Of a stretch of 64,000 nucleotides of DNA, positions 1 to 64,000 are shown piece after piece (position 1 is the stretch's first letter; each line of letters begins with the position of its first letter). The translations under genes were made by a program, and so were the position numbers. Origin of the DNA: Microvirga thermotolerans (GTDB taxonomy: Bacteria; Pseudomonadota; Alphaproteobacteria; Rhizobiales; Beijerinckiaceae). The stretch is from contig NZ_CP045423.1 of the NCBI RefSeq assembly GCF_009363855.1, positions 3,626,001-3,690,000 of the forward strand. Reading direction: 5' to 3'. The notes under the pieces were generated by a model. The model ran no database searches, was not told the DNA's origin, and saw nothing but the letters and a program-made list of their open reading frames with translations.

Positions 1-97
1 CGCCTTCGTCCGTGAGGAGCTGGAGCGGTGCGGGGGCGGCGATACGCTGCGGCCCAAGCTCCTCCAGTTCGCGGAAAGTCATGGTATTCCGATCTGA
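1..97 (+). CDS. ptsP: C-terminal end of an upstream gene, probably PtsP (PTS-Ntr enzyme I)
   Basis: An open frame enters the window at base 2 and gives 31 residues ending [12 protein letters not shown] before a TGA at 95-97. The stop shares its A with the prfA ATG (TGATG), so the two genes are translationally coupled. In many alphaproteobacteria the gene before prfA-prmC is ptsP, the phosphoenolpyruvate phosphotransferase that feeds the nitrogen-related PTS, and its last residues typically look like this. The identification rests on position and a short tail only. The rest of the gene lies outside the window. Confidence 0.6.
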
Positions 98-1179
98 TGT
101 CGATTGCCCCTCCCTCTGACCGTCTGGACGCCATCCTCGCCCGTCACGACATCGTGACCGCGACGCTCAATGCCGCGACCGATGCGGACACCATCGTTTC
201 CCTCTCGCGGGAGCTGTCCGAGCTCGAGGACGTGGTGGCGGCCATCAGGGCCTATCGCGCCATGGAGGAGAACCTCGCCGGCCTCGAGGCCATGCTGGAG
301 GATTCCGACCCCGAGATGCGCGCCCTCGCCGGCGAGGAACTGCCCCGCGCGAAGGAGGAGCTGGAGAAGGCCGCCCAGAACCTGCGGCTCATGCTGCTCC
401 CCAAGGACGAGGCCGACGAGAAGAGCGCCATCCTCGAGATCCGCGCCGGCACGGGCGGCGACGAGGCCGCCCTGTTCGCGGGGGATCTGCTGCGCATGTA
501 CACCCGCTACGCCGACCTCAAGGGCTGGAAGGTCGAGATCGTCTCCGAGAGCGAGGGCACGGCGGGCGGCTACAAGGAGGTCGTCGCCGAGGTGAAGGGC
601 CGCGGCGTCTTCGCCCGCCTCAAGTTCGAGAGCGGCGTCCACCGGGTCCAGCGCGTGCCGGACACCGAGACGCAGGGGCGCATCCACACCTCCGCCGCCA
701 CGGTGGCGGTGCTGCCCGAGGCGGAGGACGTGGACATCACGATCAACGAAGCCGACCTGAAGATCGACACCATGCGGGCTCAGGGCGCCGGCGGCCAGCA
801 CGTGAACAAGACGGAATCGGCCATCCGCATCACGCACATTCCCACGGGCACCGTGGTCTTCGTGCAGGACGAGCGCTCCCAGCACAAGAACCGCGCCCGG
901 GCGCTCGCCCTTCTGAAGGCCCGTCTCTACGACGCCGAGCGCACGGCCAAGGACGCCGCCCGCGCCGCCGACCGCAAGTCCCAGGTCGGCTCCGGCGACC
1001 GTTCCGAGCGGATCCGCACCTACAACTTCCCGCAGGGCCGCGTGACGGACCACCGCATCAACCTCACGCTTTACAAGCTGCAGGAGGTCCTCGACGGCAG
1101 CGCCCTCGACGAGATCGTCGATGCGCTCATCACCGAGCACCAGGCGGCGCAGCTCGCGGCGCAGGACGAGGCGGCGTGA
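97..1179 (+). CDS. prfA: Peptide chain release factor 1
   Basis: A 360-aa class I release factor that reads UAA and UAG and triggers peptidyl-tRNA hydrolysis on the ribosome. The catalytic GGQ motif is at residues 232-234 in the usual [13 protein letters not shown] context, followed by the [11 protein letters not shown] helix and the conserved [21 protein letters not shown] tail. Length matches the family. A longer in-frame start exists at 28, but the ATG at 97 overlaps the preceding stop and gives a normal RF1 N-terminus. PrmC, encoded two genes downstream, methylates the GGQ glutamine, which explains the operon. Confidence 0.97.
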
Positions 1180-1589
1180 TCGAATCCATCAGTCACATCA
1201 CCCTCGTCACGAGCGATCTTTCCCGCATGAGCGCGATCGTGGAGCGGGTGCTGGACGGGCGCGAGGTCTACGATTCCGGCGACGAGACCTTCTCCCTCTC
1301 GCGAGAGAGGTTCTTCGTGGTCGGCGGCCAGTGGATCGCGGTCATGGAGGGCGAGAGCCTTCCCACCCGCACCTACAACCACATCGCCTTCAAGATTCCC
1401 CCCGAGGCCCTGGAGGATTATCGCCGGCGGATCGAGGCGCTCGGCCTCGAATTCCGCGAGTCCCGCCCGCGGGTCGAAGGCGAGGGCGCCTCGCTCTACT
1501 TCTACGACCACGACAACCACCTCTTCGAGCTCCACACCGGAACCCTGGAGGAGCGGCTGGAGCGCTACCGGCAAGGCACGAAGGGCTGA
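1176..1589 (+). CDS. fosX: FosX-type fosfomycin hydrolase (VOC superfamily)
   Basis: A 137-aa vicinal-oxygen-chelate protein. It closely resembles the Mesorhizobium FosX enzyme, which opens the fosfomycin epoxide with water using Mn(II). All diagnostic residues are in register: metal ligands His7, His69 and Glu118, and Glu44, the general base that separates FosX from the thiol transferases FosA and FosB. The motifs RPRVEGEG and [16 protein letters not shown] are also present. The GTG start at 1176 overlaps the prfA stop (GTGA). The gene therefore sits inside the prfA-prmC operon and should be co-transcribed with it. A native role other than fosfomycin hydrolysis is possible for chromosomal copies. 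Confidence 0.9.
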
Positions 1590-1622
1590 GCTCGCAGCCG
1601 CCTCAGGAGCGTTCAAAGGCTG

Positions 1623-2543
1623 ATGCAAGTGCCCGATCCATCGAACGGCTCACCCCGTCGTTCCACCCCTCCCCGCAAGGGGGACGGCAGCGGAACGCCA
1701 ACCCGCGCCGCCGCCCTCGCGGGCTTGCGCCGAACCTTGAGCGAGGCCGGATTCGAGACGGCAGCCCTCGACGCGCGGCTGCTGGTTCTCTCGGCTCTCG
1801 AGATCACGGCGACGGATCTCATCACCGATCCCGACCGCCCCTTGACGCAGGTCGAGGCCGAGACCCTCACGGACTTCGCCCGCCGCCGCCTGGCCCGCGA
1901 GCCCGTGGCGCGGATCCTGGGCGAGCGCGAGTTCTGGGGGCTGCCCTTCCGCCTGTCCCCCGAGACCCTGGTGCCGCGGCCCGACACGGAGACGGTGGTG
2001 GAGACCGCCCTTTCCCTCGTCCCCGACCGCGGCGCCCCTCTCCGGATCGTCGATTTCGGGACGGGTTCCGGCGCCCTTCTCACGGCGCTCCTGCACGAGC
2101 TTCCGCAGGCCGTGGGGATCGGGATCGACCTGTCCGAGGGTGCGGCCCGGACGGCGCGGGGCAATGCATGGGCGAACGGGGTGGGAGAGCGCAGCCTGTT
2201 CGTGGTGGCCGACTGGGCGGCGGCCCTGAAGGGCCCCTTCGACCTCGCCGTCTCCAACCCTCCCTACATCGCCTCCCCGGTGGTCGAGACCCTGGAGCCG
2301 GAGGTCAGGGATCACGATCCGCGGCTCGCCCTCGACGGCGGGCCCGACGGCCTCGCCCCCTACCGGGTGCTTCTCGGCGAGGCGGAGCGCCTCTTGGCGC
2401 CCTCCGGGCTGATGGTGCTCGAGATCGGCTACGATCAGGCGGACCCGGTGAGCCGTTTGGCCGCGGAGCGGGGCCTTGAAGCGGTGCGCCTGGCACACGA
2501 TCTAGGAGGCAACCCCCGCTGCATCGCCCTGAAACGGACATGA
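1623..2543 (+). CDS. prmC: Release factor glutamine methyltransferase PrmC (HemK)
   Basis: A 306-aa SAM-dependent N5-glutamine methyltransferase that modifies the GGQ glutamine of RF1 and RF2. The N-terminal helical domain (about residues 25-100) carries LAREPVARILGEREFWG. A Rossmann domain follows with motif I VDFGTGSGALL, and the substrate-binding NPPY motif is at 212-215. The first 25 residues are Pro/Ser/Arg-rich and unlike the family, so a later start is possible, but no better-spaced ATG is evident. The gene follows fosX by 33 bases and closes the prfA operon. Confidence 0.95.
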   Translation: MQVPDPSNGSPRRSTPPRKGDGSGTPTRAAALAGLRRTLSEAGFETAALDARLLVLSALEITATDLITDPDRPLTQVEAETLTDFARRRLAREPVARILGEREFWGLPFRLSPETLVPRPDTETVVETALSLVPDRGAPLRIVDFGTGSGALLTALLHELPQAVGIGIDLSEGAARTARGNAWANGVGERSLFVVADWAAALKGPFDLAVSNPPYIASPVVETLEPEVRDHDPRLALDGGPDGLAPYRVLLGEAERLLAPSGLMVLEIGYDQADPVSRLAAERGLEAVRLAHDLGGNPRCIALKRT

Positions 2544-2895
2544 TTCGATGACAGGACGCTCTTCGTCCCCGCAGGGGATAAAGGCTGAAATATCGCTTGT
2601 TGGACCGGGCGGAACCCGCTAGATTCGATTTCAGAGATCGTCCTCGGTCGACACAAATCGGTGGAGCCCTCTGCGGGCGAATGCCGGAGACCAAACGATA
2701 TCAATCGCGCAGGCAGGGGCAATTTGAGCAGCCGGGCGCGATCACTTGAACCCGACACTGAAGGATGGCCAAGGCTTTGAAAGCTGTGGCTTAACGACAG
2801 ACGGTTGCCACGCGAACGGTGGGCTTTGGCCCGTTCGGTGAGACATTGGCTTGCATCGCGTGGGCTTGAAGAACCAGCGAGGGTCGTAGACCAGA
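2544..2895. other. Intergenic region with no recognised gene
   Basis: This stretch separates prmC from the DUF4167 gene. Short open frames on the minus strand have no recognisable domain and no ribosome binding site, so I do not call them. One promoter-like pair lies inside it (listed separately). I found no convincing terminator hairpin with a T tract behind prmC. Confidence 0.5.
2597..2625 (+). promoter_or_regulatory. Possible housekeeping promoter for the DUF4167 gene
   Basis: TTGTTG at 2597-2602 and TAGATT at 2620-2625 are 17 bases apart, close to the sigma-70 consensus. The pair would leave a leader of about 260 bases before the start at 2896. This is a by-eye match in GC-rich DNA and is weak evidence. 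Confidence 0.25.
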
Positions 2896-3732
2896 ATGAG
2901 ACCAGGACAGAACAGGCGCATGCGCGGTCGTAACCGCAATGGAAACAAGGGGCCCAATCCCCTGACGCGGACCTACGAATCGAACGGTCCGGACGTGAAG
3001 ATCCGCGGCACCGCGCAGCACATTGCCGAGAAGTACAGCCAGCTCGCCCGCGACGCCTCCGCCAGCGGCGATCCGGTGGCGGCCGAGAACTACTTCCAGC
3101 ACGCGGAGCACTATTTCCGCATCATCGCGGCGGCGCAGGAGCAGCTGCGCGAGCAGTACGGCTACCAGCAGCGCTCCTTCGACGACGAGGGCGAGGACGA
3201 AGGCTTCGCCCCCGGCGAGCGCCAGCCCTATTCCAGCGGCGAGGAGACGGATCCCGGCTCGCAGCCGCAGCCCTTCGAGACGCGTCCCGAAGGCGACCGC
3301 CCGGCGCGCTTCGACCGCGAGGATCGCCAGAACCGGGGCGACCGGCGCGAGCGATTCCAGCGGGAGCGCGGCCAGCGCCAGGACGGCGCCCGCGAGGAGC
3401 AACCCCGCCTCGAATTCGACCGCCAGGAACGCGGAGAGCGCCAGGATCGCGGAGAACGCAACGGGCGCGCGCCCTTCCGCCGCGACCGCCAGCGCGACGA
3501 GGCCGAGGCGCAGGATGCGGGCGGTCTTCCCGCCTTCCTGACGAACCCGGTCCGGGCTCCCGTGGCCGATACCTCGGTCGACGAGGCCGCCCCGGCGCCT
3601 CAGGACGCCGCCAACGACGAGGAGGCCCGCCCCCGCCGCCGCACCCGGCGTCCGCGCCGGGCGCTCGCGGAGGATGCGGGCTCCGAGGCCGCGGCCGGTT
3701 TCGAGGGTATCGAGACCCCGGCGGCCGAGTAG
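2896..3732 (+). CDS. DUF4167 domain-containing protein
   Basis: A 278-aa protein of a family common in Rhizobiales. It begins with the characteristic basic MRPGQNRRMRGRNRNGN. The conserved helical domain spans about residues 15-90, including KIRGTAQHIAEKYSQLARDA and AENYFQHAEHYFRI. The remainder is very low in complexity and rich in Arg, Glu, Asp and Gln, and it ends in an acidic/Ala tail with a basic RPRRRTRRPRR patch near residue 240. Function is unknown. The basic N-terminus would suit RNA or nucleic-acid binding, but that is inference. A strong terminator follows. Confidence 0.9.
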   Translation: MRPGQNRRMRGRNRNGNKGPNPLTRTYESNGPDVKIRGTAQHIAEKYSQLARDASASGDPVAAENYFQHAEHYFRIIAAAQEQLREQYGYQQRSFDDEGEDEGFAPGERQPYSSGEETDPGSQPQPFETRPEGDRPARFDREDRQNRGDRRERFQRERGQRQDGAREEQPRLEFDRQERGERQDRGERNGRAPFRRDRQRDEAEAQDAGGLPAFLTNPVRAPVADTSVDEAAPAPQDAANDEEARPRRRTRRPRRALAEDAGSEAAAGFEGIETPAAE

Positions 3733-3760
3733 TTCCGGCCGTTTCCGGCGCACGAATCGA

Positions 3761-3787
3761 AAGGGAGGGCCTCAGCCCTCCCTTTTT
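3761..3787 (+). terminator. Rho-independent terminator
   Basis: A perfect 10-bp stem (3761-3770 with 3775-3784) around a CTCA loop runs into a T run. It lies between the convergent DUF4167 and MOSC genes. Read on the other strand it also has an A/T-rich tail, so it could serve both. Confidence 0.85.
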
Positions 3788-3824
3788 CATGTCCGCGCTT
3801 TGCGGCTTCCGAAGGCGCCGGCGG

Positions 3825-4607
3825 TCAGAGCGCGAGCGCCGCCTGCTCGGGCATGAGGGCGTCCCCCTCGGCCACGACGCCGTCCGCCAGGACCTCCGCA
3901 TAGACCCCGCAATCCACGTGGCCGTAGGCCTGCATGAGGCTCTTCGGGATCTGCAGGTCGCGGGTTCCGGTGGCGGGGTCCACGTTCGTCGCCGCGCAGC
4001 GCTCGATGCGCTTCGTCACCCTCAGCCGCAGGCCGGAGGGCGCCGCCAGCACCTGGCCGACGAGGTCGAACTCGGCCCAGGGGGCGAGGCCCTCCAGGTG
4101 GAGGTTGCCGCGAAAGCGCAGGGGGTCGACCGGCGCGCCGACCGCCTCCTCCAGCGCGCGCACGCTGGCGAGGTTGATGAGCGAGACGAAGCCGCGCCGG
4201 GAATCGGTGAAGCGGAAGCCCTCGGGAGCCGCGAGGACCTTCGGCGGCCCGCGCAGTTCGGAGGGCATGAAGCGGCGGAAGAAGGCCTCGATGGCGAGGC
4301 GTCCCTCGCGGGTCGAGAGATCCCCCCGCGCCACTTCCCGCCCGCCGTCCTCGATGAACAGGGTCGTGATGGAAGCGAGATAGCGCGTCTTCAGGCGGGC
4401 CAGGCGCTCGTTGCGCATGAGCATCAGGAACTTGACCTTCGGCTGATGCTGCGGGTCGGCGGCATCGAAGCCGGAGGGACCGTTCTCGATGGCGAAGAGC
4501 CGGTCGCCGGGGAAGTAGCCCCCCTTCGTCAGGGCTGCGGAGACGAGCCTCTCGGGAGAGAGGCCCTTGACGGGATAGCGCTGGAGGGAGGCGATGCGGA
4601 TGCTCAT
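3825..4607 (-). CDS. MOSC domain-containing protein
   Basis: A 260-aa protein with an N-terminal MOSC beta-barrel domain (IASLQRYPVKGLSPE at residues 5-19, GDRLFAIEN) and a C-terminal MOSC domain (FRGNLHLEGLAPWAE around residue 170, then RCAATNVDPATGTRD around 210). The last motif contains the conserved cysteine expected to handle sulfur or the molybdenum cofactor. Relatives include YcbX-type molybdoenzymes that reduce N-hydroxylated compounds and the MOSC end of Moco sulfurases. It is a single-gene unit convergent with the DUF4167 gene. The exact substrate cannot be read from sequence. Confidence 0.88.
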   Translation of the reverse strand: MSIRIASLQRYPVKGLSPERLVSAALTKGGYFPGDRLFAIENGPSGFDAADPQHQPKVKFLMLMRNERLARLKTRYLASITTLFIEDGGREVARGDLSTREGRLAIEAFFRRFMPSELRGPPKVLAAPEGFRFTDSRRGFVSLINLASVRALEEAVGAPVDPLRFRGNLHLEGLAPWAEFDLVGQVLAAPSGLRLRVTKRIERCAATNVDPATGTRDLQIPKSLMQAYGHVDCGVYAEVLADGVVAEGDALMPEQAALAL

Positions 4608-4708
4608 GCCTCCCCGTTAAAGGGGGCGGGGAGGCACGGCAAGGACCGCAGCACCCTTCTCCACGCCCTCATGCGGCCGCCGCAGGCCGCCCGCAGGGGC
4701 CGCAGGCA

Positions 4709-4734
4709 AAAGCCCCGCCTTCCGGCGGGGCTTT
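4709..4734 (-). terminator. Terminator for the small-protein operon
   Basis: An 11-bp perfect stem (4709-4719 with 4724-4734) with a 4-base loop. On the minus strand the stem ends in a short T run (CTTTTG). It lies 20 bases after the stop of the 92-aa gene. Confidence 0.8.
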
Positions 4735-4753
4735 CGAGATCGGGGGCGGGAGG

Positions 4754-5032
4754 TTACGACGCGTCGCCGGAGCGTGCGACCCGGGAGCGCTTCAGCTGCG
4801 GCGTGAAGGCCGCCTCCCGGCCGCTGCTGCGGTCGAAATCCGCCATCGACGGATCCTTGCGCATACCCTCGTGGGCAGTCCGGTGGGGCGGGATATGGGC
4901 GGCCGGCTCGGCCTCCTGCTTCATCCGCAGGGCTTTCTCGGCATTGGCGCGCAGTTCCTCGCGCGCCTTCTCCGCCCGCCGCTTCTTCGGGCTGAGGCGG
5001 GACAGAGCATTCGTCAGCTTGGACAGGACCAT
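4754..5032 (-). CDS. Small basic hydrophilic protein, unknown function
   Basis: A 92-aa protein. The ATG at 5032 is chosen because AAGGAG sits 7 bases upstream; an in-frame upstream extension lacks such a site. The N-terminal half is rich in Lys/Arg/Ala and probably helical (SPKKRRAEKAREELRANAEKAL). The tail is polar. There is no signal peptide or membrane segment. It lies 31 bases behind the 109-aa gene, shares its terminator, and is therefore probably in the same stress-type transcription unit. I do not recognise the family. Confidence 0.72.
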   Translation of the reverse strand: MVLSKLTNALSRLSPKKRRAEKAREELRANAEKALRMKQEAEPAAHIPPHRTAHEGMRKDPSMADFDRSSGREAAFTPQLKRSRVARSGDAS

Positions 5033-5063
5033 CGTCGGCTCCTTGGCGTTTCTTCGTCTGGGT

Positions 5064-5393
5064 CTATTCCTTGGCGCGCGAGAGCACGTCCTCGTCGGAG
5101 GCACTGCTTGGCTTGTCGCCGTCCTCGGCCTTGTCGGGCCAGACCGGGACCCGTCCGCTCGGCGGAATCGTTCCGGTGCCGGTGGAATCGCCGTCGTCCC
5201 GTTCCGGGCCGCCGGCCTGCATGCCCTCCTGGGCGACGAAATCGTTCGCCTTCTGCGTGGTGTCGCCGAAGGTCTGCGGGGTCACGGAGGGCCTGCGCTC
5301 CATCTGGCTCTCCGGAACCGCCATGCCGAGCTCGGAATTGCGGGCCAGGTCGGCCCGGGCCTTCTCGGCATCGGAACGCGGATCGCGTGTCAT
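5064..5393 (-). CDS. Small acidic hydrophilic protein, unknown function
   Basis: A 109-aa protein starting at the ATG at 5393, preceded by a strong GAGGAGGTGAGC ribosome binding site. It is polar, rich in Asp, Glu, Gly and Pro, and has no hydrophobic segment; it reads like an intrinsically disordered stress protein. It is the first gene of a two-gene operon and is divergent from clpB. A near-consensus EcfG promoter (GGAAC-N16-CATT, 5433-5457 on the minus strand) lies 39 bases upstream. Family not recognised. Confidence 0.72.
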   Translation of the reverse strand: MTRDPRSDAEKARADLARNSELGMAVPESQMERRPSVTPQTFGDTTQKANDFVAQEGMQAGGPERDDGDSTGTGTIPPSGRVPVWPDKAEDGDKPSSASDEDVLSRAKE

Positions 5394-5432
5394 GCTCACC
5401 TCCTCGAAACCTCGCGCGGGATCTCGGAGGTC

Positions 5433-5457
5433 AATGCGAGCCCAGCAAAGGGGTTCC
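5433..5457 (-). promoter_or_regulatory. Near-consensus EcfG (general stress) promoter
   Basis: On the minus strand GGAAC (5453-5457) is 16 bases from CATT (5433-5436). The EcfG consensus is GGAAC-N16/17-CGTT, so one -10 base differs. It precedes the 109-aa gene start by 39 bases. Confidence 0.4.
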
Positions 5458-5583
5458 CCCTCTTGTTGTGGCCGATCCGCCACACCACCTTACCTTCAGC
5501 GGATGCTTCACGAGGAAGGTCCGACATCGAAAGGACCTGCCCGGGCCGCGTGACGGACGGACAGGCTCCAGGAGGGGTGACAG

Positions 5584-8208
5584 ATGAATTTCGAGAAATA
5601 CACCGAGCGCGCGCGCGGCTTCGTGCAGGCGGCCCAGAACCTCGCCATGCGCGAGGGCCATCCGCAGCTGGCGCCCGGACATATGCTCAAGGTGCTGCTC
5701 GACGACCCGGAGGGCCTCTGCGCAGGCCTCATCGACAGGTCCGGCGGCCGCTCCCGCGAGGCGCACGCCGCGGTCGAGCAGTGGCTCGCCAAGCAGCCGA
5801 AGGTCTCCGGCGCCGCCTCGCAGCCGCAGGCGACGCGCGAGCTGATGCGCTTCTTCGACACCGCCGAGAAGGCCGCCGAGAAGGCCGGCGACTCCTACGT
5901 GACGGTCGAGCGCATGCTGCTGGCGCTCGCGCTCGAGAAGGACACCGAGGCCGGGCGCATCCTCGCCCAGGCCGGCGTGACGCCGCAGGGACTGAACGCG
6001 GCGATCAACGCCCTGCGCAAGGGCCGCACGGCGGACAATGCGACGGCGGAGAACGCCTACGACGCCCTGAAGAAATATGCCCGCGACCTGACGGAGGCGG
6101 CCCGCGAGGGCAAGCTCGATCCGGTGATCGGCCGCGACGAGGAGATCCGCCGCACGATCCAGGTGCTGTCGCGGCGCACGAAGAACAACCCGGTGCTCAT
6201 CGGCGAGCCCGGCGTCGGCAAGACCGCCATCGTCGAGGGCCTCGCTCTGCGCATCGTCAACGGCGACGTGCCCGAATCCCTGAAGGACAAGCAGCTGCTC
6301 GCCCTCGACATGGGCGCGCTCATCGCCGGCGCGAAATACCGCGGCGAGTTCGAGGAGCGCCTGAAGGCCGTGCTGCAGGAGGTCACGGCTGCCGAGGGCG
6401 GGATCATCCTGTTCATCGACGAGATGCACACGCTGGTGGGGGCCGGCAAGGCCGATGGCGCGATGGACGCCTCGAACCTGCTGAAGCCCGCGCTTGCCCG
6501 CGGCGAACTGCACTGCGTCGGCGCGACCACCCTCGACGAGTACCGCAAGCACGTGGAGAAGGACGCGGCGCTGGCCCGGCGCTTCCAGCCCGTCTTCGTG
6601 AACGAGCCCACGGTGGAGGACACGGTGTCGATCCTGCGCGGGCTCAAGGAGAAGTACGAGCAGCACCACGGCGTGCGCATCACCGACTCGGCGCTCGTCG
6701 CCGCGGCGACCCTCTCCAACCGCTACATCACCGACCGCTTCCTGCCGGACAAGGCCATCGACCTCGTGGACGAGGCCTCCTCGCGCCTGCGCATGCAGGT
6801 CGATTCCAAGCCCGAGGAGCTCGACAACATCGACCGCGAGATCGTGCGCCTGAAGATCGAGCAGGAAGCCCTGAAGAAGGAGACCGACGCCGCCTCCAAG
6901 GACCGGCTCGCGCGGCTCGAGAAGGAGCTGGCGGATCTGGAGGAGCGGTCGGCGGCGATCACCGCGCGCTGGAAGGCGGAGAAGGACAAGCTCGGCCGCG
7001 CCGCGGAACTCAAGAAGCGTCTCGACGAGGCGCGCACGCAGCTCGGCCAGGCGCAGCGCGCGGGCGACTGGGCGAAGGCGGGCGAGCTGTCCTACGGCAT
7101 CATTCCAGGGCTGGAGAAGGAGCTCGCCGAAACCGAGGCCAAGGGCGACGGCGCGGGCATGATGGAGGAGGCGGTGACGCCCGACCACGTGGCGCAGGTC
7201 GTCTCCCGCTGGACCGGGGTGCCGGTGGACAAGATGCTGGAGGGCGAGCGCGAGAAGCTGCTCCAGATGGAGCAGCAGCTGGCGAAGCGCGTCATCGGCC
7301 AGCGCGAGGCGGTGGAGGCGGTCTCGACCGCGGTGCGCCGCGCCCGCGCGGGCCTGCAGGACCCGAACCGGCCCATCGGCTCGTTCATGTTCCTTGGGCC
7401 TACCGGCGTCGGCAAGACCGAGCTGACGAAGGCTCTCGCCGAGTTCCTGTTCGACGACGAGACCGCCCTCGTGCGCCTCGACATGTCGGAGTACATGGAG
7501 AAGCACTCGGTGGCCCGCCTCATCGGCGCGCCTCCCGGCTATGTGGGCTACGAGGAGGGCGGCGCCCTGACCGAGGCGGTCCGCCGCCGGCCCTACCAGG
7601 TGGTGCTGTTCGACGAGATCGAGAAGGCGCATCCGGACGTGTTCAACGTGCTGCTCCAGGTGCTCGACGACGGGCGCCTCACGGATGGGCAGGGGCGCAC
7701 GGTGGACTTCCGCAACACGCTCATCGTCATGACTTCGAATCTCGGCGCCGAGTATCTGGTGAACCAGCCCGAGGGCCAGGACACCGACGCGGTGCGCGAC
7801 GAGGTGATGGGCGTGGTGCGCGCGCACTTCCGGCCCGAGTTCCTCAACCGCGTGGACGAGATCATCCTGTTCCACCGGCTGAAGCGCTCGGAGATGGGCG
7901 CCATCGTCGACATCCAGATCGGCCGCCTGCAGAAGCTCCTGGAGGATCGCAAGATCACCCTGACGCTCGATCCGGAGGCGCGCGAGTGGCTCGCAGAGAA
8001 GGGCTACGATCCGGCCTACGGCGCGCGGCCCCTGAAGCGCGTGATCCAGAAGAACGTGCAGGATCCGCTCGCGGAGCTGATCCTCGCCGGCGAGATCCAC
8101 GACGGCGAGACCGTCCCCGTCCATGCCGGGCCGCTCGGCCTCGTCATCGGCGACACGCCAGTGGCGAAGGCCGCCGAGAAGGTGCCGGAAGGCGTGCGGT
8201 TGAACTGA
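5584..8208 (+). CDS. clpB: ATP-dependent disaggregase chaperone ClpB
   Basis: An 874-aa Hsp100 hexamer that threads aggregated proteins through its pore and cooperates with DnaK. In order it has the Clp N-domain (1-145), AAA1 with Walker A GEPGVGKT (207-214) and Walker B IILFIDE, the coiled-coil M domain (about 410-530), and AAA2 with Walker A GPTGVGKT (605-612) and GYVGYEEGG pore loop. It ends in the sensor-2 GARPLKR. A GGAGGGG ribosome binding site precedes the ATG. Upstream, CTTGTTG at 5462 could be part of a heat-shock sigma site, but the -10 is unconvincing. A strong terminator follows. Confidence 0.98.
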
Positions 8209-8235
8209 CGTTCCGGCCCGTTCGAGAATCCGCAT

Positions 8236-8263
8236 GGCCGCGGCCTCCAGCCGCGGCCTTTTT
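8236..8263 (+). terminator. Rho-independent terminator of clpB
   Basis: A perfect 9-bp GC-rich stem (8236-8244 with 8250-8258), a CTCCA loop, then five T. It begins 27 bases after the clpB stop. Confidence 0.92.
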
Positions 8264-8345
8264 CTTGAAAAGGCCGTCCCAGGAGCCCGCGCTCGCCCTC
8301 GGCTATGGACGCGCGGCACGGCCAGCCGCCCCGGCTCGGCAGGGT

Positions 8346-9149
8346 CTAGCCTGCAACCCTGCCCTTGACCGCCCAGGCCCGCGCGGCAAGGAGGATCTCG
8401 CCGTCCGGACCTGTCGGCAGGCGCCGCCGAACCGCCTCCCGAAGGCGCTCCCGCGCCGCCTCGTCCAGCGACATGCAGTATTTCGGCGCGGAGCCCGTCC
8501 CGCCCAGAAACGGCGCCCAGTAATCCTCGAAGCTCTCGAACGCGGTCGGGATGTCGATGGCCCGCACCTCCACTCCGGTCAGGCCGGCGCCGAGAAAGAG
8601 GTCCCTCAGCGGGCCGGGTCGGCATATGGGCGCCTTCACGCCGTCGTCGAAGTCGCGGGCTGCTGGGTCGAGCGCGGTCGCCACGTCGAAGAAGCAGCGC
8701 ATGGCCTGCATGTGCCCCGCATAGTCCCAGACGTAGAGAGCGACCGTTCCGCCCGGCCGGACGACGCGGATCATCTCGCGGATCGCGGCGTCCTTGTCGG
8801 GAACGAAGTTGAGAACGAGCCCGGAAACCGCCATCCCGAACGCGCCGTCGCCTTCCGGGATGGCGAGCGCATCGCCCTTCACGAACGCGACGCGCGGATC
8901 GCGGATCCGCTCCTTCGCCGCCTCCAGGAACGGGGCGGCGCTGTCGACGCCGAGAACCCGCTTCGGCTCGCAGGCGGCGAGGATCGCCGAGGTCAGCACG
9001 CCCGTTCCACACCCGATGTCGATCCAACGGGCGGCCGGCGGCGCGCCGACCCAGGCCAGGAAGAGCGGAGCGACCTTGCGGCTCCACCGGCCCATGTAGC
9101 GCTCATAGGCGTCGCTCGCGCCCCAGAGGTCGGGCTGTCCCGTCGGCAT
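8346..9149 (-). CDS. Class I SAM-dependent methyltransferase
   Basis: A 267-aa methyltransferase of the UbiE/Methyltransf_11 type. The SAM-binding motif I is WIDIGCGTGVLTSAI near residue 45; the acidic residue after strand 2 is in VLGVDSAAPFLEAAK, and VVRPGGTVALYVWD is motif III. The C-terminal third resembles other small-molecule methyltransferases, but the substrate is unknown. The ATG at 9149 is chosen; a TTG at 9179 would add ten residues. Neither has a clear ribosome binding site. It converges on clpB and its terminator. Confidence 0.85.
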   Translation of the reverse strand: MPTGQPDLWGASDAYERYMGRWSRKVAPLFLAWVGAPPAARWIDIGCGTGVLTSAILAACEPKRVLGVDSAAPFLEAAKERIRDPRVAFVKGDALAIPEGDGAFGMAVSGLVLNFVPDKDAAIREMIRVVRPGGTVALYVWDYAGHMQAMRCFFDVATALDPAARDFDDGVKAPICRPGPLRDLFLGAGLTGVEVRAIDIPTAFESFEDYWAPFLGGTGSAPKYCMSLDEAARERLREAVRRRLPTGPDGEILLAARAWAVKGRVAG

Positions 9150-9239
9150 TTCGGGCCGTCCGCGCTCGGCATGATCCAATGCTCATTCTGCCGCGCAACC
9201 GGCGGAATGTCACGCCGCCCCGCTCCGGACGGATTCCTC

Positions 9240-9695
9240 TCAACCGAGCCGCGTCTCCACGACCGTCTTCACGGAATTGGCGATGAAGCACATGGCATGG
9301 GCGCGGCGATGGAGGTCCTCCTCGGTGGCGCGGTCGGGCGGGGCGCCTGCATAGGAAACCTCGGGATGGAGCACCACGCGCGTCACCCAGGTCGTGCCGC
9401 CCGTATCCTCCATCGCGCCTTCCGCCCTGTCACGGTAGCGGTCCACGACGATGCCCGCCCGCGCCGCGAGCGAGAGGAAGAACAGCATGTGGCAGCTGGA
9501 AAGGGCGGCCACGTAGGCCTCCTCCGGATCGACGTTCTCCGGCACCGAATAGGGAAGCGGCACCACGTGGGGCGAGGCGGAGGCGGGAACGACCTGCCCG
9601 CCGTCGAAGCGCCAGCGGTGCCCGCGGCTGTAGCGCTGGTCGGTGAAGCGGGCGTCGCCCCGCTCCCATGTCACTTCCGCGGTGAATGCGCTCAT
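9240..9695 (-). CDS. OsmC family protein
   Basis: A 151-aa OsmC/Ohr-fold protein, a family of thiol peroxidases and organic-hydroperoxide defence proteins. The first conserved cysteine is in AALSSCHMLFFL (about residue 67) and the second in AHAMCFIANSVKT near the end, the spacing expected for the redox pair. The start overlaps the stop of the GntR regulator gene by four bases (ATGA), so the pair is a translationally coupled operon. It probably detoxifies a peroxide or reactive small molecule sensed by that regulator. Confidence 0.9.
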   Translation of the reverse strand: MSAFTAEVTWERGDARFTDQRYSRGHRWRFDGGQVVPASASPHVVPLPYSVPENVDPEEAYVAALSSCHMLFFLSLAARAGIVVDRYRDRAEGAMEDTGGTTWVTRVVLHPEVSYAGAPPDRATEEDLHRRAHAMCFIANSVKTVVETRLG

Positions 9696-10318
9696 GATGG
9701 GTCCTCTTCCCGTTGCACGATGGTCTTCACGAGCCCGGACAGGTGAGCGGCGAGCGCGGCGGCGGCCGCCTCCCCGTCGCCCGCCTCGCAGGCGGAAAGG
9801 ATCGCCCGGTGCTCGGTGTAAAGCGCCGCCCGCGCTTCTCCGCCGAGGGGCTGCAGGGCATAGATGCGCCGTCCCTCGCGGCGCAGGCCGTCGATCGTCC
9901 GGAGCAGGCGGTCGTTCCCGCAGCGGGCGTAGAGGTGCCGGTGGAAGAGGACGTCGAGTTCCTCGATCTCGACCGGGTCCTCCTCCTCGGCGAGCGCCTC
10001 GGCGGCCCGACGCGCCTTTCGCAGGACGGCGTCGTCCAGCCGCGGCAGGGAGAGACGCAGGGCATGGGTCTCGAGGGCGATGCGGATATCGACGAGCTCG
10101 GCCGCATCCTTGCGGCTCCATCCGGCCACCGCCAGGCTCCGGTCGGGCCGGCGGACGAGAATGCCCGCCACCAGGAGCCTTTCGAGCACCCGGCGCACCG
10201 GCTGTCGGCTCACCCCGAAGCGGGCGGCGAGCTCCTCCTGCTTGAGGAGCGTCCCCGAGGGCAGCGCGCCCCGCTCGATCTCCTCGCGCAAGGTCTGTTC
10301 GATTAGCTTTGGATCCAT
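9692..10318 (-). CDS. GntR family transcriptional regulator (FCD/FadR-like)
   Basis: A 208-aa repressor-type protein. The N-terminal winged helix covers residues 1-70 (LKQEELAARFGVSRQPVRRVLERL, with the GntR recognition helix). The C-terminal FCD helical domain carries metal-type residues (DIRIALETHALRL, LDVLFHRHLY, EHRAILSACEAGD). The ATG at 10318 lies inside a 20-bp perfect palindrome, which suggests autoregulation. An in-frame ATG at 10336 would add six residues and put the palindrome in the coding region. It is followed by osmC with a 4-base overlap. The effector is unknown. Confidence 0.9.
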   Translation of the reverse strand: MDPKLIEQTLREEIERGALPSGTLLKQEELAARFGVSRQPVRRVLERLLVAGILVRRPDRSLAVAGWSRKDAAELVDIRIALETHALRLSLPRLDDAVLRKARRAAEALAEEEDPVEIEELDVLFHRHLYARCGNDRLLRTIDGLRREGRRIYALQPLGGEARAALYTEHRAILSACEAGDGEAAAAALAAHLSGLVKTIVQREEDPS

Positions 10319-10327
10319 GGATCCAAA
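10308..10327. promoter_or_regulatory. Palindromic operator candidate at the gntR start
   Basis: TTTGGATCCATGGATCCAAA is a perfect 20-bp palindrome built from two overlapping TGGATCCA units and spans the gntR start codon. GntR-family proteins bind short palindromes, so this is the obvious autoregulatory site, by inference. Confidence 0.6.
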
Positions 10328-10542
10328 ACTAAACATTCTGGGAGCACCGTCAAGAAGTACGGAGGGCGGGAACCGGAAGGGCAAGGCAAGCACGGAACGA
10401 AGAGGCAGAAGAGACAAAGGGCACGACGAAAAGCCGTTCCGGCATCGGCTCCGGACCCTTTCCCTCGCCTCCTGTCCAGCGGGAGGACGGGCAGCGCGGG
10501 TACGGTCAGGCGGAGGCTGGCGATCCCCGTCGAAATCCTGCC

Positions 10543-10567
10543 GAAACAATCCCTGCGCGGGGGCGTT
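10543..10567 (+). promoter_or_regulatory. Near-consensus EcfG promoter
   Basis: GAAAC (10543-10547) and CGTT (10564-10567) are 16 bases apart, one mismatch from GGAAC-N16/17-CGTT. The DUF4142 gene starts 32 bases after the -10 element. Confidence 0.38.
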
Positions 10568-10598
10568 CGTCCCGTTCGAACCCATCGGGAGAATGCCG

Positions 10599-11327
10599 AT
10601 GTCCCGCCGTCTCGTCGTTGCCGGCCTTGCCGCCGTTCTCGCCTGCCCCGCCCTGGCGCAGCAGACGCCGCAGAACCAGGCCATTCCCTACCCTGTCGCG
10701 CCGCAGCCCGCCGAAACGCAGCCCAACCAGGGTCTCGGCCAGAACGCACAGGAGCGCGAGCAGCGGGTCCGGCAGGGCGGCGCGCCTCAGGACAGCCGGA
10801 CCCAGGCGCGCCAGGGCCAAGCCGGCGCTCCCGCCCAAATGGGGCAGCAGCAGTCCCAGGCCGACCGTGAGTACATCCAGCAGACGCTCGCCACCGGAAC
10901 CGTCTCGCTCCAGGCCTCCAACTTCGCCCTGTCGAAGGCACAGAACCCGCGCGTGAAGCAGTTCGCTCATTTCGAGGTCGCGGAGCAGAACACCCTCTCC
11001 GAGGTGCTGCGCTCCATGGCCGAGCCCGCCGCCACGTCCTCCACGACCGCAGGCGCGCAGCAGGCCGCCTCGACCGCGCCGGAGCTGCCGCAGGCCGATG
11101 CCGCCGCCATGGAACGCCGGTCGAAGGCGCAGGGCGGCGCGGCCTTCGACAAGGACTATGTCGCCATGCAGCTGAAGGGTCATCAGGACCTCCTCGCCGT
11201 TCAGGAGCGCTACCTCCAGGGCAATCCGGGCAACCGCGAGCTCATGAACGTGGCCAAGCTCGCGCGCGGGCAGATCCAGGAGCACATCGCCCTTCTCCAG
11301 GACATGCAGAAGGAAACCGGCCGCTGA
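10599..11327 (+). CDS. DUF4142 domain-containing exported protein
   Basis: A 242-aa protein with a cleavable signal peptide (MSRRLVVAGLAAVLACPALAQ). A Gln/Pro-rich linker runs to about residue 85. The DUF4142 four-helix, ferritin-like domain then starts at ADREYIQQTLATGTVSLQASNFAL and ends with QIQEHIALLQDMQ. The ATG at 10599 is preferred because GGGAGA lies at good spacing; the ATG six bases earlier is too close. DUF4142 proteins are periplasmic and often belong to stress regulons, but no biochemical role is established. An EcfG-like promoter lies just upstream. Confidence 0.85.
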   Translation: MSRRLVVAGLAAVLACPALAQQTPQNQAIPYPVAPQPAETQPNQGLGQNAQEREQRVRQGGAPQDSRTQARQGQAGAPAQMGQQQSQADREYIQQTLATGTVSLQASNFALSKAQNPRVKQFAHFEVAEQNTLSEVLRSMAEPAATSSTTAGAQQAASTAPELPQADAAAMERRSKAQGGAAFDKDYVAMQLKGHQDLLAVQERYLQGNPGNRELMNVAKLARGQIQEHIALLQDMQKETGR

Positions 11328-11359
11328 CGAGCCGCCTCGGGCCTTTTGCGCGGCGGGCC

Positions 11360-11385
11360 GGAACCCGCTTTCGCGAAGGGGCGTT
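11360..11385 (+). promoter_or_regulatory. Consensus EcfG (general stress) promoter
   Basis: GGAAC (11360-11364) and CGTT (11382-11385) are separated by 17 bases, a perfect match to the alphaproteobacterial EcfG sigma-factor consensus. The downstream gene starts 61 bases later. Confidence 0.7.
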
Positions 11386-11446
11386 GGCCCTGCAAGGAGC
11401 GGGCATCGGGCCCGCCGCAACGACAAGACAACAACAGGAGTTTTCC

Positions 11447-12067
11447 ATGGCGCAGGACAAGCGAGGCCGTCCTCCGGAACCGGACGTGGACGAGGTTCTC
11501 GACGAGCTGCAGGCGGAAGAGGGCGGAGACGACTTCGTCGCCGGACCGACCCAGCGCAACGAAGTCGGCAACACCAAGCGGGCCGCGGCGAAGGCCACCG
11601 GCCTCATGGGCGCCACCAAGAAGCTCGATCCCGATCTCGACATCGCCCATGTGGACGACGGCCGCGTGACGAGCGGCTCCGGCGCCGGGATCCGCAGCTT
11701 CCGGGAAGTGCCCCCCGAACAGGGTGCGCAGAACGCGAGCCTGACGCTCTCCAATGCCGAAATCGCCGAGAACGTGCCGACCACCGCCCTCAAGAGCCCG
11801 GCGACTCCGCCCGCGCGGACCCGGGAGAGGACGGCGGGCCTCGGCACGGGAATCTCGCCCGACTCGGGCCGCCAGCGCGTGCCCGCTCCCGGCAACGCGG
11901 TCACGGCTCCCAAGGGCACGTTCGTGCGCGGGCACCCCACCGCGACGCAGGCGGGAGGCCGCTCGCAATCCTCCACGGGGGACGAGAAGCCGCCGAAGCG
12001 CTCCGCCCGTGGCGACGGCCCCCAGACGGACAGGCCTCTCTCGAAAGGCGGCCGCGAGGAGCGCTGA
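11447..12067 (+). CDS. Hydrophilic disordered-type protein, unknown function
   Basis: A 206-aa protein whose ATG at 11447 is preceded by ACAGGAG. It is rich in Gly, Ala, Pro, Thr and charged residues. It has an acidic N-terminal segment (DVDEVLDELQAEEGGDDF) and a long low-complexity basic tail, with no signal peptide or membrane segment. I do not recognise a domain. The perfect EcfG promoter 61 bases upstream suggests a general-stress protein, possibly a protectant, which is inference. Confidence 0.75.
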   Translation: MAQDKRGRPPEPDVDEVLDELQAEEGGDDFVAGPTQRNEVGNTKRAAAKATGLMGATKKLDPDLDIAHVDDGRVTSGSGAGIRSFREVPPEQGAQNASLTLSNAEIAENVPTTALKSPATPPARTRERTAGLGTGISPDSGRQRVPAPGNAVTAPKGTFVRGHPTATQAGGRSQSSTGDEKPPKRSARGDGPQTDRPLSKGGREER

Positions 12068-12287
12068 GGGAAAAGGCCCTCGCTCCTCTCACCTTGACCC
12101 GCCGTGCGCCGGCCGGCAGCCTCGGCGCGCGTTCGGCATCATGCGCCCGGCGCAGGCCGGTTGCGCATTCTGATCTTTCCCTTGCGTAAGATGCAGTGAT
12201 ACCTCTTCGATAGGCCGTCGCGGACCCCGATCCGCGGCGGGCCCGAAAGGCCGTTGCCGGAAGATCATCGCAAGGAGAGGAAACCCC

Positions 12288-13376
12288 ATGGACAGACGAA
12301 CGATGCTCAAGGGAGCGGGACTGGCCGCCGCCGCAGGCGTGGCCTCTCCGGCCATCGCCCAGACGCAGCCCGAGATCCGCTGGCGCATGGCCTCGAGCTA
12401 TCCGAAAAGCCTCGACACCCTCTACGGAGCCGGCGCGCAGATCGCGAAGCGCGTGGCGGAGGCGACCGACAACAGGTTCCAGATCCAGGTCTTCGCAGCG
12501 GGCGAGCTGGTGAGCGGCCTCCAGGTTCTCGACAGCGTCCAGAACGGCACGGTGGAGTGCGGCTATACCCTGTCGAGCTTCTACATCGGCAAGGATCCCA
12601 CCTTCCAGTTCGAGACATCCATGCCCTGGGGCATGAACGTGCGCCACCACAATGCGTGGATGATGTACGGCGGCGGTCTCCAGCTCGTGCGCGAGTTCAT
12701 GAAGGACTACAACGTCATGCCGTTCCCGGCGGGCCAGACCGGCGCGCAGATGGGCGGCTGGTTCCGCAGCGAGATCAAGTCCGTGCAGGACCTGAGCGGG
12801 CTGAAGATGCGCATCGCCGGCATGGGCGGGCAGATCATGTCCCGCCTCGGCGTGGTGCCGCAGGTCCTCGCCGCGGGCGACATCTATCCCGCCCTCGAGC
12901 GCGGCACCCTCGACGCGGTGGAGTTCTCCGGCCCCTACGACGACGAGAAGCTCGGTTTCGTAAAGGTGGCCAAGTACTACTACTATCCGGGCTTCTGGGA
13001 AGGCTCCGCGCAGCCGTCGCTCTACGTCAATCTCGACAAATGGAACGGGCTGCCCGCCGCCTACAAGGCGATCCTCGAAGCGGCCTGCGCGGAGGCCAAC
13101 GCCCAGTGCGTGATGAAGTACGACGCCGAGAACGCCGAGGCGGTCCGCCGCCTCGTGGCGCAGGGCGCGCAGTTGCGCGCCTTCCCGAAGGACATTCTCG
13201 ATGCGAGCTTCCGGGAGGCCTACAAGTTCTACAACGAGATCGCGGCTTCGAATCCGAAGTTCAAGAAGATCTACGATTCGTGGAATGCCTTCCGCGAGAA
13301 GGAGTACACCTGGTTCCGCATCGCGGAGCTGCCGTTCGACTACTTCGTCTACACGCAGCAGGGGCAGCCGCGCTGA
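12288..13376 (+). CDS. TRAP transporter substrate-binding protein (DctP/TakP-like), orphan
   Basis: A 362-aa periplasmic binding protein. It begins with a Tat-like signal (MDRRTMLKGAGLAAAAG...AIAQ). The mature part is typical DctP: QIQVFAAGELVSGLQVLD, LSGLKMRIAGMGGQIMSRLG with the substrate-carboxylate arginine, and LDAVEFSGPYDDEKLGF. Its resemblance is to the TakP group that binds 2-oxo acids or similar organic acids. AAGGAGAGG precedes the start. No DctQ or DctM membrane gene is adjacent, so the permease must be elsewhere. The substrate is unproven. Confidence 0.92.
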   Translation: MDRRTMLKGAGLAAAAGVASPAIAQTQPEIRWRMASSYPKSLDTLYGAGAQIAKRVAEATDNRFQIQVFAAGELVSGLQVLDSVQNGTVECGYTLSSFYIGKDPTFQFETSMPWGMNVRHHNAWMMYGGGLQLVREFMKDYNVMPFPAGQTGAQMGGWFRSEIKSVQDLSGLKMRIAGMGGQIMSRLGVVPQVLAAGDIYPALERGTLDAVEFSGPYDDEKLGFVKVAKYYYYPGFWEGSAQPSLYVNLDKWNGLPAAYKAILEAACAEANAQCVMKYDAENAEAVRRLVAQGAQLRAFPKDILDASFREAYKFYNEIAASNPKFKKIYDSWNAFREKEYTWFRIAELPFDYFVYTQQGQPR

Positions 13377-13383
13377 CGCCGAG

Positions 13384-13408
13384 GGATCGGATCGGGCCCT
13401 CGGGCGTT
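13384..13408 (+). promoter_or_regulatory. Near-consensus EcfG promoter
   Basis: GGATC (13384-13388) and CGTT (13405-13408) are 16 bases apart, one mismatch from consensus. The 54-aa gene starts 42 bases downstream. Confidence 0.35.
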
Positions 13409-13450
13409 GTTCCCTTCAGCGGGCGACCTCGCCCGAGCAGGAGACCGTCA

Positions 13451-13615
13451 ATGAAGGACAAGCCTCATAACCGCGAGTCGCAGCACAACAAGAGCGACGT
13501 CAAGGATAGGAAGCTGCCCGAGAATTCGAAGGAAAGTCTCGACCGCAAGCTCGACGAGGGCGTGGAGGAGACCTTCCCGGCCAGCGATCCGGTCTCGGTC
13601 AAGATCACCAAGTAG
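13451..13615 (+). CDS. Small FPASDPxS-motif protein
   Basis: A 54-aa, highly charged protein starting at an ATG with AGGAG upstream. It is Lys/Asp/Glu-rich and ends with the motif EETFPASDPVSVKITK. Small proteins with an FPASDP motif are common in alphaproteobacteria and are of unknown function. It lies 74 bases after dctP and has its own EcfG-like promoter candidate, so it may be expressed independently. Confidence 0.7.
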   Translation: MKDKPHNRESQHNKSDVKDRKLPENSKESLDRKLDEGVEETFPASDPVSVKITK

Positions 13616-13648
13616 GAAGCATCGCCCTGCGGAGCCCCGGACGATCGC

Positions 13649-14563
13649 TCACCGCGGTCCTCCGGGGCTCCCGCGCGTCTGGCCCCCGCTGGCGACGGCC
13701 ACGCCGAGGGCGGCGAAGGCCATGCCGACGACCTGCACGGGATTCAGCGTCTCACCGAACAGGGCGTAGGCCATCAGGGCGGCGACCGGCGGCACCAGAT
13801 AGAGGAGCGCCGCGACCCCGACCACCGCTCCGCGGCGGATGAGGTAGAGCAGCAGGCCGATGGCGCCGATGGACAGGCCGAGGACGGCCCAGGCCAGCCC
13901 CGCGAGAAGCGGCAGGGCGGGCTCCATCCGCCCCTCTTCCGTCAGCAGCACCATCGGCACCGTCACGAGGGCGGCGCCCATGTACTGGATGGCGGCGTTC
14001 ACGCGCAGGTCCGCTTCGCCGGCCGTGCGCTTCTGCCAGATCGTGCCGCAGGTGATCGAGGCCATGGCGAAGATCCCGGCGGCGAGGGCGGCGGGCGGCA
14101 TCTGCGCATCCCCCAGCTTCGGCAGGATCACCAGCGCGGCGCCCAGGAAGCCGACGGCGATCCCGGCCCAGCGCCGCGGCGACACCCGCTCGCCCAGGAG
14201 GGGCCGCGACAGGATCGCCGTCGCCAGGGGCTGAAGGCCGGCGATGAGGGCCATGATGCCCGCAGGCAGCCCTTTCTTCACCGACCAGAACACCCCGCCG
14301 AGGTAGAAGCCGTGCAGCAGGATGCCTGCGACCAGACCGTTCCGCCATTCCCGCCCGGTGCGGGGCCAGGGAGCCCGCGCCACGGCGACGACGATGCCGA
14401 GCACCAGGAGGGCGAGCAGATAGCGCGCCAGCAGGAAGGTGAGAGGCTCGGCATAGGGCGCGACGAGACGCGCGACGATGAAGCCCGTCGCCCAGATCAC
14501 GACGAAGAGGGGCGGCGCGAGGCGCGCCAGGAGCGGTTCGGAAGGCTGGGCGTCGGAGGACAT
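13649..14563 (-). CDS. DMT superfamily (EamA) permease
   Basis: A 304-aa integral membrane protein with about ten predicted transmembrane helices and two EamA repeats (residues about 15-140 and 155-290). Seen features include PLTFLLARYLLALLVLG, ALIAGLQPLATAILSRPLLGERVS and the second-repeat YLVPPVAALMAYALFGETLNPVQVVG. EamA permeases export or import metabolites such as amino acids or nucleotide sugars; the substrate is unknown. The ATG at 14563 begins MSSDAQPSEPLLARL. The end of the gene overlaps a hairpin-forming sequence at 13631-13671. Confidence 0.92.
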   Translation of the reverse strand: MSSDAQPSEPLLARLAPPLFVVIWATGFIVARLVAPYAEPLTFLLARYLLALLVLGIVVAVARAPWPRTGREWRNGLVAGILLHGFYLGGVFWSVKKGLPAGIMALIAGLQPLATAILSRPLLGERVSPRRWAGIAVGFLGAALVILPKLGDAQMPPAALAAGIFAMASITCGTIWQKRTAGEADLRVNAAIQYMGAALVTVPMVLLTEEGRMEPALPLLAGLAWAVLGLSIGAIGLLLYLIRRGAVVGVAALLYLVPPVAALMAYALFGETLNPVQVVGMAFAALGVAVASGGQTRGSPGGPR

Positions 14564-14947
14564 GGGATGGACACGGAGGAGTTGGACCGGAGGTGCTCGG
14601 GATCCAGGGCCTTCCCTGCGGACGCACCGGCCGAAGCAGGCGGGCATCCTAGAGCGGTTTGCGCTTCGATGGAATCGCACTCCGCTCCCAAGTCCTTGGC
14701 TGCCGCATTGCCGGACGGACCCGGAGGGCCGCGTCGGCGACCCGGAGGGCCGCGTCAGCGAAAACCGGTTTCCACTTCTCCCGAAAACGCTCTAGGGACA
14801 GGCCGCGGCGAGGCCAACAGGCGTCGAGGGCGGACAGGAGCGGAAGGCAACCGGCGCGCGGGGACGGGAAAGAAAGATGGGCCTATCGATTCGCGCCCGA
14901 AGCATCCTAAGTTTGCATTCTCGTGTCCCATCCTCCGGGGAAGTGCG
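14564..14947. other. Intergenic region holding a palindromic repeat element
   Basis: There is no gene between the divergent EamA and YihY genes. The centre is occupied by the AGAGC-bounded repeat at 14649-14795 (listed separately). The remaining DNA on both sides should hold the promoters of both genes, but I see no convincing hexamers. Confidence 0.6.
14649..14795. repeat. Dispersed AGAGC palindromic repeat, copy A
   Basis: The element is bounded by perfect 8-bp terminal inverted repeats, CTAGAGCG (14649-14656) and CGCTCTAG (14788-14795). Its right arm (14754-14795) carries CAGCGAAAACCGG then CCACTTCTCCCGAAAACG, shared with copy B at 20451. Inside, a 21-bp unit is tandemly duplicated (14718-14738 and 14739-14759, 20 of 21 identical). 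It encodes nothing. Confidence 0.8.
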
Positions 14948-15838
14948 TTGAGCCGCCTGCGCCTCTACTTCGAAATCGTCGCGATCGCCGCCAACCGCTT
15001 CCTGCTCCACGACGCCTGGGCGATCGCGAGCCACATCGCCCTGTCCGTGCTCACCTCCATGTTCCCGTTCCTGATCCTGCTCACGGCCCTCGCGGGCCTG
15101 TTCGGGACGGGGACCCTCGCCGACGAGGCCGCGAACCTCATCCTGGAAGCCTGGCCGCGGGAGGTGGCGGAGCCCATCGCGGGGGAGATCCACCGCATCC
15201 TCACCGGCCGGCGCAGCGACGTGCTCACCCTGGGCCTGGTGCTGGCGCTCTACTTCGCGTCGAGCGGGGTGGAGAGCCTGCGCGTCGGCCTCAACCGCGC
15301 CTACGGCCTGCGCGAGACCCGGGCCTGGTGGCTGACGCGCCTCGAATCGCTCGCCTTCGTCATGGGCGGCGCCCTGGTGATGCTGGCGCTCGCCCTTCTC
15401 GTCGTGCTCGGCCCCTTCGTCTGGCGCGGCGTGCTCTACTGGGTTCCGGCCCTGGAGCCGCTGGACAGGCTGATCGGCTTCGTGCGCATCGGGACCGCGA
15501 CGCTGATCATCGTGGTCGGGCTCGTGGTCGCGCACAAGTTCATCCCCGCGGGACGGCGCAGCCTCCTGGCGGTTCTGCCCGGCGTCTGCGTCACGCTCCT
15601 GCTCTGGCTTCTCGGCGGCCTCGGCTTCGGATGGTATCTCGAATACTACCCCGGCGCCTATGCCTCGACCTATGGCGGCCTCTCGACGGCCATGGTGGCG
15701 CTGATCTTCCTCTATACGCTCGGCGCGATCTTCCTCTTCGGAGGCGAGCTCAACGGCACCATCATCGCCGCGAAGCGCGGACGCCTCGACGACATGCACG
15801 GCTACGACCGGGTGGAGGACGTGGTGAAGCTGCCCTGA
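14948..15838 (+). CDS. YihY/BrkB family inner-membrane protein
   Basis: A 296-aa membrane protein of the YihY/virulence-factor BrkB family with about six transmembrane helices. It shows the family signatures AIASHIALSVLTSMFPFLI, VESLRVGLNRAYGLRETRAWW and STAMVALIFLYTLGAIFLFGGELN. The open frame extends much further upstream through the repeat, so the start must be inside. I chose the TTG at 14948, which has GGGGAAG upstream and begins just before the conserved RLYFEIV. No transport or enzymatic role is proven for the family. Confidence 0.88.
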   Translation: MSRLRLYFEIVAIAANRFLLHDAWAIASHIALSVLTSMFPFLILLTALAGLFGTGTLADEAANLILEAWPREVAEPIAGEIHRILTGRRSDVLTLGLVLALYFASSGVESLRVGLNRAYGLRETRAWWLTRLESLAFVMGGALVMLALALLVVLGPFVWRGVLYWVPALEPLDRLIGFVRIGTATLIIVVGLVVAHKFIPAGRRSLLAVLPGVCVTLLLWLLGGLGFGWYLEYYPGAYASTYGGLSTAMVALIFLYTLGAIFLFGGELNGTIIAAKRGRLDDMHGYDRVEDVVKLP

Positions 15839-15889
15839 GGCGGACTTGGCGCCCCTCTTGGCGGCCCCTTGGCGGCCCCCGAAGAGAAA

Positions 15890-15909
15890 CGGCCGGGTCT
15901 CCCCGGCCG
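15890..15909 (-). terminator. Terminator-like hairpin between convergent genes
   Basis: An 8-bp perfect stem (15890-15897 with 15902-15909) with a 4-base loop. On the minus strand it is followed by TTTCTCTTC, so it most likely ends the phosphodiesterase transcript, 27 bases after its stop. Confidence 0.6.
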
Positions 15910-15936
15910 CTCAACATGGGACGCGCGTCTCTGACC

Positions 15937-17886
15937 TCAGCCGGCGATGCGGTACTTGACGAAGCCCTCGGGGGCCTCGCCGACCTTTTCCACCTTGATG
16001 CCGGCGGGCTGGTAGGCCGCCGCGTTGGGACCGGTGGTGAAGGTGACCGTGACGCTGCCCGGCGGCGTCAGGAGCGACCAGGAACCGTCGGCCTTCGGCG
16101 CCACCTCCTTGCGCTCGACGATGTAGCGCATGATCGCGTCGCGGGTGAGGTCCGGCGCCTCGAGCACGATGGTGGTGCCGTCGTTGCCGGGGAAGTTGCC
16201 GCCGCCGCCCGCGCGGTAGTTGTTCGTAGCCACGATGAACACCTGGTCGTCCGCCACCGGCTTGCCGTCGTACGTCAGGTCCTTGATGCGGCGCGCATCG
16301 GAATTCACGAGCTTGCCGTTGTTGTCGTAGCGCGACGGCTGCGTCGGATCGATCCTGTACCGCACGCCGGCGATGACGTCGAAGTTGTAGGCGGGGAAGG
16401 TGGGATTGATGAGGTCCTGCTCGCCGCCCTTGGCCGGATCGATGGTGTTGTAGATGCCGGCCGAGCGCTCGAGCCATTCGCGCACCTGGGCGCCGGTGAC
16501 CTTCACGGCGCGGATGGTGTTCGGATAGATGTAGATGTCCGCCATGTCCTTGATGGCGAGCGGCCCCGGCTTGATCTCGGTGTAGTAGTTCGGGCCGCCG
16601 CGGCCGCCGGCCTTGAACGGCGCGGCGGCGGAGAGGAGCGGCAGGTCCTTGTAGGGCGTGGTCTTGAGGAGATCCGCCACGTACCAGGCCTGCGCCTCGG
16701 CCACGAGCTTGACGGAGGCGTCGTCCGACACCAGCGAGAAGTAGGAGTGGATCGGCACGCTCGTCGTGCCGACGGGCTCCCGCACGTATTTCAGCGTCGC
16801 CTCGTGGTCGGTCTTGATAGCGGCGGCCACCGCGGCGTCGGTCTCGGTCTTCGCCACCACCTTGCGGTCGACGCGGTCGTAGATCGGGCGAAGCTCCGTG
16901 CGGAAATTCGCGATCTTCCAGCCGTTGCCGTCGCGCGCCAGCTCCAGGTCGACGACGCCCAGGTGGCTGCCCCAGAACCCGGCCATGACGGCGGGCTTGC
17001 CGTGAAGCGTGCCGGCCTTCACGTCGACGCCGGGGATGTCGTTGAACTCCTTGCCGCCGGGGAAGGTGAAATGCTGGTGTCCGGTGAGGATCACGTCGAT
17101 GCCATCGACCTTGGCGAGATGGAGGGCCGCGTTCTCCTCGCCGCCCTTGCGCTCGCCGCCCGCGATGCCGGAATGGCAGAGCGCGACAACGACGTCCGCG
17201 CCGGCCTTGCGGATGTCCGGCACGTGCTTTTGCGCCGCATCGACGATGTCGATGGTGGTGGCCTTGCCGTCGAGATTGGCCTTGTCCCACTGCACGATCT
17301 GGGGCGGCACGAAGCCGATGACGCCGATCTTCAGCTTCTGCTTCGCGCCGGACTCGTCCGTGAACTCCCGGTCGAGGATGAGCCAGGGCTTGCGGAGGGT
17401 CTCGCCGTTGGCCTTGATCACGTTGGCGCAGACGATGGGGAATTTGGCCTCCCCAAGGGAGTTCTCCAGGAATTCGAGCCCGTAGTTGAACTCGTGGTTC
17501 CCGAGCGTCCCGCAATCGTAGTTCAGGGTGTTCATGGCGGCGACCATGGGATGGACGTCGCCCTTCTTCATGCCGCGCCGGTAGGCGACGAAGTCGCCGA
17601 GCGGCGAGCCTTGGATGAGGTCGCCGTTGTCGAACAGGAGGCTGTTCCTCGCCTCGGTCCGGGCCGCCTTCACGATGCTCGCCGTCCGCGCGAGCCCCAC
17701 GGTATCGTCCGCCGCATCCCGATAGTAGTCGTAGGGCATGATGTTCACGTGGAGGTCGGTGGTCTCCATGATGCGGAGCTTCACCACCGGTTCGGCGCCG
17801 AAGCCGGTCTTCGGCAGCGCCATGACGGCGGCGGCGGCGGCGCCTGTCTGCAGGACGCGCCGGCGGGTGATCGAGGACGAGGTCAT
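15937..17886 (-). CDS. cpdB: 2',3'-cyclic-nucleotide 2'-phosphodiesterase / 3'-nucleotidase, Tat-exported
   Basis: A 649-aa periplasmic enzyme of the CpdB/5'-nucleotidase family that degrades 2',3'-cyclic and 3'-nucleotides to nucleosides and phosphate. It begins with a twin-arginine signal (TRRRVLQTG then a hydrophobic stretch). The calcineurin-like metallophosphatase domain shows TTDLHVN, DNGDLIQGSPLGD, GNHEFNYG and GHQHFTF. The C-terminal 5'-nucleotidase domain (about 370-640) includes YNFDVIAGVRYRID. The ATG at 17886 is used because it gives the compact Tat signal with GAGAGA upstream. It is a single-gene unit. Confidence 0.92.
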   Translation of the reverse strand: MTSSSITRRRVLQTGAAAAAVMALPKTGFGAEPVVKLRIMETTDLHVNIMPYDYYRDAADDTVGLARTASIVKAARTEARNSLLFDNGDLIQGSPLGDFVAYRRGMKKGDVHPMVAAMNTLNYDCGTLGNHEFNYGLEFLENSLGEAKFPIVCANVIKANGETLRKPWLILDREFTDESGAKQKLKIGVIGFVPPQIVQWDKANLDGKATTIDIVDAAQKHVPDIRKAGADVVVALCHSGIAGGERKGGEENAALHLAKVDGIDVILTGHQHFTFPGGKEFNDIPGVDVKAGTLHGKPAVMAGFWGSHLGVVDLELARDGNGWKIANFRTELRPIYDRVDRKVVAKTETDAAVAAAIKTDHEATLKYVREPVGTTSVPIHSYFSLVSDDASVKLVAEAQAWYVADLLKTTPYKDLPLLSAAAPFKAGGRGGPNYYTEIKPGPLAIKDMADIYIYPNTIRAVKVTGAQVREWLERSAGIYNTIDPAKGGEQDLINPTFPAYNFDVIAGVRYRIDPTQPSRYDNNGKLVNSDARRIKDLTYDGKPVADDQVFIVATNNYRAGGGGNFPGNDGTTIVLEAPDLTRDAIMRYIVERKEVAPKADGSWSLLTPPGSVTVTFTTGPNAAAYQPAGIKVEKVGEAPEGFVKYRIAG

Positions 17887-17965
17887 GCGTGTTTCTCTCG
17901 GAAGGCCTTGTTCTTGGCCCGCCGAGGAGAACACGAGTTTTGTGACAAGATCAACAAGGGCGGGA

Positions 17966-19120
17966 TCAGGCGGCCCGCATGGCCTCGTCCAGGTCGGTGA
18001 AGAGGTCGTTCACGTCCTCGATTCCTGTGGACAGGCGCAGCAGGTCCGGCGGGCACGGCGTGCCCGGCCCCTCGATGGAGGCGCGGTGCTCGATCAGGCT
18101 CTCCACCCCGCCGAGCGAGGTCGCCCGCTTCCACAGGCCAACCCGCGCCGCCGTGCGGACGGCCGCCGCCTCCCCGCCGGTCAGCTGGATGGACAGCATG
18201 TAGCCGAAGCCGCCCTCCATCTGGCGCGCCGCGACGTCATGCCCCGGATGCTGGGGCAGGCCCGGATAGAGCACGCGGGCGACCTTCGGATGGTCGCCGA
18301 GGCGTTCCGCCAGGAGCATCGCGCTGCGCGCCTGGGCGGCGGCGCGCAGGTGGAGCGTGCGCATGCCGCGCATGAGGAGATAGGCCTCGAAGGGGCCGAG
18401 GATCGCGCCCTGCATCTTGCGGATGGAGACGACGCGGTTCCAGAACGCGTCCGCCTTCGCCCCGGCGAGGGCGCCCGCCACCACGTCCGAGTGGCCGTTC
18501 AGGATCTTCGTCGCGGCATGCATGACGATGTCGGCCCCGAGGGCCAGCGGACGGGTGTGGACCGGCGAGGCGGTGGTGGAATCGACCGCGAGGCGCGCCC
18601 CGGCCGCATGGGCGATCTCCGCCGCCGCGGCGATGTCCGTGATGGTCCACAGGGGATTCGAGGGGGTCTCGACCCAGACGAGCTTCGTCCGCCCCGGGAC
18701 GACCGCCCGGCGCAGGGCGTCGAGGTCGTCCGTCTCGACGAACTCCACCGACAGGCCCCAGCGGGTCGCCTCCGTCGCCAGCCAGTTCCGCAGGGCCCAG
18801 TACATGACCTTCGACGCGACGACGTGGTCGCCCGGCTCCAGGGCCTGGAAGACGGCGGTAGCCGCCGCCATGCCGGAGGAGAACAGGAGGGCGCCGGCAT
18901 CCGCCTCCTCGAGCATGGCCAGCACGGCCTCCGCCTCCCGGACCGTGGCGTTGTCGGGACGGCCGTAGACGAAGCCGGAGGAATAGGCGTTGTCCTCGTC
19001 GCGGATATAGGTCGTCGCCACGTGGATCGGCGGCACCACCGCCTTGGTGATGGGGTCCACATGGCCCATGGCCTGCGCGGTGAGGGAGCGCTTGGACCAG
19101 AGCGGATGCGATGCGGACAT
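17966..19120 (-). CDS. Trans-sulfuration PLP enzyme (cystathionine gamma-synthase / beta-lyase family)
   Basis: A 384-aa Cys/Met-metabolism PLP-dependent enzyme. It has the active-site tyrosine motif FVYGRPDNATV, the cofactor-stacking region LFSSGMAAATAVFQAL and the Asp of LAVDSTTASP. The Schiff-base lysine is in HAATKILNGHSDVVAGAL, and SLGGVESLIEHRAS closes the site. GGAG stands 7 bases before the ATG at 19120. It cannot be assigned with confidence to cystathionine gamma-synthase, beta-lyase or gamma-lyase from sequence alone. metX, which makes O-acyl-homoserine, is 10 kb away. Confidence 0.88.
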   Translation of the reverse strand: MSASHPLWSKRSLTAQAMGHVDPITKAVVPPIHVATTYIRDEDNAYSSGFVYGRPDNATVREAEAVLAMLEEADAGALLFSSGMAAATAVFQALEPGDHVVASKVMYWALRNWLATEATRWGLSVEFVETDDLDALRRAVVPGRTKLVWVETPSNPLWTITDIAAAAEIAHAAGARLAVDSTTASPVHTRPLALGADIVMHAATKILNGHSDVVAGALAGAKADAFWNRVVSIRKMQGAILGPFEAYLLMRGMRTLHLRAAAQARSAMLLAERLGDHPKVARVLYPGLPQHPGHDVAARQMEGGFGYMLSIQLTGGEAAAVRTAARVGLWKRATSLGGVESLIEHRASIEGPGTPCPPDLLRLSTGIEDVNDLFTDLDEAMRAA

Positions 19121-19191
19121 GGGAATCTCCAGGAAGCGGGGCGGGTTGCGGAAGGGAAGACGCTCAAGCATTTACAGGGAATCGAGCCGAC

Positions 19192-19701
19192 ATGCATCCC
19201 AGCGAGGCCGCCTTGCCCGATTCCCCGACCCCTCCCCTCCAGCGGTTCCTGATCGCCGTGCTGCCGGTCGCGGCCGCGAGCGTGCTGGGCTCCGTCGCGA
19301 CGATGCCGAACATCCCAACCTGGTACGCGACTCTCGCCAAGCCCGGGTTCACGCCGCCGAACTGGGTCTTCGGTCCCGTCTGGACCCTGCTCTACGCCAT
19401 GATGGCCTATGCCCTGTGGCGGATCCTCGCCCTGCCGAAGGACAGGCCGGGCCGGCGCGGGGCCGTAGCGGCCTTCTTCGTGCAGCTTGCCCTCAACGCC
19501 CTGTGGTCCTGGGCCTTCTTCGGCGCGCACTCGCCGCTCGCGGGCCTCGTGGTGATTCTCGCGCTGCTCGTCGCCATCGTCGCGACGATCCGCGCCTTCC
19601 TGCCCCTCGACCGGGCCGCGGCCCTGCTGCTCGTGCCCTACCTCGCCTGGGTCGCCTATGCGACGGCGCTGAACGCCGCCGTCTGGCGCCTCAACCCCTA
19701 G
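19192..19701 (+). CDS. tspO: TspO/MBR family tryptophan-rich sensory protein
   Basis: A 169-aa outer/inner membrane protein with five predicted helices and the family hallmark TWYATLAKPGFTPPNWVFGPVWTLLY-type segment (about residues 44-70, split here by description) plus ALNALWSWAFFG. Family members bind porphyrins and sterol-like ligands, and in alphaproteobacteria they modulate tetrapyrrole-dependent gene expression. The first 20 residues are Pro/Ser-rich. Its end overlaps the convergent hpt gene by 11 bases. Confidence 0.93.
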   Translation: MHPSEAALPDSPTPPLQRFLIAVLPVAAASVLGSVATMPNIPTWYATLAKPGFTPPNWVFGPVWTLLYAMMAYALWRILALPKDRPGRRGAVAAFFVQLALNALWSWAFFGAHSPLAGLVVILALLVAIVATIRAFLPLDRAAALLLVPYLAWVAYATALNAAVWRLNP

Positions 19702-20281
19702 ACGCCTGGGCCTCGGCCGGCCGGTCGAACAGGTCGGGATTCCTGTCCAGGTGGTCCACCACCCCGACGAAGGGGAGCTGGCGGTAGGAATGGGCCACGT
19801 CCATGCCGTAGCCGACCACGAACACGTCGGGGCAGGTGAAGCCCACGAAGTCCGCATCGATGGAAACGGCCCGCTTGCCGGGCTTTTCCAGGAGCACGGC
19901 GGTCATCACCCGCTTCGCGCCGCGGGCCATGAGGAGGTCCTTGGCGAAGGTGACGGTGCGGCCCGATTCCAGGATGTCGTCCACGAGGAGCACGTCGCGC
20001 CCGCGCACGTCGCTCTCCACGTCGCGCAGGATCGCCACCTGGCCCGTGGAGACCGTGCCGTCGAGATAGCTCGACAGGTGCACGAACTCGACCTGCGGCT
20101 CGAGGCCGGCCCGGTGCAGGGCGCGGATCAGGTCGGCGGCGAACATGAAGCTGCCCTTCAGAACGGCCACGACGAGCAGGTTCTCGGGCTTGGATCGTGC
20201 GATCTCCTGCGCCAGCTCCTCGTTGCGCCTGGCGATCGTTTCCTCGTCGAAGAGAACCCGGATGCGGGGGGTGCCTGTCAT
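19691..20281 (-). CDS. hpt: Hypoxanthine phosphoribosyltransferase
   Basis: A 196-aa purine-salvage enzyme that makes IMP (and GMP) from hypoxanthine or guanine with PRPP. The flexible loop begins after VVAVLKGSFMFAADLIR. The PRPP-binding motif VLLVDDILESGRTV is near residue 105, and the base-binding DFVGFTCPDVFVVGYGMD near the C-terminus fits Hpt. The ATG at 20281 gives normal length with no clear ribosome binding site. Its last codons overlap tspO in antisense. Confidence 0.95.
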   Translation of the reverse strand: MTGTPRIRVLFDEETIARRNEELAQEIARSKPENLLVVAVLKGSFMFAADLIRALHRAGLEPQVEFVHLSSYLDGTVSTGQVAILRDVESDVRGRDVLLVDDILESGRTVTFAKDLLMARGAKRVMTAVLLEKPGKRAVSIDADFVGFTCPDVFVVGYGMDVAHSYRQLPFVGVVDHLDRNPDLFDRPAEAQASRG

Positions 20282-20573
20282 CGTCAATCCGTTTACGCAG
20301 AAAGGCCCCTGCGGTGCGGCCGGGGCCTGGAATGTTTCCCCTTCGTGACCATGACGGCGCGGCGAAGTCAAACGGAGAAGTCGGCGGGGCCTTGGCCCCT
20401 GCGGCTTTGCCGCGCACCCGAAAGGCCCCGGGAGCGCCCCGGGAGCCGCGCAGCGAAAACCGGGTCCACTTTTCCGCACGATGCGCTAGCATCGCCCGGC
20501 CCTCCCCACCCTCGGGGGTCCCGGGCCATATGGACTTGCCTGCGGCAGGTGGACCATAAGCGAAGCGAATCGG
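20282..20573. other. Intergenic region with repeat copy B
   Basis: There is no gene between the divergent hpt and ftsE. It contains several GC-rich inverted stretches (GGCCTTGGCC at 20388; CCCCGGGAGCGCCCCGGGAG near 20427) and the repeat arm at 20451-20489. A promoter for ftsE could not be assigned. Confidence 0.5.
20451..20489. repeat. Dispersed AGAGC palindromic repeat, copy B (one arm)
   Basis: CAGCGAAAACCGG, CCACTTTTCCG and a GCGCTAG end align with the right arm of copy A at 14754-14795. The opposite arm is not clearly retained. It sits upstream of ftsE. Confidence 0.65.
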
Positions 20574-21335
20574 ATGGCGACGGAGCGCCCGTCGCTCCGG
20601 AAAACCCATGTAAGGACGGTCTGGCTGCGCGTGGAAGCCTTTTACGATAGCGATTTCAGCAGGGACACGACCGCGGTCGTCCATTTCGAGAACGTGGGCG
20701 TGCGCTACGGCATGGGCCCCGAGGTCCTGCGGGACCTCACCTTCTCCATCGAGCCGCATTCCTTCCAGTTCCTCACCGGCCCTTCCGGCGCCGGAAAGAC
20801 CACGCTCCTGCGCCTGATCCTGCTCGCGGTGAAGCCGACCCGCGGCCTGATCTCCCTCTTCGGGGAGGACGTCTCGGGCATCTCCAAGGACTCCCTGACC
20901 GACCTGCGGCGGCGGATGGGAGTGGTCTTCCAGGATTTCCGCCTCCTCGACCATCTCACCACCTACGAGAACGTGGCGCTTCCCTTGCGCGTCCAGGGCA
21001 AGGAGGAGGCGAGCTACCGGGCCGAGGTGGTCGAGCTCCTGCGCTGGGTCGGGCTCGGCGACCGCATGCACGTGCTGCCGCCGGTCCTGTCGGGCGGCGA
21101 GAAGCAGCGCGCGGCCATCGCCCGCGCCCTGATCGTCCGCCCCGACCTGCTTCTCGCCGACGAGCCGACCGGCAACGTGGACCCCTCCCTCGCCCGGCGG
21201 CTGCTGCGCCTGTTCATCGAGCTCAACCGGCTCGGCACCTCGGTGGTCATCGCGACCCACGACTTCAGCCTGATGGACCAGCTCGACGTCCGCCGCCTCG
21301 TGCTCGGCGACGGCAGGCTGCACATCGACGAATAG
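20574..21335 (+). CDS. ftsE: Cell division ATP-binding protein FtsE
   Basis: The ABC ATPase partner of FtsX, which activates septal peptidoglycan hydrolysis at the divisome. It has Walker A GPSGAGKT (about residue 70), the Q-loop VFQDFRLLDHLTTYENV, signature LSGGEKQRAAIARAL, Walker B LLLADEPTGNVD and the H-loop ATHD. At 253 aa it is about 20-30 residues longer than usual at the N-terminus. The true start may be the GTG at 20631 (AAGGA is 14 bases upstream) rather than the ATG at 20574. ftsX follows after 13 bases. Confidence 0.95.
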   Translation: MATERPSLRKTHVRTVWLRVEAFYDSDFSRDTTAVVHFENVGVRYGMGPEVLRDLTFSIEPHSFQFLTGPSGAGKTTLLRLILLAVKPTRGLISLFGEDVSGISKDSLTDLRRRMGVVFQDFRLLDHLTTYENVALPLRVQGKEEASYRAEVVELLRWVGLGDRMHVLPPVLSGGEKQRAAIARALIVRPDLLLADEPTGNVDPSLARRLLRLFIELNRLGTSVVIATHDFSLMDQLDVRRLVLGDGRLHIDE

Positions 21336-21348
21336 GGCGGCGTGCGGC

Positions 21349-22323
21349 ATGAACGACCTTTCCCACGCCCGCCCGCCCCGCTCTCCGGCCCCGGAGGGAG
21401 ACAGGCGCGCCCTGCCCGCCTCCCTGCGGCGCAACGCGCCCCTGGTCCCGGTCGATTCCGCGGGCGGGCAGGCGCTCGCGGCGGTGATCGCGATCCTGAC
21501 CTTCCTCGCGGCCCTGTGCGCGGGGGGCGCCGAGCTCGTGGCCTCCAGCTCGGCGCAATGGCGCTCGGACGTGGCCCGGGAGGTCACGATCCAGGTCCGC
21601 CCCAACCCGCAGCGCTCCATCGAGGACGACGTGGCGAAGGCGGTGGCGCTCGCCCGCCAGGCGCCCGGGATCGAGGAGACGCAGGCCTTCTCGAAGGCGG
21701 AGTCCGAGCGCCTCCTGGAGCCGTGGCTCGGCACGGGCCTGGACTTCAACGACCTGCCGGTGCCCCGCCTCATCGTCCTGAAGCTGAAGGCCGACACCCG
21801 GCCGGACTTCACGAAGCTGCGGCAGGCCCTGCGGGAGCAGGTTCCGGGAGCGAGCCTCGACGACCACGCCCTCTGGGTGTCGCGGCTTTCGACCATGGCC
21901 AACACCATCATCGGCGTCGGCGTCATCCTCGTCGCCCTGGTCCTGTTGGCGGCCGGCCTCGCCGTGACCTTCGCCACGCGCGGGGCCATGGCCGGCAACC
22001 GGGAGGTGGTGGAGGTGCTGCATTTCGTGGGCGCGAGCGACGACTTCATCGCCCGCGAGTTCCAGCGGCGCTTCTTCAAGCTGGGGCTGCGGGGGAGCGC
22101 CGCCGGGGCCGGCGCCGCCCTCCTCATGACCGCCGCCCTCGGGCTCCTCACCCGGTCCTGGCGCGCCAGTCCCGCGGGCGACCAGCTGGAGGCGCTGTTC
22201 GGCTCCTTCAACATCGGCTGGCGGGGCTATGCGGTGGTCGTCCTGATCGCCTTCGCGGTGGCGCTGATCACCGGAATCGTGTCCCGCCTGACCGTGAGAC
22301 GCTTTCTTAACGGAAATGGTTGA
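21349..22323 (+). CDS. ftsX: Cell division protein FtsX
   Basis: A 324-aa permease-like protein with a cytoplasmic Pro/Arg-rich N-terminus, one helix at about residues 44-66, a periplasmic loop (ECD, about 67-180) and three C-terminal helices. The C-terminal half carries NREVVEVLHFVGASDDFIAREFQ, the conserved FtsX loop. It pairs with FtsE immediately upstream. Its periplasmic loop recruits amidase activators such as EnvC-type proteins. The stop overlaps the next open frame. Confidence 0.93.
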   Translation: MNDLSHARPPRSPAPEGDRRALPASLRRNAPLVPVDSAGGQALAAVIAILTFLAALCAGGAELVASSSAQWRSDVAREVTIQVRPNPQRSIEDDVAKAVALARQAPGIEETQAFSKAESERLLEPWLGTGLDFNDLPVPRLIVLKLKADTRPDFTKLRQALREQVPGASLDDHALWVSRLSTMANTIIGVGVILVALVLLAAGLAVTFATRGAMAGNREVVEVLHFVGASDDFIAREFQRRFFKLGLRGSAAGAGAALLMTAALGLLTRSWRASPAGDQLEALFGSFNIGWRGYAVVVLIAFAVALITGIVSRLTVRRFLNGNG

Positions 22324-23164
22324 TGATCCCCCCTCATCAAAAGGGGTTGCCTCTCCGTTGCCGCATTCTGCATTATCTTCCGCCGAGATGACCTCGCGCA
22401 CGCAGAACCTGGCGATCGCCAGCGCCTCGGACATGACGGAGGCCTTCGGTTGGGGATGGACCATGCCGGGATCGCCCGCCGTCCCGGGTAGGCGGTCGCG
22501 CATGAGGCGCGTGCTTCGCTGGGGCCTTCGTGCCGCAGCCGCGAGCGTCGCCCTTCTCTTCGCGGGCTTCCTCGTCTTCGTGTACTCCCTCGACCGTTTC
22601 GAGCAGAAGCCCGAAACCCGGGCGGACGGCATCGTGGCCCTGACCGGCGGCGCCCAGCGCATCGGCGACGCCATCGACCTCCTGGCCCAGGGCTACGCCA
22701 AGCGGCTCCTGATCTCGGGCGTGAACGAGAAGACGAGCCGCGACGAGATCTTCCGCCTCAATCCGGGGCAGCGCCGCCTCTTCGACTGCTGCGTCGACCT
22801 GGACTACCGCGCCCGCAACACCATCGGGAACGCCATCGAGACCCGGCGCTGGGCCGAGCAGCACCAGTTCGACGCGCTGATCGTGGTCACCTCGAACTAC
22901 CACATGCCGCGGACCCTGGTGGAGCTCGACCACGCCCTGCCGAACCTCCAGAAAATCCCCTACCCCGTGGCGGCGACCATCGACCCGCACGACTGGTGGC
23001 GCAACCCGGCCACTGCCAAGGTGATCTTCTCCGAATACCTGAAGTTCCTGGTGGTCTGGGTGCGGACACGGTTCGAGAAGGACCCCGAACATTCCTCGGC
23101 CGCCAAGATCATGAGCGGCGGCCGGCCGATCCAGCATGTCTCGACGGGACCGCTCTGGCGCTGA
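22316..23164 (+). CDS. YdcF family (DUF218) membrane-anchored protein
   Basis: A protein of at most 282 aa with one transmembrane helix (about residues 70-92 of the longest form) and a DUF218 domain: GIVALTGGAQRIGDAIDLLAQG, KRLLISGVNEKTS, NTIGNAIETRRW and VVTSNYHMPRTLVEL. DUF218 proteins are linked to envelope metabolism, for example vancomycin sensitivity (SanA) and cyclic glycan transport, but the reaction is unclear. The start is uncertain. The ATG at 22316 overlaps the ftsX stop, while ATGs at 22466 and 22502 have better purine-rich leaders. Confidence 0.85.
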   Translation: MVDDPPSSKGVASPLPHSALSSAEMTSRTQNLAIASASDMTEAFGWGWTMPGSPAVPGRRSRMRRVLRWGLRAAAASVALLFAGFLVFVYSLDRFEQKPETRADGIVALTGGAQRIGDAIDLLAQGYAKRLLISGVNEKTSRDEIFRLNPGQRRLFDCCVDLDYRARNTIGNAIETRRWAEQHQFDALIVVTSNYHMPRTLVELDHALPNLQKIPYPVAATIDPHDWWRNPATAKVIFSEYLKFLVVWVRTRFEKDPEHSSAAKIMSGGRPIQHVSTGPLWR

Positions 23165-23323
23165 GGCCCCGCGGCCCTGAGCCTGCGCCCCTTCTCCCGC
23201 CCGGGACGGCTTGCGGCCGCCCCCGGTTCGTGCCGTTTCCCGTTTCGCCCTTGTCCCCCGGCCGCTAACATGGCTTAGACAAGCCTTCCGCGGGCGCAGC
23301 CCCGCCTTTCCTTCCCTGAAGCC

Positions 23324-24091
23324 ATGCTCCTCCTCCGATCGCTTCTGTTCAACACCACCTTCTACGCGAACATGATCCTCTGGCTGATCATGCTGCTGCC
23401 CACGTTCCTGCTGCCGCGGCGCGTGTTCATGCGCTGCGCCAAGCTCTGGGCCCTGTCCTCGCTCTGGCTCCTGCGCGTGATCGCGGGAACGAAGGTGGAG
23501 ATCCGCGGGCGGGAGAAGATCCCCGCAGGCGGGCTGCTGGTCGCGGCGAAGCACCAGTCCCTCTGGGAGACCTTCGCCCTGCTCCCCCTCTTCGACGACC
23601 CCACCTTCATCCTGAAGCGCGAACTGATGTGGATCCCGTTCTTCGGATGGTATGCCCGCAAGGCGGATTGCGTGCCGGTGAACCGCAAGGCCGGCTCCCA
23701 GGCCCTGGTGAGGATGATGGCGCGGGCGCACGAGGAGGCCCGGGAGGGCCGTCAGATCGTCATCTTCCCCGAAGGAACGCGCCGCCCGCCGGGCGCGGCC
23801 CCCGCCTACAAGTACGGCGTGGTGCATCTCTACCAGAACCTCGAATCGCCCTGCCTCCCGATCGCCCTGAACTCCGGCCTCTACTGGCCGCGCCGCCGGT
23901 TCATCCGCCGCCCCGGCACCATCAGGGTCGAGATCCTGGACCCGATTCCCCCCGGCCTGCCCCGGGACGCGTTCTTCCGGCAGCTGCAGGAGGCCATCGA
24001 ATCGAGCACGGAGCGCCTTGTGGCGGAAGGGCGCCGGGACCTCGGCCTCGATCCGGGCGGCCGCCCTGCGACGAATTTATCCAACGCCTGA
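23324..24091 (+). CDS. plsC: 1-acyl-sn-glycerol-3-phosphate acyltransferase (PlsC family)
   Basis: A 255-aa membrane acyltransferase that makes phosphatidic acid from lysophosphatidic acid. An N-terminal helix spans about residues 14-34. Acyltransferase motif I is KHQSLWET, in which the usual HX4D is HX4E; motif II is FFGWYARKADCVPVNR, motif III FPEGTRRP and motif IV near CLPIALNSG. Related Rhizobiales proteins often carry this Glu variant, so activity is likely. It could alternatively be an acyltransferase for another lipid. It follows the YdcF gene by about 160 bases. Confidence 0.88.
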   Translation: MLLLRSLLFNTTFYANMILWLIMLLPTFLLPRRVFMRCAKLWALSSLWLLRVIAGTKVEIRGREKIPAGGLLVAAKHQSLWETFALLPLFDDPTFILKRELMWIPFFGWYARKADCVPVNRKAGSQALVRMMARAHEEAREGRQIVIFPEGTRRPPGAAPAYKYGVVHLYQNLESPCLPIALNSGLYWPRRRFIRRPGTIRVEILDPIPPGLPRDAFFRQLQEAIESSTERLVAEGRRDLGLDPGGRPATNLSNA

Positions 24092-24149
24092 CCTCACAAG
24101 GGTTTGAACGTTCGTTGACGCTGCCGCCGGCCGTTCCTATTTGGAACAA

Positions 24150-24587
24150 ATGGCGAACAAACGAACCATATCCTGGTCCATGGCCATGCGGGACCTCCGG
24201 AACGACCGGGCGAGGCGAGCGGGCGTGCGCGAGGAGCGCCTGAGAGCGACGGCGGGCCTGCGGACCACCGAGGCCCTGAGCTCCTGGCGGGGGCGTTCGG
24301 GGCGCCGCTACATCGTCGGCGTCCATCCGCTGGTGGAGAAGGAGGTCATCGAGGTGACCACCGACGCGGTGATCCTGGCCGTCAAGCGCGACGACACGGG
24401 CACCGCCCACGTGATCGACGTCGCCACCGCGGGCTCCTATCCCAGCGCCCAGGCCCGGGCCCGCTGGATGACCGAGGTTCGGAACCGCGGCGCCAACGAG
24501 ATGCATGTCCACCGTCTCGCCCACGACGAGGACGAGCGGCGCGCCATGATCGAGGACCTGCGCGAGGACGATTGTTCGGGCGAGTGA
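24150..24587 (+). CDS. Hypothetical protein
   Basis: A 145-aa soluble protein starting at an ATG directly after a short GGAACA. The N-terminus is Arg-rich (AMRDLRNDRARRAGVREERLRA), followed by a compact alpha/beta-like middle (RRYIVGVHPLVEKEVIEVTTDAVILAVKRD) and an acidic C-terminus. I do not recognise the family. It stands alone between plsC and the convergent ChaC gene. Coding character (codon bias, sensible hydropathy) supports it being real. Confidence 0.68.
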   Translation: MANKRTISWSMAMRDLRNDRARRAGVREERLRATAGLRTTEALSSWRGRSGRRYIVGVHPLVEKEVIEVTTDAVILAVKRDDTGTAHVIDVATAGSYPSAQARARWMTEVRNRGANEMHVHRLAHDEDERRAMIEDLREDDCSGE

Positions 24588-24620
24588 GCGGTTCTTCCCG
24601 CCCTCCGGGACGCGGGATGC

Positions 24621-25157
24621 CTACTCCACCGCCCGGGTCAGCCGCTCCAGGAGCGGATCGATCACTCCCATGCCGACCAGGTGCTCATGGGTCGAGCGGA
24701 CATAGTCCGGATTGCGGCCGGAGATCCCCTCGCCCCGGCGGACCAGATCGACGATCTCCTCGAAGGACAGGCGGCCCGCATATTGCGGGTGCCTGCGGTC
24801 GACGACATAGGCCAGGGCCTCGATTCGAGCGCCGTCCTTGAGGCGGACCGGGAGCCGGCGCTCCAGGTAGACCGCCGTCACCTGCTCGCGTTCCCTGAGG
24901 TAATGGATGGTGGCCTCGGCCTCCTCCCGCGCCACCCGGAAGGCGACCCCGTGGCAGCGCCCGCCCCGGTCGAGGCCGAGGACGAGCCCGGGCCTTTCCG
25001 GCGTCCCGCGGTGGACATGGGAGAAGACGCACAGGGAGCGGTGGTAGCCGAAAAGCTGGGCGTGGTGGCGCTCGACGAACGGGAAGCCCGGCCGCCACAT
25101 GAGCGAGCCGTATCCGAAGACCCACAAATCGCCGGCGTTCCGTATTTCCATCGCCAT
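24621..25157 (-). CDS. chaC: Glutathione-specific gamma-glutamylcyclotransferase (ChaC family)
   Basis: A 178-aa cytosolic enzyme that cleaves glutathione to 5-oxoproline and Cys-Gly. The substrate-binding VFGYGSLMWRPGF motif is at residues 13-25. The catalytic glutamate lies in ATIHYLREREQV, and the C-terminal GISGRNPDYV-type segment is typical of ChaC. Family length is normal. Two ATG codons six bases apart (25157 and 25151) are possible starts. It is a single gene, convergent with the hypothetical gene before it. Confidence 0.92.
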   Translation of the reverse strand: MAMEIRNAGDLWVFGYGSLMWRPGFPFVERHHAQLFGYHRSLCVFSHVHRGTPERPGLVLGLDRGGRCHGVAFRVAREEAEATIHYLREREQVTAVYLERRLPVRLKDGARIEALAYVVDRRHPQYAGRLSFEEIVDLVRRGEGISGRNPDYVRSTHEHLVGMGVIDPLLERLTRAVE

Positions 25158-25321
25158 GCCCGGTTCCCGCCGGGATCGGACGCCGGCACGCGCCTCGCGG
25201 GGATGGGTTTTGCGCCCGGTCCCGCTCTCCCGTATGGAAGCGCATGGCCAGCGGAAGTCGTCGACCCCTCGGCGGCAGATGCGCTACCAGTTACCGGCAA
25301 GCGATACAATAGGAGACCCGA

Positions 25322-26371
25322 ATGGGCGAGGCCCCCGCCGAGAACCGCTCCAGCCGCTTCTGGCTCTACACGCCGTTCGTCCTGCTCGTCCTCGTGGCCG
25401 TCGGCTGGAGCGCCGCCTGGCTCGCGATCCGCAGCCGCGCCAGCGATTCCATCGACGCGTGGTTCGGCCTCGAGGCCAAGGCCGGCCGGCAGTGGACCTG
25501 CAGCGACCGGACGGTGGGGGGCTTCCCCTTCCGGATCGAGGTGACCTGCGGCGCGCTGAGTCTGACCCACGGGGCGGTGACGGCCTCGTTCGGGCGCGTC
25601 GAGGCGGTGGCGCAGGTCTACCAGCCGCGTTTCGTGATCACCGAGATCGAGGGGCCCTTCCGCTGGACGGACGGCACCGTCGCCGTCGAGGGCCGGTGGG
25701 ACCTGCTCCAGACGAGCGTGCACGCGACGGCCGCCGGCCTGCAGCGCCTCTCCGCCGTCGCCCGCAACCCGTCGGTGACGGTCACGGGCCTGACCCCCGA
25801 TCCCGTCGCCGTGTCGGGGCGCGCGATGGAGCTCCACGTGCGGCCCGATCCGGCCCGCGGGCAGGAAAGGGCCTACGACGTGGCGTTCTCCGTGGAGCAG
25901 GCGAAGGTCCCGCTCCTCGACGGGCTGATCGGCGGCGCCGAGCCGACGGACCTGCAGGCCGATCTCACGGTCAGCCAGGCGGAAGGGTTCCGGGGGCGGC
26001 CCTTGGCCGAGGAGCTGGAGCGCTGGCGCAGCGACGGCGGCAGGCTCACCGTCGAGATGCTCTCCGTCAGCAAGGGCGCCCGCCGGATGGAAGCCAAGGG
26101 CGAGCTCGGGCTCGATCCCCAGCACCGCCCCGCCGGCCTGCTGAACGTCTCCGCGGCGGGCCTCGACGGGCTTCTCGGCGCTGTCACCGGCAACCGCGCC
26201 GGCGGGGCGCTGCTCGGGGCCCTGCTCGGTCAGGCGCCCCGGCCGTCCGGCAACGCGGCCAGGCCCGGGCAGCCGGCGCTGGCGCCCCTCCCGCCCCTGC
26301 GGCTCGACGGCGGCTTCGTGGCGCTCGGGCCGTTCGTGATCCCCGGCCTCAAGCTGCCGTCGCTCTACTGA
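25322..26371 (+). CDS. DUF2125 domain-containing protein
   Basis: A 349-aa protein with one N-terminal transmembrane anchor (residues about 14-36) and the DUF2125 domain, which is largely restricted to alphaproteobacteria. It has the typical start of the exported part (IDAWFGLEAKAGRQWTC, GGFPFRIEVTCGAL). Beta-rich composition suggests a periplasmic lipid-binding or AsmA-like fold, as inference. AGGAGACCCGA precedes the ATG. The end overlaps the convergent tyrC by seven bases. Confidence 0.88.
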   Translation: MGEAPAENRSSRFWLYTPFVLLVLVAVGWSAAWLAIRSRASDSIDAWFGLEAKAGRQWTCSDRTVGGFPFRIEVTCGALSLTHGAVTASFGRVEAVAQVYQPRFVITEIEGPFRWTDGTVAVEGRWDLLQTSVHATAAGLQRLSAVARNPSVTVTGLTPDPVAVSGRAMELHVRPDPARGQERAYDVAFSVEQAKVPLLDGLIGGAEPTDLQADLTVSQAEGFRGRPLAEELERWRSDGGRLTVEMLSVSKGARRMEAKGELGLDPQHRPAGLLNVSAAGLDGLLGAVTGNRAGGALLGALLGQAPRPSGNAARPGQPALAPLPPLRLDGGFVALGPFVIPGLKLPSLY

Positions 26372-27312
26372 CCGTCGCGCCGGCGGCCGAAATCGGGCTC
26401 CGGCGTCTCCTGCCCCACGGAGATGATGCCCCGGCGGATGGCGCGGGTGCGGGTGAACAGGTCGAAGAGCTTGTCGCCCTCGCCCCAGCGGATCGCCCGG
26501 GCGAGGAGCGCGATGTCCTCGTTGAGGCGGCCGAGCATCTCCAGCACCGCCTCCTTGTTGTGAAGGAACACGTCCCGCCACATGGTCGGGTCGGAAGCGG
26601 CGATGCGGGTGAAATCCCGGAAGCCGCCGGCGGAGAACTTGATCACCTCCGACTGGGTGACCGTTTCCAGGTCCGCCGCCGTGCCGACGATGTTGTAGGC
26701 GATGAGGTGCGGCACGTGGCTCGTGATGGCGAGCACCAGGTCGTGGTGCTGCGCCGTCATGGTCTCGACGTTCGCCCCCATGGCGGACCAGAAGTTCCGC
26801 ACCCGGTCGACGGCGCCCTGGTCCGCGCCTTCCGTCGGCGTGAGGATGCACCAGCGGTTCAGGAACAGGGTGGCGAAGCCCGCATCGGGCCCCGAATGCT
26901 CGGTCCCCGCCACCGGATGGGCGGGGACGAAATGCACGCCCGCGGGAAGGTGGGGCTGGACCTGGGCGATCACCGAGGCCTTCACCGAGCCGACGTCGGA
27001 GACGATCGCGCCCGGCTTGAGGCCGGGAGCCATGGCTTCCGCCACCGCCCCGTACGCGCCGACCGGGACGCAGATGATCGCGAGGTCGGCGTCCCCGACG
27101 CCGGCCGCGAGGTCGGCCGTGGCCTCCTCGGCGAGGCCGAGCTCCCGCACCCGCGCGAGCACGGCCTCGTCCCGGTCGACGGCGACGAGGGTGCCCGCGA
27201 GGTTGAGATGACGCGCCGCGCGGGCGATGGAGGAGCCGATCAGGCCGAAGCCGATGATCGCCACCCGGCCGAAGAGCGGCGCCGCACGGGGAGGTCCGAG
27301 GCGCTCAGGCAT
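26365..27312 (-). CDS. tyrC: Prephenate/arogenate dehydrogenase family protein
   Basis: A 315-aa NAD(P)-dependent enzyme of tyrosine synthesis. The N-terminal Rossmann motif is [16 protein letters not shown] (about residues 17-32). Catalytic-region motifs are [29 protein letters not shown] and [17 protein letters not shown]. The prephenate/arogenate preference cannot be told from sequence. It overlaps the upstream hisC by 8 bases (start inside the hisC stop region), and both lie behind a chorismate mutase gene, forming an aromatic amino-acid unit. Confidence 0.93.
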
Positions 27313-28405
27313 GGTCCTTGCCCAGGAAATCGCCCAGCGCGGCGACGACCAGCCGGTTCGCCTCCTCCGTCCCGACGGTGAGGCGCAGGGCATGCGGCAG
27401 GCCGTAGCCGTCGATCCGGCGCAGGATGAGGCCGCGCTCCGTCAGGAAGGCGTCCGCGTCCTTCGCCGTCCGGCCTTCCTCGCGGGGGAAGTGGACGAGC
27501 AGGAAGTTGCCCACGCTCGGCGTGACCTTCAGGCCCAGCGCCTCGATCTCGCGGGTGAGCCAGGCGAGCCAGGTCTCGTTGTGCTCGACGGACTTCGCCA
27601 CATGGGCGTCGTCCTGGATCGCCGCCACCGCGGCGGCCATGGCCGGGCCGTTCACGTTGAAGGGGCCGCGGATCCGGTTGACCGCGTCGACCACGTGGGC
27701 GGGCGCGACCATCCAGCCGATCCTGAGGTTGGCGAGGCCGTAGATCTTCGAGAAGGTGCGGGTCATCACCACGTTCTCGGCCGTGGCGACGAGCTCCAGC
27801 CCCGCCTCGTAGTCGTTGCGGCGGACGTATTCCGCATAGGCCGCGTCGAGGACGAGGAGCACGTGCGGCGGGAGGCCCGCATGGAGGCGCTTCACCTCGT
27901 CGAAGGGCAGGTAGGTGCCCGTCGGGTTGTTGGGATTGGCGAGGAAAACGATCTTCGTCTTCGGCGTCACCCGCGCCAGGATCGCGTCCACGTCGGCGCG
28001 ATAGTCCTTCTCGGGCGCGACCACGGGAACGCCGCCCGCCGCGAGGATGGCGATGCGGTAGACCAGGAACCCGTGCTCGGAGAAGATCCCTTCGTCGCCC
28101 GGCCCCACATAGGCGCCGGTGATCAGGGAGAGCAGCTCGTCGGACCCGGCGCCGCAGACGATGCGGCCCGCATCGAGACCGTACTTGGCGGCGATGGCCT
28201 CGCGCAGGCGGGTGGCCGAGCCGTCGGGATAGAGCTCCAGATGGTCGAAGGAACGGATCGCCTCGACCGCCTTCGGCGATGGGCCGAGGGGCGTTTCGTT
28301 GGAGGACAGCTTGTAGACCTTCGCAACCCCGGCGGCGGCGCTCTTGCCGGGCACGTAGGCTTCGATCTTCAGGACGCCGGGGCGGGGTTCGGGACGGGCG
28401 GGCAT
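27305..28405 (-). CDS. hisC: Histidinol-phosphate / aromatic aminotransferase (HisC family)
   Basis: A 366-aa fold-type I PLP aminotransferase. It shows [18 protein letters not shown] at the start, [23 protein letters not shown] and the Schiff-base lysine in [18 protein letters not shown], then [11 protein letters not shown]. The ATG at 28405 has AGGAAG 8 bases upstream. HisC makes histidinol phosphate, but its position between chorismate mutase and tyrC, away from other his genes, suggests it also or mainly transaminates aromatic keto acids or prephenate. That is inference from context. Confidence 0.92.
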
Positions 28406-28512
28406 GGATGCGCTTCCTGGAGAAGGGTCGAAATTCGGATTGGCTCTCGAGCATGACCGGCGGAGGCGGGAGCCGGTTTCCCGGCCGGGGAACGGAACCC
28501 GCGGCCGGTTCC

Positions 28513-28566
28513 GCTCTAGAGCATCGGGCCCGAAAGGGGAATGCACTTTTGGGATCGATCCGAAGC
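28513..28566. repeat. Dispersed AGAGC palindromic repeat, copy C
   Basis: It begins with the palindrome GCTCTAGAGC (28513-28522) and continues CATCGGGCCCGAAAGG...GCACTTTTGGGATCGAT, an imperfect hairpin. The family resemblance is the AGAGC end and the GAAA/CACTTTT core. A second AGAGC-like arm (CTCTCGAGCATGACCGG, 28445-28461) stands to its left. It lies between chorismate mutase and hisC. Confidence 0.6.
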
Positions 28567-28595
28567 CCGTGCGTCGGAAAGGCGCCTCCTCCAGC

Positions 28596-29441
28596 TCATT
28601 TCACGCGGAAACGCTCCGCATGGCTGCCGACCTCGACGAGCTGCGACAGGCTGGCGCCCGCTTCCGTCAGGACCCCATGCAGGCGGGAGGGCTCCACGGC
28701 CCCCGGCACGGCCACCAGGACGGAGAGGCCGTAGGTGTCGGCGGCGCTCGCCACCGCCTCCCCGCCGAGTCCGGCGAGCGCCGCCGCGACGTCCCTGTGC
28801 CACCGCTCGAACTGGGCGGCATAGAGCACCACGTCGCGGACGGCCGCGTCGGCCAGGGGCTTGGAAATGACGTAGACGGGCGTGCCGGCCGGATGGTCCG
28901 GCCGCTCGATGAAGGGCAGGCGGGCGATGATCTTCGGTCCGTCCCGCTCGGCGAGGGCCCGCCACCAGGCGCCGCTGGAGGCCCCCTGGTCGATGCGGAA
29001 GATGCCGAGGTCCCCGCGGCCCGCCGCCACGGCCCCGATCACCGCCGCGGCGCTCGGATGGCTGACATAGGGGACCGTGAAGCCGAAGTGGAAGCGGGCC
29101 GAATCGCGCATCGGCGCATCGCCTCCGGAGATGTCCGCATGGACCGAATACGGCGCCTGGACGTAGGTGAAGGTGGCGATGATCACCCGCCAGATGCTCT
29201 CCACCGTGTCGAGGGGGAGGAGCCCCTCGTGCCGCTCGGCGAGCGCCCGCATCATGGAGGCCTCCCGGCCCGGCCGGAAGGCCGAGCCGGATTCGGACGT
29301 CTTCTTGACCGAGATCAGGCGGTCGATGATGGTGCCGCGCTCCATCAGCAGCCTGTGCATGGCCTCGTCGATCCGGTCGATCTCCTGCCTCAGCTGCGCC
29401 AGGGTCGGGACGGGGCGGTCGGGAATGGGCTTCTCGGACAT
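28596..29441 (-). CDS. Chorismate mutase with degenerate prephenate-dehydratase-like C-terminus
   Basis: A 281-aa protein. Residues about 12-95 are an AroQ-type chorismate mutase ([38 protein letters not shown]), converting chorismate to prephenate. Residues about 100-240 follow the order of prephenate dehydratase ([41 protein letters not shown]). The catalytic Thr-Arg-Phe triplet expected near 187-190 reads Pro-Val-Tyr, so dehydratase activity is probably lost. The last 35 residues look ACT-like. It is likely the mutase for the tyrosine branch together with hisC and tyrC downstream. Confidence 0.85.
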
Positions 29442-29618
29442 GGGGCAATCCTGAACGACTGCGCCCTTCTTCGCAGCCCCGGACGCCCCTGCCAAGCCTG
29501 AATTCGGGCGCCCCCCGCCGCTGCCGCGCCGCGACGCGCGTTGACCTCGGCGCCTCTCCGCTTTACCGCTGTTCGGAAGATCGAACGCTTCCGCCGGACG
29601 CTTCCGCCCGAGTCGAGC

Positions 29619-30788
29619 ATGACCAGCGCCCTTCCCCCGCCCGAGCCGCGCAACCAGGTCGACGACCCGTCGAGCCCCGTCGCGCGCTTCGGAGCGGACG
29701 AGCCCCTGATGCTCGATGCGGGCGTTCCGCTGGCTCCCTGGCAGATCGCGTACCAGACCTACGGGACCCTGAACGCCGAGCGGTCGAACGCCATTCTCGT
29801 CTGCCATGCCCTCACCGGCGACCAGCACGTGGCAAACCCCAACCCCGTGACCGGAAAGCCCGGCTGGTGGACGACCATGGTCGGCCCTAGCAAGCCGCTC
29901 GACACGGACCGCTTCTTCGTGATCTGCGCCAACGTCATCGGCGGTTGCATGGGCACCACCGGCCCGGCCTCCACCGATCCCCGCACCGGCCAGCCCTATG
30001 CCCTCGACTTCCCGGTGATCACCATCCGCGACATGGTGCGCGCCCAGGCGGCGCTGATCGACCGCCTCGGGATCGAAAGCCTGTTCTGCGTAGTCGGCGG
30101 CTCCATGGGCGGCATGCAGGTGCTCCAGTGGGCGGCAAGCTATCCCGAGAGGGTCTTCGCCGCGCTGCCCATCGCCACCGCCGCCCGGCACTCGGCCCAG
30201 AACATCGCCTTCCACGAGGTGGGCCGGCAGGCGGTGATGGCCGACCCCGACTGGCGCGGGGGCCGCTACCTCGTCGAGGGAACGCGGCCCGCCAAGGGCC
30301 TCGCGGTCGCCCGCATGGGCGCCCACATCACCTATCTCTCGGAGATGGCCCTGCACCGGAAGTTCGGGCGCAACTACCAGGACCGCAGCGCGCCGACCTT
30401 CTCCTTCGACGCGGATTTCCAGATCGAGAGCTACCTGCGCTACCAGGGCCTCTCCTTCGTCGAGCGCTTCGACGCCAATTCCTATCTCTACGTGACGCGG
30501 GCCATGGACTATTTCGACCTCGCCGCCGAGCACGGCGGCAGCCTGGCGCGCGCCTTCAAGGGATCGGCCACGCGCTTCTGCGTGATCTCCTTCTCCTCGG
30601 ACTGGCTGTTCCCGACCGCGGATTCCCGCGCCATCGTCCATGCCCTGAACGCCGCCGCCGCCTCCGTCGCCTTCGTCGAGGTGGAGAGCGACAAGGGGCA
30701 CGACGCCTTCCTCCTCGACGAGCCCGAGATGTTCGCCGCGGCGCGCGGCTTCATCGACGCCGCGGCCCGCGCCCGGGGGCTGTCCTGA
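29619..30788 (+). CDS. metX: Homoserine O-acyltransferase MetX
   Basis: A 389-aa alpha/beta hydrolase-fold enzyme that activates homoserine for methionine synthesis. The nucleophile serine is in [14 protein letters not shown], the aspartate in [12 protein letters not shown] and the histidine in [11 protein letters not shown]. The N-terminal [10 protein letters not shown] and [10 protein letters not shown] blocks are typical. Acetyl- versus succinyl-CoA use cannot be settled by eye, since many MetX enzymes use succinyl-CoA. The ATG at 29619 gives normal length. The stop shares its A with the metW start. Confidence 0.95.
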
Positions 30789-31450
30789 TGGAGCCGGGAA
30801 CGTCCGCTCCGGCGACGGCCCCTCCGGAAGGGGCGCGGCTCGACTTCCTCCTCGTCGCGGACATGGTCGCGCCCGGTTCGCGGGTGCTCGACGTGGGCTG
30901 CGGCGACGGCTCCCTTCTCGCGCTCCTGCGCGACCGCAGGGGCGTCGACGGACGCGGGATCGAGATCTCCCGCGAAGGCGTGAACGCCTGCCTCGCCAAG
31001 GGACTGCCGGTGATCCAGGGCGACGCGGACACGGATCTCGCCGACTATCCGGACGACGCCTTCGATTACGTCATCCTGTCCCAGACCATCCAGGCGACGC
31101 GCCGGCCGAAGGTCGTGCTCGAGCACCTGCTGCGCATCGGGCGGCGGGCCATCGTATCCTTCCCCAATTTCGGCCATTGGCGGGTGCGGCTCGACCTTCT
31201 CCTGAAGGGCCGCATGCCGGTGACGGACAACCTGCCCTATGCGTGGCACGACACGCCGAACATCCATTTCTGCACGATCCGCGATTTCGTGGAGCTGTGC
31301 CGGGAGGTGGGAGCGCGCATGGAGCGGGCGGCGGCGCTCGACGCCGGCGGCCGTCCGGTGCGCGTCGCGCTGCCCTGGTGGGCCTGGAATCTCCTCGGCG
31401 AGCAGGGCGTGTTCCTGCTCACGCGGCGGGAGAGCGGCCCCGATCGCTGA
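30788..31450 (+). CDS. metW: Methionine biosynthesis protein MetW
   Basis: A 220-aa methyltransferase-fold protein that in Proteobacteria is the usual partner of MetX. It has motif I VLDVGCGDGSLLALL (about residue 38), GIEISREGVNACLAKGLPVIQGD and the MetW signature FPNFGHWRVRLDLLLKGRMPVT, followed by LPYAWHDTPNIHFCTIRDF. It is needed for efficient methionine synthesis with MetX in several species, apparently as an activating partner. The ATG overlaps the metX stop by one base (TGATG). Confidence 0.95.
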   Translation: MEPGTSAPATAPPEGARLDFLLVADMVAPGSRVLDVGCGDGSLLALLRDRRGVDGRGIEISREGVNACLAKGLPVIQGDADTDLADYPDDAFDYVILSQTIQATRRPKVVLEHLLRIGRRAIVSFPNFGHWRVRLDLLLKGRMPVTDNLPYAWHDTPNIHFCTIRDFVELCREVGARMERAAALDAGGRPVRVALPWWAWNLLGEQGVFLLTRRESGPDR

Positions 31451-31470
31451 CGCGGAACGCGGAAGACCTT

Positions 31471-31508
31471 AGCGGTCCAAGTCTCCTTTAGCCGTCCAAG
31501 TCCCCTTT
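31471..31508. repeat. 19-bp tandem duplication at the xerD stop
   Basis: Two adjacent 19-base units (31471-31489 and 31490-31508) match at 17 positions. On the minus strand the second-listed unit codes the last residues GDLDG and stop of XerD. The other copy would encode GDLDR and another stop in the same frame. Confidence 0.75.
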
Positions 31509-32429
31509 CGAGGCGAGCGGGTGCAGGTCGCGCACCATGCTCTTCAGCCGCTCGTCGAGGACATGGGTGTAGATCTGGGTCGTCGAGATGTCGGAGTGGC
31601 CCAAAAGCTCCTGCACGACGCGCAGATCCGCCCCGTTCTGGAGCAGGTGGCTCGCGAAGGCGTGGCGCAGGACGTGGGGGCTGACCCTGTCCGCGCGCAG
31701 GCCCGCCGCTCCGGCGGCGGCCTTCAGGTCGCGGGCGAAGGCCTGCCGGGTCAGGTGGCCGCTCTCGCTGTCGGACGGGAACAGCCAGGGGCTCGGGGCC
31801 TTCCCCTGCTTCTCCAGCAGGGCGAGATAGGCGCCACTCGCCGCGCGGGCCGCATCGGTGAGCGGCACGAGCCGCTCCTTGCCGCCCTTGCCCCTGACCA
31901 CGAGAAAGCGCTCGCGGGTCTTCGCCGCGCTGCGCGGAAGGGCGATGAGCTCGGAGACGCGCAGGCCCGTGGCATAGAGAAGCTCCAGGAGGCAGGCCAT
32001 GCGGGCGGCGCGCAGGCGCTCCGCCGCAGAGGCCTCCGCCCGCCCGGCCGCCTCGTGGGCGGCGCTCAGGAGCCGGTCGACCTCCTCCACGGAGAGAACC
32101 TTGGGCAGCGCCCGCCCGCGCTTGGGCGCCGCTACGGCAGCGGTCGGATCGGCCGGGGCATAGCCCTCCACGTAGAGAAACCTGTGGAACTGCCGCACCG
32201 CCGAGAGGCGGCGGGCGGCCGAGGAGGCCTTCAGCCCCCGTTCGTCGAGGCTCGCGAGAAAGCCGCGCACGGTGGCGGCGGAGGCGGTGTCGGGCCGGGC
32301 GCCGGCCTCCGCGAGATAGGCCAGGTAGTCGTCGAGGTCCCGGCGGTAGGCGTCGAGGGTGTTCTTCGACGCGCCCCGCTCGGCGGCGAGCATGTCCAGG
32401 AAGAGGCTGGCGTGCCTCGCCCCGCTCAT
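31488..32429 (-). CDS. xerD: Site-specific tyrosine recombinase XerD
   Basis: A 313-aa recombinase that resolves chromosome dimers with XerC at dif. The N-terminal SAM-like domain covers residues 1-90 and the catalytic domain 110-300. All active-site residues are present: Arg157, Lys181, His252, Arg255, His278 and the nucleophile Tyr287 (THVLDERLK follows). Length and the housekeeping context argue for XerD rather than a mobile-element integrase. Its ATG overlaps the stop of a 48-aa membrane gene (ATGA), so the two are coupled. Confidence 0.95.
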   Translation of the reverse strand: MSGARHASLFLDMLAAERGASKNTLDAYRRDLDDYLAYLAEAGARPDTASAATVRGFLASLDERGLKASSAARRLSAVRQFHRFLYVEGYAPADPTAAVAAPKRGRALPKVLSVEEVDRLLSAAHEAAGRAEASAAERLRAARMACLLELLYATGLRVSELIALPRSAAKTRERFLVVRGKGGKERLVPLTDAARAASGAYLALLEKQGKAPSPWLFPSDSESGHLTRQAFARDLKAAAGAAGLRADRVSPHVLRHAFASHLLQNGADLRVVQELLGHSDISTTQIYTHVLDERLKSMVRDLHPLASKGDLDG

Positions 32430-32572
32430 GGGGCGGTCAGGCGGCCGCTCGGGACCGGCACCGCGATCTCCCGCGGTTCGGGCTCGACCAGGGTCGCCAG
32501 GGCGAAGACGGCGGCGAAACCGAGCGCCGCGAGGATGGCGACGACGACAAGAAACCGGAATAAAGTCGGCAC
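32426..32572 (-). CDS. Small single-pass membrane protein upstream of xerD
   Basis: A 48-aa open frame from a GTG at 32572 to a TGA overlapping the xerD start by four bases. GATGAGGGGC gives a well-placed ribosome binding site. The peptide begins MPTLFRFLVVVAILAAL, continues hydrophobic to about residue 29 (one transmembrane helix), and ends with a Pro/Glu-rich tail VEPEPREIAVPVPSGRLTAP. I do not know the family. Coupling to xerD and divergence from aroK support it being a real gene. Confidence 0.65.
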   Translation of the reverse strand: MPTLFRFLVVVAILAALGFAAVFALATLVEPEPREIAVPVPSGRLTAP

Positions 32573-32688
32573 GGGCCCCTCATCAAGGTTTCCAAGCTAC
32601 AACCATGCATGGCAGGCAAAGGCAAGCTTTTCGAGATGGGTGCCCCGGGTCCTGTGACAGAGCGCGGGCCCCATGCTAGGACAGACCC

Positions 32689-33318
32689 ATGAACACTTCC
32701 AGCCGCCTCAATTCGCTCGATGAGGCCGGCGGGCAGGACGGCAGACGCCAGGGCGGCCACCCCATCGCCCGCAGGCTCGGCTCGCGGTCCCTCGTGCTCG
32801 TCGGTCTCATGGGAGCCGGGAAAAGCACCGTGGGCCGGCGGCTCGCGCAGAAGCTCGGCCTGCCCTTCCGCGATGCTGATCACGAGATCGAGGAAGCCGC
32901 CGGGATGAGCATTCCGGACATCTTCGCCATTCACGGGGAGGAGCATTTCCGTGACGGGGAGAGGCGCGTCATCGCACGCCTTCTCCAGGAAGGGCCCATG
33001 GTGCTGGCGACGGGCGGAGGCGCCTTCATGAACGCGGAGACCCGGGCCGCCATCAGGGCGGCGGGGGTCTCGATCTGGCTCAAGGCCGACCTCGACACCC
33101 TCATGCGGCGGGTGCGCAGGCGCGCCACGCGTCCCCTGCTCCAGAACCCCGACCCCGAAGGGACGATGCGGCGCCTCATGGAGGTCCGGTATCCCGTCTA
33201 TGCCGAGGCCGACGTGACCGTGTACTCCCACGAGGCGCCCCACGACCGGGTCGTGGCCGACATCGTTCAGGCGCTCAAGGAGTGGTTCGACGAACATGGG
33301 AGGTCTGCCGGTGAATAG
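32689..33318 (+). CDS. aroK: Shikimate kinase
   Basis: A 209-aa kinase that phosphorylates shikimate in the chorismate pathway. Walker A LVGLMGAGKSTVGRRLA is at about residues 37-53. DADHEIEEAAGMSI binds shikimate, and the ATGGGAF motif and the lid arginines in RRRATRPLLQ follow. The first 30 residues are an extra polar extension. It begins the aroK-aroB-corC operon, and aroB starts inside its 3' end. Confidence 0.95.
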   Translation: MNTSSRLNSLDEAGGQDGRRQGGHPIARRLGSRSLVLVGLMGAGKSTVGRRLAQKLGLPFRDADHEIEEAAGMSIPDIFAIHGEEHFRDGERRVIARLLQEGPMVLATGGGAFMNAETRAAIRAAGVSIWLKADLDTLMRRVRRRATRPLLQNPDPEGTMRRLMEVRYPVYAEADVTVYSHEAPHDRVVADIVQALKEWFDEHGRSAGE

Positions 33319-34459
33319 CCTGGCCACGCGGGCGCCCGAGGCGGCGGCGATTACGGTTCCCGTCCCCCTGGGCGACAGGGCCTACGAGATCCTCGTCGGC
33401 CGCGGCCTGCTCCAAGGCGCCGGGGCGCGCATCGCGGCGCTCGGCGCGCGCGCCGCCGCCATCGTCACCGACGAGCATGTGGGGCCGCTCTATGCCCGGT
33501 CCCTCGCGGAGGCGCTCGAGCGGCACGGCCTGAGGACGGCCACCCTCGCTCTCCCGCCCGGCGAGGCGACGAAATCCTACGCCTTCCTGGAAAAGGTCTG
33601 CGATTTCGCGCTGGAGGCGAGGATCGAGCGCGGCGACCTCGTAGTCGCCCTCGGCGGCGGCGTCGTGGGCGATCTCGCGGGCTTCGCGGCGGCGGTCGTG
33701 CGCCGGGGCGTCCGCTTCGTCCAGGTGCCGACCACCCTGCTCGCCCAGGTGGATTCCTCCGTCGGCGGCAAGACCGGCATCAACTCGCGGCACGGCAAGA
33801 ACCTCGTCGGCGCCTTCCACCAGCCGAGCCTCGTGCTCGCCGACACCGCGGCCCTCGACACGCTTTCCTTGAGGGAAATGCGGGCCGGCTATGCCGAGGT
33901 CGTCAAATACGGCCTCATCGACGATGCTTCGTTCTTCGACTGGTGCGAGGCGCGCTGGCGGGGCGTGTTCGCCGGCGGCCCGGAGCGCGACGAGGCGGTG
34001 GCGCGAAGCTGCCGGGCGAAAGCCGCCGTCGTGGTCCGCGACGAGCGGGAGGACGGGGATCGCGCCCTGCTCAACCTGGGCCACACCTTCGGGCACGCCC
34101 TGGAGCGGATCACCCGCTACGACTCCGCACGCCTCGTCCACGGCGAGGGCGTGGCGATCGGCCTGTGCCTGGCCTTCCGCTTCTCGGCGTCCCTCGGGCT
34201 GTGCCCGGACCGGGACGCGCGGCGGGTCGAAGCGCATCTCGCGGAGGCTGGACTTCCCACCCGCCTGAACCATGTTCCGGGAGGCTGCGGCACCGTGGAG
34301 GAGCTGCTCGACGCCATGGCGCAGGACAAGAAGGTGAAGGGCGGCGCCCTCACCTTCATCCTGGCGCGGGGCATCGGGAAGAGCTTCATCGCGCCCGGCA
34401 TCGCGGCCGACGAGGTCAGGTCCTTCCTCAAGAAGGAAATCAGCGCAGCGCAGCCATGA
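33311..34459 (+). CDS. aroB: 3-dehydroquinate synthase
   Basis: A 382-aa NAD- and metal-dependent enzyme that cyclises DAHP to 3-dehydroquinate. The nucleotide-binding GGGVVGDLAGFAAAVVRRG block, the VDSSVGGKTGINSRHGKNLVGAF block and the metal-ligand histidines in LLNLGHTFGHALE and VHGEGVAIG are present. The GTG at 33311 is chosen because GGAGGT lies 6 bases before it; an ATG at 33296 would add five residues. It overlaps aroK by 8 bases and the next gene by 4. Confidence 0.95.
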   Translation: MNSLATRAPEAAAITVPVPLGDRAYEILVGRGLLQGAGARIAALGARAAAIVTDEHVGPLYARSLAEALERHGLRTATLALPPGEATKSYAFLEKVCDFALEARIERGDLVVALGGGVVGDLAGFAAAVVRRGVRFVQVPTTLLAQVDSSVGGKTGINSRHGKNLVGAFHQPSLVLADTAALDTLSLREMRAGYAEVVKYGLIDDASFFDWCEARWRGVFAGGPERDEAVARSCRAKAAVVVRDEREDGDRALLNLGHTFGHALERITRYDSARLVHGEGVAIGLCLAFRFSASLGLCPDRDARRVEAHLAEAGLPTRLNHVPGGCGTVEELLDAMAQDKKVKGGALTFILARGIGKSFIAPGIAADEVRSFLKKEISAAQP

Positions 34460-35781
34460 TCGAGGATTCCTTCGGCGAGCTCTGGGTCGCGGCCCTGGTC
34501 GTCATCCTCTGCCTTCTTCTCTCCGCCTTCTTCTCCGCCGGCGAGACCGCCTTCACCGGCGCGTCCCGCTCGCGCATGCTGTTCCTGGAGAAGAACGGCG
34601 ACCGGCGCGCCGGCCTCGTGAACCGCCTCCTGCAGATGCGCGAGCGCTTCATCGGTACGGTGCTGATCGGCAACAACATCGTCAATATCGGCGTCTCCGC
34701 CTTCACCACGAGCGTCCTCGTGGCGATCTTCGGCGACGGCGGCGCGCTCTATGCGACCGTCATCATGTCGGTCCTGGTGATCGTCTTCGCGGAGGTGCTG
34801 CCGAAGACCATCGCCATCTCCTCGCCCGACACCGTGTCGCTTGCCCTGTCGCGGCCCATGTCCTGGGTGGTGGCGATCATCGGCCCGCTGGCCCTGGCCA
34901 TCGAGCGCCTCGTCCGCGTCATGCTGCGGCCCTTCGGAATCCGGATCGGGGCCAACACGCCGATCCTGTCGGCCAGCGAGGAGATCCGCGGCCAGCTCGA
35001 CCTCCTGCACAAGGAGGGCAACGTGGCAAAGGTGGAGCGTGACATGATGGGCGGCCTCCTCGACCTCGAGGAGCTGACGGTCTCCGAGGTCATGGTCCAC
35101 CGCACCAAGATGCGCACCATCAACGCGGACCTGTCCTCCGAGGAGATCGTGCGCGAGGTGCTGTCGTCGCCCTACACGCGCATGCCCCTGTGGCGCGGCA
35201 GCCAGGAGAACATCATCGGCGTCCTGCACGCCAAGGACCTGCTGCGGGCGCTCGACGCCGTCGGCGGCGATGCGAGCAAGCTGTCCGTCGAGAGCATCGC
35301 GCTGGAGAGCTGGTTCGTGCCGGACACGACGTCCCTGCGCGACCAGCTCAAGGCCTTCCTCGCCAGGAAGACCCACTTCGCGCTCGTCGTCGACGAGTAC
35401 GGGGAGGTGATGGGCCTCGTGACCCTCGAGGACATCCTCGAGGAGATCGTCGGCGACATCAAGGATGAGCACGACCTGTCGGTCCAGGGCGTGCGCCCTC
35501 AGCCCAACGGCTCGGTGAACGTGGACGGCTCCGTCCCGATCCGAGACCTCAACCGGGTGATGGACTGGAACCTGCCCGACGAGGAGGCGACCACCATCGC
35601 CGGGCTCGTCATCCACGAGGCCCAGGCGATCCCCGACACGGGCCAGATCTTCACCTTCCACGGCTTCCGCTTCCAGGTCCTGCGCAAGTCGCGCAACCGC
35701 ATCACGGCACTGCGGATCACGCCGCTTTCCGTCGCGAGGAAGGCGGACGAGGCCTTGGCTCAGGGCGCTCGGCGCGGTTAG
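34456..35781 (+). CDS. HlyC/CorC family (CNNM/DUF21-CBS) membrane protein
   Basis: A 441-aa protein with a DUF21/CNNM transmembrane domain of about four helices (residues 8-190; FFSAGETAFTGASRSRM, FAEVLPKTIAIS). Two CBS domains (about 205-330; VMVHRTKMRTI, FALVVDEYGEVMGLVTLEDILEEIVGDI) and a CorC/HlyC C-terminal domain follow. Relatives mediate Mg2+/Co2+ efflux or affect magnesium homeostasis. The ATG overlaps the aroB stop (ATGA). An aroK-aroB-hemolysin order is common in Rhizobiales. Confidence 0.92.
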   Translation: MIEDSFGELWVAALVVILCLLLSAFFSAGETAFTGASRSRMLFLEKNGDRRAGLVNRLLQMRERFIGTVLIGNNIVNIGVSAFTTSVLVAIFGDGGALYATVIMSVLVIVFAEVLPKTIAISSPDTVSLALSRPMSWVVAIIGPLALAIERLVRVMLRPFGIRIGANTPILSASEEIRGQLDLLHKEGNVAKVERDMMGGLLDLEELTVSEVMVHRTKMRTINADLSSEEIVREVLSSPYTRMPLWRGSQENIIGVLHAKDLLRALDAVGGDASKLSVESIALESWFVPDTTSLRDQLKAFLARKTHFALVVDEYGEVMGLVTLEDILEEIVGDIKDEHDLSVQGVRPQPNGSVNVDGSVPIRDLNRVMDWNLPDEEATTIAGLVIHEAQAIPDTGQIFTFHGFRFQVLRKSRNRITALRITPLSVARKADEALAQGARRG

Positions 35782-35803
35782 CGCCCGGCGGGGGGGTCCA
35801 TGC

Positions 35804-37612
35804 CTACGTCGCCGGGACGGCCTTCAGGCGCGGCTCCGCCGCGGGCTCGGCGCCGGTTTCGCCGGCGATGAACTGCGCCCTCGCCAGCTCGGCGAAGCGG
35901 CCGCCCCTGGCGACGAGTTCTGCGAAGCTTCCCGCTTCCACGATCCGCCCCTGGTCGAAGACGAGGATCCGGTCCGCGTTGCGGATCGTGGCGAGGCGGT
36001 GGGCGATGACGAAGGTCGTTCTTCCCTTCATCACCTCGTCGAGGGCCAGCTGCAGCTTCCGTTCGGTGGCGGCGTCGAGGGCGCTGGTGGCCTCGTCGAG
36101 GATGAGGATCGGCGGATTCTTCAGAAGGGCACGGGCGATGGACAGGCGCTGGCGCTCGCCGCCCGAGAGCGAACGCCCGCGCTCGCCGATGACCGTATCG
36201 AGCCCTGCGGGCTGGCGGGCGATGAACTCCACCGCCTGCGCCCGCTCCAGAGCCTCGATCATCTCCGCATCCGTCGCATCGGGACGGCCGACCTGCAGGT
36301 TCTCGCGGATCGTGCGGGCGAAGAGCATCGGCTCCTGGAACACCACGCCGATGTTGCGGCGCAGGGAAGCGAGGCTGAGGTCGCGGATGTCGTCGTCGTC
36401 GATGCGGATGGTGCCGGACTGCGGGTCGAAGGCCCGGTGCAGGAGCCCGAGGGTCGTCGACTTGCCGGAACCCGTGGCGCCGACGAGGGCGACGGTCTCG
36501 CCCGGCTGGACGGAGAAGGTCACGTCCTGGATGGCGGGACGCTTGCCGTCGTAGGAGAAGCTCACGTCCTCGAAGGCGACCTTGCCCGCGAAGCGCGGCA
36601 CGTCCTTGGCGTTGGGCTTGTCGTGGACCGCCGGCGCCGTATCGAGGATCTCGAAGAACTCCCGCATCTTCGGCGCCTGCATGAAAAGCTGGTTCACGAA
36701 GCTCACCGCCTGCTCGAGCCGCCCGATCAGCATGGTGGCGATGCTCATGAACATCACCACCTCGCCGATGGTCGCAAGCCCGCTCAGGTGCAGCGCCGTG
36801 CCGACGAGGAAGATCGCCGTGACGGTGATCGTGGCGGATGCGCGCGAGGCCACCGATGCGACCGCCCACCAGGAAAGGACCGGGTTCTGCGCCTGCAGGA
36901 GCTGGCCGATGATGGTGCGCAGGGATCTCGCCTCCGCCTCGACGCGGGTGAAGGACTGGATGACGGGTACGTTGCCGAGGGCGTCGGAGGCATGCTCGGC
37001 AAGGCTCGAATGGTAGCGCTCGACGGCGCCCTGGAGGCTCTCGGTCTTGCGCAGCACGATGGTGGTCACCACCGCGAAGATCCCCATGAGGGCGACGAGG
37101 AGCAGCCCCAGCCGCCAGTTGAGGAACACGGTCAGGGGCAGCAGGATGAGGAGGGCGACGAGCGCCGCGAAATGCTCGCGGAAGAAGCCGAGCCAGAGCC
37201 AGGCCATGCCGTTCGAGCCTTCCAGCATCACCTTCAGGACCCGCCCCGAATGGGTGGAGGTGTGGAAGGCGAGCGGCAGCTCCAGCACGTGCTCGAAGTA
37301 GTTTGCGATCACCGACAGCCTGCGGCGGTGGGACAGCCGGTCTGCGTGAAGCGCCACCAGCACCCCCGCGCCGATGGAGAAGAAGCCGAAGGCGACCCAG
37401 GCCAGGATAAGCGGCATCAGGGTCGAGAAGGCGATGGGCGGCGCGCTCGGGTTTTGGGCCCGGGTGAGCACGTCGATGATGCGGCCGAAGAGGATCGGCT
37501 CCGCGAAGGCGGAGATGGCGAGGGCCACGTTCGCCAGGGCCAGGAGCGCGCCGACCCGGAGATCCGAGCCGAGCTGGCCGAGCACGCGAAGGTAGAGGCG
37601 GATCAGCCACAT
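35804..37612 (-). CDS. ndvA: Cyclic beta-glucan exporter NdvA/ChvA (ABC transporter, fused permease-ATPase)
   Basis: A 602-aa half-transporter. Six transmembrane helices (residues 1-310) begin with the NdvA-like [23 protein letters not shown]. The ATPase domain follows (Walker [11 protein letters not shown] at about residue 370, signature [15 protein letters not shown], Walker [13 protein letters not shown]). ChvA/NdvA exports cyclic beta-1,2-glucan to the periplasm in rhizobia. The glucan synthase NdvB is not in this window, so the substrate is inferred from family. It stands alone. Confidence 0.88.
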
Positions 37613-37777
37613 GGACGGCTACCCGCTTCGGCCCGCCAGGTCACGAGGACCGGCCTCTTCTTCCATCGGATCCCGCATTGCGACCGCCTCCCTGTCCGGG
37701 CTCCGCTTGCCATAGTGAAGCCTGCGACAATCAACGGCAATCCCGTGACTTTGTTCGGGCGGCGGGCGCAGGATGCG

Positions 37778-38275
37778 TCAGCGCCTGTCGGCGGCGACCG
37801 CGAGCGCCCAGTAGACCTTGTATTTCGACTGCGGCGCGTAAGCCGTCGCGATCGCGATCCGCGTCGCCTGGGGATCCGTGAGGACCCGGTCGTGCTGCGG
37901 GCTCTCCCGCCAGCCGGAGAAGGCCTCGGCGAGGGTGTGGTAGCCGGCGGACAGGTTCGCCGCCGGAGCCCGGTAGCCGGCGGAGGCGAGGTGCGCCTTG
38001 AAGGCGTCCGCGGAGCTGGGCCTGTCGGCGGCGGCCATGGCCTGCGCCTCGGCCTGGGCCGCGGCCTGGAGATCCGGATCGAGCGCCAGGGGGGGCAGCC
38101 CCCTGTTGCGGCGATAGGCATTGATCATGTCGCGGGCCATGGCGGCGTCGACCGCCGCGTCGGCCCTGGCCATGGAGGCATAGAAGCTCGGGGCGGTCGG
38201 GCGGGCGGCGGGCGGCGGGCTCTGGCACGCTGCCAGGGCGAGCGCCGGGAGGATGAGGAGGGGGAAGCGTCTCAT
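37778..38275 (-). CDS. CAP/SCP domain lipoprotein
   Basis: A 165-aa exported protein with a lipobox (LALAACQSP; Cys17 as the lipidation site). The CAP domain includes INAYRRNRGLPPLALDPDLQAAAQAEAQAMA, LAEAFSGWRESPQHDRVLTDP and a YWALAVA end. Bacterial CAP proteins are secreted or surface-bound and mostly uncharacterised. It lies 5 bases upstream... in transcription order downstream of the mechanosensitive channel gene, whose stop is at 38281, so the two are probably one operon. Confidence 0.88.
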   Translation of the reverse strand: MRRFPLLILPALALAACQSPPPAARPTAPSFYASMARADAAVDAAMARDMINAYRRNRGLPPLALDPDLQAAAQAEAQAMAAADRPSSADAFKAHLASAGYRAPAANLSAGYHTLAEAFSGWRESPQHDRVLTDPQATRIAIATAYAPQSKYKVYWALAVAADRR

Positions 38276-38280
38276 GCGGC

Positions 38281-40839
38281 CTACTTATCCTTGAGAAGGG
38301 TTAAGCCTTCCTCTTCGGCCTGGGCCGCCTTCGGCTTGGCCTCCGCTTCGTCCTCCTCCTTGGACGGCGCCGGCGGCGGCGCGGCGGGAGCGGGCGGCGC
38401 GCCGGTCCCCTCCTCGCGCAGCTTGCGGAAGATCTCGAAATAGAGATCGCTCGATACGCGGCCTGCCGAGTCGATGTCGTCGACGAAGCAGATCAGGTCG
38501 AAGTCGATCGTGTTCTCCGTGACCTTCTTGAAGAGCACCCGCGGCGCGGGCTCGCTCATCACCTCGCGGTGGGCCAGCGCGCTGCGCCGCATGATGTCGG
38601 CCACGTGGTCGGGATCGGACGCGCGGGGAACCGGCACCGAGACGAGGACGCGCCCGATGCGGTCGTTGCGCACCCGGTTGCGGACGATGCCCGAGATGAG
38701 GTTCGAGTTCGGCACGATGAGCGTCGAGCGGTCGAAGGTCTGGATCTCCGTGGAGCGCACGTTGATCCGGCGCACGTAGCCTTCGCCGTCGCCCACCACG
38801 ACGAGATCCCCCACCCGGATGGGCCTCTCCCAGAGCAGGATCAGGCCCGAGATGAAGTTGTTGACGATGGACTGCAGGCCGAAACCGATACCGACCGAGA
38901 GGGCGCCGGCGACGATGGTGACCCGCTCGAGGCTCAGGCCCAGATAGGTAAAGGCGATCACGCCCGCGGAAATGATGCCCACATAGCCCGCGGCGGTGCG
39001 GATCGAGTTCCGCAGGCCCGCATCGAGCTCCGTCGCCGGCAGGAAGGTGTTGTCGAGCCAGCGCTGGATGAGCCGGGTCGCCGTGAACCCGACGGTGAAG
39101 AGCAGGGCCGCGACCAGGATCGACGACAGGGAGATCGTCACGTCACCCACGCTGAAGCCGAAGAACACCGCTCGCAGGGAGCCCATCACGTCCGTCGACT
39201 CGATCCCCCACGGCGCAAGGGCCAGGAGCACGGCCACGACGACGAGGGCCAGCCGCGCGATGCCGCTCGCCAGCACGCCGATCTGCTCGAGGGAGCGGCG
39301 GCGCAGGCCCGTATTGGCCTGGAGCATGGTCGAGATGCGGCTCTGGGTCCTGAAGGTATTGCCGATGAACTCGTCGGCGAGGGCGATCAGCAGGATCAGC
39401 AGGGCGACGAGGATCGAGATCCAGGCCGTCTGGTCCACCAGAAACGAGGCGAGGGCCACATAGCCGCCGAGGACGCTGCCGACGACGATGGCGACGACGA
39501 TCCAGCCCAGGGTCCGCAAGGGGCCGCCGATGGACACCTCCGGCGCCACGTAGGGGCCGAGGCAGGCTTCGTCCTGCGTCGCCCGCGCGGCGAACCTGCG
39601 CAGGAGTTCGGCGAGGATCAGGGCGCAGGCCAGGGCGAAGACCGCCCGCGTCACGACGGTGATGGGCAGCGCCGCCGCGATGGCCTGATTGAAGGCATCG
39701 AGCACCTTGCCGACCACCATGACGGTCGCGAGCGTGATGCCGAAGCTCATGATGCGCCCGGCAGAGGCCTCGCTGACGGAGACGAGGCGCCAGGAGCCGT
39801 GATCGGGCGCGAGGATGGCGTCGATGAGCGCGCGCACGAAGGCGATGAAGGCGATGCCGCGCAGGATGGCGGCGACCACCTGCTCCAGCCGGGGCGGGAA
39901 CAGGTCCACCGCGTCGAAGGACACCCAGAAGATCCAGCTTCCCGCGATGGCGGGAACGGTGCCGAGGAGAAGGACGGCGGAGGCTGCGAGCAGGCGGCTG
40001 CGCCGGGCCGGATCGAGGATCTCCGGATCCCGCCGCACGAGCCGCGGCGCGATCGACCGCCGCCCGGCATAGAGCGCGATGGCGACGCCGAGGGACAGGC
40101 CGATGAGCAGCAGGACCCCCAGGGTCGCGTTCCGCTGAATCTGGCCGACGGTGTCCCCGAAGGTGATCCGCTGCGCCCGCAGCTCGCGGGGAAGCGCCTG
40201 GACGACGTCCATCCACAGCCCGAGGCTGAGAATGCTGTCGCTCTTCTCGAACAGGGCGCGGGTGAAGCCCGCCCGGCGCAGGTCGCTGATCTGGGCGCTG
40301 AGCTGCTCGGCCTGCACCAGGAGCGCGCGGCCGAGCCGCTGGGTCTCGTCGAGCTCCGCGACCGCGGCCTCCCGCTCGCTGCGGTCCCGCGCGGCCTCGG
40401 CGCTCTCCTCGGGCTCCCCCTCCTTCGGCTTCGGACCGAGCTGCGCCAGCCGCGCCCTGCTCGCCTCCAGCTTCGGCGCCTGCTCGGCGATGAGGCCGCG
40501 GATGTTCTCGATGATGGGCTCGATCTGCTGCCGGAGGCTCTGGAGCTCCGCATCGGACTGTCTCCTGGCCTGGATCGCGAGCTCCTTCTGCTCGAGATCG
40601 GCCTTGAACCGGTCGAGCTTGGCACGGACCGCCTTCGTGTCCGCGGAAATCGCCGGGGGGGTCGGAGCCGTTGCCGCAGGGGCAGGTGCCTGAGGCTGAG
40701 CCTGTGTCTGGGTCTGGGTTTGAGTTTGGGCCGGAACGGCCTGCGGAGGAGTCTTCTGCCCCTGCGCATGGCCCGCGGTCGCGATGCCGAAAGCCAGCAT
40801 TGCGGCCAGAAAGAGCCGCCCTCGTCCCATCCGTCTCAT
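38281..40839 (-). CDS. Large mechanosensitive ion channel protein (MscS superfamily, MscK/DUF3772-like)
   Basis: An 852-aa inner-membrane channel. It begins with a signal peptide (residues 4-23), a Gln/Pro-rich linker and a long periplasmic coiled coil (about 55-200). About eleven transmembrane helices follow, then the MscS core near 640-760 with GFGLQSIVNNFISGLILLWERPI and RRINVRSTEIQTFDRSTLIVPNS. The tail is acidic and Pro/Ala-rich. Such channels release solutes on hypo-osmotic shock. The ATG at 40839 gives a clean signal peptide; an ATG at 40887 would add 16 residues. The CAP lipoprotein gene follows closely. Confidence 0.92.
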   Translation of the reverse strand: MRRMGRGRLFLAAMLAFGIATAGHAQGQKTPPQAVPAQTQTQTQTQAQPQAPAPAATAPTPPAISADTKAVRAKLDRFKADLEQKELAIQARRQSDAELQSLRQQIEPIIENIRGLIAEQAPKLEASRARLAQLGPKPKEGEPEESAEAARDRSEREAAVAELDETQRLGRALLVQAEQLSAQISDLRRAGFTRALFEKSDSILSLGLWMDVVQALPRELRAQRITFGDTVGQIQRNATLGVLLLIGLSLGVAIALYAGRRSIAPRLVRRDPEILDPARRSRLLAASAVLLLGTVPAIAGSWIFWVSFDAVDLFPPRLEQVVAAILRGIAFIAFVRALIDAILAPDHGSWRLVSVSEASAGRIMSFGITLATVMVVGKVLDAFNQAIAAALPITVVTRAVFALACALILAELLRRFAARATQDEACLGPYVAPEVSIGGPLRTLGWIVVAIVVGSVLGGYVALASFLVDQTAWISILVALLILLIALADEFIGNTFRTQSRISTMLQANTGLRRRSLEQIGVLASGIARLALVVVAVLLALAPWGIESTDVMGSLRAVFFGFSVGDVTISLSSILVAALLFTVGFTATRLIQRWLDNTFLPATELDAGLRNSIRTAAGYVGIISAGVIAFTYLGLSLERVTIVAGALSVGIGFGLQSIVNNFISGLILLWERPIRVGDLVVVGDGEGYVRRINVRSTEIQTFDRSTLIVPNSNLISGIVRNRVRNDRIGRVLVSVPVPRASDPDHVADIMRRSALAHREVMSEPAPRVLFKKVTENTIDFDLICFVDDIDSAGRVSSDLYFEIFRKLREEGTGAPPAPAAPPPAPSKEEDEAEAKPKAAQAEEEGLTLLKDK

Positions 40840-40929
40840 TCGGTTTCGCCCCGTCGCACCTTGTTGAACGCTGGTTATGCGAATCATTAAGGCGAAAAGT
40901 CGCCGCCTGAGAAGGCGTTGGCAAGAAAG

Positions 40930-40960
40930 GCCGGAGCGGCGACAGGGCCGCCGCTCCGGC
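40930..40960 (-). terminator. Rho-independent terminator of the 96-aa gene
   Basis: A perfect 12-bp stem (40930-40941 with 40949-40960) and 7-base loop, followed on the minus strand by CTTTCTTG. It starts 19 bases after the stop of the 96-aa gene and separates it from the channel gene. Confidence 0.8.
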
Positions 40961-40978
40961 GCTTCCTGGATGACGGGG

Positions 40979-41269
40979 CTATTTCTTCGTGTTGGCGGTG
41001 CCCGTCGCGGAGGGATCCGTCGGCACGGGGTAGGCCGGGTTGGCGGGGGAGGTCCGGTCCGTCGGATTCGCGGACGAGCCGGAGGGCGAGCCCGTCACGG
41101 CGGCGCGCGAGGCCGCCTGGCCTGGATCGTCGGGCGACGTTCTCCCCACCCAGATGAGATAGCCGCCGATGGCGATGCCGCACAGGAGCAGGGCTCCGAG
41201 CAGCACCGCCAGGACGGGACGGCCGGGAGGGCCCTGCCGTGCGCGGTCGTCGGGAACAATTCTAGCCAT
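40979..41269 (-). CDS. Small single-pass membrane protein, unknown function
   Basis: A 96-aa protein from the ATG at 41269, with GAGAGG upstream. A short polar N-terminus precedes one transmembrane helix (about residues 19-42; VLAVLLGALLLCGIAIGGYLIW) described here by its ends. A Ser/Thr/Pro/Asn-rich periplasmic tail follows. Family not recognised. A perfect EcfG promoter (GGAAC-N16-CGTT at 41332-41356, minus strand) lies 63 bases upstream, so it is probably a general-stress membrane protein. Confidence 0.78.
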   Translation of the reverse strand: MARIVPDDRARQGPPGRPVLAVLLGALLLCGIAIGGYLIWVGRTSPDDPGQAASRAAVTGSPSGSSANPTDRTSPANPAYPVPTDPSATGTANTKK

Positions 41270-41634
41270 CGCAAGCCTCTCGATGATGGTAGGGGCCGAC
41301 CGAACCTGGCGAGGCTCGGCTGTGGGAGGGCAACGCCACATGGCGGGGGCAGTTCCTCCTCCGTTCCGTCGAAAGCGGGATCGCGCGCGGGGCTTGCTCG
41401 AAGCGAGGACAGCGAGACCTGCGGATCGCGGGGATCCAACCTCCGGGTTCCGCCGTTGACGGGGACGGACCGGGGCATGGCACCGAAGGGCGTTCACGGA
41501 CTGGAAGCTGACGCAGCGATGACTTTCGGACGCCGAACCGGCACCTGAGGCCGAGGCCGCGCCCCTTCGTCTCCTCAGTCATGTTTTCGCCGTTTTGAAC
41601 GCCCTTGGGTTAGATGCCGATTCAAGGAGTTGTC
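41270..41634. other. Intergenic region, divergent promoters
   Basis: No gene is seen. It carries the EcfG promoter of the 96-aa gene on the minus strand. On the plus strand it carries the leader of the GH2 gene, with AAGGAG at 41624-41629 as ribosome binding site. The plus-strand promoter is not evident. Confidence 0.55.
41332..41356 (-). promoter_or_regulatory. Consensus EcfG (general stress) promoter
   Basis: On the minus strand GGAAC (41352-41356) and CGTT (41332-41335) are 16 bases apart, a full match to consensus. The transcript would reach the 96-aa gene start in about 60 bases. Confidence 0.68.
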
Positions 41635-44385
41635 ATGCAGGACAATCGCATCAGCTTGGACGGAAGCTGGGAATTTTTGCACGTCGCCGACGACCGGATG
41701 CCCGGCCCGGCGGAGGTCCGCGAGATCGTCGTTCCCAGCCCTTGGCAGGCCCAGTTCCAGGATCTGCGGATGCGAGCCGGCATCGGGATCTACCGCCGGA
41801 TCGTGGACATCCCTGCGGACTGGCTTCATGACAGCGTCTGGCTGCGCTTCGGCGCCGTCTTCCACAACACGCGGGCTTTCGTGAACGGCGAACCGGTCGG
41901 CTCCAACGAGGGCGGCTTCCTGCCGTTCTCCTTCGACGTCACGCAGCACCTCAGGCCCGGCCTCAACGAGATCAAGGTCCGGGTGGACTCCCCCACCGAC
42001 AATCCGGCGGAGTTCCCGGACTCGCCCTTCGCCGAAATCCCCTTCGGCAAGCAGAGCTGGTACGGCCCGCTTTCCGGCATCTGGCAGTCGACGTTCCTGG
42101 AGCGCCGCATCCCCGATCACATGAACCGTATCCGCCTCGTTCCCAGGCGCGAGACAGGCCATGTCGCGGCAGGCGTCTTCTTCGCCCGCCCCCTCACCGA
42201 TACCGCCCAGGTCCGGATCGAGGTGAGGGATCCCTCGGGGGCGGTGGTGATCGACGAACTCCACGAGACGCAGGTGGGCGTCACCAGCATGCCCTTCGAC
42301 TTCACCGTTCCGGAGGTGCAGTCCTGGTCCCCCGACGAGCCCAATCTCTACACCATCCGCCTCGCCCTGGTGCGGAACGGCGTCGTCAGGGACGAAATCG
42401 GCGACCATTTCGGCTTCCGCACCATCGAGACGCGGAACGGCAAGTTCTACCTGAACGGCGAGCCGCTCTACCTGCGTGCGGCCCTCGACCAGGACTACTA
42501 CCCGGACACGATCTGCACGGTGCCCTCCGTCGCGTTTCTCGAGGACCAGTTCCGCAAGGCGAAGGAGCTGGGGCTGAACTGCCTGCGCTGCCACATCAAG
42601 GCGGCGGATCCGCGCTACTACGACGTGGCCGACCGGATGGGCATGCTCATCTGGACCGAGCTCCCCAACGGCGGCATGGCGACCGACCGCTCCCGCGGCC
42701 GCAAGGAGAAGCTTCTGAAGGGCATCGTCGACCGCGACGGCAACCACCCTTCCATCGTCATCTGGACGATCATCAACGAGAACTGGGGCGTCGACCTCGT
42801 CAACGATCCCGACCACCGGGACTGGCTGAAGCGCACCTTCGCCTGGCTGAAGGCCTACGACCCGACCCGCCTCGTCGTCGACAACTCGCCGCTGGCTCCG
42901 AGCTTTCATGTGGAGTCGGACATCGCCGACTATCATTTCTATGCCGCCGTGCCGGATCACCGCGACGAATGGGACAGGTTCGTGGACGAGCTCGCGAGCC
43001 GCGCCTCCTGGCTCTACTCGCCCCATGGCGATGCGGTGATTACGGGGCGGGAGCCTCTCATGTGCTCCGAGTTCGGAAACTGGGGCCTGCCCTATCCGAA
43101 GGATCTGCGGAACGACAAGGGAGAGGAGCCCTGGTGGTTCGAGACCGGCCACGACTGGGGCGAGGGCGTGATGTATGCCCACGGAGTCGAGAACCGCTTC
43201 TCCGACTGGAGTCTCGACCGCGTCTTCGGCGACCTGCGCCGCTTCGTCATCGCGGCGCAGTGGCAGCAGTTCCGCGCGCTGAAATACGAGATCGAGGCCA
43301 TGCGCCGGAAGCCGAGCCTCGCAGGCTACGTGATCACCGAGCTGCACGACTGCCACTGGGAATCGAACGGGCTCCTGGACATGCGCCGCAATCCGCGCGT
43401 CTTCCATGAGCTGTTTCACATCATCAATGCCGACACGGCGATCGTCCCCAAGTGGGAGCGCGTCTCCTACTGGGCGGGGGAGCAGGCCTCGCTCGAGCTC
43501 GCCGTCGCCCACGGGGCGGGGCCAGTCCTGGAGGACTGCCAGCTCGAGATCCGCCTGTGCAACGAGACGCGGCGCCTTCCCGTCCCGCGGCTCGAGGCTC
43601 CCACGGTCGTCGATCTGGGATCGGTCGATCTTCCCGTGCCCGATCTCGAGGAATCGGCCCTGCGGCGCATCTGCCTGGAGCTGCGCGCGTCGGACGGCCG
43701 CCTCGTCGCGCAGAACCACGTGGATCTCGCCATCCACGCGGCGCGCGGCAAGCCGCTGCATTTCCGGCAGCTGATCTGGTCTCCCGACGAGGACCTGCGG
43801 GAGCGCATGAGGCTGATGGGATATGCCTCGGCCCGCAGCCTCGAGGAGGCCTCGGTCGTGGTCTCGCGCAGCCACGACAAGGCCATCGCCGACCACGTGC
43901 GCCAGGGGGCGAGCCTGCTGCTCTTGCCGGAGGGCGAGCTCAGCCTCTACCCGTTCTTCCCCCATTGGCAGAACGTGCAGGTCAAGACCCGCGACGGTAC
44001 CCTGTGGCGGGGCGACTGGGCTTCGTCCTTCGCGTGGCTGCGCCGGTCGGGACATTTCGCGCGCTTCCCCGGCGGCCCGCTTCTCGACGAGACCATGGAC
44101 CGCGTCATACCCGACCACGTCATCTCCGGCTGCAACCTGCTCGACTTCCAGGCCCGCGTCTTCGCCGGCCTCGTCGTGGGCTGGATCCACAAGCCGGTGT
44201 CCCTCGGCGTGGAGCGCTCCTACGGGCGCGGCCGGATCGTGGCCTCGACCTTCCGCCTGTTCAGGGACGAGCCGATGGCCGACCCGACCGCCACCATGCT
44301 CCTCGACAGCCTGGTGGAACTTGCGGTCGAATCGCGCATGGCGCGCCTGGAGGAGGCCGTGCGCGCTGCGGAGGCGGCGGCCTGA
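41635..44385 (+). CDS. Glycoside hydrolase family 2 protein, cytoplasmic
   Basis: A 916-aa enzyme of the beta-galactosidase/beta-glucuronidase family. A sugar-binding jelly-roll domain (1-170) and an Ig-like domain (about 175-275) precede a TIM barrel. The acid/base is Glu382 in TIINENWG, and the likely nucleophile is Glu479 in CSEFGNWG. A C-terminal part of about 250 residues looks like an amidotransferase-like/accessory domain. There is no signal peptide. The ATG at 41635 is chosen for its AAGGAG; an ATG at 41614 lacks one. It converges on the GH1-RmlD gene. The substrate is unknown. Confidence 0.9.
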   Translation: MQDNRISLDGSWEFLHVADDRMPGPAEVREIVVPSPWQAQFQDLRMRAGIGIYRRIVDIPADWLHDSVWLRFGAVFHNTRAFVNGEPVGSNEGGFLPFSFDVTQHLRPGLNEIKVRVDSPTDNPAEFPDSPFAEIPFGKQSWYGPLSGIWQSTFLERRIPDHMNRIRLVPRRETGHVAAGVFFARPLTDTAQVRIEVRDPSGAVVIDELHETQVGVTSMPFDFTVPEVQSWSPDEPNLYTIRLALVRNGVVRDEIGDHFGFRTIETRNGKFYLNGEPLYLRAALDQDYYPDTICTVPSVAFLEDQFRKAKELGLNCLRCHIKAADPRYYDVADRMGMLIWTELPNGGMATDRSRGRKEKLLKGIVDRDGNHPSIVIWTIINENWGVDLVNDPDHRDWLKRTFAWLKAYDPTRLVVDNSPLAPSFHVESDIADYHFYAAVPDHRDEWDRFVDELASRASWLYSPHGDAVITGREPLMCSEFGNWGLPYPKDLRNDKGEEPWWFETGHDWGEGVMYAHGVENRFSDWSLDRVFGDLRRFVIAAQWQQFRALKYEIEAMRRKPSLAGYVITELHDCHWESNGLLDMRRNPRVFHELFHIINADTAIVPKWERVSYWAGEQASLELAVAHGAGPVLEDCQLEIRLCNETRRLPVPRLEAPTVVDLGSVDLPVPDLEESALRRICLELRASDGRLVAQNHVDLAIHAARGKPLHFRQLIWSPDEDLRERMRLMGYASARSLEEASVVVSRSHDKAIADHVRQGASLLLLPEGELSLYPFFPHWQNVQVKTRDGTLWRGDWASSFAWLRRSGHFARFPGGPLLDETMDRVIPDHVISGCNLLDFQARVFAGLVVGWIHKPVSLGVERSYGRGRIVASTFRLFRDEPMADPTATMLLDSLVELAVESRMARLEEAVRAAEAAA

Positions 44386-44397
44386 GCCGCCCCTCCC

Positions 44398-44416
44398 CTC
44401 GTTTCCTGGAAACGAG
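44398..44416. terminator. Weak hairpin between convergent glycosidase genes
   Basis: An 8-bp perfect inverted repeat (CTCGTTTC / GAAACGAG) with a 3-base loop lies in the 36-base gap. No T run follows on either strand, so its terminator role is tentative. Confidence 0.35.
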
Positions 44417-44421
44417 AGGCC

Positions 44422-46599
44422 TTACTCGGCCGCGATGGATTGCAGCGCGGCGTCGCTCCACGCGATCTCGCTGTCGCGGAAGAAGCGCTCGAAGGCGCTC
44501 TCGAACGGAGGAAGAAGTATGCCCCGCTCGCTCGTGAGCACGGTGCATGACGGGCCTGCATCGTCGATCCCCACCACCCGCTCGGGATCGTAGCCCGCCC
44601 GGTCGGCCGCCGCCCGGGCGAGATCGTACCAGGAGACGGATCCGGGATTGGCCAGGTGCCACAGCCCCGTTTCGCCGTCCACCAGGAGGTTCAGCACCTC
44701 ATGGACGAGGTCGGGAACGTAGGTCGGCGACACGATGTCCGCTCTCGCCTCCACCGTCTCGCCTCTTGCGAGCGCATTGAGCACCCACCAGACGAAATTG
44801 TACCGGTCCCAGGGGCCGAAGAAGGCGCTGGTGCGGACCACGAGGGCGTCCCCGTGCGCCGCGAGCACGCGCCGCTCCGCCTCCGCCTTGCTCGCTCCGT
44901 ACACGGAGGTCGGGCTGACGGGGTCGCTCTCCCGATAGGGTCTGTCCAGATCCCCTCCGAAGACGAGGTCGGACGAGAAGGTCACGAAGGGGACCCCGCC
45001 TCGGGCGCACGCCGCCGCGAGGATCTCCGCGCCGACGGCATTCTCCCGGAAGCATTTTTCCGGCTCGGCCTCGGCCTGCGCGACGCGCACGTACCCGGCC
45101 GTGTTGACGACCGCCCATGGGCGATGGCAGGCAAGCGCCGCCTCGACGCTCCGCGGGTCGGCGATGTCCATGTCCCGCCGCGAGACGAGCACGTGATCCA
45201 GGCCGCGATGATGACAGATCCGCGAGAAGGCCTGCCCCAGGGTTCCCGTCGCGCCGGTGATCAGGAGGCGCCGCGGTTCATCGACCAGCCGGCAGGCATT
45301 GGAGCGGCGCGACGGAGGCCGGTAGAAGCGGCTGTCCCGCCGCCACCATCCCGCCCGATCGAGAACGGGATGGTCGTAGATCCCCCTTCTCGCCAGGGAC
45401 TCCGCCGCGTGCGCGAGCGCCGTGCGGCGCGGTTCTTCCCGCCCGCGGACGTCGAAGATGCCGGGCTCGTAGCAGCCGGTTCGCTGGGTGAGCAGCGTAT
45501 TCCAGTCGACGGTGCCGAACAGGGACCAGACCGTCACGGCGCGAATGTCCGCCCCCTCCTCCCGCAGCTGCTGCGCCGCCTGCCAGACCTCCACGAGCCA
45601 CCGCAGCTGTTCGTCGCGGGTACAGCCGTGGTGGACCTCGGTGACGGCGACCGGGCGCCGGTACCGCTCCCACGTTTCGCGCAGGCGCGCGAGAGGGCCG
45701 AGATCCTCCGGCGGCAGCGGCATGCGCACCGCCTCCGCATCGGCATAGCGGTGCCTGCCATTGCCGCCCCAGTGATGCTCGGGATAGCGGGAGAGCCGCT
45801 CGTCCAGATACCGTTCGCTCGTCAGATAGTGATTGATCCCGATGATGTCGGGAGCCGGGTCCGCTTCGAGAAAGAACGCAAGCTCGCGCTCCTCGATTCC
45901 GTGATCGAGGAAGATCCGCCACCAGGGGTGCTCGCGGTCGACCATCCCGCACAGAAGGTCGAAGGTCAGCCATCGGCGCTGGTTCTCATGCTCGGCCTGA
46001 TAGGCGAGGAGCGGCGTCGAGAACGTCTTGCCCATGTCGTCCGTCTGGACGAGCTGCGCGTCGGGCCGGACCTCGCGGATGGCGCGCATGGACAGGACGG
46101 TGGCCTTGCATTCGTTGACCAGGATTCTGAGAAAGGTCTCATAACCGGTTCCGTGCGGATACCAGTGACCGTAAAGTCCCGAGAACCGCGCCGTAGTCAG
46201 CGGCTCGTTCACCGGCGTATAAAGATCGAGGTGAGGATACCGTTCGGCGACCCGTTTCGCATGCCCTGCGAGCAGTTCGGGCCAGGCAGGATCCAGCATA
46301 TCCGTGTAGCGCGGGCCGCTGCCGTGATGGCAGAGCCCCGCAATTGCACGGATGTTCAGCTCCCTCAGCCGTTTCAGGCGAGCGTCGTGCCACGCGAAAT
46401 CGGCCTCGTGCGGCGAGGAGGGCGACACCGTCTCCCAGAGCACGGGATAACGCAGGGTTCCGATTCCGAGGTTTGCGATACGGTCGAGGTCCTCCAGCCG
46501 CTCGCTGTGCCCCGTCTCCAGGCTCTGATCGCGATACGCGTCGCCGATCCGCGCGACGGTGCACTCGATCCCCCCCCAGAGTTCCAATGCCTGCTTCAT
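44422..46599 (-). CDS. Fusion of a family-1 glycoside hydrolase and an RmlD-like sugar-nucleotide reductase
   Basis: A 725-aa two-domain protein. Residues 1-425 form a GH1-like barrel with the acid/base Glu132 in TPVNEPLT and a probable nucleophile Glu321 in VAVTEVHHG. Residues about 444-725 are an extended SDR of the dTDP-4-dehydrorhamnose reductase type: LLITGATGTLGQAF, FSSDLVFGGD, and catalytic Tyr567 and Lys571 in SVYGASK. There is no signal peptide, so it works in the cytoplasm. The ATG at 46599 has GAGG upstream. It is the last gene after the glycosyltransferase and glf genes. Its combined function is unknown. Confidence 0.88.
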   Translation of the reverse strand: MKQALELWGGIECTVARIGDAYRDQSLETGHSERLEDLDRIANLGIGTLRYPVLWETVSPSSPHEADFAWHDARLKRLRELNIRAIAGLCHHGSGPRYTDMLDPAWPELLAGHAKRVAERYPHLDLYTPVNEPLTTARFSGLYGHWYPHGTGYETFLRILVNECKATVLSMRAIREVRPDAQLVQTDDMGKTFSTPLLAYQAEHENQRRWLTFDLLCGMVDREHPWWRIFLDHGIEERELAFFLEADPAPDIIGINHYLTSERYLDERLSRYPEHHWGGNGRHRYADAEAVRMPLPPEDLGPLARLRETWERYRRPVAVTEVHHGCTRDEQLRWLVEVWQAAQQLREEGADIRAVTVWSLFGTVDWNTLLTQRTGCYEPGIFDVRGREEPRRTALAHAAESLARRGIYDHPVLDRAGWWRRDSRFYRPPSRRSNACRLVDEPRRLLITGATGTLGQAFSRICHHRGLDHVLVSRRDMDIADPRSVEAALACHRPWAVVNTAGYVRVAQAEAEPEKCFRENAVGAEILAAACARGGVPFVTFSSDLVFGGDLDRPYRESDPVSPTSVYGASKAEAERRVLAAHGDALVVRTSAFFGPWDRYNFVWWVLNALARGETVEARADIVSPTYVPDLVHEVLNLLVDGETGLWHLANPGSVSWYDLARAAADRAGYDPERVVGIDDAGPSCTVLTSERGILLPPFESAFERFFRDSEIAWSDAALQSIAAE

Positions 46600-46673
46600 C
46601 CTTCGTCCTCGAGCGATTGCCAATGGTCCTGGTTCAATCCTTTCGGAACGAATCCGTTCGATGAAGCCGGCGC

Positions 46674-47828
<1,155 letters not shown>

Positions 47829-47833
47829 TCAGG

Positions 47834-49051
47834 TCACTCCGCAGGTGTGGTCGCATAGAGGGAGAGGGAAGAGCCGGCGCGATCGGCCGGAACGTCGCCC
47901 ATGGCGCCCTGCATGAGCTTGTGCATGGATGCCCATGTCTTGTCCCACGACCCCGATGACAGGTGCCTGTCGACCTTGTTCAGCCAAGGCCCCTTCTCGC
48001 GCCGGAGAATCTCCTCCGCTTTCTGGACGACGTCGTCCGCACGCGCCGCGATCTCCACGAGCCCCTTCTCGCCATAGGGCCGGACCACATCCGTAATGGC
48101 CGTCGAGATGACGGGTACGCCGGCGGCGAGGAATTCCGGCGTCTTCGTCGGGCTGATGAACTTCGTCGCCTCGTTGAGCGCGAACGGCATGAAGCCGATG
48201 TCCCAGCCGGAGAGATATTCCGGCAGCTCGCTGTAGGACCTGCCGCCGAGCCAATGGATGTTTGATCGCCGGGGGAGCGATGCGGGATCGATCTTCACCA
48301 CGGGACCGATCATGACGAACTGCCAGTCGGGGCGCATGTCCGCCACCTGCCTGAGGAGGTCGAGATCCATGCGCTCGTCGACGACGCCGAAGAATCCGAG
48401 CCGCGGACGGGGAATCCCGGTCTGGTCCGCAGGATCGCGCCCGACGCCGCGAGCCTTCGAAAAGTGGATGAAATCGATGGACGAGGGGAAGGCGTGGACG
48501 CTGTGATGCCGTCCGCGTTTCGCCTCGTAGAGGCTCATCCCGCCCGTGAACACGAGATCGCAGCGGGCGAACAGCTCCTCCTCCAGGGTGAGCAGCTCCT
48601 GCGACGCGCCCCGGAAGAGGGAGAGTTCGTCCATGTTGTCGTAGACGCACAGGTCGCATTCAAGGTCGCTCGTGAAGGCGAGCGCCATGGGCGTGTAGTA
48701 CCAGAAGACGCGCGGTCCGGCGGACTCGCGCCCGATCAGCTCCTCGACGAGATCGCGCTGCCCGGCAATGGCCTCCTCGTGCGACATGCCTTCCGGCAGC
48801 ATCGGAACGGCAACCGTCACGCCCTGCGGCCGCACGCCGACGTCAATGTGCGGACGAATGCCCGGCTTGAAGATCGGCTCCTCGACCATGAGCACGCGAT
48901 AATGCCTGGCGGCGCGGCTGAGCAGGTGCTGCGGTCGCTGCCACACGAAATCCCATCGAAGGTGGGAGAAACAGACGAGGAGAGGCGTTCGATCGGCAGT
49001 TCTGAAAGACGTATGATGGGCATGCGACTGCGTTATCGAACGCTCATGCAT
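47834..49051 (-). CDS. Glycosyltransferase family 1-like protein
   Basis: A 405-aa GT-B glycosyltransferase. The N-terminus has FSHLRWDFVWQRPQHLL, a motif of glycosyltransferases found next to glf genes. The C-terminal donor domain shows RLGFFGVVDERMDLDLL, NIHWLGGRSYSELPEYL and PTKTPEFLAAGVPVISTAITDV. It lacks membrane segments. It is first of the three-gene operon with glf and the GH1-RmlD fusion, and is a good candidate Galf or hexose transferase. GAGG lies 9 bases before the ATG. Substrates are inference from context. Confidence 0.88.
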   Translation of the reverse strand: MHERSITQSHAHHTSFRTADRTPLLVCFSHLRWDFVWQRPQHLLSRAARHYRVLMVEEPIFKPGIRPHIDVGVRPQGVTVAVPMLPEGMSHEEAIAGQRDLVEELIGRESAGPRVFWYYTPMALAFTSDLECDLCVYDNMDELSLFRGASQELLTLEEELFARCDLVFTGGMSLYEAKRGRHHSVHAFPSSIDFIHFSKARGVGRDPADQTGIPRPRLGFFGVVDERMDLDLLRQVADMRPDWQFVMIGPVVKIDPASLPRRSNIHWLGGRSYSELPEYLSGWDIGFMPFALNEATKFISPTKTPEFLAAGVPVISTAITDVVRPYGEKGLVEIAARADDVVQKAEEILRREKGPWLNKVDRHLSSGSWDKTWASMHKLMQGAMGDVPADRAGSSLSLYATTPAE

Positions 49052-49241
49052 GGCGCGATCCTCAATGGAAACGAGTTGTTACGAACGGACAGAACGCTCA
49101 GTCCGGGGGATTGCAAGACATTCGTATTGGCCGACTGGAACGCCGGAGAGACGCAGTCGCAATCATGTTTTCAACGCAATGGATGCAATTTGGTTCCAGT
49201 CGCATTCATGTGAATGAACGACCGTTCAGCTTCGGGAGGAG

Positions 49242-49553
49242 CTATTTCTTCTCCAGCATCAGCGTGCCCTGCTTCTGAATGAATCCCTTGGCCTTTTCCG
49301 CTACCATGGCGAGGATCCAGGGCAGTTGCACCTCGACCCTGACCTGGTCCTCCATGACGTCCAGGTGGCCGGCGATGGTCTGCCCAAGGGCTCCCACCCG
49401 GAAAGCCATGCGGTCCCCGGACCAGTTCTCCTCGATCGAGGCGATCTTGTCCCCGAACTGGGATTTCAGCCGTGTGAGCCCGCCGTGCAGGCGACGTGTC
49501 GCTTCGACCTTGCCCAGGTTGTGGGGGATGGAAACGATCAGGGGTTTCGCCAT
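49242..49553 (-). CDS. Polyhydroxyalkanoic acid system family protein
   Basis: A 103-aa protein of the PHA_gran_rgn family: MAKPLIVSIPHNLGKVEATRRL at the start, IEENWSGDRMAFRVGALGQTIAGHLDV, then VQLPWILAMVAEKAK. Members are found near polyhydroxyalkanoate genes and may be granule-associated, but they also occur alone, as here. No phaC or phaR gene is in the window. The ATG at 49553 gives the full domain. Confidence 0.85.
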   Translation of the reverse strand: MAKPLIVSIPHNLGKVEATRRLHGGLTRLKSQFGDKIASIEENWSGDRMAFRVGALGQTIAGHLDVMEDQVRVEVQLPWILAMVAEKAKGFIQKQGTLMLEKK

Positions 49554-49609
49554 GGGGGATGCTCCGCTCTCAGCCTGACAAGCCAAGCGGTGCGGTGAAG
49601 GTTCCACCT

Positions 49610-49915
49610 TCAGAGCATCTCGACCTTGATGCCGCGAACCACGATGGTCTCCTGCCGGAACCGGCGCTCGAGCTCGGCCCGGTACCGCTCCCACCACGCG
49701 TGATCGAGCTCCCGGGCCATCACTTCGAAGACGACGATGTCGTCGTGCGCCGTGTGCCCGCCCTCCTTCCACATTCCTTCCGCAGGGGCGCGGGTGAAGC
49801 TCGTTATGCCGCCGAAGCGCTCCGACAGCTCCGAGCGGACCCGCCCATAATCGGCGCTGTCGAAGCGACGCCCCGCATTGTCGGTGAGCGGTAGGAGAAT
49901 CTGTACCAGATGCAT
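49610..49915 (-). CDS. Conserved hypothetical protein
   Basis: A 101-aa soluble alpha/beta protein beginning MHLVQILLPLTDNAGR. It has a GGITSFTRAPAEGMW middle and VFEVMARELDHAWWERYRAELERRF near the end. Similar small proteins occur in Rhizobiales, and the layout suggests a dimeric ferredoxin-like fold. Function is unknown. It is transcribed with the neighbouring PHA-system gene, 56 bases away, so the two may form an operon. Confidence 0.78.
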   Translation of the reverse strand: MHLVQILLPLTDNAGRRFDSADYGRVRSELSERFGGITSFTRAPAEGMWKEGGHTAHDDIVVFEVMARELDHAWWERYRAELERRFRQETIVVRGIKVEML

Positions 49916-49984
49916 GAGCCCTGCCCTTGCCTGCCGGACGGCCAGGATTTCACACTAGGGCAGAGCCGAGGAAAGGCGAGCCTT

Positions 49985-50341
49985 TCATCCCATCTGGGCT
50001 GCGAAGAGATCGAGATCGCTGGCCGGCAGATCGTTGCCGATCGCATAGCGGCTCGAGGGGCGAGACACCCGCCACGGATGCGCCGTCGAAAGACGGACCG
50101 CTTCCGAAGGGCGCAGGCGCCGCACGGTTCCGTCGGCCTGCACCTCGTCGAGCACCACGAAGCCGAAGATCGTCAGGCGCGTCGCAATGGTTTTCGTCGT
50201 CGTGTCTTCCGCCGCGATCGGAAGAGAGCCGGCCGCATAGACAGCGTCCATGAGGCTCCTCTGATCGCGCCGGGAAGAGGTCGCCGAGCGTGCGCCCGGA
50301 AAGCGGATGACGTTCGACGACGGAGACGACCTGGAACCCAT
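49985..50341 (-). CDS. Hypothetical protein
   Basis: A 118-aa soluble protein with a Ser/Arg-rich N-terminus (NVIRFPGARSATSSRRDQ). An ordered part TTTKTIATRLTIFGFVVLDEVQADG could be a short helix plus strand. No domain is recognised. The frame was preferred over an overlapping one starting four bases earlier (50345) because its residue pattern looks protein-like while the other is Arg/Gly/Cys-biased. AAGGG lies 9 bases before the start. Confidence 0.6.
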   Translation of the reverse strand: MGSRSSPSSNVIRFPGARSATSSRRDQRSLMDAVYAAGSLPIAAEDTTTKTIATRLTIFGFVVLDEVQADGTVRRLRPSEAVRLSTAHPWRVSRPSSRYAIGNDLPASDLDLFAAQMG

Positions 50342-50404
50342 TCATGCAACCCTTGGCCCGAATCGCACCAAGAATCGCGGCAAGGGATTAAGAAGGGCCT
50401 AATC

Positions 50405-50812
50405 CTAATCGATCCGGTGCAGGGAGACGTAGGCCGTCCCGGTCGAGGTGAGGCCGAGTTCCTGGGCCGGCCCCTTGGCCAGATCGATGATCCGGTGCCG
50501 GGAGAAGGGGCCGCGGTCGTTGACCCGGACCACCACCGAGCGGCCGTTCTTCTCGTTCACCACCCGGACCTTCGTCCCGAACGGGAGCGACCGATGCGCC
50601 GCTGTCATGGCCAGGGCATTGAACCTTTCGCCGCTCGCCGTGCGGCGGCCGTGGAAGCCGGGCCCGTACCAGGAGGCAGTGCCCTTCTGAAGGACCTTGT
50701 CGGCCGTTACTGAGATCGATCCTGTGCTGGTCGGACCGCCTGAGGTGGTGTTGCAAGCTGCAACGAATAGAAGTGGCGCCAGAATCGGCGCACGGGCGAG
50801 GATGTTCTTCAA
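50405..50812 (-). CDS. rlpA: RlpA-like double-psi beta-barrel lipoprotein
   Basis: A 135-aa lipoprotein (lipobox FVAACN). The DPBB domain is KGTASWYGPGFHGRRTASGERFN, then LPFGTKVRVVNEKNGRSVVVRVNDRGPF and IIDLAKGPAQELGL. RlpA proteins are lytic transglycosylases or structural septal-ring proteins that act on denuded peptidoglycan. The catalytic-type Asp and His positions (NDRGPF and TASGE region) are conserved. No SPOR domain is present, so it is the short form. The start is a TTG at 50812 with GGGGAG 8 bases upstream. Confidence 0.92.
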   Translation of the reverse strand: MKNILARAPILAPLLFVAACNTTSGGPTSTGSISVTADKVLQKGTASWYGPGFHGRRTASGERFNALAMTAAHRSLPFGTKVRVVNEKNGRSVVVRVNDRGPFSRHRIIDLAKGPAQELGLTSTGTAYVSLHRID

Positions 50813-51114
50813 GTTTCAGGCTCCCCTTCCATTGTGCTTGCTGCGAAGCTGCCTGATAAAGAGGCGAGAATAAGGCGAAGCCATTTTTCCCTTGTGCAGC
50901 CTTACTTTTTCAAACTGACATAATCCTTATGAATATCTTAAAAGTCCCATTTTATGTAAAGTTATAGCCTAAACGTTGTGCGTTCATCTTTCCGCTGCTG
51001 GGCGAGCAGCGATGATGGCGGAGACCGCCTCTGGTCGTCGCATCCGGGCGGACTAGTTGTCCTTCTCGGGCGCAGGGTCGCCTGCAATCGACCGGTCCAG
51101 CAGCGAGGGCAGAG
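50813..51114. other. AT-rich divergent intergenic region
   Basis: There is no gene. Bases 50880-50980 are strikingly AT-rich for this genome and hold several promoter-like hexamers for the divergent rlpA and the FAD oxidoreductase gene. One candidate for rlpA is listed separately. Confidence 0.6.
50932..50960 (-). promoter_or_regulatory. Candidate housekeeping promoter of rlpA
   Basis: On the minus strand TTTACA (50955-50960) and GATATT (50932-50937) are 17 bases apart. It lies in the AT-rich patch and would give a leader of about 115 bases. Confidence 0.35.
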
Positions 51115-52449
51115 ATGGTCGGGCGAACGCATGTGGTGGGAGCCGGGGTCGCAGGATTGAGCGCAGCCCTGTCGGCGCTTTCTCAGGACTGTCCCGTCAC
51201 GCTCTACGAGGCGGCGCCCGGGACCCGAAGTCGCGACGGCGGCAGGTCTCCCGAGGGCGAGACCCATTCCTGCACAACGGGCATGGACGTCCTGTTCGCC
51301 GCCGATTGTCGCGCGATGGCACTGCTCAGGAGTATCGGCGCGCACGCACGATGGATCGCACCGGAGCCTGAAGGGATCCCGCTCTACGATGCCGGGAGCG
51401 GCGGACTGCGTCGGGTCGGCTTGTCGCCATGGTCCTGGCTCGCTCCGGACCGGCGACCTCCGGACATGCGCCTGTCCGATCTCGTGCGGCTGACGCGTCT
51501 CGCCTTCTCGAAGGAGGACCGGTCCTTGGGCGACGTTGCGAGCGGTGGGACGCCGCTTGCAGAACTGCTGGAGCCTGTGGCCGGCGCGGCCTTGAACCTG
51601 CGCCTCTGCGACATGCCGGCGCGCCAAGTGGGACAGGTGCTCGGGCGCTTCCTCTGTCCGGGAGCGGCAAGGCTTCTCGTCCCGAAGCGGGGCCTCGCCG
51701 AGGATCTGCTGGAACCGGCGCTGCAGGAGGTCCGGTCCCGTGGGGCAACGGTCCGGCTCGGCGAACATCTGCGATCCGTCCTCGTCAACGACGGACGCGC
51801 CGTCGGCCTCGTCTTCACCGACCATGCGACGATCCTGGGGGCGGACGACCGCGTGATCCTCGCTCTGCCTCCGGAGGAGATCGGCCGCCTCCTCCCCTGC
51901 GTCGAAATGCCGAGCCGGTGCGCCTCCACCCTGAACGTGCACTTCCGCGTAACGGGGGCCCATTGTCCCCGCTTCGTCGCATTCAGGGGAACTCTGGCGA
52001 AGCGGGCGCTCGTCCGCTCCGGTCACGCATGCGTCACCGTCGCGGCGGCAGAGTCCACGGCCATCCGAGACAGAGCAAAGCTCGCTTCGCGCATCTGGCG
52101 GGAGGTCGCGCCGGGCTTCCGGGCTCTCGGCCTGAACGTCCCGGCCGACGTGCCGCCGGAGGCCTGCGTGGCGCAGGGCCCAAGAATTCCGATCCGGCGG
52201 GACGATGAGCCCCCGCGGTCCCCGCCCCTGCGCCCGCTCGCCAATCTCGTCCTCGCGGGAGACTGGCTCGGTCCGCGGCCCGGAACCATCGAAGGCGCGG
52301 TGCTGGCGGGCGAGCACGCGGTGTCCGTCCTGCGGCACGCCCGGCCGGGAGCGCCCGTCCGCCGGGCCTGCTCCGCAGGTGCGCGAAGCGGCATGGCCGA
52401 TGCCGTGCCGATCAGCCTGCGAACGCCTCCTGAGCAGGCAGCGCGGTAA
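51115..52449 (+). CDS. FAD-dependent oxidoreductase (HpnE/phytoene-desaturase-like)
   Basis: A 444-aa amine-oxidase-fold flavoprotein. The N-terminal FAD motif is [18 protein letters not shown] with the acidic end TLYEAAPG. The middle has the [17 protein letters not shown] block, and the C-terminal FAD clamp is [27 protein letters not shown], resembling hydroxysqualene dehydroxylase HpnE and carotenoid desaturases. No hopanoid or carotenoid genes are adjacent, so the substrate is open. GAGGGCAGAG precedes the ATG. The last 38 bases overlap the convergent MATE gene. The C-terminal 30 residues are Ala/Arg-rich and untypical. Confidence 0.82.
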
Positions 52450-53827
52450 GGCCCAGGCGGTCGCGCCGCAGCCAACGCCAGAGCATGAGAGACGCGACGG
52501 TTGCCAGCCCCGCCGCCAGCCCGATCCATATTCCGACTCCCCGCAGGCCCGTTCCGAAGGCGAGCGCCACGCCGAGAGGCAGGCCGATCCCCCAGTAGCC
52601 GAGCGCCGCGAACATCATCGGCACGCGCGTGTCCTGGAGGCCGCGGAGCATTCCGGCACCGACCGCCTGCGCGCCGTCCGCCAGCTGGAACACCGCGGCG
52701 AGGGTCAGGAAGGAGATGGCGAACTGGAGAACGGGTGCGTTGCGCGGATCGGCGAGATCGAGGAAGGCGCCGATGAGGAGGCGCGGCGCGAAGAGCATGA
52801 GCATCGCCGTCACCACCATGAACCCGACGCCCAGCGCGTAGGCCGTCCACCCGGCCCGGGTGACGCCCTGCGCATCCTGGGCGCCGAAGGCGCGCCCGAC
52901 CCGCACCGTCACGGCCTGGCCGAGGCCGAAGGGAACCATGAAGCAGAACGAGGCGATCTGGAGCGCGATGGCGTGCGCGGCGAGCTCGTCGGCCCCGAGC
53001 CACCCCATGAACAGCGCCGCCGCGTTGAAGATCGTAACCTCGAAAGCCACCGTGAGGCCGATGGGCGCGCCGATGCGCCACAGGGTGCGATAGCGCTGCC
53101 AGTCCGGCCGCCAGAAGCGCCCGAACAGGTGATAGCGCCTGAAACGCCGGTCGCATGTGACGACCAGGACGAGGCTCAGGAACATGAAGGTGCTCGAGAT
53201 CACGGTCCCGATTCCGGTGCCGACCAGGCCGAGGGCGGGCAGGCCGAACTTCCCGAGCATGAGCACGTAGGCGGCCCCGAAATTGACCGGCACGGCGAGA
53301 ATGCCGATGACCAGCGCCCATCCGGGCCGCTCCAGCGCGGAGAGGAACGAGCGCAGGACCAGGGAGAACAGAAACGGCAGAAGGCTCCACTGCAGCGCGC
53401 GGATATAGCCGCCGGCGGCATGCGCGAGGGCCGGCTCCTGGCCCATGGCCCGGAGGATCGCCTCTCCGTTCCAGGCCAAGAGCCAGATCGGAATGGCGAC
53501 CGTGATGGAGGCCCAGAATCCCTGTCTCACCGTGCGGCGCACGTCGCGGACCGAGTGACGCTTGCGGCCGAGTTCCTCGGCGATCAGCGGCGAGGTGGCG
53601 TTGACGAGTCCTATTCCGAAGATCAGGAGAGCGAAGTAGAGATTCGTCCCCAAGGCACCCGCGGCAAGGGCCTCGGAGCCCAGCCAGCCCATGAGGATGA
53701 CGTCCGACGTCATGAGGGCGTTCTGGGCCAGATTGGTCAGGACGAGGGGCCAGCTGAGCGACAGGGTCGCGCGCAGCTCCGCGACCCAGGCGGATCTTTC
53801 CGGTTTGGACATGCCGAGGATGTTCAT
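52412..53827 (-). CDS. MATE family efflux transporter (NorM-like)
   Basis: A 471-aa integral membrane exporter with twelve predicted helices in two MatE repeats. Family features are [27 protein letters not shown] at the first helix, [22 protein letters not shown] and the second repeat [26 protein letters not shown]. Such pumps export drugs, dyes or metabolites with Na+ or H+. It is divergent from the amidoligase gene with a 126-base gap. Its 3' end overlaps the oxidoreductase gene. The cargo is unknown. Confidence 0.95.
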
Positions 53828-53953
53828 GCGGGCCTTTTAGCCCGAACCCCGGACGGAATGCCACACCCGTTGGGAATGGATGCAGTGTTTCGCCGGGCCG
53901 GAACCTCGCCGCATGGCGCTCGTTCACCTGAGCAGTTCGCAACGGAGTCCCCG

Positions 53954-54931
53954 ATGGCGCAGGCCGCGCTCCCGACCTCTATCGAGTTTCTGCTCCCGCC
54001 GACGCTCCGCAACGCGGCGGGGCAGGTTCGCACGGTCGGAGTCGAAGTCGAGTTTGCGGGACCCACCGCCGAGGCGGCGGTGCAGGCCGTCCGGCAAGCC
54101 TTCGGCGGCAGGATCGTCGAGGAGGACCCGCATGCCTACCGCCTGACGGGATCTCAGGTGGGCGATCTTTCCATCGAGCTCGACAGCCGGATGCTGCACC
54201 CGGCCAAGCGCAGCGGAGGCAAGGCGGGCCTCCTGCCGCGGATCGCGGCCTGGTTCGGCTTCGCCGCCAGCTACATCGTTCCCTGCGAGCTCGTGACGTC
54301 GCCGGTCCCCATGGACCGGCTGCAGAACGTCGACAGGATTCTCGAGGTCCTGCGCGGCATCGGCGCGAAGGGCACCCAGGATGCGCCGTTCTATGCCTTC
54401 GGGCTTCACTTCAATCCCGAGATTCCGAGGCAGGATGCGGCGACGGCGCTCGCCGTCCTGAAGAGCTTCGTCCTGCTCAACCCGTGGCTGCGGCGAGAGG
54501 TTGCGCCGGACATCACCCGCGACCTGCTCGGCTTCGCCGCGCCCTTCCCCCCGGCTTACGTGCGGAAGATCGCCGCGCCGGATTACTGGCCGGACATGGA
54601 CACCTTCATCGACGACTACCTGGCCGCGAATCCGACGCGGAACCGCGACCTGGACCTGCTGCCGCTGCTCCATCACTTCGATGCGCGCCGCGTGCGGGAG
54701 GCGCTGCCCAACGAGAAGATCAACGGGCGTCCGACCTTCCACTACCGGCTTCCCGATGCGCGTGTCAGCGACGCAGGCTGGAGCATCGCACCCGAATGGA
54801 ACCGCTGGGTCGCCGTGGAGCGGCTGGCCGAGGACCGGGACCGCCTGAACGCCGTAGGCTCCGCCTTTCTGGCCTTCGCCGGAGAGGACAAGAGCTGGGC
54901 CAACATCGTAGAGCGGGCTGCGCTGCAATGA
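53954..54931 (+). CDS. Putative amidoligase (COOH-NH2 ligase, glutamine-synthetase-like fold)
   Basis: A 325-aa protein of the amidoligase_2 family. It has an early acidic GVEVEFAGP, SIELDSRML, CELVTSPVPMDRLQ and FGLHFNPEIP, positions of the metal- and ATP-binding acids and histidine of this fold. Such enzymes are predicted to join a carboxylate to an amine with ATP. CGGAG stands 6 bases before the ATG. Its stop overlaps the start of a class-I amidotransferase gene by 4 bases, so the two are coupled and probably act in one pathway. The product is unknown. Confidence 0.85.
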   Translation: MAQAALPTSIEFLLPPTLRNAAGQVRTVGVEVEFAGPTAEAAVQAVRQAFGGRIVEEDPHAYRLTGSQVGDLSIELDSRMLHPAKRSGGKAGLLPRIAAWFGFAASYIVPCELVTSPVPMDRLQNVDRILEVLRGIGAKGTQDAPFYAFGLHFNPEIPRQDAATALAVLKSFVLLNPWLRREVAPDITRDLLGFAAPFPPAYVRKIAAPDYWPDMDTFIDDYLAANPTRNRDLDLLPLLHHFDARRVREALPNEKINGRPTFHYRLPDARVSDAGWSIAPEWNRWVAVERLAEDRDRLNAVGSAFLAFAGEDKSWANIVERAALQ

Positions 54932-55629
54932 CCAGGCCGCTGATCGGCGTCACAACCTCGCGCGAAGGGGGATGGCGCAGCTACTTCATGCATCGCCTCG
55001 CCCTCGCCCGCGCCGGCGCCCGCGCGGTCAGGCTGATGGCCGGACATGCGCCGCCCGAGGAACCCCTCCGGGGACTGGTGATCGGCGGCGGCGACGATAT
55101 CGGCGCCGAGATCTATGGCGGGAAGGTCATCCCCGACGTGCGGATCGATCCCGAGCGGGACAGGCTGGAGCTCAGCCTGCTGAGGGCGGCGCTGCCGGCG
55201 GAGCTGCCGGTTCTCGGAATCTGCAGGGGCTCGCAGATGATCAACGTAGCCCTGGGCGGAACGCTGCACACGGACATCTACGAGGTTTACGTGCAGGCCC
55301 CCAGGATGCGCACCGTCCTCCCCCGAAAGCGCGTCACGGTCACGCCCGGATCGCGCCTCGACCGCATTCTCCGGTGCAACCCCTGCCTGGTGAACGCGCT
55401 CCATCATCAATCCGTCGACCGTGTCGGGACGGGCCTCGCCATTGCGGCGCAGGACGAGAGCGGAATCGTCCAGGCCGTCGAGGGCCGCGGCTCCGCCTTC
55501 CTTCTGGGCGTTCAGTGGCATCCGGAGCTGCTGATCTGGAAGCGGCCGCAACAGCGCCTGTTCGAAGCCTTGGTGGAAGCTGCCCTGCAAAGTCCCGCCA
55601 AGCTCGAGGCCGCCATGGCCCTGGCGTGA
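54928..55629 (+). CDS. Gamma-glutamyl-gamma-aminobutyrate hydrolase family protein (peptidase C26)
   Basis: A 233-aa class-I glutamine-amidotransferase-fold enzyme. The nucleophile cysteine is in LGICRGSQMINVALGG (about residue 105), and the His-x-Glu pair in LLGVQWHPELL. The N-terminus PLIGVTTSREGG is shortened compared with PuuD, whose length is about 250. C26 enzymes hydrolyse gamma-glutamyl amides. The 4-base overlap with the amidoligase gene suggests that it edits or removes the gamma-glutamyl group of that enzyme's product. This is inference. Confidence 0.88.
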   Translation: MTRPLIGVTTSREGGWRSYFMHRLALARAGARAVRLMAGHAPPEEPLRGLVIGGGDDIGAEIYGGKVIPDVRIDPERDRLELSLLRAALPAELPVLGICRGSQMINVALGGTLHTDIYEVYVQAPRMRTVLPRKRVTVTPGSRLDRILRCNPCLVNALHHQSVDRVGTGLAIAAQDESGIVQAVEGRGSAFLLGVQWHPELLIWKRPQQRLFEALVEAALQSPAKLEAAMALA

Positions 55630-55651
55630 CTTCGCACGGCCCGAGGCGGCC

Positions 55652-57151
55652 TCAAGGCACCCGCCGCGCAGCCCGGGGAAAGAGGGAGACCACCTTTCCG
55701 GCGTCCGGCGCAAGCTGCCGCTGGATGGTCACATGGAGATCGCGGCTGACAACGGGCTTCCGCAGGAGAGGGAACTCGCTCGCGTCCTCCATGACGGCCG
55801 GGTTGCCCGTGATCAGCAGAACGGGCAAGTCGGGCAGCGCGGCGCGGGCCTCGCGGGCGAGTGCGGCGCCGTTCATGGGTCCCGGCATGGCCACATCGAC
55901 CAGAAGCAGGCCGAGCTTACGGGCCTTGAGGGTCTTCAGGGCCTGCCTGGCATCGGTCGCGATCCTTGCAAGGTAGCCGAGTTCTTCCAGCATTGCCTGA
56001 AGGGCGAACGCGACCTCCATCTCGTCCTCGACGATCAGGATTTCCACGTGCTGCGGAGCCCTCCCGTCGACGGATTCGGCGCCGCGCGCGGCGGAGTGGG
56101 CCTGCGAAGGCGCCTTGGCTTTCGGAAGGTAGAGCGCGACCACGGTCTTTGTGCCGAGAGTCGTCACGTCCGCCATGCCGCCGAGAGGCTGGAGAAAGTG
56201 GAGCGTCCGGTTGAAATCGACCCAGCTCGACAGATCCATGTCCTGCATGGTGAACATGCCGCCCGCAGTCCTTCCCCGGTCAACAGGCATGTCGTCGAGC
56301 GAGCTCGAGCCGACCGTGATCCTCACGAATTCGCCCTCGAGATCGGCGCGGGACAGGGTACCTTTCGAGACCGCGACGTTCCTGGCCTCGACGGTGACCG
56401 CCTCGCCCTGGGCAAGGCCGTCGCGCAGATCCGCGCAGAGCGTGACGAGAGCCGTCTCCAGATCCTCCGGGTCGAGCCGGGCGCCCCAGAGTCCGTCCTC
56501 TATGTCCACCCGGAGTTCGACCGTGTCCCGGAAGAGGGTGCGTCTCAGCAGGAACGCGGCGGCTTCGATCGTCTCCGCCAGGTTCACATGCCGGATCTTC
56601 GCCTCGCGGCGCCGGACGAGGGCGCTCGATCGCGCGATGAGAGCGGCGGCCTGATCCACCGCGACGAGGGAGGACAGCAGCCTGCGTTGGAGGAGGGGCT
56701 GATCCTTGATCTTCCTGGCGACCGTATCGACATTGCCGCCGATCACCATCAGGCGGTTGTTGAGATCGTGCGCGATCTCGTCCCGAATGCGGTCGAACGC
56801 CTCGATCCTGCGGGTCTCACGCGCCTCGGCGTTCACGAACGGCTGAGCCGCTCCCGTTGCAGGCGAGGATGCCGCCGTCGTCTCATCCTGCGGCCCGGAG
56901 GCCTCTTCGAAGATCGTCAGGCGGCCCGAGAGCCGGTCGATGATGCGGCCCTGCGCCCTCATGATCCGCCCCATCTGCCAGCCGAGCAGCAGGAAGCTTC
57001 CCAGGGCAACCGCCACGAGGGCCAGGGCCGAGACCATCACGAGTTCCTCGTGCCCCATGAACGCGGCCGTCCCGACCACCCCTCCGAGGACGATCAGGAC
57101 GCAGCAGGATGCCGCCAGAAGGAGCCTGAAGTTGGATGGCAACAGATGCAT
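55652..57151 (-). CDS. Membrane hybrid histidine-kinase-like protein with degenerate ATPase and receiver
   Basis: A 499-aa protein. Two helices (about 9-30 and 37-57) lead to a DHp-like helix with the phospho-accepting His128 in IAHDLNNRLMVI. The ATP-binding region (about 190-345) keeps the fold order but lacks the family's key motifs. The N-box Asn is replaced (CADLRDGL), no DxGxG is visible (GSSSLDDM), and the G2 glycines are gone. A receiver domain (about 368-480) is intact: Glu375/Asp376, Asp419, Thr448 and Lys465. It resembles a phosphotransfer protein more than an active kinase. The ATG at 57151 is chosen; a TTG at 57199 is weaker. Confidence 0.85.
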   Translation of the reverse strand: MHLLPSNFRLLLAASCCVLIVLGGVVGTAAFMGHEELVMVSALALVAVALGSFLLLGWQMGRIMRAQGRIIDRLSGRLTIFEEASGPQDETTAASSPATGAAQPFVNAEARETRRIEAFDRIRDEIAHDLNNRLMVIGGNVDTVARKIKDQPLLQRRLLSSLVAVDQAAALIARSSALVRRREAKIRHVNLAETIEAAAFLLRRTLFRDTVELRVDIEDGLWGARLDPEDLETALVTLCADLRDGLAQGEAVTVEARNVAVSKGTLSRADLEGEFVRITVGSSSLDDMPVDRGRTAGGMFTMQDMDLSSWVDFNRTLHFLQPLGGMADVTTLGTKTVVALYLPKAKAPSQAHSAARGAESVDGRAPQHVEILIVEDEMEVAFALQAMLEELGYLARIATDARQALKTLKARKLGLLLVDVAMPGPMNGAALAREARAALPDLPVLLITGNPAVMEDASEFPLLRKPVVSRDLHVTIQRQLAPDAGKVVSLFPRAARRVP

Positions 57152-57302
57152 CGCGTGTCGAATCGTGGCTGGCGGGGAGGACGTTGACCGGGCGCGCAAC
57201 TCGCGTCATTTCCCCACAAATGTCCTATTTAACATGGAACGAGCGGCAGGCGGGATCCATCCGCGGTAAAGTTTTCGTGCCCCTGCCCAAGGAGATCGTG
57301 TC

Positions 57303-59546
57303 GTGCGGCGTACCGGAGTTTCTGCGTTCCTGCGGCTGAGCCTCGCCGGCCTTCTTCTGACGGCGGCCATGGCGGCACCTTCACGGGCCCAGGACGACAT
57401 CGAGCAGAAGGTCAACGACCTTCTCGGGAAAATGACCCTCGAGGAGAAGGTCGGACAGCTCAACATGGTGTCCAACGGGCCCCTGCTCCGGTGGGACGAC
57501 CTCTCTTCCGGCCGCGCCGGAGCCGTCCTGAACTTCAACAACGCCCAGGACATCGCCCGCGCCCAGGCGGCCGCACGGCAGTCGCGGCTGAAGATCCCTC
57601 TGCTGTTCGGGCTGGACATCCTGCACGGGTTCCGCACCCAGTTCCCCCTTCCTCTCGGAGAGGCGGCGGCCTTCAATCCCCGCCTGTCCCGGCTGGCTTC
57701 CGAATGGGCGGCACGGGAGGCCTCCTATATCGGCGTGCAATGGACCTTCGCCCCGATGGCCGACCTTTCGCGCGACAGCCGGTGGGGCCGGATCGTCGAA
57801 GGGTTCGGCGAGGATCCCTATCTCGGCTCGGTCCTCACCGCCGCCCGGGTCGAAGGCTTCAGGAAGGGGGGCCTCGCCACGGCGACGAAGCACTTCGCCG
57901 GCTATGGAGCGCCGCAGGGGGGCCGGGACTACGACACCACGTATATTCCGCGGGCCGAGATGTACGACACCTACCTACCCCCGTTCCGCGCCGCGGTCGA
58001 GGCCGGTTCGGAAAGCTTCATGGCAGCCTTCAACGCCCTGAACGGGGTTCCCTCGACGGCGAATCCCTGGCTGCAGACCGAGGTCCTGCGCCGTCAATGG
58101 GGCTTCGACGGCTTCATCACGTCGGACTGGGCCGGAATCAAGGAGCTGATCGGCCACGGGGTCGCGGCCGATGGCGCCGAGGCGGCGCGCAAGGCCATTC
58201 TCGCCGGTGTCGACATGGACATGATGGGGGATCTCTACATCCGGCATCTTCCCGACGAGGTCCGGGCCGGCCGGGTTCCGGAAAGCGTGGTCGACGAGGC
58301 GGCCAGGCGCGTGCTCAGGACCAAGATGCGGCTCGGCCTGTTCGACAGGCCCGACGCCGACCCGACCCACGTGGATTCCGTCTTCCCCTCGCCGGAGGCC
58401 CGCGCGGCGGCGCGGGACGTCGCCCGCGAGACCCTCGTTCTGCTCCAGAACAGGAACGACGTCCTGCCGATCCCCGCTACAGCCCGCTCGGTCGCGGTCG
58501 TGGGCCCCCTGGCCGATGCCCCGCAGGACCAGTTCGGCCCGCACGGGGCGCGCGGGCATGCGCAGGATACCGTGTCGATCCTGGAAGGCATCCGGCGGAG
58601 AGCGGCCGGGGCGGGCCTCCAGGTCAGATACGCGCCCGGCTGCGATCTCTTCTGCCGGTCGCAGGACCGGCTTCCGGAGGCCCTGGAAGCCGCCAGGGCC
58701 TCGGACATGGTGATCGCGGTGTTCGGCGAGCCTGTGGACCTTTCCGGGGAGGCTGCCTCCCGGGCGCACATGGTTCTGAACGGCCACCAGGCCGAGATCC
58801 TCAAGGCGCTGGCCGCAACGGGCAAGCCGGTGGCCCTGGTCATCGTCGGCGGCCGCCCTCTCGAACTCGGGAAGCTCACGGATCTGATCCCCGCCATCCT
58901 GATGGCATGGTATCCGGGCTCGGAGGGCGGAACGGCCGTCGCCGACATCCTGTTCGGAGATGTCAGCCCGAGCGGGAAGCTGCCGGTCAGCTGGCCGCGC
59001 ACGGTCGGCCAGCTGCCCCTGTACTACAACCGCCTTCCCACGGGCCGCCCGACCCTGGAGCACAACCGCTTCACCCTGAAATACGTGGATGAGGCGATTA
59101 CGCCGCTCTATCCCTTCGGCTGGGGGCTGAGCTATACGCGCTTCACGTACACCGACCCGGCCATCCTCAAGCAACGCCTCCGGGCGGGCGAGGTGCTGGA
59201 GGTGGCCGTCACCGTCACCAATGCCGGCGCACGGGCCGGGCAGGAGGTCGTGCAGCTCTATACGCGCGACCCCATTGCGAGCCGGAGCCGTCCCCTGCGC
59301 GAGCTGAAGGCCTTCGAGAAGATCGCCCTCGCTCCGGGAGAAGCGAAACGGGTCATCCTGCGGGTGCCGGTGGATTCCCTGGGCTTCCACCAAGATGACG
59401 GGACCTACCGCGTGGAGGAGGGAGCGATCCAGGTCTTCGTGGGAGGGAACTCGCTGGCCGAACAGGTCGGGGAGGTCTCCATTCTGGAAACGATCATCCG
59501 GCCGGGTTCCGGGCAGCGCGCATCCGCATCGACCCTGGCGCAATGA
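57303..59546 (+). CDS. bglX: Periplasmic beta-glucosidase, GH3 (BglX-like)
   Basis: A 747-aa exported glycosidase with a signal peptide ending SRAQ near residue 29. The GH3 N-terminal barrel has LLFGLDILHGFRTQFPLPL, RWGRIVEGFGEDPYLG, TKHFAGYG and the nucleophile aspartate in GFITSDWAGI. The C-terminal alpha/beta sandwich and a fibronectin-III-like domain (about 630-730) follow. It probably releases glucose from beta-linked oligosaccharides in the periplasm. The start is a GTG with GGAG 8 bases upstream. The next gene overlaps its stop by 4 bases. Confidence 0.95.
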   Translation: MRRTGVSAFLRLSLAGLLLTAAMAAPSRAQDDIEQKVNDLLGKMTLEEKVGQLNMVSNGPLLRWDDLSSGRAGAVLNFNNAQDIARAQAAARQSRLKIPLLFGLDILHGFRTQFPLPLGEAAAFNPRLSRLASEWAAREASYIGVQWTFAPMADLSRDSRWGRIVEGFGEDPYLGSVLTAARVEGFRKGGLATATKHFAGYGAPQGGRDYDTTYIPRAEMYDTYLPPFRAAVEAGSESFMAAFNALNGVPSTANPWLQTEVLRRQWGFDGFITSDWAGIKELIGHGVAADGAEAARKAILAGVDMDMMGDLYIRHLPDEVRAGRVPESVVDEAARRVLRTKMRLGLFDRPDADPTHVDSVFPSPEARAAARDVARETLVLLQNRNDVLPIPATARSVAVVGPLADAPQDQFGPHGARGHAQDTVSILEGIRRRAAGAGLQVRYAPGCDLFCRSQDRLPEALEAARASDMVIAVFGEPVDLSGEAASRAHMVLNGHQAEILKALAATGKPVALVIVGGRPLELGKLTDLIPAILMAWYPGSEGGTAVADILFGDVSPSGKLPVSWPRTVGQLPLYYNRLPTGRPTLEHNRFTLKYVDEAITPLYPFGWGLSYTRFTYTDPAILKQRLRAGEVLEVAVTVTNAGARAGQEVVQLYTRDPIASRSRPLRELKAFEKIALAPGEAKRVILRVPVDSLGFHQDDGTYRVEEGAIQVFVGGNSLAEQVGEVSILETIIRPGSGQRASASTLAQ

Positions 59547-60307
59547 TGAAGGGCCGCACCGCCCGCTATGTGAGCTCCGTGAAGTCCGTTGCGGCCTCCC
59601 GACGGACCGGCGCGGCCGATCTTCAGCTCGGTATGCTGCTGACCTTCATCGCCGGCGCGATGAATGCGGGCGGCTTCCTCGCCGTCGGTCAGTACACCTC
59701 CCACATGTCCGGCATCTTCTCCGGCATGGCCGACAATCTCGCGCTCGGGGCCTTCGACCTCGTACTCGTCGGCCTCGCCGCCTTCGTTCCGTTCGTCGCG
59801 GGCGCCGGCTGCTCGGCGATCCTGATCAACTGGGGCCGGCGCCGGAGCCTGGACAGCCTCTATGCCTTGCCGCTCCTCCTCGAAGCGATGCTCCTCCTCG
59901 CCTTCGGCCTCTACGGCTGGCTCTTCTCGCCGACCGCCACATTCGTATCCATGACGATTCCCTGGCTGTGCTTCATCATGGGTCTTCAGAACGCGACCGT
60001 GACGAAGATCTCCGGCGCGCGCATGCGCACGACCCATGTGACAGGCATCGTGACCGACATCGGGATCGAACTCGGAAAGCTCTGCTACAGGAACGGCGAT
60101 TCCTCCCTGCCGAAAGTGGCGGCGGACCGCGAAAAGCTCCGCCTCCTGTCGCTGCTGCTCGGCTCGTTCTTCGTCGGGGGCGTGTCGGGCGCGATCGGCT
60201 TCAAGCTTGCGGGCTTCCTGTTCTGCCTTCCGCTGGCGCTGATCCTGCTGGTCCTGTCCGGCCCGTCCCTGGCAGGGGATTGGGTGGCGCGAACCAGGCA
60301 AATCTGA
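59543..60307 (+). CDS. YoaK family (DUF1275) membrane protein
   Basis: A 254-aa inner-membrane protein with about six helices. The family motifs are TFIAGAMNAGGFLAVGQYTSHMSG and FIMGLQNATVTKISGARMRTTHVTGIVTDIGIE. Its transport role is unknown. The ATG overlaps the bglX stop (ATGA), so it is co-translated with the beta-glucosidase. A link to the export or import of sugars is possible but speculative. Confidence 0.92.
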   Translation: MMKGRTARYVSSVKSVAASRRTGAADLQLGMLLTFIAGAMNAGGFLAVGQYTSHMSGIFSGMADNLALGAFDLVLVGLAAFVPFVAGAGCSAILINWGRRRSLDSLYALPLLLEAMLLLAFGLYGWLFSPTATFVSMTIPWLCFIMGLQNATVTKISGARMRTTHVTGIVTDIGIELGKLCYRNGDSSLPKVAADREKLRLLSLLLGSFFVGGVSGAIGFKLAGFLFCLPLALILLVLSGPSLAGDWVARTRQI

Positions 60308-60465
60308 CCCTCGTTTGTCTCAAGGAACGGAAAGCGTTTCCGTCCCGGTCTGCGCAAGCCGATCGAGAGTATCGGAGGTAAATTCGAACTCACGTTCGAT
60401 CCTCCAGTCCTCTGGTTTCATGCATCTTTTTGCGCAGAACCGGCTCCCACTCCGCGCGCGATGCT

Positions 60466-61746
60466 TCAGTTTGCGCGAAGAAGTCCTCCGTCCAGATCCG
60501 TCGGGCGCGACATCAGCCCGGTCGCGTCGACGACGACCTTGTGGAGGAAACGGTTGAACTCGAGCCGCCTGAACTGCTTGTGCGCCACCAGGAAGGCGAC
60601 GATGTCCGCCTCCTGCCGCGCCGTGTCCGCATCCACGAGCCGTATGTCGGGAGCCCCCCGGAAAACCGCCGGCAACTCCTTGACCAGAGGGTCGCAGACC
60701 AGGACCTTCACGCCGCCGTGCTGAAGGAGCTTCATCACGATCTTCATGGAAGGGCTCTCGCGCAGGTCGCCGACATCGGCCTTGTAGGTGATGCCGAAGC
60801 AGGACACCACAGGGTTCTTGAAGCGGTCGGCGAGATCCAGGATGCGATGGAAGATGTATTCCGGCTTGCGGTCGTTCACCTCGCGCGCCGTCCGGATCAG
60901 GCGAGCCTCTTCCGGCGCGGAGTCGACGATGAACCAGGGATCGACCGCGATGCAATGGCCGCCCACTCCCGTTCCGGGCTGCAGGATGGAAACGCGGGGA
61001 TGCCGGTTGGCGAGCTCGATGGCCCGCCACACATCCACATTGATCCTGTCGCAGATGACGGAAAGCTCGTTGGCGAAGGCGATGTTGACATCGCGGAACG
61101 CATTCTCCGTCAGCTTCACGAACTCGGCCGTCCGGCAATCCGTCGTATAGATGTGCCCGGTGACGAAGCTCTCGTAGAGGGAAACGGCCCGGCGCGAGCA
61201 TGCGTCGGTCATGCCGCCGACGATGCGGTCGTTGGAGACGAGCTCCCGCAGCATGTTGCCCGGGAGGATCCGTTCCGGACAATGGGCCACCGCGACTTCC
61301 GCCTCGCCGGCCTCCTTGAAGCGCGGGAAGGAAAGATCCGGCCGCGCCTCCGACAGACGCGCGGCGAGCAGCTCGGTGCTGCCGACGGGCGACGTCGACT
61401 CGAGGATCACCGTGGAGCCCGACTTCAGGTATGGGGCGATGGCGTCGCACGCCTGTTCCACGTGGGACATATCGGGTTTCTTTCCGTCCTTGAACGGCGT
61501 GGGAACCGCGATGATGAAGTAGTCGGCCTCGGCTGGCGTGGACTGCGCCTTGAGCCGCTCCGTGCTGATGGCCGCCGATAGCAGCATCTGCAGATCCGGC
61601 TCGTGGAAGTGGGCCCTGCCCGAGTTGATGGAGGCGACTGCCGCTTCGTTCACGTCGTAGCCCACGACATCGAAACCGCGACTGGCCAGCATGGCAGCGG
61701 TCGGCAAGCCGATATATCCCAAACCGACGACACAGACTGTGGTCAT
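60466..61746 (-). CDS. wecC: UDP-N-acetyl-D-mannosamine dehydrogenase
   Basis: A 426-aa UDP-sugar 6-dehydrogenase family member making UDP-ManNAcA. The NAD motif is VCVVGLGYIGLPTAAML. The catalytic Cys lies in GTGVGGHCIAVDPWFIV, and the closing motif CFGITYKADVGDLRESPS is present. AHCPERILPGN is typical of the WecC branch. The ATG at 61746 overlaps the wecB stop (ATGA); a TTG six bases earlier is also possible. It acts after WecB, which makes UDP-ManNAc. Confidence 0.95.
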   Translation of the reverse strand: MTTVCVVGLGYIGLPTAAMLASRGFDVVGYDVNEAAVASINSGRAHFHEPDLQMLLSAAISTERLKAQSTPAEADYFIIAVPTPFKDGKKPDMSHVEQACDAIAPYLKSGSTVILESTSPVGSTELLAARLSEARPDLSFPRFKEAGEAEVAVAHCPERILPGNMLRELVSNDRIVGGMTDACSRRAVSLYESFVTGHIYTTDCRTAEFVKLTENAFRDVNIAFANELSVICDRINVDVWRAIELANRHPRVSILQPGTGVGGHCIAVDPWFIVDSAPEEARLIRTAREVNDRKPEYIFHRILDLADRFKNPVVSCFGITYKADVGDLRESPSMKIVMKLLQHGGVKVLVCDPLVKELPAVFRGAPDIRLVDADTARQEADIVAFLVAHKQFRRLEFNRFLHKVVVDATGLMSRPTDLDGGLLRAN

Positions 61747-62870
61747 GCGCAAAAGGACTCCGATATGATCTTGGCGATCTGGGTCGAGGCCGTCCCGTCC
61801 CCATAGGGGAATACGGCCCGCGCCCGCTTCCGATAGCTCTGCTCGTCGTCGAGCAGTTCCGACACCTCGTCGTGGATCCGGATCGGATCCGTTCCCACCA
61901 GGCTGACCGTTCCCGTCGCAATGGCCTCGGGCCGCTCGGTCGTATCGCGCATGACGAGAACCGGACGGCCCAGGGCGGGTCCCTCCTCCTGGATGCCGCC
62001 CGAGTCCGTGAGAATGACCTTGGCCCTCTTCATGAGCCGGATCATGTCCACATAGGAGACGGGATCGATCAGATGAACGTTCGGCAGGCCCCCGAGGCGG
62101 CTGTGAACGACCTCCCGCACCGACGGATTCATGTGAACGGGATAGACGATCTCGATGTCGCTGCGTCTTGCGAGCTTCGCGAGGCCGGCGCAGATCCCTT
62201 CGAAGCCCGCCCCGAAGCTCTCCCGCCTGTGCCCGGTGACGAGAACGAGCGAGCGCTCCGGGTCGAGAGCGACAGGCGTCTTGAGAACGTTCGCTCCGCC
62301 GCTCTCCTCCATCTCGATCTTTCGGGAGACGTGCAGGAGTGCGTCGATTCCCGTGTTGCCCGTGATGAAGACCCGCCCGCGCCTGCTGTACTCCCGGTCG
62401 AGATTCTCCGCTGCAACCGTCGTGGGCGCGAAGAGATATTCCGCCAGCGAGTCGATGGCGACCCGGTTGAACTCCTCGGGCCAGGGCCGGGCAAGATCGA
62501 AGGACCGCAGCCCGGCCTCCACATGGCCGATGGGAACGCGGTTGTAGAACGCGGCAACGGCCGTGGCCATGGCCGTCGTCGTGTCGCCGTGGACGAGGAC
62601 GAGATCCGGCCGCAGTCCTCCCAGGACGCCTGCCATCTGACTCAGGATGGAGGCGGTGATGTCCGGGAGCTTCTGGTCATGCGTCATGAGATTGAGATCG
62701 ATGTCGGGGCGTTCCTCGAAGACCTCGAACACCTGGTCGAGCATCTGACGATGCTGCCCCGTGATCGCGACGCTGACCGATACACGCCCGGACTCCCGCA
62801 ACGCCCGTACGACCGGAAGCATCTTGATGGCTTCGGGCCTTGTCCCGAAGACGACCAGCACATGCTGCAT
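61743..62870 (-). CDS. wecB: UDP-N-acetylglucosamine 2-epimerase (non-hydrolysing)
   Basis: A 375-aa GT-B-fold epimerase that makes UDP-ManNAc from UDP-GlcNAc. Motifs are VVFGTRPEAIKMLPVV, HGDTTTAMATAVAAF, GHVEAGLRS, VTGHRRESFG and TDSGGIQEEGPALGRPVLVMRDTTERPE, all canonical. It is coupled to wecC and follows the TagA-type glycosyltransferase by 84 bases, so its product probably feeds that enzyme or WecC. AGGA lies about 10 bases before the ATG. Confidence 0.96.
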   Translation of the reverse strand: MQHVLVVFGTRPEAIKMLPVVRALRESGRVSVSVAITGQHRQMLDQVFEVFEERPDIDLNLMTHDQKLPDITASILSQMAGVLGGLRPDLVLVHGDTTTAMATAVAAFYNRVPIGHVEAGLRSFDLARPWPEEFNRVAIDSLAEYLFAPTTVAAENLDREYSRRGRVFITGNTGIDALLHVSRKIEMEESGGANVLKTPVALDPERSLVLVTGHRRESFGAGFEGICAGLAKLARRSDIEIVYPVHMNPSVREVVHSRLGGLPNVHLIDPVSYVDMIRLMKRAKVILTDSGGIQEEGPALGRPVLVMRDTTERPEAIATGTVSLVGTDPIRIHDEVSELLDDEQSYRKRARAVFPYGDGTASTQIAKIISESFCA

Positions 62871-62954
62871 GCACTCAATCCTGACTGCTGTGAGAAATGC
62901 TTCTCGAAGAGACCGACCGTGCTCAGGATCACCTTACCCGAACGCGGGGGATGC

Positions 62955-63704
62955 TTAGGATACTCTTCCGGAGTATCTACCGACGATTGCCTCGAGCAGA
63001 AGAACGGCAAAAACGGCGTTGGTGCTGAAGTACCGCCACGCCATGCGCCTCGGCTCCTGCAGCAGCCGGTGCAGCCACTCCAGTCCCAGTCTCTGCATGA
63101 TCTCCGGCGCCCGAGTCACCTTCCCGGCGAGGACGTCGAACGACCCGCCCACGCCCATCAGGAAGGGAGGCGCAAGCGCATCGGCATGAGCGGCAAGGAA
63201 GCGCTCCTTTTGCGGCGTCGGCATCCCGAGAAAGAGGCAATCGGCCCCGGAGGCGTTGATCTGTGCGACGATCTTGCTTTCCTCCCCCGGAGCGAAGTAC
63301 CCGTTGCGCGCGCCTGCGAATACGAGCCCCGGATATCGCTCCCGAGCGACGGCCATCGCCTTTGCAAGGACGTCCTCGCGCGCTCCAAGGAAGTACGGAC
63401 GGAAACCCTCCTGAGCGCACCGCGCGAGAAGATTCTCCATCAGGTCGACGCCGGCGACGCGCTCGCTGACCGGAATGCCCTGAAGGCGAGCCCCCAGAAC
63501 GATGCCGAACCCGTCGATGCCGATGATATCGCTCCTGAGAACGTCGCCGCGCAGGACGGGGTCGGATCGCATCTTGACCAGTTTCGCCACGTTCATCGCG
63601 ACGTGGCGCACACGGCGTCTGGAACGCATCGACTCGACGGCCGCCTCGAGGGTTTCCTGAAGCGTCAGCACATCGATGGGAGTATCGAGAAATACCGCTC
63701 TCAC
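62955..63704 (-). CDS. WecG/TagA/CpsF family glycosyltransferase
   Basis: A 249-aa transferase that adds ManNAc or ManNAcA to a lipid-linked sugar. Key blocks are MNVAKLVKM, IIGIDGFGIVLGARLQG, PYFLGAREDVLAKA, LFLGMPTPQKERF and GVGGSFDVLAGK..RAPEIMQRLGLEWLHRLLQEPRR. A GTG at 63704 is chosen for length and for AGAGGTG just upstream; longer in-frame starts exist at 63749 and 63782. It lies between the sugar transferase and wecB in an exopolysaccharide operon, consistent with a ManNAc-containing polymer. Confidence 0.92.
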   Translation of the reverse strand: MRAVFLDTPIDVLTLQETLEAAVESMRSRRRVRHVAMNVAKLVKMRSDPVLRGDVLRSDIIGIDGFGIVLGARLQGIPVSERVAGVDLMENLLARCAQEGFRPYFLGAREDVLAKAMAVARERYPGLVFAGARNGYFAPGEESKIVAQINASGADCLFLGMPTPQKERFLAAHADALAPPFLMGVGGSFDVLAGKVTRAPEIMQRLGLEWLHRLLQEPRRMAWRYFSTNAVFAVLLLEAIVGRYSGRVS

Positions 63705-63806
63705 TGCCGCACCTCTAGAGGTTTCTCGGCTCTTATGAAGGCCGCGCATCGGAAGGCCCGTCCGGGGATGGAGGCTTGGCAAGCATCGCGTTCATGCCCA
63801 CGCGCC

Positions 63807-64000
63807 TCAGTACGCGTTCATCCTGCTCGTGAGGACCAGGACTCCCGTCCGGAACAGGATCTTGATGTCGAGGAGCAGCGAGGCGGTCCTGATGTATTCG
63901 AGATCGAACAGAAGCCGGCGCTGCATGTGCGCCAGCGTGGGCGTTTCCCCGCGTGCGCCGTTCACCTGGGCCAATCCGGTCAGACCGGGAAGGGCAGCAA
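63807..64000 (-). CDS. C-terminal end of a bacterial sugar transferase (initiating glycosyltransferase)
   Basis: The last 64 residues of a gene that continues past the window. It reads LPGLTGLAQVNGARGETPTL, then RRLLFDLEYIRTASLLLDIKILFRTG, the typical C-terminus of polyisoprenyl-phosphate hexose-1-phosphate transferases (WcaJ/ExoY type). Such enzymes begin assembly of exopolysaccharide repeat units on undecaprenyl phosphate at the inner membrane. It is the first visible gene of the EPS operon running leftward. Confidence 0.85.
   Translation of the reverse strand, partial: AALPGLTGLAQVNGARGETPTLAHMQRRLLFDLEYIRTASLLLDIKILFRTGVLVLTSRMNAY

Follow-up and report, generated by a model that had tools for sequence, protein, structure and literature searches.

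The locus examined here, two overlapping genes in a 64,000-nucleotide stretch of Microvirga thermotolerans DNA (the window), raises the question of what a predicted ligase and a predicted hydrolase make and unmake together, and whether the divergent MATE transporter gene beside them is part of the same pathway. The reading that we favor, with a probability of about 0.6, is that the pair, AL–C26, is an ATP-dependent carboxylate-amine (probably γ-glutamyl) ligase and its hydrolase, like PuuA/PuuD or NpaA1/NpaA2.

Layout and conservation of the gene pair

The features of the locus are collected in Table 1. The Pfam matches lie well above cut-off for AL (Amidoligase_2, 183.4 bits; cut-off 22), for C26 (Peptidase_C26, 153 bits; cut-off 20.5), and for the product of the MATE gene (MatE, 191.6 bits; cut-off 24.9), which is separated from AL by 126 bases. 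The response-regulator gene downstream of C26 (55652-57199, minus strand) is convergent with the pair, and AL–C26 is therefore a closed two-gene unit. This convergent gene encodes a histidine-kinase/receiver hybrid, in which Pfam detects the receiver domain only; its identity among the fetched Microvirga loci is 38-65%, with 67-91% for MATE, AL, C26, and the neighboring glucosidase. Comparison with the nearest genus genome (G029) gives a dS of 0.95 and a dN of 0.067 for AL (dN/dS ~0.07) and a dS of 0.86 and a dN of 0.106 for C26 (dN/dS ~0.12); both genes are under purifying selection.

Table 1. Positions of the gene pair and its MATE neighbor in the window, and of YqaA genes that follow the pair at five gammaproteobacterial loci (numbered within each locus)
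Feature	Position	Strand	Basis
AL: Amidoligase_2 (GS-fold carboxylate-amine ligase family), 325 aa	53954..54931	+	Pfam, model, active-site residues
C26: class-I glutamine-amidotransferase-fold protein like γ-glutamyl hydrolases, 233 aa	54928..55629	+	Pfam, model, C99/H198/E200
ATGA stop/start overlap of AL and C26, 4 bases	54928..54931	+	sequence
MATE (NorM-like) transporter, Microvirga synteny neighbor, judged outside the unit	52412..53827	-	Pfam MatE and comparison of loci
YqaA (DedA/VTT) after AL–C26, L252	7646-8089
YqaA (DedA/VTT) after AL–C26, L253	7686-8129
YqaA (DedA/VTT) after AL–C26, L254	4233-4655
YqaA (DedA/VTT) after AL–C26, L255	7640-8062
YqaA (DedA/VTT) after AL–C26, L259	4881-5312

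Within the genus, an AL ortholog is found in 34 of 37 genomes (own included), and in all 24 genomes with wide flanks, a subset of the 33 non-own genomes with the ortholog, C26 follows AL on the same strand at a spacing of -4 or -1. The survey beyond the genus used three overlapping samples of 385, 398, and 369 genomes, in which AL occurs in 25, 22, and 18, respectively; together these amount to 57 AL loci in 56 different non-own genomes, all of which were fetched. C26 is the next gene downstream on the same strand at 52 of the 57, the exceptions being L144, L156, L187, L190, and L250. AL precedes C26 on the same strand at every one of the 60 paired loci, at spacings from -34 to +73, the commonest being -4 (19/60). 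Genes at the compared loci were called with a home-made codon model, so that the starts of C26 and of some neighboring genes are unsure. The pairing is not chance; the pair is genuine and occurs widely across Proteobacteria. An earlier note on this DNA had given the coordinates, strands, four-base overlap, 126-base gap, and closed two-gene arrangement as we find them, and had named pairing confined to this strain as the result that would speak against it; the pair is conserved well outside the strain.

The fixed order and overlap fit equally well a two-subunit glutamine-dependent amidotransferase, in which C26 would free ammonia from glutamine and AL would ligate that ammonia to an activated carboxylate, as GatD serves MurT. 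In keeping with this alternative, which we consider unlikely, and equally with the favored reading, is the correlation between AL and C26 distances (r 0.72, with 0 of 2000 permutations as high), which common descent alone could explain. The alignments comprise the window sequence plus 56 of 71 loci for AL and the window sequence plus 46 of 60 loci for C26; those dropped from the AL alignment were 14 loci, mostly close kin of retained rows, and the unpaired L156, which has an odd-looking frame. A phage origin of AL was rejected, as AL has no match at E 1e-5 among 50,697 phage records.

Predicted folds and active sites of AL and C26

Eight AL residues are invariant over the 57 aligned sequences: E33, D77, E112, N154, D234, R259, H263, and R265. 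The signature of the carboxylate-amine/ammonia ligase superfamily, as outlined in PMC2588565, consists of a GhExE motif on strand 1, acidic residues on strands 2 and 3, and [HDQ]x[NH] on strand 4. In AL, the GhExE motif (G29, 57/57; E31, 56/57 with one gap; E33, 57/57) falls on core strand 1, predicted at 27-35. The acids of strands 2 and 3 are E75 (52/57), in the predicted strand 72-76, D77 (57/57), one residue past that strand, and E112 (57/57), in the predicted strand 111-115. The [HDQ]x[NH] motif on core strand 4 (predicted at 151-156) takes the form [HQ]xN in AL, with H152 in 43 and Q in 14 of the 57 sequences and N154 in all. For the strand-6 motif (Polar-x-[RK]-x2-D), the candidate residues are H263 and R265 (57/57), and position 268 holds N or D in every paired row (47/47) and in no solo row (0/10); according to the same signature, AL has HxR where other superfamily members have Ex[RK] (PMC2588565). 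R259 (57/57) and R231 (53/57) are candidates only for the strand-5 arginine and the loop arginine before strand 5. The aligned residues appear to fit the superfamily signature, and motifs, size, and neighbor together suggest that AL belongs to the “new carboxylate-amine ligase” family of PMC2588565. The metal-binding acids, whose absence the earlier note had named as the other result against it, are present (E31 in 56/57; E33, D77, and E112 throughout), and with the pairing at 52 of 57 survey loci its ligase/hydrolase couple stands.

The predicted AL model (pLDDT 91.9) has a glutamine-synthetase fold. Every one of the 50 matches listed for it is a glutamine synthetase (Z 11.8-12.9, rmsd 3.0-4.3, 197-223 residues aligned), and one of them is the 1-naphthylamine glutamine synthetase of strain JS3066 (8wwv; Z 12.3), which is NpaA1 by its entry title and PMC11335346. 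A Foldseek search of AL against the PDB returned no match at E <= 0.001, the best row being YbdK (E 6.9e-3), which is weak alone, and the AL sequence searched against solved chains, glutamine synthetases included, up to E 1 matched a single unrelated peroxidase at 0.74.

C26 has seven residues that are invariant over 47 sequences, C99, H198, E200, Q103, N156, H159, and Q161. We take C99, H198, and E200 to be the Cys-His-Glu triad of the fold. N156, H159, and Q161 form an NxxHxQ motif (47/47) that is common to PuuD, SpuA, and lin1909, the motif being taken from our alignments with these three proteins, with no published definition. Among the matches listed for the C26 model (pLDDT 92.6), the best are lin1909 (Z 30.7), PuuD (30.6), and SpuA (28.6-30.0), and glutaminase subunits and domains reach Z <= 22.0; in the models, PuuD and SpuA are thus clearly better matches for C26 than glutaminase subunits are, which argues against the amidotransferase. 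On the other side, glutaminases, too, share the C26 fold, and the stand-alone human γ-glutamyl hydrolase (1l9x) matches with a Z of only 19.8, below several glutaminases. The titles of the matched SpuA entries name glutamate and a glutamyl thioester, in agreement with thioester chemistry for C26. Against the PuuD equivalog model (NCBIfam PRK11366), C26 scores 79.4 bits, far under the cut-off of 266.

A further line of evidence comes from AL genes that lack the hydrolase. Microvirga has a second, diverged AL in 21 places, of which 15 were fetched (L035-L049), and C26 is found at 0/15. The alignment contains 10 solo rows (L043, L049, L108, L144, L187, L190, L230, L231, L233, and L250), all of which keep the metal-binding acids and have Q, L, T, V, or G at position 268, as opposed to N or D in paired rows. 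That AL position 268 tracks the presence of the hydrolase in this alignment is new here. The unrooted AL tree places every one of the 10 solo rows in one group (100/100) with the window AL and its relatives from the Microvirga family, so the solo rows do not count as 10 independent observations. Resolution of the C26 tree is poor near the Microvirga group, and this tree is compatible with co-inheritance. The simplest story would be that the solo lines lost C26 with a changed active site. Since solo AL genes exist, C26 is not obligatory for AL; that they retain the metal-binding residues with no C26 nearby tells against a two-subunit amidotransferase.

Two solo loci have contexts of their own. 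Genome G1139 carries both a solo AL (L250) and a paired AL (L256), the latter followed by a YqaA remnant, with an intact YqaA on another contig. On a Rhodovastum plasmid (L273, 3013-4963), a metallophosphoesterase gene precedes a solo amidoligase, with conjugation genes alongside.

Neighbors of the pair

The earlier note had named the MATE transporter as a possible exit route for the product of the pair. A biosynthetic cassette of this kind draws on the position of the MATE gene, divergent beside AL in 24 of 24 Microvirga genomes with wide flanks, and on single other loci at which a transporter gene adjoins the pair, such as an EamA gene in an order-mate, which overlaps C26 by four bases to give a three-gene operon (L050, 6682-7581), and a LysE gene upstream of the pair in L162. 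However, the pair is absent from 3 of the 37 genus genomes (G005, G012, and G023), in which the MATE, response-regulator, and glucosidase genes adjoin and the MATE reading frame is intact (3/3). In another genus of the same family, conversely, the pair occurs at both loci (G829, G863) with none of these three genes in the DNA fetched around it, which extends ~8 kb on the AL side of each and ~7 kb (G829) or 1.4 kb (G863) on the C26 side. Elsewhere, the families that match at least 2 of the 111 neighbor proteins from 48 paired loci do not include MatE. Because the gene is kept where the pair is lost, missing beside the pair in the other genus, and non-recurrent elsewhere, we regard MATE as neighboring synteny in Microvirga and reject it as a partner of the pair; export of the product by this transporter is very improbable. 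Of the three-gene neighborhood that had been put forward for checking, the pair is what is conserved, and the MATE linkage is synteny inside Microvirga.

Transporters in general fare no better. With 8 near-duplicate loci removed beforehand, immediate neighbors with at least four predicted transmembrane segments numbered 20 of 64, versus 19 of 159 genes further away (p 0.0015), in a test picked after the data had been seen. A fresh gammaproteobacterial sample under the same rule, with the gene-caller weighting slightly changed, gave 1 of 30 versus 8 of 105, and the enrichment was therefore dropped.

A single family recurs among the 111 neighbor proteins, the VTT domain (8/111), every other family being matched by three or fewer. 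Amine oxidase, aldehyde dehydrogenase, and aminotransferase are not among the families matched by at least two of these proteins, and the window's unit contains no amine oxidase or aldehyde dehydrogenase gene. In the fresh gammaproteobacterial sample, a YqaA gene lies directly after C26 at 5 of 15 paired loci, from five families, with an overlap of one to four bases or a gap of 12 bases (Table 1). A YqaA remnant follows the pair in L256; YqaA lies ~2 kb further on in L263 and L264, which are of one genus, and 148 bases downstream of the pair in L113. E. coli YqaA (L266) is 40% identical to the YqaA of L252. A YqaA match at E 1e-10 is present in 165 of 339 sampled gammaproteobacterial genomes, the weaker ones of which may be other DedA proteins. 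The link is not general: of the 30 gammaproteobacterial loci with the best YqaA matches, 5 are beside AL–C26, and none (0/30) has a gshA gene detectable with the E. coli query within 1.5 kb. In the window's own genome, there is only a weak YqaA-like match (33%, E 5.6e-6). The YqaA–pair link is thus real in some lineages and absent in Microvirga, and YqaA (DedA/VTT family) as a recurring third gene in some Gammaproteobacteria is new here.

Two other loci have different surroundings. In L106 (Azospirillum), the pair sits between same-strand histidine-kinase genes (6208-7926 and 9858-12173), and genes of like size flank the pair in L102. On a Rhodobacteraceae plasmid (L277, 2296-3825), the pair has an aldehyde dehydrogenase gene 148 bases upstream, and before that gene comes one for an amino-acid ABC transporter binding protein.

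The YqaA neighbor bears on a suggestion made in section 6 of PMC2588565, in which AL would make a glutathione-like peptide or a peptide secondary metabolite that C26 would trim or recycle as a peptidase. Besides the three-gene form, this suggestion is in line with the position of E. coli yqaA, directly upstream of gshA, which encodes another γ-glutamyl ligase, and with the 3 of 10 searched genomes (G1095, G926, and G798), these three being gammaproteobacterial and having the pair, that gave no GCS2 match in a search limited to that family, the other glutathione-ligase family being PF04262. Against it, the 0/30 count led us to reject a general YqaA–gshA tie, and GCS2 ligases are present in all three genus genomes that lack AL. 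As the window's own genome likewise has two further GCS2-family ligases, AL is not needed as the Microvirga glutathione ligase, and that role was rejected; we regard a glutathione-like or other peptide product as distinctly unlikely.

More doubtful still is a reading that joins the YqaA and position-268 observations, in which the pair would make and break the γ-glutamyl amide of a membrane-linked or membrane-handled amine, YqaA would move or handle that amide, and a solo ligase with a changed position 268 and no hydrolase would form a changed product. As background, some DedA/VTT members have been proposed to flip a lipid carrier, in the account given in PMC10127716, and a Rhodanobacter YqaA is described as affecting indium resistance (PMC8679861).

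Proposed chemistry and known systems

Returning to the favored ligase–hydrolase reading, it builds on the genes, predicted folds, conserved active-site residues, and conserved pairing, which are established. AL would activate a carboxylate with ATP, most likely the γ-carboxylate of glutamate, and join it to an amine; C26 would act on AL's own product, hydrolyzing the γ-glutamyl amide via a cysteine thioester. With no oxidation enzymes alongside, the two would form a make-and-unmake couple that tags an amine transiently, stores it, or detoxifies it. Counting against this reading are the lack of recurrent oxidation or aminotransferase neighbors, unlike in amine-catabolic clusters, the gene order and overlap shared with the amidotransferase, the solo AL genes, the low score of human 1l9x, and the absence of a Foldseek match to AL in the PDB at E <= 0.001.

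In terms of precedent, the pairing is already known, as PMC2588565 (2008) describes, in the part concerned with this family, a “new carboxylate-amine ligase” with a GAT-like thiol-peptidase neighbor in proteobacteria; size, signature motifs, and GAT-like neighbor are alike, and in these features we found no difference. The undescribed pathway of the earlier note is accordingly narrowed, the adjective applying to the product only. Our literature search, whose coverage left out most subscription papers, returned no experimentally found product for the AL family. Amidoligases are reportedly treated further by Iyer et al. in 2009. The window pair itself is ordinary, a further copy of a type of unit on record since 2008. 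Staying together in widely differing genomic surroundings, the GS-fold ligase and its hydrolase constitute a self-contained chemical module, for which the three-gene YqaA form and the contrast at position 268 offer handles for a substrate search. These two features may also provide YqaA, a DedA protein, with a partner in metabolism.

Among known systems, MurT is a Mur ligase, and GATase PF13522 we take to be class II. MurT/GatD-type amidotransferases, as presented in PMC5871853, resemble the pair in combining a synthase with a class-I GAT-fold subunit and differ from it in that glutaminase subunits are less close to C26 than PuuD and SpuA are. For phage amidoligases (PF12224), PMC10580990 reports an association with PF13522, a different partner from C26. 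The arylamine-glutamylating systems AtdA1/AtdA2 and NpaA1/NpaA2 are, like the pair, a ligase with a GAT-like protein, and NpaA2, the GAT-like neighbor of NpaA1, serves as precedent for the proposed couple, being said in PMC11335346 to be likely to reverse glutamylation; as described, these systems include a dioxygenase, unlike AL–C26, and the naphthylamine glutamine synthetase chains are 485-488 residues long, versus 325 for AL. For the polyamine system, the resemblance lies in the enzymes and the difference in sequence and context. PuuA is a GS-fold ligase, and PuuA/PuuD, SpuA, and the pair have in common a GS-fold ligase with a C26-fold hydrolase, as the structural matches of C26 to PuuD and SpuA suggest; AL, however, has no sequence match to solved glutamine synthetases, and C26 falls short of the PuuD cut-off. 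In a Puu-type operon, amine oxidase and aldehyde dehydrogenase are encoded with the ligase and hydrolase, whereas beside AL–C26 neither recurs, the aldehyde dehydrogenase of L277 excepted.
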